Positions 1-20,079 of a stretch of DNA of 20,079 nucleotides are shown one piece after another. Positions within the stretch are counted from its first letter, which is position 1, and each line of letters opens with the position of its first letter. The position numbers and the translations under genes were made by a program. The notes under the pieces are model-generated. The model ran no database searches, was not told where the DNA came from, and saw only the letters and a list, made by a program, of their open reading frames with translations. This stretch comes from a virus, in the IMG/VR virus record IMGVR_UViG_3300040751_000621, positions 1-20,079 of that record. One strand, given 5' to 3'.

Positions 1-66
1 ACAATTGTATCACAAGACGGAACAACAACAACTTTAGATATACCAGTTGGAACAGGAAGTTTCTAA
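1..66 (+). CDS. csgF: CsgF-like curli assembly protein, 3' end only
   Basis: Only the last 21 codons are present; the frame is open from base 1 to the TAA at 64-66. The visible tail contains DGTTTTLDIPVGTGSF, which resembles the C-terminal end of E. coli CsgF (a TSTIQV-type strand, then a short tail ending in F). In bacteria csgF lies directly upstream of csgG, and here the csgG start codon follows one base after the stop. CsgF is a periplasmic/outer-membrane accessory factor that caps the CsgG channel and helps anchor curli nucleation. The identification rests on a short C-terminal match plus gene order, so it is probable rather than certain. The rest of the gene and any csgE lie outside the window. 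Confidence 0.6.
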   Translation, partial: TIVSQDGTTTTLDIPVGTGSF

Positions 67-978
67 ATGAAAAACGTAGGATTACTAGGACTAGTCATAG
101 TCTTGTTCACCAGTGGGTGTGCAAGTATTCCTTCTATGCAAGACACTTGTGATTCTACAGTTATGCAACGTGTAGGTTCATGTATTGAAGATGCGGAGGT
201 TGTAAAGATACCGACCTATCAAGAACTTACAGACTTACCACCTGCTGAGACAATGCCGATTGTTGCAGTGTATGGTTTTCTAGATAAGACAGGACAAAGG
301 AAGAGAATGGACGGAGTTGCATCATTCTCAACTGCAGTGACCCAAGGTGCAGAAGCATTCTTAATTGATGCACTTAAAACTGCTGGAAAGGGTAAATGGT
401 TTAGAGTAGTAGAGAGAACAAATTTAGATGCACTTGTAAGAGAGAGACAAATCATACGAAGTGCAAGAGAAGACTTTGCAAATCAAGAAGGTAATGAAGA
501 TACCCCAACAGGAATCCAACCTCTCTTATTTGCTGGTATCCTACTTGACGGTGGGATAGTTGGTTATGACACTAACATTGAAAGTGGTGGACGAGGTGCA
601 AGAACACTTGGCATCGGTGCATCAAACTCCTATAGGAGAGATGTGGTGACTGTAAGTTTGAGAGGAATCTCAACACTTACAGGAGAGATTTTATTAAATG
701 TCCAAACTAAGAAGACGATTCTTAGCACGGGTGGTGGATATGATGTGTTCAAGTTTGTGGATATGGATACACAACTTGTTGAAGTAGAAGATGGTGTAGC
801 ATCAAATGAAGGAGTCACGAAAGCGACTCGTTCTGCAATTGAACTTGCTGTCTTAGAATTAATATACCAAGGACACGATAGAGGTTTTTGGGAAATAACA
901 GGTGGACATCGTCACCCCCATGGAACTCATGGGAGAAACGAACTTCACGATATAGAGGAAAAAACAAATGAAGAATAA
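67..978 (+). CDS. csgG: CsgG-family outer-membrane curli secretion channel lipoprotein
   Basis: This 303-residue protein starts with a lipoprotein signal peptide whose lipobox is TSGC with Cys18; the next residues are Ala-Ser, so outer-membrane sorting is expected. The mature part follows E. coli CsgG closely: LPPAETMPIVAVYGFLDKTG (residues 57-76), FSTAVTQGAEAF from residue 87, an IIRSARE segment, GGIVGYDTNIESGGRGAR, TGEILLNVQTKKTILS, and a C-terminal DRGFWE. CsgG forms a nonameric beta-barrel that exports unfolded curlin subunits across the outer membrane. In the constriction loop, E. coli Tyr51 and Asn55 align with Asp82 and Ser86, while Phe56 is kept as Phe87. The protein is slightly longer than E. 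coli CsgG, with a His-rich tail near residues 280-290. It overlaps the downstream curlin start by 11 bases, indicating translational coupling. Family assignment is very secure; the function of such a pore for a phage is not known from sequence. Confidence 0.95.
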   Translation: MKNVGLLGLVIVLFTSGCASIPSMQDTCDSTVMQRVGSCIEDAEVVKIPTYQELTDLPPAETMPIVAVYGFLDKTGQRKRMDGVASFSTAVTQGAEAFLIDALKTAGKGKWFRVVERTNLDALVRERQIIRSAREDFANQEGNEDTPTGIQPLLFAGILLDGGIVGYDTNIESGGRGARTLGIGASNSYRRDVVTVSLRGISTLTGEILLNVQTKKTILSTGGGYDVFKFVDMDTQLVEVEDGVASNEGVTKATRSAIELAVLELIYQGHDRGFWEITGGHRHPHGTHGRNELHDIEEKTNEE

Positions 979-1696
979 ACTTCTTTTATTATGTTTATCA
1001 TTAGGGTTAACTGGTTTCGTATCTGCAGCTGCAGATGATAACGAGATTTGGATACAACAGTCAGGTGACAATTTAACTTTAAACATAACTCAAAAAGGTT
1101 ATGCAAACAAAGTTGGTGGAGATGATTTCTCAAGTTCATCAATTGATATGATTTTGACTGGTGCAACCAATAGTTTAACACTATTACAGGACGGGGACTC
1201 AAACAAATTATACGGGCCATTCATTGCAGATAATGCCACAGTAAACTTAACTTTTACTGGTGACTCTAACTCAATGGACTGGAATGTAGGATATGTTGGT
1301 AGTGCTGATTATTTAAATATGTTAGGAACTGTGACAGGTTCATCTAACACATTTGACATTGATGTTGGATATGATGCATCTGCAGAATATCTTAACTGGG
1401 ATTTAGCACTTACTGGTTCATCAAACGTATTCACTACTAAAATAGATAGTGACAATGCAGTTTGGAACTGGACTGTGACAGGTTCATCAAATGATATCAA
1501 CACAATCCAAGCAGATGCATCTGATAACAGTATCACTGCAGTCTTAACTGGTTCTACCAATGACATCGACATCATTCAGAAGAGTGGTTCAGATGCTGGT
1601 TGTCCAAATGGTTCATTGTGTAGTGGTATTATTGATGTGTCTTTCGTGACTTCTAATGCAGATATTGACATCGTTCAGAAAGACTCTAACGATTAA
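968..1696 (+). CDS. Curlin-like secreted repeat protein (first copy)
   Basis: This 242-residue protein has a Sec signal peptide (MKNKLLLLCLSLGLTGFVSA, cleavage near residues 20-22). Its mature part is rich in Asn, Ser, Thr and Asp. It contains LNITQKGYANK (38-48), which resembles the curlin repeat pattern with Gln, Gly and Asn at fixed spacing, then six TG-x-(S/T)-N units starting near residues 64, 97, 123, 149, 171 and 194. A spacing of 22-33 residues fits stacked beta-strand/turn repeats of curlin fibres. Two cysteines near the C-terminus (212 and 218, spacing CX5C) are unusual for a curlin. The start ATG has a GAGGAA ribosome site at 955-960 and lies inside the end of csgG, so export through that channel is the natural inference. 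Whether it is the major (CsgA) or nucleator (CsgB) type cannot be decided. Confidence 0.8.
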   Translation: MKNKLLLLCLSLGLTGFVSAAADDNEIWIQQSGDNLTLNITQKGYANKVGGDDFSSSSIDMILTGATNSLTLLQDGDSNKLYGPFIADNATVNLTFTGDSNSMDWNVGYVGSADYLNMLGTVTGSSNTFDIDVGYDASAEYLNWDLALTGSSNVFTTKIDSDNAVWNWTVTGSSNDINTIQADASDNSITAVLTGSTNDIDIIQKSGSDAGCPNGSLCSGIIDVSFVTSNADIDIVQKDSND

Positions 1697-2792
1697 TCTT
1701 TTACTTATTGGTTCACTTTCAGGTGAACCGATAGGTGAGATTATAGAACAATCGGGTTCAGCAGGACTTCAGAGAGACGGAGAGTCTTCTATTGTCAGTG
1801 CAGCTTATTTACCCGAAGTCTTGATGTATGATACAGCACAAACTCAGAATGGGAGAATGAAGATTGAGTTCAAAGGTGAAGAACGACTGGACTTAACAGA
1901 ACACTCCAAGGTTTGGATAGACGAGGTATATTACGACCCCGACCCTTCCAAATCCAAAATGGCTATACGAATGGCACAAGGCACCGCTCGATTTGCTTCG
2001 GGATTCGGTGGTAAGATAAAGAAAAGTAATATTAAAGTGTCGACCCCTACAGCACAGATTGCTGTGGTTGGAACAGATTTCACTACAAGTATTGATGAAA
2101 TCGGAAGGTCACTTGTTATACTTTTGCCTGATGAATTTGGTAATCCTTCGGGTAAGATTATAGTGAGTAATGCTGGTGGAAGTGTCACACTTGATGAAGC
2201 ATACCAAGCGACAATGGTGTCTACTTTTGATGATTCACCCACTAAACCAGTGACAGTGAGTGGAATAGATGCAAATATGATTGACAATATGTTTATTGTG
2301 AATCCACCCGAAGAGGTGCAAGAACAAGTTGCAGAAGAATCGTCTAACAACGAAAATGATAGCAGCAACATTCTAGACGTGGACTTTTTAGAGTTCAATG
2401 ATTTAGAAGAAGATTACTTTGAAGACGATGAGTTGGAATATACAGAACTCGACAGAGACTTATTAGATGTCGATTTCTTACAAGATTTACTAGATGTAGT
2501 TTTGGAGATTGACCGAAAGGTTGGTATCGATGCAGAAAGAAAGGCAGACCCTTTCGGAGTTGCAAGAATAGAAGGAACTGCGTTTGGGTTTGACAAGGAC
2601 ACTCAATACAATACAATTGTAGATAAGGGTCTTGGTCAAATTTGGTTCTACAGGGAAGTTCAAGGAGTTATCTCCATTAAACTTCCAATCTATGCACAAG
2701 CAACGATTAGAACCACTACAGACGAAAAAGGTTCACTAATTAAAGTGGGTGATGGTTCGTCTATAAATATTACCATTACACAAACAAACTAG
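1656..2792 (+). CDS. Secreted FecR-domain protein
   Basis: This 378-residue protein has an N-terminal signal peptide: basic residues R8/K9, hydrophobic INLLLIGSL, possible cleavage near residues 23-24. Residues ~45-180 form a FecR-type domain, with TPTAQIAVVGTDF at 130-142 matching the family's T-P-x-A-x-x-x-V-x-G-T-x-F core. Residues ~225-285 are a strongly acidic linker rich in Asp, Glu and Leu (EFNDLEEDYFEDDELEY), followed by a beta-rich C-terminal domain. FecR domains of this kind are periplasmic or surface modules and often lie beside signalling proteins. The start used is the ATG at 1656, which overlaps the curlin gene by 41 bases and has no clear ribosome site; no later ATG would keep the signal peptide. 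It sits between two curlin genes and upstream of the CHASE2 cyclase, so a role in sensing or anchoring the fibre is plausible but unproven. Confidence 0.75.
   Translation: MQILTSFRKTLTINLLLIGSLSGEPIGEIIEQSGSAGLQRDGESSIVSAAYLPEVLMYDTAQTQNGRMKIEFKGEERLDLTEHSKVWIDEVYYDPDPSKSKMAIRMAQGTARFASGFGGKIKKSNIKVSTPTAQIAVVGTDFTTSIDEIGRSLVILLPDEFGNPSGKIIVSNAGGSVTLDEAYQATMVSTFDDSPTKPVTVSGIDANMIDNMFIVNPPEEVQEQVAEESSNNENDSSNILDVDFLEFNDLEEDYFEDDELEYTELDRDLLDVDFLQDLLDVVLEIDRKVGIDAERKADPFGVARIEGTAFGFDKDTQYNTIVDKGLGQIWFYREVQGVISIKLPIYAQATIRTTTDEKGSLIKVGDGSSINITITQTN
2762..2769 (+). promoter_or_regulatory. Possible T4 late-type promoter TATAAATA inside the FecR gene
   Basis: An exact TATAAATA octamer, the T4 late promoter core, lies 33 bases before the next ATG (2802) and reads towards the small membrane gene and the second curlin. 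It lies within coding sequence in an AT-rich genome, so chance occurrence is possible. Confidence 0.3.
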
Positions 2793-2801
2793 GAGAATTA
2801 T

Positions 2802-2951
2802 ATGAATAGTATGTTAGAAAAACTTCGTAATTGGCACGAATTTCAGTTAACTGGATTTCAAGATGCGATGAGACTAGACGATTACCATATGTTATGGTTA
2901 TCATTCAGTAAAGGAGTAGTATTTACATTATTATTTTTATGGTTAGTATAG
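2802..2951 (+). CDS. Small single-pass membrane protein, 49 residues
   Basis: An open frame of 49 codons begins with ATG at 2802, preceded by a good ribosome site (AGGAG at 2791-2795). The N-terminal half is charged and amphipathic (MNSMLEKLRNWHEFQ). The C-terminal third is hydrophobic (GVVFTLLFLWLV) and would make one inner-membrane helix ending at the C-terminus. It fills the space between the FecR gene and the second curlin with no overlap. No family is recognised. Tail-anchored small proteins of this kind can modify a membrane partner, and the nearby cyclase is one candidate; that is speculation. Confidence 0.65.
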   Translation: MNSMLEKLRNWHEFQLTGFQDAMRLDDYHMLWLSFSKGVVFTLLFLWLV

Positions 2952-2956
2952 ATTAA

Positions 2957-3625
2957 ATGAAAGATACCACACAGCACATTGCAGTTCTATTTTTACTTTC
3001 CTTAATGGGACTGGGGTGGACTAGTGTGGCATCTGCTGGAGATAACCACGTCCACGTTGAACAAGTATCAAGTGGAGATGTGGAACTCAACATAACACAA
3101 AAAGGTTATGATAATGAAATTAAGTTTTCATTTGCACATAGTGGAAACACATTCAATTTATTACAAACAGGAAATGGAAACTCTATTTCTTGGGTCTCTT
3201 ACTGGGGGCCAGGAAAGTCTTGGGGTGGTGACGTAGACGGGACTAACAACACCGAGAATGTATCACAAACAGGTGGTGCAACATATGGTAGACACATATG
3301 GGGAAATAGCAATACAGTAGACATATATCAAAACGGAAGTCACACACATAACATAGACATTCACTCAAATTCAGTAGACCACGAAATACACCAGTCGGGT
3401 AGTGGTTCACACTATGCACACACTTACTACTATGGAAGTGCAACTGGTTCAGATAGTAGTATCATGCAGAAGGGTTCGGGAAATCATAATGCACAAATTA
3501 CACTACAGGGAAACTATCCTACAACACTAAATCTTTTACAAGATAGTTCAACAAACTTAACATATACACTCACCCAAAATTGTGCAACAGTAGGTGGTTG
3601 TTCGGTATCGGTCACTCAACAATGA
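2957..3625 (+). CDS. Curlin-like secreted repeat protein (second copy)
   Basis: This 222-residue protein has a Sec signal peptide ending in SVASA (cleavage after residue 27). Near the N-terminus it carries ELNITQKGYDNEIKF, which matches LNITQKGYANK in the first curlin-like protein. Curlin-type units with Gln, Gly and Asn follow (LLQTGNGNSI, VSQTGGATYG, IYQNGSHTHNI, IHQSGSGSHYAH, IMQKGSGNHNAQI). This Q-x-G pattern is closer to classical CsgA/CsgB repeats than in the first copy. The middle is rich in His and Tyr. It ends in a CX5C pair (Cys209, Cys215) followed by SVSVTQQ, a tail layout shared with the first copy. It is a probable substrate of the upstream CsgG channel. The stop overlaps the next start (ATGA). 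Confidence 0.82.
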   Translation: MKDTTQHIAVLFLLSLMGLGWTSVASAGDNHVHVEQVSSGDVELNITQKGYDNEIKFSFAHSGNTFNLLQTGNGNSISWVSYWGPGKSWGGDVDGTNNTENVSQTGGATYGRHIWGNSNTVDIYQNGSHTHNIDIHSNSVDHEIHQSGSGSHYAHTYYYGSATGSDSSIMQKGSGNHNAQITLQGNYPTTLNLLQDSSTNLTYTLTQNCATVGGCSVSVTQQ

Positions 3626-3840
3626 ATTCAGAATGTCCCCAACCTATCGAGTGGGACGATGAACTCGAATCATCAGAACTTGAATTAGGAGATGTCGAAG
3701 CTGCATCTGATTTCGTATGGCAAGTTCTCTTCCTTACACCAATAGAGTTGGTCTACATAGGATTCACAATGACAGTCCTTGCAACATATGGACTTTCTAT
3801 TTACTATATCTATAAACGAATACAAAAGAAATTCTCATAA
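3622..3840 (+). CDS. Acidic single-pass membrane protein, 72 residues
   Basis: The start is the ATG at 3622 inside an ATGA overlap with the curlin stop; an upstream in-frame ATG at 3580 lies within the curlin gene and is less likely. The first ~35 residues are highly acidic (EWDDELESSELELGDVEA). A hydrophobic stretch follows (~residues 40-62, including VYIGFTMTVLATYGLSIYYI), then a basic tail (KRIQKKFS), which predicts a membrane helix with the basic end in the cytoplasm. The stop overlaps the cyclase start in TAATG, so the two proteins are probably made in fixed ratio. No family is recognised. A partner or inhibitor of the cyclase is an inference from the coupling alone. Confidence 0.7.
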   Translation: MNSECPQPIEWDDELESSELELGDVEAASDFVWQVLFLTPIELVYIGFTMTVLATYGLSIYYIYKRIQKKFS

Positions 3841-5678
3841 TGTATAATTGGAAAACAGTCCTAATCACGATTGGTGTATTTGTAGGACTTAAAATTTGGT
3901 CTCCTTACTTAGTAGAGAATATTAAGTGGTCTTACTTTGATGTTCTTCATCAGAGTCAGGAGAAAGTTCAGGTTGATGACATTGTCTTAGTAGACATAGA
4001 CGAGAAGTCACTTGAAGTGTTTGGACAGTATCCTATCAAACGTAGTATCTATAGGGATATCCTGCTTGACACTCATTACACTAACACACATGTTTTCACT
4101 CAACTCTTCAATCAACCTGATAGAAATCAGGGAGAAGATGAAATCTTTGCAGAAGGGTTAGTCAACAGATTATCAATTCTATCAGCTGCACCTACCATTC
4201 AAAAGAACACTGGTTCTGCACCCTTTGTAGGAAACTCTACCTTTGGGGGTGGAAAGGCAACAGACCACCTATGGAACTTCTCAGGAATTTCAAGTCCTAT
4301 CAGGATACTTCAGGACAATACTTACGGAGTTGGGGTCACTGTTGCAACACCTAGTGTTAGTGGAACACCAAACTTTGATGGGACGACAAGGTCTATTCCT
4401 TTAATCATAACTGCAAACGAACAGGTGTATCCGTCTCTTGCACTGGAAACACTTCGTGCATTAAAAGACCAACCTTCGTATCAAACTAAAATTACAGAAG
4501 TCGGAGTAGAGTGGGTAAGAATGGGTAGAGACAAACCTATCACCACCACTCCAACGAGTGATGTTATGGTGACCTATTGGAATGAGTTCCAACGGGTTTC
4601 TGCTGTCGACTTACCTAATCTAAATCTTACTAATAAAATTCTGATATGGGGTTTGACTGCAGAGGGATTGAATAATCCAGTTTCAACTCCAGTGGGTGTA
4701 TTGTATCCTCACGAAGTGCAAGCGAACCATATCCAAACCGTTTTGTCAGGAGTTCAAATACAACAATCCTACTATCTTGAATTGCTTGAGATTGTTCTTC
4801 TGTTGACAGTTCTTGTATTGATACTGGTGATGGTTTACAAACTTCCCACAGTTCTTTCGGGGATAGTGAGTCTAACACTTGTAGGACTTCAAATCTTCGG
4901 GAGTTATTATATTTGGACTTCAGAGCTCGTTCTTTTCGATACCTTCTTTTCATCAATTGCCTCCTTGATTGTTTTTGGTCATGCCTCTTTCAATCAATAC
5001 TATACAACCTACCAACTCAAAGAAGAAATCAAGAAGCAGTTCCAAAAGTATTTATCTCCCGACATGGTTGACCAACTTGCAGAGAATCCCGATTTACTTA
5101 AACTAGGTGGAGATAGAAAAGAACTTACATTCATGTTCATGGACATATGCGGATTCACCCCCATAAGCGAACACTATATGAAACAGGACGACCCCGAAGG
5201 ATTAGTAGAATTGATTAACAAATTTCTTGACATGCAAACAAAGATAATCCTAAATAATAATGGAACAATTGACAAATACATGGGTGATTGTATTATGAGT
5301 TTTTGGAATGCACCTTTAGATTGTCCCGACCATGCTGAAATGGCAGTAAAGTCTGCAATAGAAATTTTAGAGGCAACCAAGGAACTCAATGAAGAACTCA
5401 AACCGCTTAATCTTCCACCCATTAACGTGGGTATTGGGATTAACACTGGTGAGTGCATCGTTGGAAACATGGGGTCAGAACTTAGATTTGACTATTCCGT
5501 CATTGGAGACGCCGTCAATCTCGGTGCTAGACTCGAGGGACAAACAAGAAATTATGATGGGGTGGACGTGTTGTTGGGAGAAGCAACATATCGACAATGT
5601 CCGTCTAGAGCATTCACTGAAGTCGACAGAATTCTTGTCAAAGGAAAAACCGAACCCGTTACAGTTTACACTATCTGA
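3840..5678 (+). CDS. CHASE2-domain class III adenylate/guanylate cyclase
   Basis: This 612-residue membrane enzyme would make cAMP (or cGMP) from the nucleoside triphosphate. Order: an N-terminal membrane helix (~6-24), an extracytoplasmic CHASE2 sensor (~25-305), about three membrane helices (~311-395), a short linker (LKEEIKKQFQKYLSPDMVDQL), then the catalytic domain (~425-612). All catalytic positions are present: metal-binding Asp435 (FMDICGFT) and Asp483 (DKYMGD), substrate Lys479, Ser553 in YSVIGDAVN (the Thr/Ser type seen in class IIIb cyclases), and transition-state Asn560 and Arg564 (VNLGARLE). The enzyme therefore looks active, and its length is normal for bacterial CHASE2 cyclases. 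CHASE2 domains sense unknown extracytoplasmic signals. It lies downstream of the FecR and curlin genes and is translationally coupled to the preceding small membrane protein. Adenylate versus guanylate specificity is not certain from sequence alone. Confidence 0.93.
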   Translation: MYNWKTVLITIGVFVGLKIWSPYLVENIKWSYFDVLHQSQEKVQVDDIVLVDIDEKSLEVFGQYPIKRSIYRDILLDTHYTNTHVFTQLFNQPDRNQGEDEIFAEGLVNRLSILSAAPTIQKNTGSAPFVGNSTFGGGKATDHLWNFSGISSPIRILQDNTYGVGVTVATPSVSGTPNFDGTTRSIPLIITANEQVYPSLALETLRALKDQPSYQTKITEVGVEWVRMGRDKPITTTPTSDVMVTYWNEFQRVSAVDLPNLNLTNKILIWGLTAEGLNNPVSTPVGVLYPHEVQANHIQTVLSGVQIQQSYYLELLEIVLLLTVLVLILVMVYKLPTVLSGIVSLTLVGLQIFGSYYIWTSELVLFDTFFSSIASLIVFGHASFNQYYTTYQLKEEIKKQFQKYLSPDMVDQLAENPDLLKLGGDRKELTFMFMDICGFTPISEHYMKQDDPEGLVELINKFLDMQTKIILNNNGTIDKYMGDCIMSFWNAPLDCPDHAEMAVKSAIEILEATKELNEELKPLNLPPINVGIGINTGECIVGNMGSELRFDYSVIGDAVNLGARLEGQTRNYDGVDVLLGEATYRQCPSRAFTEVDRILVKGKTEPVTVYTI

Positions 5679-5982
5679 AGAACCTAGTAATCTTCAGTGG
5701 ACTACATTTATAACACTTCAACTTGCAGATATCTATACCACATATCGTGGTCTCAAATATGATTGTGTCAAAGAACTAAATCCTTTTCTTGGTGAATCAC
5801 CTTCAGTTCCACAAATGTTTGCATTTAAGACTGCAGTTTTCATTCCTGCTATAAAGTCAGATATTAAAAATGAGAGGATAACACCATACGACATGAATCA
5901 GATGAACTTCTTAATGTCTATGGTGATTGCAAGTAATCTTGATGTATTGAAAGATGCAAAAGAAAGATGCAGAAAATTCTAA
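5635..5982 (+). CDS. DUF5658-like small integral membrane protein; start uncertain
   Basis: The protein-like part is SNLQWTTFITLQLADIYTTY and what follows: a conserved-looking D-x-x-T-T motif, KELNPFLGE, then two further hydrophobic stretches (FAFKTAVFIPAI and NFLMSMVIASNL). This arrangement of short helices with a central E-x-N-P resembles DUF5658-type membrane proteins. The start is unclear. The frame stays open back to an ATG at 5389, which would overlap the cyclase by 290 bases and include a signal-like segment that is probably coincidence. ATGs at 5554 and 5557 and a TTG at 5635 are alternatives; I give 5635 as the one with least overlap. None has a strong ribosome site. It ends the accessory block. 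Confidence 0.6.
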   Translation: MSKEKPNPLQFTLSEEPSNLQWTTFITLQLADIYTTYRGLKYDCVKELNPFLGESPSVPQMFAFKTAVFIPAIKSDIKNERITPYDMNQMNFLMSMVIASNLDVLKDAKERCRKF

Positions 5983-5989
5983 AAACCCC

Positions 5990-6017
5990 TTGAAATTTTA
6001 GAAAAAACCCATATAAT
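5990..6017 (+). promoter_or_regulatory. Sigma70-like promoter P1 upstream of hsp20
   Basis: TTGAAA (5990-5995) and a perfect TATAAT (6012-6017) are separated by 16 bases. The -35 is preceded by AAAAACCCC directly after the stop codon of the previous gene, a layout repeated at three other promoters in this window. Confidence 0.75.
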
Positions 6018-6030
6018 AGTAGTATGGTGT

Positions 6031-6038
6031 TATAAATA
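6031..6038 (+). promoter_or_regulatory. T4 late-type promoter TATAAATA upstream of hsp20
   Basis: An exact T4 late promoter core lies in intergenic DNA. Transcription from it would begin near 6045, just at the 5' edge of the foldable leader. Together with P1 it suggests both early/middle and late expression of hsp20. Confidence 0.55.
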
Positions 6039-6047
6039 CCATTGTTA

Positions 6048-6135
6048 GAGAACTTCAAAAGAGCTCGGATTTGGAACTTGGATTGGGCAACGCCGACATC
6101 AAGTGACCCCATTTCTTCAAAAGAGCTCGGTTCTC
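6048..6135 (+). ncRNA. Putative structured RNA / leader of hsp20
   Basis: This stretch is visibly GC-richer than its surroundings. GAGAAC (6048-6053) and GAGCTC (6061-6066) pair with GAGCTC (6123-6128) and GTTCTC (6130-6135), giving a 12-bp closing stem with a 7-base bulge on one side and one base on the other. Inside it, CTTG-AT (6077-6083) pairs with ATCAAG (6098-6103) around a small GGC/GCC hairpin. No consensus of a riboswitch known to me is recognisable. No ORF with a start codon and ribosome site covers it. It could be a regulatory 5' leader, a small RNA, or a decayed gene fragment. Confidence 0.4.
6053..6130 (+). repeat. Pair of 16-base direct repeats in the hsp20 leader
   Basis: CTTCAAAAGAGCTCGG occurs exactly at 6053-6068 and again at 6115-6130, 62 bases apart. 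The GAGCTC inside each copy is a palindrome, so the copies can also pair with one another in RNA. Confidence 0.85.
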
Positions 6136-6199
6136 GAACATTAATGCAATGCTCATTAGAGGTTGCACATTATAAACTTGCTTAATAAAGGAGAAAACT

Positions 6200-6613
6200 A
6201 TGACTATCTATGACGATGTCTTCGGGAAATCATTCCCATTCGCAATCGGGTTCGACAGAACTCTACAACTATTAGAACGTGCAGATACACATTCTAGTTC
6301 AAACTATCCACCCTACAACATTGTAAAAATCGATGAGGAAAATTTCCAAATTGAAATGGCAGTAGCAGGATTTGATAAGAAAGAAGTTTCTATCTCTAAA
6401 GAGAAGGAAAAACTTATCATTACGGGAGAACAGGATACTGAATCAAAAGAGTATGTCCACCAAGGACTTGCATCTCGTTCATTCAAAAGGTCATTCACAC
6501 TTGCAGACGATATAATCGTTAAGGGTGCAGATATGAAGAATGGTATTTTGGTTGTTAGTTTAGAGAGAATTGTGCCTGAGGAAGACAAACCTCAAGAAAT
6601 CAAAATTTCTTAA
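6200..6613 (+). CDS. Hsp20 family small heat-shock protein
   Basis: This 137-residue protein has an alpha-crystallin domain (~residues 32-128). Recognisable pieces are FQIEMAVAGFDKKEVSI, KLIITGEQD, SRSFKRSFTLADDI, the GILVVSLER strand near the end of the domain, and a C-terminal IKI tail motif used in oligomerisation. Small heat-shock proteins hold unfolding proteins in a refoldable state without ATP. They are common in marine T4-like phages, where they are thought to help capsid or host protein folding. The start ATG follows a good AAAGGAG site (6187-6193). The gene has its own promoters and a strong terminator right after it, so it is largely an independent unit. Length and motifs are normal. 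Confidence 0.93.
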   Translation: MTIYDDVFGKSFPFAIGFDRTLQLLERADTHSSSNYPPYNIVKIDEENFQIEMAVAGFDKKEVSISKEKEKLIITGEQDTESKEYVHQGLASRSFKRSFTLADDIIVKGADMKNGILVVSLERIVPEEDKPQEIKIS

Positions 6614-6620
6614 AAACCCC

Positions 6621-6650
6621 CTTACAGATACACCTGTTATATTGTATAAT
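6621..6650 (+). promoter_or_regulatory. Sigma70-like promoter P2 for the peroxiredoxin operon
   Basis: CTTACA (6621-6626), 18 bases, then a perfect TATAAT (6645-6650), preceded by AAAAACCCC after the hsp20 stop. The -10 forms the start of the right arm of the hsp20 terminator hairpin, so promoter and terminator share the same DNA. Confidence 0.65.
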
Positions 6651-6664
6651 AGGTGTATCTTTTT
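6626..6664 (+). terminator. Intrinsic terminator after hsp20
   Basis: A 16-bp inverted repeat (6626-6641 with 6645-6660, one G-U pair) closes a TTG loop and is followed by a run of T (6660-6664). This is a textbook strong terminator, though its upper stem is AT-rich. Confidence 0.85.
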
Positions 6665-6681
6665 ATATTATGGAGAAAAAA

Positions 6682-7179
6682 ATGTTAAACGTAGGAGATA
6701 GAATACCCCAAGTAATTCTACCAATAAGAGTAGACGGAGATTTTAAACACTTAGAAACAAACGAACAGTTTGCTGGAAAGAGAGTAATAATCTTTGCATT
6801 GCCTGGAGCATTCACCCCAACATGTTCATCATTCCAATTACCTGGCTTTGAAACTCAGTTTTCACAATTCCAAGAAAAAGGTATTGATGAGATATATTGT
6901 TTGTCAGTAAATGATTCATTTGTAATGAATGCATGGTTCGATGGACAGGGGATTCAAAATGTTAGACCATTACCCGATGGAAACGGAGAGTTTACAGAAG
7001 GTATGGGTGCAAGTGTGCAGAAAGCAAATGTAGGATTTGGTATTAGGTCTTGGAGATATGCAATTGTTGTAAACGACAATGTTATTGAAAATATCTTTGC
7101 AGAAGAGGGATTCGGTGACAATATCGATTCAGACCCTTATGAAATATCATCACCCGAAAATGTCCTTGCAAACATCTAA
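6682..7179 (+). CDS. Peroxiredoxin, Prx5/AhpC-TSA type
   Basis: This 165-residue thiol peroxidase would reduce hydrogen peroxide and alkyl hydroperoxides in the cytoplasm. The active-site segment is PGAFTPTCSSFQLPGF, with the peroxidatic Cys in the P-x-x-x-T/S-x-x-C arrangement typical of the Prx5 group. A later Arg in VGFGIRSWRYAIVV is the usual active-site Arg position. The only other Cys is in EIYCLS, so a one-Cys or glutaredoxin-dependent mechanism is likely. The chosen start is ATG 6682, because GGAG at 6672-6675 serves as its ribosome site; the in-frame ATG at 6670 overlaps that site. It is transcribed from the promoter embedded in the hsp20 terminator and overlaps the methyltransferase by 20 bases. 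It probably protects the infected cell from oxidative stress; this role is inferred. Confidence 0.92.
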   Translation: MLNVGDRIPQVILPIRVDGDFKHLETNEQFAGKRVIIFALPGAFTPTCSSFQLPGFETQFSQFQEKGIDEIYCLSVNDSFVMNAWFDGQGIQNVRPLPDGNGEFTEGMGASVQKANVGFGIRSWRYAIVVNDNVIENIFAEEGFGDNIDSDPYEISSPENVLANI

Positions 7180-8593
7180 ACTTTATCAAGTCTTAAAAGA
7201 CAATGCAAATGAGAAGAGATTACCTATTATTGATGGTAGTCTCTTTGATGCATTAACTGAAGAACATGGGAGAGAATACTTCCGTGAGGTTCTTGCAGAA
7301 TATATAGAAACCGAAAGACCCGAGTTTCCTCTAAAACAAATCTCTCATGAAGATATGAGAAACACTTTTATTAAACTTTTAGAATATCCTGTTTGGAAGT
7401 TTATATACCCACACGAAAATTTAGAACAAGAAGTCGTAGAAAAATATGACGACTACAAATACCCCTATTCAGAATGGGGACATGGAATGGTCAATGCACC
7501 TTCCACATTTAATGACGCAAGTGATTACTTTATGCAAGATTTAAGATTGTCTTGTGATTCATATGGACATAGAGCACCAATAAATGCATTTAGAGAATCA
7601 ACTGCAAAAGAATTAAAATCACCTCTCGGTGCAATATGGAGAGGTGTCAATGATATCACAAAGGAAGTGTCAAAAGACGTAGACGGAAACGAAGTTATAA
7701 AACTTGTTGGTGGTTCATTGAAAGAAGATACTTACAGAATGGCATTCAGACTAGGAGCCTATATTGCAACACAATTCAAACCAGTGGTTGCAAAGTGTTT
7801 CTATGAAATGACTGATGCAAGAACTGTATTGGATACAAGTTGTGGTTGGGGAGATAGACTATGTGGATTCTTTGCAAGTAAAAAAACTACAGTGTATATT
7901 GGTTGTGACCCAAACCCAAACACCTTTGAAAGATATAAGAAACAATGTATAGAATATGAAAAGATTCTTACAGGTCATGCACCAAAGATTACAGAAACCA
8001 AAGACAAGTTTATGTCAGTTGGTGAAAAGAGAGTTGTAATCTATAGAAGTGGTGCAGAGGATATTCCTTATGAAAAATTCCCACCAATAGATTGTGCATT
8101 TACTTCACCACCATATTTCTCAACAGAGACATACAACAAAGGTGGAGAACACGAAGAAGACCAATCATGGAGTAAGTTCTCAGAATATGAATCATGGAGA
8201 GACGACTTTTTTATTCCAGTTTCTAAAAAATCATTTGAAGTGTTATCAGATAACGGACACTTATTGATTAACATTATGAATCCAAAAATAAAAGGTAAAA
8301 TGTTTCCCTCATGTGACGAAGTAGTAGACGAATTAAGAGAACACTTCAAAGGTCAGATAGGAATGAGAATCATGCAAAGGCCTCAATCTTCTACTGCATT
8401 CTTAGAGAAGTGGTCAGACGTGAAAGGTGATAGTGACGACAACCAAGTATCAGATAAAGAAGGAATTGATAGAGCTGCAATGCAAGACTTTATGAAAAAA
8501 CTATACATGGAAAATGTATGGTGGTTTGCAAAAGAAGATAAAGATTTATTCCTACCCAACAAACACAATTCATTGGAGAGTTTCTTTGGGTAA
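7160..8593 (+). CDS. SAM-dependent DNA methyltransferase (SPPY type) with clamp-binding-like tail
   Basis: This 477-residue protein has an N-terminal region of ~200 residues of unknown fold, then a methyltransferase domain. Motif I is LDTSCGWGDR (Asp225 onward), the acidic SAM-ribose residue is Asp250 in GCDPNPNTF, and the catalytic motif IV is TSPPYF (315-320). SPPY is typical of N4-cytosine and some N6-adenine enzymes. The I-then-IV order with ~80 residues between fits a gamma-like layout. No restriction enzyme is nearby, so it is probably an orphan enzyme that modifies phage DNA against host nucleases. Its last residues, NSLESFFG, nearly match the end of the phage DNA polymerase (SLDSFFG), suggesting recruitment by the sliding clamp. 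The start at 7160 is chosen because upstream in-frame ATGs lie deeper in the peroxiredoxin gene; the ribosome site is weak. A TRM11-like RNA target cannot be excluded. Confidence 0.8.
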   Translation: MSLQTSKLYQVLKDNANEKRLPIIDGSLFDALTEEHGREYFREVLAEYIETERPEFPLKQISHEDMRNTFIKLLEYPVWKFIYPHENLEQEVVEKYDDYKYPYSEWGHGMVNAPSTFNDASDYFMQDLRLSCDSYGHRAPINAFRESTAKELKSPLGAIWRGVNDITKEVSKDVDGNEVIKLVGGSLKEDTYRMAFRLGAYIATQFKPVVAKCFYEMTDARTVLDTSCGWGDRLCGFFASKKTTVYIGCDPNPNTFERYKKQCIEYEKILTGHAPKITETKDKFMSVGEKRVVIYRSGAEDIPYEKFPPIDCAFTSPPYFSTETYNKGGEHEEDQSWSKFSEYESWRDDFFIPVSKKSFEVLSDNGHLLINIMNPKIKGKMFPSCDEVVDELREHFKGQIGMRIMQRPQSSTAFLEKWSDVKGDSDDNQVSDKEGIDRAAMQDFMKKLYMENVWWFAKEDKDLFLPNKHNSLESFFG

Positions 8594-8900
8594 TACACCA
8601 TTATTTGACGAAGGTGTTTATTGTGTTGTTGACAATAACAAATTAAACATGTCAGGCATTCAACTTACTAAAGGAATGTGGGAAGGACTCATATACACAT
8701 ATGGTAAAGTAGAGTTTGTAGAAGGTAAGAAACACTTAAACTTTCAAAGGAATCTTATCAAAGTTCCCGACAATCATGACTTTGAAGAACTCCTAAATAA
8801 TACCGAACTTAATAACCTTATGGGTGACATATTGGTTGAATTAATAGAAGAACAAGCGAGGAAAGAGAATGAACAAAGAGATATTGAAAGAACAGATTAA
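8586..8900 (+). CDS. Hypothetical protein, 104 residues, likely TTG start
   Basis: The open frame extends upstream into the methyltransferase. The best start is TTG at 8586, with GGAG at 8575-8578 seven bases before it. This start keeps the protein-like stretch GNTPLFDEGVYCVV, which the first later ATG (8649) would remove. The protein is soluble, with a charged C-terminal helix (NNLMGDILVELIEEQARKEN). No family is recognised. It overlaps the methyltransferase by 8 bases and the lysozyme by 32, so it belongs to the same operon. Confidence 0.6.
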   Translation: MGNTPLFDEGVYCVVDNNKLNMSGIQLTKGMWEGLIYTYGKVEFVEGKKHLNFQRNLIKVPDNHDFEELLNNTELNNLMGDILVELIEEQARKENEQRDIERTD

Positions 8901-9324
8901 AAGACACGAGGGAGAAGTCCTCGAAATTTATGAAGACTCATTAGGATACTTAACTTTTGGAGTTGGACACTTAATTAAAGACAGTGATGATGAATACGGA
9001 CTACCAGTTGGAACACCAGTCTCACAAGAAAGAGTAGATGATGTTTATGAATATGATTTTGATAAACACGTAGAAGAAACCATTCATGTATTTGAATCAA
9101 AAGGTGGAGAAGATTTCTATGCACTACCCGAAGACATTCAACACGTTTTAGTCAACATGACATTCAACTTAGGTGGAACAAGATTCAGTAAGTTTAATAA
9201 CATGTGGAAAGGTGTTGTTGCATGTGACTGGGAAAAGGTTGCAGTTGAAATGGAAGATTCTAAATGGTTCGGACAGGTCGGAAGACGTTCAGTTGAACTA
9301 CAGGAGATGGTAAGAAGTGTCTAA
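8869..9324 (+). CDS. T4-type lysozyme (glycoside hydrolase family 24)
   Basis: This 151-residue muramidase would cut the beta-1,4 bond between N-acetylmuramic acid and N-acetylglucosamine in peptidoglycan. The catalytic triad is present with T4 spacing: Glu14 in RHEGEVL, Asp23 in YEDSLG, Thr29 in YLTFGVGHL (T4 E11, D20, T26). The second conserved block NMTFNLGGTRFSKFNNMW follows near residues 105-122. It has no signal peptide, so it needs a holin to reach the cell wall, or it is carried in the virion like the gp5 lysozyme domain. T4 e lysozyme is 164 residues, so the size is normal. The start is supported by GAGGAAAGAGA just upstream. No holin is identifiable beside it. Confidence 0.93.
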   Translation: MNKEILKEQIKRHEGEVLEIYEDSLGYLTFGVGHLIKDSDDEYGLPVGTPVSQERVDDVYEYDFDKHVEETIHVFESKGGEDFYALPEDIQHVLVNMTFNLGGTRFSKFNNMWKGVVACDWEKVAVEMEDSKWFGQVGRRSVELQEMVRSV

Positions 9325-9598
9325 AGTAAAATGTATAAGACTGGATACTGGAGAAGTTCTAATTGGATTCGTTGAGAGAACTATATTAGGAAATTACAAA
9401 ATCATAGATGCACAAATTTGTCTAACAAATACAGAAGACGGAAAGTATGAAGTTAATCTTGCACCATGGATTCCTTTTGCAAAAGAATACACGTTCATAT
9501 TAAACAGTGATTTAGTTCAAACAGTTTTTGAACCAAGACCACAACTTGAAACCAACTTTAAAGTTGCAACAGGTAATAAAGTAAGAGGTAATAAATAA
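9317..9598 (+). CDS. Small beta-rich phage protein, possibly Sm-like, 93 residues
   Basis: The start is GTG at 9317, with GGAG at 9303-9306; it overlaps the lysozyme stop by 8 bases. The protein begins SKVKCIRLDTGEVLIGFVER, followed by alternating strands and APWIPFAKEYTF, and ends with EPRPQLETNF. This pattern (T-G-E near the start, P-W-x-P-F in the middle, E-P later) belongs to a small hypothetical family that I associate with T4-like cyanophages and pelagiphages. The L-x-T-G-E-x-x-x-G strand-turn start resembles Sm/LSm folds that bind RNA, but that is only a fold guess. The stop overlaps the next start in TAATG. Confidence 0.7.
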   Translation: MSKVKCIRLDTGEVLIGFVERTILGNYKIIDAQICLTNTEDGKYEVNLAPWIPFAKEYTFILNSDLVQTVFEPRPQLETNFKVATGNKVRGNK

Positions 9599-9831
9599 TG
9601 GGAAGAGAAACACTATTAAAAGCACTAATGAGTCAGTATCAAGGTGAAATGGATATTGCAATGGCAAACATTGAAATATACAAAAACAACCCAGCTGGTA
9701 TTGGTGAACACCCCGACATTGCACAAGCACTCGATACTCAAATTGAGAAACTTGCAAATGCAAAAGAAAAATATGATGTCACTTACGACATTTTACACGG
9801 AAAAAGTAATCTTACTACCTTGACAGAATAG
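9598..9831 (+). CDS. Small helical hypothetical protein, 77 residues
   Basis: The start overlaps the previous stop (TAATG), so it is translationally coupled. The protein is soluble and mostly helical (ALMSQYQGEMDIAMANIEIY, then AQALDTQIEKLANAKEKYDV), with a loop NNPAGIGEH. Small helical proteins of this kind are common next to T4-like replication genes, but I recognise no named family. Its last codons contain the -35 element of the polymerase promoter. Confidence 0.75.
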   Translation: MGRETLLKALMSQYQGEMDIAMANIEIYKNNPAGIGEHPDIAQALDTQIEKLANAKEKYDVTYDILHGKSNLTTLTE

Positions 9832-9849
9832 ACCCTACTGTAGTATAAT
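9820..9849 (+). promoter_or_regulatory. Sigma70-like promoter P5 for DNA polymerase
   Basis: A perfect TTGACA (9820-9825) and a perfect TATAAT (9844-9849) are 18 bases apart. The polymerase ATG begins 7 bases after the end of the -10, where the transcript would start, and no ribosome binding site lies between. Confidence 0.8.
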
Positions 9850-9855
9850 AACTAC

Positions 9856-12372
9856 ATGGATTTCTATACTAACGTTTGCAGAACACGTGACAAAATACTT
9901 GTCAAAGGATATAAGAACGGAAAACAACAAAAACTATCCGTATCTTATAGACCCAATCATTATATCCCTTCTAAAAAGGGAGACACACCATTCAAATCAT
10001 TAGACGGAAGGTCACTAGAAGTAGTGAACCTAAACTCTATGGGTGGTGCAAGAAAATTTCGAGAGAATTATGCTGGAACTCATGGATTTGAAATCCATGG
10101 ATATGACCGATATATCTATACATATATTGCAGATAAATTTCAAGGTGAGATAAACTGGAATCTAAATCAGATTAAGATTGCAACACTTGATATTGAGTGT
10201 GAGTGTGAAGACGGATTCCCCGAACCAACCCTCGCAACTGAAAAGGTCAATGCAATTTCAATGAAACCACTTGGTAAAGATACACATGTTTTTGGTATCG
10301 GGCCTTGGGAACACAACAGAACAGATGTAGTCTATTACAATTGTTTAAATGAGATTGACCTTTTAACCCAGTTCGTTAAATACTGGAGACAAGAGTGGTT
10401 CGATATTATCACAGGTTGGAATGTAAACTCATTCGATATTACATATCTTTGTAATCGTATTGACAGAATACTAGGAGAGGGAGAACACAAGAAGCTTTCA
10501 CCATGGGGTCAATGTGACGTGAGAGAATTCATGTCTAACTATGGTCAAAGACAAATGATATTTAATTTATATGGTGTCAATGTTCTTGACTATCTTGAAC
10601 TCTATCGTAAACATACATTCGTAAATCAAGAATCCTACAAACTAGAAAACATTGCACAAGTAGAACTTGGAACTGGTAAACTAGATTATTCAGAGTATGG
10701 AAATCTACATACACTTTACAAACAAGACTATCCAAAGTTCTTGGAATACAATGTCAAAGACGTTGTCCTTGTTGAACAACTAGAGGACAAACTAGGACTA
10801 TTGGAACTAACACTTGCAATGTCCTATAACGCAAAGTGTAATTATAATGACACTTTCGGAATGGTGAAGTATTGGGAAACTATTATTTACAACTTCCTTA
10901 AAGAACAAAACATACAAACACCACCTCAAAGATTAAAGAGTGGTAATGATAAAACACATCAAATTATTGGTGCATATGTTAAAGACCCAATTGTCGGTGG
11001 ACATGACTGGGTAGTGTCATTCGACTTGAACTCACTGTATCCACATATCATTATGCAATACAATATCTCACCCGAGAAAATGATAAAGGGAAACAGACAA
11101 GACTTGACCATTGACAGAATGTTGAACAAAGAATGTGACTTATCATATGTTCACCAACAGGGTCATGCAGTGTGTCCAAATGGTGTAATGTATTCTAAAA
11201 ACAAACAGGGATTTCTTCCCGAACTCATGGAAAAATTCTATGACGAAAGAAAAGAGTGGAAGAAGAAAATGATTGGTTATCAGAAAGAACGAGAAGTCTG
11301 TAAAGAACCCAAACGTAAGAAAGAACTTGATACACTTATTAAACGTGCATATAACAATCAACAGGTTCGTAAGATTGCACTGAACTCTGCATATGGAGCT
11401 CTTGCAAATCAATACTTTGCATTCTTTTCTATTGACCTTGCAGAATCAATTACTACCAGTGGTCAGTTAATTATCAAATGGGCAGAGAAGACCATTAATG
11501 AATTCTTAAACAAGACACTTAATACAGAAGGTGAAGACTATGTGATTGCAATGGACACTGATTCAGTTTATATCACTATGGATAAACTGGTCAAGAAAGT
11601 CTTACCCGAAGAAACAGACAAGACCAAGATTGTGGATTTCCTAAACAAGTCAGAAGGTATGATTGAACAAGTTCTTGCACGTGGTTTTGACGACCTTGCA
11701 GAATATACTAATGCATTCCAACAGAAAATGCAAATGGGTCGTGAAGTAATTGCAGACAGAGGTATTTGGACTGCAAAGAAAAGATACATTCTCAATGTTC
11801 ACGATAACGAAGGTGTCAGACTTGCAGAACCCAAACTTAAGATGATGGGTATTGAGACTGCAAAGTCTTCTACACCTAAATGGGTCAGAACCAAACTAAC
11901 AGAAGCCTTAAAGGTGGTTATGAATGGAACTGAACAAGACCTATGGGAGTTCGTAGAGACTGCACGAAAAGAATTTAGAAACCTTCCACCCGAGGAAGTT
12001 GCATTTCCTAGAGGTGTCAAAAACCTTGTGACGTATTCAGACCCGACTCATATCTATGGGAAAGGAACACCGATTCATGTCAGAGGTTCACTCTTACACA
12101 ATCACTTACTGAAATCTAAAAATCTTGACTTAAGATATGAAATGATTAAGAACTCAGATAAGATTCGTTTCTCATATCTTACAACACCAAATCCAATCAA
12201 TGAGAATGTAATATCATTCTCAAGTTCTCTACCAAGAGAGTTGGACTTGCATAGATTTATTGACTATGATATGCAGTTCGAGAAAGCATTTAATGAACCA
12301 CTAAAACACATTGTGAACTTAATTAACTGGAATGTAGAACCAGTTGCAAGTTTAGATTCGTTCTTTGGTTAG
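9856..12372 (+). CDS. 43: Family B DNA polymerase (T4 gp43 type)
   Basis: This 838-residue replicative polymerase has a 3'-5' proofreading exonuclease. Exonuclease motifs: Asp112/Glu114 in LDIECE, NVNSFD at 189-194, and YNVKD at 298-302. Polymerase motifs: A, FDLNSLYPHI with Asp390; B, K506 with NSAYG at 510-514; C, MDTDSVY with Asp567 and Asp569. The conserved AKKRY segment follows near residue 640. T4 gp43 is 898 residues, and marine T4-like enzymes tend to be slightly shorter, as here. The C-terminus ends SLDSFFG; in T4/RB69 the extreme C-terminus is the sliding-clamp-binding peptide. The ATG at 9856 directly follows the promoter with no ribosome site, so the mRNA is probably leaderless. 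T4 represses its polymerase translation at a leader hairpin; that control cannot work here if the leader is absent. Confidence 0.97.
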   Translation: MDFYTNVCRTRDKILVKGYKNGKQQKLSVSYRPNHYIPSKKGDTPFKSLDGRSLEVVNLNSMGGARKFRENYAGTHGFEIHGYDRYIYTYIADKFQGEINWNLNQIKIATLDIECECEDGFPEPTLATEKVNAISMKPLGKDTHVFGIGPWEHNRTDVVYYNCLNEIDLLTQFVKYWRQEWFDIITGWNVNSFDITYLCNRIDRILGEGEHKKLSPWGQCDVREFMSNYGQRQMIFNLYGVNVLDYLELYRKHTFVNQESYKLENIAQVELGTGKLDYSEYGNLHTLYKQDYPKFLEYNVKDVVLVEQLEDKLGLLELTLAMSYNAKCNYNDTFGMVKYWETIIYNFLKEQNIQTPPQRLKSGNDKTHQIIGAYVKDPIVGGHDWVVSFDLNSLYPHIIMQYNISPEKMIKGNRQDLTIDRMLNKECDLSYVHQQGHAVCPNGVMYSKNKQGFLPELMEKFYDERKEWKKKMIGYQKEREVCKEPKRKKELDTLIKRAYNNQQVRKIALNSAYGALANQYFAFFSIDLAESITTSGQLIIKWAEKTINEFLNKTLNTEGEDYVIAMDTDSVYITMDKLVKKVLPEETDKTKIVDFLNKSEGMIEQVLARGFDDLAEYTNAFQQKMQMGREVIADRGIWTAKKRYILNVHDNEGVRLAEPKLKMMGIETAKSSTPKWVRTKLTEALKVVMNGTEQDLWEFVETARKEFRNLPPEEVAFPRGVKNLVTYSDPTHIYGKGTPIHVRGSLLHNHLLKSKNLDLRYEMIKNSDKIRFSYLTTPNPINENVISFSSSLPRELDLHRFIDYDMQFEKAFNEPLKHIVNLINWNVEPVASLDSFFG

Positions 12373-12380
12373 GAGACACT

Positions 12381-12554
12381 ATGAAACACATGATACGTTG
12401 GATGAAGATTAATGCATTTATTAATCTATATCTTGGAATAATTTTAACATTCGTTTTGATTGCACTGGTAGTGGATATTACACTGGACAGTTATTGGCAT
12501 TCAAACGACTTCAAAGATTTACTTTTAGGTAAAGATGTGGCACCTACTGATTAG
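12381..12554 (+). CDS. Small single-pass membrane protein, 57 residues
   Basis: ATG at 12381 has an AGGAG site (12371-12375) that overlaps the polymerase stop. The N-terminus is basic (MKHMIRWMK), followed by one long hydrophobic stretch (~residues 12-34, INLYLGIILTFVLIALVV), then a hydrophilic tail with DSYWHSNDFKDLL. The topology is probably N-in. No family is recognised. A holin role is possible from size and topology but unsupported. Confidence 0.65.
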   Translation: MKHMIRWMKINAFINLYLGIILTFVLIALVVDITLDSYWHSNDFKDLLLGKDVAPTD

Positions 12555-12777
12555 TATAAAGTTTTATGTGTATAGTGTATTGATTGCACATACACTGATA
12601 ATGTTTTATATGTTCCCAATTATACCAATTGCAATAGGTTATATACTTCTTGCAGCCTCATTGGGTGGTTTTGGTTTGTATATTGCATATGATTACGATA
12701 AAACATTCACTCAATACAAGAAAACTCAAAATCCTATGGATTGGGACTTGTTTGACACTAAATACCATCGGAGTTAG
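12535..12777 (+). CDS. Small membrane protein with two or three helices, 80 residues
   Basis: The frame starts with ATG 12535 inside the preceding gene (20-base overlap). Most of the first 52 residues are hydrophobic (SIKFYVYSVLIAHTLIMF, then PIIPIAIGYILLAASLGGFG), giving at least two membrane helices. The C-terminal ~28 residues are polar (DYDKTFTQYKKTQNPMDWDL). It may act with the neighbouring single-pass protein. A holin-like role for this pair is a guess; no family is recognised. Confidence 0.6.
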   Translation: MWHLLISIKFYVYSVLIAHTLIMFYMFPIIPIAIGYILLAASLGGFGLYIAYDYDKTFTQYKKTQNPMDWDLFDTKYHRS

Positions 12778-12796
12778 ATTCTCAGTTGGAGGTCTA

Positions 12797-12898
12797 ATGA
12801 AATTAATCCATAACGGAGTAAACAATGAAAATAGCATATATTGCTATTTTTGTGGGTATATTACTTCCTTCTTGTGCCTCAGTTGGAGCAGTTATTGA
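12797..12898 (+). CDS. Possible 33-residue overlapping ORF upstream of the lipoprotein
   Basis: ATG 12797 has a very good ribosome site (GGAGG at 12788-12792, four bases before the ATG). It encodes 33 residues in a different frame from the lipoprotein, overlapping its signal-peptide region. It is Cys- and Tyr-rich (CYFCGYITSFLCLSW). It may be a leader peptide coupling translation to the lipoprotein, or chance. Confidence 0.25.
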   Translation: MKLIHNGVNNENSIYCYFCGYITSFLCLSWSSY

Positions 12899-13100
12899 AG
12901 GTGGTAAAGAGTTTACAACTGGTGTTGTCGATGGTGCAGTTCAAGGAACTCAAACATTGGTAAACGCAGTTGCAGATGATGTAGTCTCAATTGGAACTTT
13001 AGCAGCTGATACTGCAACAGGTGTTGTTAACACTGTAGCAGACGAAGTTGATAGACAGACAGATGAACTACAAGAGGAAGAGAAAACTGAAAAAAAGTAG
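12825..13100 (+). CDS. Small lipoprotein of unknown function, 91 residues
   Basis: It starts MKIAYIAIFVGILLPSC, a lipoprotein signal with the lipobox LPSC (Cys17). The following residues are Ala-Ser, so outer-membrane localisation is expected. The mature part is ~75 residues of Ala/Val/Gly/Thr-rich sequence (VDGAVQGTQTLVNAVADDVV) predicted as amphipathic helix, with a charged Glu/Lys tail (ELQEEEKTEKK). GGAG at 12815-12818 precedes the ATG. A phage outer-membrane lipoprotein of this size could be an o-spanin, but the Pro-rich character of many o-spanins is absent and no inner-membrane partner is obvious. Confidence 0.7.
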   Translation: MKIAYIAIFVGILLPSCASVGAVIEGGKEFTTGVVDGAVQGTQTLVNAVADDVVSIGTLAADTATGVVNTVADEVDRQTDELQEEEKTEKK

Positions 13101-13135
13101 AGGAGGTCATTCCGACAGTTGTATTACTGGAGGCT

Positions 13136-13192
13136 ATGATGCTCTATTGTTCAGAGTTCCCACAAAAATGTAGAACTAGAAGAGGGAACTAG
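13136..13192 (+). CDS. Possible 18-codon leader peptide before the terminator
   Basis: Two adjacent ATGs (13136, 13139) follow GGAGG (13129-13133). The 18-residue frame MMLYCSEFPQKCRTRRGN ends with TAG at 13190-13192, inside the loop of the terminator hairpin. The layout resembles transcription attenuators, where a translating ribosome decides between two RNA hairpins, but no regulatory function is proven. Confidence 0.25.
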   Translation: MMLYCSEFPQKCRTRRGN

Positions 13193-13207
13193 TGTTCCCT
13201 CTTTTTT
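13180..13207 (+). terminator. Intrinsic terminator between the lipoprotein and iscU genes
   Basis: AAGAGGGAAC (13180-13189) pairs perfectly with GTTCCCTCTT (13194-13203) around a TAGT loop, and the run of T extends to 13207. An extra GTTCCC at 13156-13161 could pair with the same GGGAAC and compete with the terminator. Confidence 0.88.
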
Positions 13208-13212
13208 ATTAA

Positions 13213-13220
13213 CATAAATA
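13213..13220 (+). promoter_or_regulatory. Late-type promoter CATAAATA upstream of iscU
   Basis: CATAAATA fits the NATAAATA late-promoter pattern of marine T4-like phages. It lies just after the terminator and 6 bases before the iscU ATG, so transcription would begin at or very near the start codon. Confidence 0.5.
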
Positions 13221-13226
13221 AATATA

Positions 13227-13646
13227 ATGGCATATAGTAAACAAGTAGTAGATAGATTCGAAGAGGTTTTAAATAACCCCGAGAAACATGCAGTCGGAAG
13301 ATTTGACCCTAAAGACCCAATGGTCGCAACGGGTATGACTGGAGCTCCTGCTTGTGGTGATGTCATGAAACTTCAATTGAAGTTAGACATGGACGAGAGA
13401 ATCGTTGATGTTAAATTTAAAACATATGGTTGTGGAAGTGCTATTGCAAGTTCTTCTTTGTTTGTTGACATGCTTACAGGTAAAACTATCGAAGAAGCAA
13501 AACTAGTTAAAGATAAAGACATTGCAGAAGCATTAGAACTACCACCAATCAAATTACATTGTTCTGTTCTTGCAGAAGACAGTATAAGAAAAGCAATAGA
13601 AAACTGGGAAGAAAAATCTTCTCATAGGAAACATAATTATGTATGA
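13227..13646 (+). CDS. iscU: IscU-type iron-sulfur cluster scaffold protein
   Basis: This 139-residue protein would assemble [2Fe-2S] or [4Fe-4S] clusters from sulfide delivered by a cysteine desulfurase and pass them to client proteins. All cluster ligands are present: Cys43 and Asp45 (APACGDVMKL), Cys69 (TYGCGSAIASSS), His111 and Cys112 (KLHCSVLAED). The Cys-to-Cys spacings (26 and 43) equal those of E. coli IscU (37, 63, 106). LPPIK at 105-109 matches the LPPVK site by which IscU is recognised by the chaperone HscA. The protein is therefore a complete and probably functional scaffold, not a NifU fragment. No IscS or HscA gene is in the window, so it would rely on host partners. It has its own late-type promoter, no ribosome site, and overlaps the nuclease gene by 8 bases. 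Confidence 0.95.
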   Translation: MAYSKQVVDRFEEVLNNPEKHAVGRFDPKDPMVATGMTGAPACGDVMKLQLKLDMDERIVDVKFKTYGCGSAIASSSLFVDMLTGKTIEEAKLVKDKDIAEALELPPIKLHCSVLAEDSIRKAIENWEEKSSHRKHNYV

Positions 13647-14100
13647 GTATAAAGTTAAAGTAGTGAAAGTTGTCGATGGTGATACAGTAGATGTAGATAT
13701 CGATTTAGGTTTCGGTATGGTCTATAAAAAACAAAGAGTCCGAATGGTTGGAATCGATACGCCAGAATCTAGAACTAGAGACAAAGTAGAAAAACTATTT
13801 GGTAAAGCTTCTAAAAAACACTTAAAAAAATTACTAGAAGAATGTGAAAGTATATCACTTGTATCACATGACAAAGGTAAGTTCGGAAGAATCTTAGGAA
13901 CACTATATGCACATCATGTAGAAGGACACCCTGTATTCGGAAACAAAGTAGATATCAATACTCAAATGATTAAAGATTGTCATGCAGTAGTTTACAGTGG
14001 AGAGAATAAAGACTTGGTTGAACAACAACATTTAGATAACAGAAAATTTGTTATGGACAATGGATATGTGACTCAAGAGGAGATTGATAAGGTATCATGA
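13639..14100 (+). CDS. Staphylococcal-nuclease-like (SNase) endonuclease
   Basis: This 153-residue protein has the SNase OB-fold signature: VVDGDTVDVDIDLG (12-24), then RMVGIDTPES. The catalytic set is complete, with Arg35, Asp40 and Glu43 plus Arg84 in GKFGRIL, corresponding to R35, D40, E43 and R87 of staphylococcal nuclease. Such enzymes cut DNA and RNA using calcium. It lacks a signal peptide, so it acts in the cytoplasm, perhaps in host DNA breakdown or nucleotide salvage. The start overlaps the iscU end by 8 bases and the stop overlaps the next start (ATGA). Confidence 0.9.
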   Translation: MYEYKVKVVKVVDGDTVDVDIDLGFGMVYKKQRVRMVGIDTPESRTRDKVEKLFGKASKKHLKKLLEECESISLVSHDKGKFGRILGTLYAHHVEGHPVFGNKVDINTQMIKDCHAVVYSGENKDLVEQQHLDNRKFVMDNGYVTQEEIDKVS

Positions 14101-14264
14101 TTATAACAATGATGGACTGTTTCTATATCCTTATGATAGCCGTAATCTTTGGATTCATTATACACTTAGAATCTAAAGTTAATCAACTTGTTTCTATGAT
14201 GGAAGAACACATCAAAGTTGACGAAAGACTTTGTGAGATTTCACAAAAATTAGATAACGAATAA
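14097..14264 (+). CDS. Small membrane protein with N-terminal helix, 55 residues
   Basis: It starts in an ATGA overlap with the nuclease stop. Residues ~9-23 are hydrophobic (FYILMIAVIFGFIIH), giving one membrane helix. The remaining ~30 residues form a charged amphipathic helix (SKVNQLVSMMEEHIKVDERL), possibly a coiled coil facing the cytoplasm. This layout resembles small phage i-spanin or superinfection-exclusion proteins, but no family is recognised. It ends just before promoter P3. Confidence 0.65.
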   Translation: MIITMMDCFYILMIAVIFGFIIHLESKVNQLVSMMEEHIKVDERLCEISQKLDNE

Positions 14265-14272
14265 AAACCCCC

Positions 14273-14301
14273 TTTACAATTTTACCTTTCTTCTGTATAA
14301 T
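14273..14301 (+). promoter_or_regulatory. Sigma70-like promoter P3 for uvsX-gp41
   Basis: TTTACA (14273-14278), an ideal 17-base spacer, and a perfect TATAAT (14296-14301). AAAAACCCCC precedes the -35, directly after the upstream stop codon. Transcription would start near 14308, leaving a ~20-base leader with GGAG at 14317-14320. Confidence 0.85.
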
Positions 14302-14327
14302 AGAGTGATACATTATGGAGAAGTGTT

Positions 14328-15380
14328 ATGTCATTTATTAAAGATTTAGTCAAATCAACTGGAAACGAATATGCAAATATAGTTTCAGATGGTGTGGCTG
14401 CTGGAGACGTAGATACATTCGTAGATACGGGTAGTTATGTCTTCAATTCACTTTTGAGTGGTTCACTATATGGTGGACTTCCCTCAAACAAAATCACTGC
14501 AATCGCAGGTGAATCTGCAACAGGAAAAACTTACTTTGCCTTGGGTATGGTAAAACAATTCCTTGAAGACCACCCCGATTCTGCAGTAATCTATTTCGAA
14601 TCTGAATCTGCAATCAGTAAAACAATGATTGAAGATAGAGGAATCGATTCAAAAAGAATGGTTATCGTGCCTGTGGTCACTGTTCAAGAATTCAGAAAAC
14701 AGGCAATATCCATACTTGATAAGTATCTTGAAACACCAAAAGATAAGAGACCACCTATGATGATGTGTCTTGACTCACTTGGTATGTTATCAACTACTAA
14801 GGAAATCGAGGACACTGCCGAGGGTAAAGAAACCCGAGACATGACTCGTGCTCAAGTTGTTAAAGGTGCATTCAGAGTTCTAACACTTAAGTTAGGACGT
14901 GCTGGTGTTCCAATGATTGTGACTAATCACACATATGATGTGATTGGTTCTATGTTCCCTCAAAAAGAAATGGGTGGTGGAAGTGGTCTCAAATATGCAG
15001 CCTCTTCAATTATCTATCTTTCAAAGAAAAAAGAGAAGGAAGGAACAGAAGTCGTTGGTAATATCATTCATTGTAAGAATGCAAAATCTAGATTGACTGT
15101 AGAAAATAGAATAGTTGACGTAAGACTATCTTATGACAGTGGACTAGATAGATACTATGGTCTTTTAGACCTTGCACTTGCAAGTGGAATCTTTGAGAAA
15201 AGTTCTACTCGTATCAAACTACCAAATGGTAAAACAGAATTTGGTAAAACAATTAATAACAACCCCGAGAAATACTTTACACCCGATGTAATGGAAAGAC
15301 TCGAAACAGTAGTAGAAGGATACTTTAAATATGGAAACACGCATAGAACAGACGATACTGAAGAACCTAGTTCAGAATGA
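14328..15380 (+). CDS. uvsX: UvsX, RecA-like recombinase
   Basis: This 350-residue strand-exchange ATPase is the phage counterpart of RecA, used in recombination-dependent replication and repair. Walker A is GESATGKT (61-68), and Walker B is MMMCLDSLG with Asp149. The segment [12 protein letters not shown] and the Gly-rich [11 protein letters not shown], which aligns with the DNA-binding L2 region, follow as in T4 UvsX and RecA. T4 UvsX is 391 residues, so this is a compact form. GGAG seven bases before the ATG supports the start. It overlaps the gp41 gene by 50 bases, and both are driven by P3. Confidence 0.95.
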
Positions 15381-16728
15381 AGAGTTTGCACGAAAGTGCG
15401 TCCCATTCATTAAGTCCGAGTATTTTGCCGATACTGATGAAAGAACTGTATTCAATGAAATACATGAATACTTTCAGAAGTATATCAAATCCCCAACTGT
15501 AGAAGCACTTCTCATAAATCTTGAAAACAATTCTTCTCTTAACGAGAGTATTGCAAAAGGTTCAAAAACTATAGTTGATAAGATTGGTAAAGATAAGGAG
15601 ACCACACCAAGTGAGTGGTTAGTGGAAGAAACGGAGAAATGGTGTAAAGATAGAGCAATCTATATTGCAGTCATGGATTCGATTGAAGTCATTGACAAGA
15701 AATCACAAAGGTCTACTGGTGAAATACCCGAACTATTGAAAGACGCACTTTCCGTGTCCTTTGACACAAACATTGGACATGACGTGTTAGAAGACTCAGA
15801 TGCAAGATGGGAATTCTATCATACGGAAGAAGAGAAGATTCCGTTTGACTTAGAATACTTCAACAAGATTACCAAAGGTGGATTACCAAACAAAACACTT
15901 AACATTGTTCTTGCTGGAACTGGTGTTGGTAAATCATTGTTTATGTGTCACCAAGCTGCTTCATGTCTTATGATGAACAAGAATGTTTTATACATTACTA
16001 TGGAAATGTCAGAAGAAAGGATTGCAGAGAGAATAGATGCAAACACTATGAATGTTCCTATGAAAGATTTACCCGAGTTATCTAAGAAAATGTTTGAGAA
16101 GAAAGTTGATAAACTGAAAAACAAAACTAAAGGTAAACTTATAGTCAAAGAATATCCAACTGCAACTGCACATGTAGGACACTTCAGACACCTATTACAA
16201 GAATTGGATATCAAAAAAGACTTTCAACCCGATATCATATTTGTAGATTATCTGAACATATGTGCTTCACATAGAATCAAGCCAGGAGCTGGTGCAAACT
16301 CTTATACACTTGTAAAGAGTATTGCAGAGGAACTCAGAGGTCTTGCAGTGGAGTTTGACGTTCCATTAGTCAGTGCAACACAAACCACAAGAAGTGGATT
16401 TGGTTCTACAGATATAGGACTTGAAGATACTTCAGAGTCCTTTGGATTGCCTGCAACTGCAGACTTAATGTTTGCATTGATTACCAGTGACGAACTAGAA
16501 GAACTAGACCAACTCGTAGTGAAACAGTTAAAGAACAGATACAATGACCCTACAATCTTCAAAAGATTTGTAATCGGTATTGATAGAAGTAGAATGAAAC
16601 TCTATGATTGTGAACAAGAAGCTCAAGAAGAGTTATTTGAGAATACTGAGAGTTATAATGACGATACTCCAGTGTTCGATAGAGGAAGGAATGATGGACA
16701 GAAGAGAGATTTTAACGACTTCAAATAA
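15331..16728 (+). CDS. 41: Replicative DNA helicase (T4 gp41, DnaB family)
   Basis: This 465-residue hexameric helicase unwinds DNA 5' to 3' ahead of the polymerase and works with primase. An N-terminal helical domain (~1-150) precedes the RecA-like motor. Walker A is AGTGVGKS (195-202), then [15 protein letters not shown] (the conserved E-M/S region), Walker B FVDYLNI with Asp306, and the H3-type SATQTTRSG segment. T4 gp41 is 475 residues. The ATG at 15331 with AAGGA upstream gives a 50-base overlap with uvsX; a later start would cut the N-terminal domain. Close linkage with uvsX matches the T4 uvsX-40-41 order, although no gene 40 is seen. Confidence 0.95.
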
Positions 16729-16734
16729 ACCCCC

Positions 16735-16763
16735 TTTACAGAACACCTAAATAATGTTATACT
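16735..16763 (+). promoter_or_regulatory. Sigma70-like promoter P4 after gp41
   Basis: TTTACA (16735-16740), a 17-base spacer, and TATACT (16758-16763), with AAACCCC before the -35, directly after the gp41 stop codon. The next ATG (16774) is only 11 bases after the -10. Confidence 0.75.
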
Positions 16764-16773
16764 AGATGGTTCT

Positions 16774-16950
16774 ATGAAGAAAGTGATAAAAAGTTCAGAG
16801 GTTATAACAAAGATAACCGAAAAAATTGAACTCAAGAAACAATTGAGAGATGCACGTATGTCTAAAGATTCTAAAGAAATTGATAAAATAAACAAAAAAA
16901 TATCAAAAATAGAATCAAAATTGTCTTCTTCACCACTTGCAAAATCCTAA
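16774..16950 (+). CDS. Small highly charged coiled-coil-like protein, 58 residues
   Basis: The frame encodes 58 residues rich in Lys, Ile, Ser and Glu (KEIDKINKKISKIESKL) with heptad-like hydrophobic spacing, so a helical coiled coil is likely. The net charge is strongly positive, so nucleic-acid binding is possible. ATG 16774 lies about 4 bases after the predicted transcription start and has no ribosome site; an internal ATG at 16858 is an alternative. No family is recognised. Confidence 0.55.
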   Translation: MKKVIKSSEVITKITEKIELKKQLRDARMSKDSKEIDKINKKISKIESKLSSSPLAKS

Positions 16951-16995
16951 ATAATAACATAGATTACATACACTATAGTAAATCACGGAGAATTT

Positions 16996-17433
16996 ATGTC
17001 AAGAGAAACAGCGAGAACAGATTTAGTAACTAAAATTGCAGACTTAACTAGTAATAAGAATTGGTTAAAGGGTGTAAGTCAAGAATATCAAGTCACTAAT
17101 CAACCTAACGGAACAGACCATTCTGCACGTGATAGTAAATCTGCATGGACAGGTGCTGGACTTGTTGGTTGGTTAACTGCATGGAAGACTGCAAATTCTT
17201 CAATAACTGCAGATGCAACTTGGAATCCAGCAGACTTTGACGGAAGTAATTGGACACATGACGATTGGCAACAATACTATTTCCAAGAACATGCAAAAGG
17301 TATGACAAACTTTACAGATTCAGACCAAGCTATTACAGATATAGATGCTGAATTAGCTGCATTGCAATCAGACTTAGACGATATCGACGCAGGAATAGCT
17401 GCTGGTGATATTGACCAAGTTGACCCAAGTTAG
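16996..17433 (+). CDS. Hypothetical protein, 145 residues, possible virion protein
   Basis: GGAG at 16987-16990 precedes the ATG. The protein has no signal peptide or membrane helix. It is rich in Trp (about eight, for example SAWTGAGLVGWLTAWKT and NWTHDDWQQYY), Asp, Thr and Ala, and ends with a helical, acidic Asp/Ala/Ile tail (ITDIDAELAALQSDLDDIDA). The Trp-rich middle and acidic helix suggest a structural or adaptor protein, but no family is recognised and the function is unknown. Confidence 0.75.
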   Translation: MSRETARTDLVTKIADLTSNKNWLKGVSQEYQVTNQPNGTDHSARDSKSAWTGAGLVGWLTAWKTANSSITADATWNPADFDGSNWTHDDWQQYYFQEHAKGMTNFTDSDQAITDIDAELAALQSDLDDIDAGIAAGDIDQVDPS

Positions 17434-17448
17434 TAAACAAAAAAATAC

Positions 17449-17456
17449 CATAAATA
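17449..17456 (+). promoter_or_regulatory. Possible late-type promoter CATAAATA
   Basis: CATAAATA lies in the 60-base gap before the ligase-like gene, fitting the NATAAATA late pattern. The same gap holds a TATAAT at 17481, so expression at two stages is possible. Confidence 0.4.
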
Positions 17457-17462
17457 GTAGTA

Positions 17463-17486
17463 ATACCACCAAGAATGTGGTATAAT
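17463..17486 (+). promoter_or_regulatory. Palindrome overlapping a TATAAT -10 before the ligase-like gene
   Basis: ATACCAC (17463-17469) and GTGGTAT (17477-17483) form a 7-bp inverted repeat with a 7-base spacer. Its right arm runs into TATAAT (17481-17486). The -35 region is poor, so activation or repression at this palindrome is possible. The downstream ATG is 8 bases after the -10. Confidence 0.5.
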
Positions 17487-17493
17487 TACTATT

Positions 17494-18696
17494 ATGGGTG
17501 CAAAAAATCTACATTTAGAACACTTAGAAGACGAGATTATCAATCAAGGGATTGATGGTGGTCGTGGTGCTATAAACTTTTTACAGGGTCTTAGAGACAT
17601 GTTAAAAGGAAACTCTAATTCAAGTGTTAATATGACTGTTAAGTGGGACGGAGCTCCTGCTATTTTCTGTGGTCAACACCCCGAAACTAATCAATTCTTT
17701 GTTGCAAAGAAATCTCTATTCAATAAAGAACCTAAGTTTTACACTTCAGAACATGAAATTAAAAATGCAGACGAACTAAGTGGTGCATTAAAAGAAAAGT
17801 TCTTAACTTCATTTCAATGTTTATCTAAACTATCTTGGAATACAATCATGCAAGGTGATTTAATGTATACCAATGACAAGAAAATGCAAAAGATTGACGG
17901 AAAATCATTCGTCACATTCCAACCAAATACAATCATGTATGCAGTAGATATCAATTCAGATTTAGGTAAAGAGATTGCAAACTCTAAAATGGGAATCGTA
18001 TTTCACACTACCTATAGTGGTGGAACTATAGAAGACCTATCTGCAAGTTTTGGTGCAAACATATCCAAACTAGGAAACAGTTCAGACGTATGGATTGACG
18101 ATGCAACATACAAAGATGTCAGTGGTAAAGGGTCAATGACTGCAAAGGAAACACTTGCACTTACACAAGAACTATCTAAAACAGGTAAAGCCTTCCACGG
18201 AATCAAAAGAAAGGATTTAGATAAGTTCCAAAAAATACAGGAAGAGATAGGTAGAAAAGGTGCTGGTGCATCATACAAAACATATTGTAATACACTTATC
18301 AGAGGTGGTTCATACAAACCAACCTATGACGGATACATGAAACACTTTGAGAACTATTGGAGAGACAAAGTAGTTGGTAAAGTCAAAACAGAAAAAACAA
18401 AACAAATTAAAACAGAGATTGGTGAACAACTTTATAACGAACTCAGAAGTTTAAAGAAAATGATAACCAATCTTACTTCATTCATGGGACACTTGGTTGT
18501 TGCAAAACAAATGATTATAGAATCCCTAAATAGAGTAAAGAGTATCGGAACTTTTAAAAAGACTGCAACAGGTTTCGAGGTAGTTAACCCCGAAGGTTAT
18601 GTTGCAATTGATAGAACAGGTAGTGCAGTCAAACTCGTAGACCGAATGGAGTTTGCATTCAACAACTTCACTGCACAAAAAGCGTGGGACAAGTAA
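17494..18696 (+). CDS. Ligase-superfamily nucleotidyltransferase-like protein (DUF6267-like)
   Basis: This 400-residue protein carries the signature of covalent nucleotidyltransferases (DNA/RNA ligases, capping enzymes). Motif I is KWDG (Lys50-Gly53), the expected lysine-AMP site. A motif III-like strand is MQGDLMY with Asp122, motif IV is EGYVAID (Glu367-Asp373), and motif V is AVKLVD with Lys380. The order and the IV-to-V spacing fit RNA ligases of the T4 Rnl1 group. A ~240-residue insert between III and IV is unusual and contains helical, Lys-rich sequence (RKDLDKFQKIQEEIGRKGAG). I associate it with hypothetical proteins of marine T4-like phages. Ligase activity is an inference from motifs. 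It may repair tRNA or join nucleic acid ends with the downstream P-loop kinase protein, which starts two bases after this stop. It has no ribosome site. Confidence 0.7.
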   Translation: MGAKNLHLEHLEDEIINQGIDGGRGAINFLQGLRDMLKGNSNSSVNMTVKWDGAPAIFCGQHPETNQFFVAKKSLFNKEPKFYTSEHEIKNADELSGALKEKFLTSFQCLSKLSWNTIMQGDLMYTNDKKMQKIDGKSFVTFQPNTIMYAVDINSDLGKEIANSKMGIVFHTTYSGGTIEDLSASFGANISKLGNSSDVWIDDATYKDVSGKGSMTAKETLALTQELSKTGKAFHGIKRKDLDKFQKIQEEIGRKGAGASYKTYCNTLIRGGSYKPTYDGYMKHFENYWRDKVVGKVKTEKTKQIKTEIGEQLYNELRSLKKMITNLTSFMGHLVVAKQMIIESLNRVKSIGTFKKTATGFEVVNPEGYVAIDRTGSAVKLVDRMEFAFNNFTAQKAWDK

Positions 18697-18697
18697 T

Positions 18698-20079
18698 ATG
18701 AAATCATTTAATAAATTTCTCACAGAAGCTAAGAACAAAGGTGCAGTATTTACCTTTGGACGTTTCAATCCACCTACAACAGGTCATGGAAAGTTAGTAG
18801 ACAAACTCAAAAAAGAATCAAAAGGTGATGACGTTTTGTTATTCACTTCACACTCAAATGATAAGGTTAAAAATCCACTATCACACCGAGACAAAATCAA
18901 ATATCTTAAAAACTTCTTTGGGAAGATTGTTGCAGATGTAAATGCAAGAACAGTATTTGAGATTGCAACAGAATTACATAAAAAGAAATACACTAGAATC
19001 AAAATGGTTGTAGGTTCAGATAGAGTTGGTGAATTTACTACACTTCTAAACAAATACAATGGTGTTAAAGCACGTCATGGATTCTATAAATTCGAAGAGA
19101 TTAATATAGTATCTGCTGGAGAGAGAGACCCTGATGCAGATGATGTCAGTGGAATGTCTGCAAGTAAACTCAGAGGATATGCAGAGAAGGGTGACTTTGA
19201 TAATTTCAAACTAGGTGTTCCAACTAAGAACAAAGGATTGATTCAGAAACTTTATAACGATATCCGTAAAGGAATGGGTATTGCAGAAGGAACACTACCA
19301 CACTACATGGTTGAAGATTTAGTTAAAGAAGGAGTCTATGACCCAGGCACCTTTAAAGCAGTTTTCCTAAGTGGTGGGCCAGGCAGTGGTAAATCTGCAG
19401 TTGTAAAGAAATTAGCTTTGACTGCACTTGGTTTAAAAATGGTCAACACTGATAAAGCATTTGAGAACGGACTAAAGAAAGCAGGAATGTCACTTGACCT
19501 TAGAGGTGCAGACTTTGATAAAGTAGACCCTATCCGTGCAAAAGCAAAAAGTATTACAGGTAAAAACTTAGATGCATATATCGATGGAAGACTAGGTCTT
19601 ATCTTTGACACTACAAGTGCAAAGTCGGGTAAGATTAAGTCCTACAAAAAACTGTTAGATACATTAGGATATGAATACAAAATGGTATTTGTTAATGCAA
19701 GTCTAGACAATGCACAAAAAAGAAATGACTTAAGGTCTAGAAAACTACCATTTGCAATTGTAAAGAAAGATTGGGACGCTGCACAAAAAAATGCAAAAGA
19801 ATATAAATCAATTTTTGGTAGAGACTTTGTAGAGATTAAAAATGATGATGACCTTGCAAGTCTTGATAAAAAGGCAAATTCACTATACAGTAAACTGTTA
19901 GGTTGGTCTACTTCATTTCCCAAAAACAAAATTGCAATGAAATGGAAATCTTACGAATTGCTGAAGAAGAATACTACTGGTTATTCATCTATAAGAAGTA
20001 AAGATGCAGTGAAAAAACCACCAACAGAAAAACCAAGTCCATTTGGGTCAGACTTAAAAATAACCAAAAACAGAAAGAC
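18698..20079 (+). CDS. NadR-like nucleotidyltransferase / P-loop kinase, 3' partial, with capsid-targeting N-terminus
   Basis: The frame is open from ATG 18698 to the window end (460 codons seen). Residues 1-11 are MKSFNKFLTEA, matching the T4 capsid-targeting sequence MKTYQEFIAEA and ending in the gp21 protease site pattern (L/I)-x-E. Residues ~14-200 are a cytidylyltransferase-like domain: GRFNPPTTGHGKL (21-33, an HxGH variant with Thr27) and SGMSASKLRG (151-160, the ISSTxxR-type motif). Residues ~220-400 are a P-loop kinase: GGPGSGKS (226-233), DTTSAKSG, and a basic lid-like RNDLRSRKL. The pair resembles NadR/NadM-type NMN adenylyltransferase plus kinase, so a role in NAD synthesis is likely, but other nucleotidyl transfers or polynucleotide kinase activity are possible. 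The final region is basic and Pro-rich. The gene starts two bases after the ligase-like gene, suggesting co-translation. Confidence 0.85.
   Translation, partial: MKSFNKFLTEAKNKGAVFTFGRFNPPTTGHGKLVDKLKKESKGDDVLLFTSHSNDKVKNPLSHRDKIKYLKNFFGKIVADVNARTVFEIATELHKKKYTRIKMVVGSDRVGEFTTLLNKYNGVKARHGFYKFEEINIVSAGERDPDADDVSGMSASKLRGYAEKGDFDNFKLGVPTKNKGLIQKLYNDIRKGMGIAEGTLPHYMVEDLVKEGVYDPGTFKAVFLSGGPGSGKSAVVKKLALTALGLKMVNTDKAFENGLKKAGMSLDLRGADFDKVDPIRAKAKSITGKNLDAYIDGRLGLIFDTTSAKSGKIKSYKKLLDTLGYEYKMVFVNASLDNAQKRNDLRSRKLPFAIVKKDWDAAQKNAKEYKSIFGRDFVEIKNDDDLASLDKKANSLYSKLLGWSTSFPKNKIAMKWKSYELLKKNTTGYSSIRSKDAVKKPPTEKPSPFGSDLKITKNRK

Follow-up and report, generated by a model that had tools for sequence, protein, structure and literature searches.

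Genomic context of the locus

The window considered here, by which we mean the whole stretch of DNA that was analysed, is a 20,079-base IMG/VR virus record from a T4-like marine phage. At its 3' end it encodes a protein, termed P0001, that combines a nucleotidyltransferase domain with a P-loop kinase domain and begins with a short leader; the closest isolate for this protein is Pelagibacter phage HTVC008M. The features of the region are as follows:

16774-16950 and 16996-17433 (span 16774-17433), plus strand: two small genes between the helicase gene and the DUF6267 gene
17494-18696, plus strand: DUF6267 gene directly upstream of P0001 (PF19782, E 4.7e-103)
18698-20077, plus strand: nucleotidyltransferase-kinase ORF (P0001), 460 residues in the window, 3' open at the window end
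18698-18730, plus strand: leader resembling a capsid-targeting sequence, residues 1-11, MKSFNKFLTEA (T4 comparison, family tag alignment)
18725-18727 (E10) and 18728-18730 (A11), plus strand: predicted processing site E10/A11, following L8-T9-E10
18740-19291, plus strand: nucleotidyltransferase domain with a CoaD/NadD-like fold, about residues 15-198 (Pfam, PHROG 3041/395, fold matches)
18776-18787, plus strand: TTGH motif, an HxGH-type signature, residues 27-30 (alignment of 28 relatives)
19154-19174, plus strand: MSASKLR motif, counterpart of SxTxxR, residues 153-159 (alignment of 28 relatives)
19355-19975, plus strand: P-loop kinase domain, about residues 220-426 (Pfam AAA_33 and Zeta_toxin, fold matches)
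19373-19396, plus strand: Walker A motif GGPGSGKS, residues 226-233 (invariant in 28 relatives)

The start codon of P0001 is the ATG at 18698, with the stop of the DUF6267 gene lying 2 nucleotides upstream, and its full-length counterpart in a 99%-identical relative (L024) has 470 residues. The gene is located after the replicative helicase and before the primase and ribonucleotide reductase genes. The two small genes, the first of which is conserved in the relative G001, open this helicase-to-primase island; the corresponding island of cyanophage S-SCSM1 is rich in virion-detected proteins, and within it an NMNAT gene is surrounded by several virion-flagged proteins. PHROG 455 covers both the DUF6267 protein and the nucleotidyltransferase with a single profile, which suggests that the two are functionally linked. 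There are two copies of the late promoter motif TATAAATA in the window, where 1.7 would be expected, which lends no support to a late promoter, and the copy directly after the gene in L024 is again at chance level. Elsewhere in the window, the ORFs at 67-5678 resemble, by position and appearance only, a curli-like set of HTVC008M whose annotations are CsgF, CsgG, CsgB and adenylate/guanylyl cyclase.

Domain architecture and possible chemistry of the enzyme

The N-terminal domain of P0001 was recovered by the Pfam CTP_transf_like model (residues 19-113, E 4.7e-5, above the Pfam cut-off) and by the phage cytidyltransferase families PHROG 3041 and 395 (E 3.8e-60 and 1.3e-45, respectively), while its structural model matched PPAT (CoaD) and NadD with E about 1e-4 at moderate model confidence. 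The C-terminal domain was recovered by AAA_33 and Zeta_toxin (residues 220-369, E 1e-8 to 1e-7, above the Pfam cut-offs), and its modelled fold resembles those of PSTK, adenylate kinase and bacterial polynucleotide kinase at the same E of about 1e-4, likewise with moderate model confidence. A sequence search of the PDB with the family profile gave no match. In the alignment of 28 relatives T27, G29 and H30 of the TTGH motif are invariant and T28 nearly so, and M153, S154, A155, S156, K157 and R159 of the MSASKLR motif are equally invariant; given this conservation, together with that of the GGPGSGKS motif, both domains are probably active.

The earlier note had described the protein as a NadR-like bifunctional enzyme. 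Part of this description holds, in that the order of a nucleotidyltransferase followed by a P-loop kinase is that of NadR (NMN adenylyltransferase/ribosylnicotinamide kinase) and the motifs of both domains are intact. However, membership in the NadR family itself was rejected: P0001 scores 25.9 bits against the curated TIGR01526 cut-off of 341, with a local match over residues 19-74 only, and its kinase domain resembles the folds of PSTK, adenylate kinase and polynucleotide kinase. The homologs in HTVC008M (AGE60463 and AGE60464, 106562-109011) share both domains and the DUF6267 neighbour, but there the kinase and the nucleotidyltransferase are encoded by separate genes and the leader is degenerate (MKTLKELLRKK, without F4, F7 and E10); thus neither the fusion nor the tag is constant across the relatives. 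When HTVC008M was scanned in six frames for the strict tag, no true start of a gene was recovered, the only match being a chance TTG ORF.

An NAD-related function for P0001 is plausible and speculative, and we would place it somewhat below even chances. Such chemistry would agree with the NMNAT matches of the N-terminal domain. Both HTVC008M and C48C1 carry a NAD synthetase gene, and the rebuilding of NAD is an established phage answer to defences that deplete it, by enzymes different from P0001 (PMC12774641). We regard it as less likely than not that the protein instead repairs or modifies nucleic acids, with DUF6267 possibly acting as a ligase. This possibility draws on a match to a PHROG of polynucleotide kinases (E 7.4e-9), on the aforementioned folds of bacterial polynucleotide kinase and PSTK, and on the neighbouring DUF6267 protein, in which the motifs K50-W-D-G, Q120-G-D-L-M, E367-G-Y-V and V379-K-L-V are invariant. 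These motifs, K50-W-D-G and the E367-G element among them, are reminiscent of nucleotidyl-transfer ligases, a resemblance that is suggestive of a ligase role. Against this, the structural model of DUF6267 finds no fold match among solved structures at E 0.001, and NMNAT-type models match the N-terminal domain of P0001 as well.

A leader resembling the T4 capsid-targeting sequence

We noted a pronounced similarity of the first 11 residues of P0001, MKSFNKFLTEA, to the N-termini of the T4 internal proteins, which in NC_000866 read MKTYQEFIAEA in IPII and IPIII and MKTFKEF in IPI. The similarity to this capsid-targeting sequence (CTS), proposed in the earlier note, was confirmed by a BLOSUM62 score of 27, which was reached by none of 43,800 shuffled N-termini; among the 27 ORFs of the window compared in all, the other 26 scored 8 or less. 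For reference, a scan of 32 kb of T4 for the strict tag recovered IPII, IPIII and one chance TTG match. The match is also position-specific. The mutational map of IPIII assigns targeting to residues 4 and 7 and processing to residues 8 and 10 (PMC9026906), and at these positions P0001 has F4, F7, L8 and E10, the first two conforming to the aromatic character seen in T4. The leader is accordingly similar to those of IPI, IPII and IPIII in its length, in the aromatic residues 4 and 7, the aliphatic residue 8, Glu 10 and Ala 11, and in the predicted cleavage site of the prohead protease gp21. We consider it very likely that the leader is a T4-type head-targeting signal.

To assess conservation we used a set of 80 viral relatives, 79 of them with a visible start and many near-identical. 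The tag core is kept in 74 of these 79, although one of the six search patterns used to collect them was the tag itself, so that the set leans slightly towards tagged members. Three (L077, L080 and L081, of the MKTFKSFNEA type) carry a one-residue deletion in the tag, and two (L078 and L079) start directly at an intact enzyme core. The earlier note had treated homologs lacking the N-terminal segment as evidence against its proposal; only these two are untagged, and their intact enzyme core shows the leader to be detachable rather than part of the fold. Across the 15 distinct intact tags residue 4 is always F, residue 7 is F or W, residue 8 is L, I or V, residue 10 is always E and residue 11 is A or Q, whereas residues 5 and 6 are free to vary.

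The protease gp21 cuts after L/I-x-E (PMC9026906), and L8-T9-E10 at the end of the leader obeys this rule as the earlier note had stated; moreover, FLTE|A is identical to the cleavage site of T4 gp23 (GSFLTE|AEIGG). Although the record of the window is a 20-kb fragment without the head genes, gp21 included, this protease (PF03420) is present in its closest long relatives G001 and G002 (E about 1e-38) and is annotated in HTVC008M, S-CREM2 and S-SCSM1. The gp23 sites read FLAE|A in S-SCSM1, LLTE|A in S-CREM2 and TLEE|A in G001 and G002. Cleavage of the leader at E10|A11 is thus predicted, and we consider it likely. Conceivably, the protein could reach the head core by means of the tag, either as part of the scaffold or as a passenger, and then remain uncleaved or not be injected: in T4 an Asp at position 10 blocks processing while targeting is kept (PMC9026906), and V at P3 or altered sites (MKTFKSFNEA, FVSEQ) in some relatives suggest targeting without canonical cleavage. 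The retention of E10 and an aliphatic residue 8 in all 15 distinct intact tags, and the matching L-x-E|A sites in gp23 of the same clade, make such an outcome improbable.

Detection of tagged orthologs in cyanophage virions

NMNAT-like enzymes have been detected in cyanophage virions by several groups. The S-SCSM1 NMNAT (ORF91), which lies in the equivalent genome island, is among 45 virion proteins identified by mass spectrometry, in a report that also cites further phages (PMC9602691); gp154 of S-CREM2 was detected with 3 peptides (PMC10665884) and the cytidylyltransferase S-SZBM1_140 with 2 peptides (PMC9146016). P0001 shows significant similarity to the S-SCSM1 and S-CREM2 proteins (E 4.7e-41 and 2.1e-25, respectively), and both begin with the same type of leader, MKSFLQFLKEA and MKNFSSFLTEA. 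We found seven tagged cyanophage orthologs in all, including these two; the other five tags are MKSFSQFLTET, MKKFSAFLTEA, MKKFSTFISEA, MKKFNAFLIEA and MRSFLTFLTEA, and they are kept though the following 80-120 residues differ. The S-SCSM1, S-CREM2 and S-SZBM1 enzymes differ from P0001 in lacking its kinase domain and in carrying a spacer that separates the leader from the enzyme. The S-CREM2 enzyme has only one close relative in IMG/VR, and the homolog in Caulobacter phage Cr30 is untagged.

These detections have been open to the reading that the virions were contaminated by an enzyme that works solely once it has been expressed in the host, as an auxiliary metabolic function; the authors of the S-CREM2 study themselves cautioned about carry-over in CsCl purification (PMC10665884), and for two of the three phages few peptides were recovered. 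We find this reading improbable. The enzyme was detected independently in three T4-like cyanophages, and others cite a fourth phage with a virion NMNAT-type enzyme, the non-T4 S-CBWM1. The S-SCSM1 gene, furthermore, sits among virion-detected neighbours, and the non-structural enzymes that were detected are tagged whereas the untagged replication enzymes of S-CREM2 were undetected. With several of the statistics chosen after the data had been seen, the start-anchored motif was found in 5 of 219 S-CREM2 proteins against 0.37 expected from shuffles, and 4 of these 5 are virion-detected (Fisher P 0.012). The bearers include the SAM lyase/hydrolase gp6, the APH-like kinase gp14 and the cytidylyltransferase gp154. 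Among the four virion enzymes that are neither structural nor lytic, three have start-anchored matches (P 2.3e-5); in the fourth, gp12, which is annotated as Cas9, the motif lies at residues 18-24, and if the motif is allowed anywhere in the first 30 residues, a limit set after seeing gp12, all four match (P 3.8e-7). Some tagged annotated starts in S-SCSM1 are not virion-flagged, for example gp30 (MKTFKQFMSES).

Recurrence of the leader on unrelated proteins

Beyond the nucleotidyltransferases, the leader is found on several otherwise unrelated proteins, a modularity that is also typical of the T4 internal proteins. S-CREM2 gp6 (L109:3837-5081, minus strand) is a member of PF23780, a family of S-AdoMet lyases, and in 51 of 80 retained viral relatives of this family the tag stands directly before the domain, the remainder having the domain inside longer ORFs (20/80) or degenerate versions of the tag (9/80). 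This suggests that the tagged PF23780 SAM lyases may be packaged anti-restriction enzymes; T4-type gp23 was found in 6 of the 14 tagged SAM lyase contigs tested. Tags also occur on a RimK-type ATP-grasp protein, on small island proteins, and on the DUF6267 homologs of C48C1 and Melnitz, although the DUF6267 protein of the window is untagged. That the leader is a regular helix at the N-terminus of the enzyme, serving as a dimer contact or fold cap and resembling the T4 CTS by convergence, is very improbable: the model places its residues 5-10 in a helix and the family conserves the segment well, but the model confidence here is low (pLDDT 42 over residues 1-11, the lowest of the N-terminal part), the relatives with an absent or shortened tag retain the enzyme, the same leader precedes unrelated proteins, and in cyanophages 80-120 variable residues separate it from the enzyme.

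In the large PF23780 family of marine phage SAM lyases (L119-L198), some leaders read MKTFKEFISEA and are near-identical to that of T4 IPIII. The ATP-grasp protein is gp2 of Melnitz (L108:82-1131; PF08443, E 3e-33), which has a TTG start and the tag-like leader LTQKFSQFITEE.

A proposed packaging and delivery route

Strong support for the earlier proposal that the CTS brings the enzyme into the head comes from the agreement with the positions mapped in T4, the conservation of the tag among orthologs, its recurrence on unrelated proteins and the published mass spectrometry of ortholog virions, and packaging in the head can on these grounds be regarded as well supported. We envisage that the first 10 residues act as a T4-type capsid-targeting propeptide, with F4 and F7 docking the enzyme into the scaffold core of the prohead late in infection. 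During head maturation a gp21-type protease would cut at FLTE|A, freeing the mature nucleotidyltransferase-kinase, which would stay with the packaged DNA, enter the host with it and act before phage gene expression. The reaction that it would then catalyze is, speculatively, most likely a form of nucleotide or NAD-cofactor chemistry in support or defence of the infection. By analogy with T4, injection with the DNA is reasonably likely, and the reading as a whole, that of a CTS-tagged enzyme that is packed, trimmed and injected, we hold to be quite probable.

A precedent for such a cargo is T4 Alt, a NAD-related enzyme that is packed in the head and injected; Alt is an ADP-ribosyltransferase and hence of a different enzyme class. 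The internal proteins of T4 are small and basic, whereas the putative cargo here is a two-domain enzyme with intact motifs, predicted to be processed, in marine Kyanoviridae-type phages.

Virion NMNATs and the T4 CTS are each already known on their own, and the published reports of the cyanophage virion enzymes do not mention the leader. A literature search linking the capsid-targeting sequence to cyanophages found only a general T4 review; subscription papers lay outside this search and a prior description is possible. Within searchable papers the link from virion NMNATs to the CTS of T4, and the occurrence of the tag on several families of enzymes in marine T4-like phages, appear to be new. 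Where the NMNAT-like proteins of cyanophage virions have been left undecided between cargo and contamination, a T4-type leader offers a mechanism. On balance we favor the more general view that in Kyanoviridae one swappable T4-type tag arms virions with varied ready-made enzymes, making injected effectors predictable from sequence. The cargo set in this view comprises the nucleotidyltransferase-kinase, the anti-restriction SAM lyase, kinases, a large nuclease-annotated protein and ATP-grasp ligases, and it includes a second shared module that sometimes follows the tag. If true, the internal-protein system of T4 would extend from enterobacterial phages to abundant phages of the ocean, and it would become possible to predict from the first dozen residues which effectors they inject, probable anti-restriction SAM lyases among them.

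A second module shared by tagged cyanophage proteins

The second module, with the pattern LGL.G.GhG.W.D..G..vA.t..GkL, follows the tag in the cyanophage nucleotidyltransferase orthologs L199-L203 and in S-CREM2 gp14 and gp12, and is absent from P0001. It spans residues 13-51 and 164-207 of gp14 (L109:10579-12846, minus strand) and residues 45-84 of gp12 (L109:7704-10313, minus strand). gp12 is a virion protein annotated as Cas9/Csn1, but a comparison with Pfam at E 0.01 gave no family for it, which makes this annotation doubtful. A profile built from six nucleotidyltransferase orthologs picked out just two of the 219 S-CREM2 proteins, gp14 (E 2.5e-16) and gp12 (E 1.7e-11), both of which are virion-detected.
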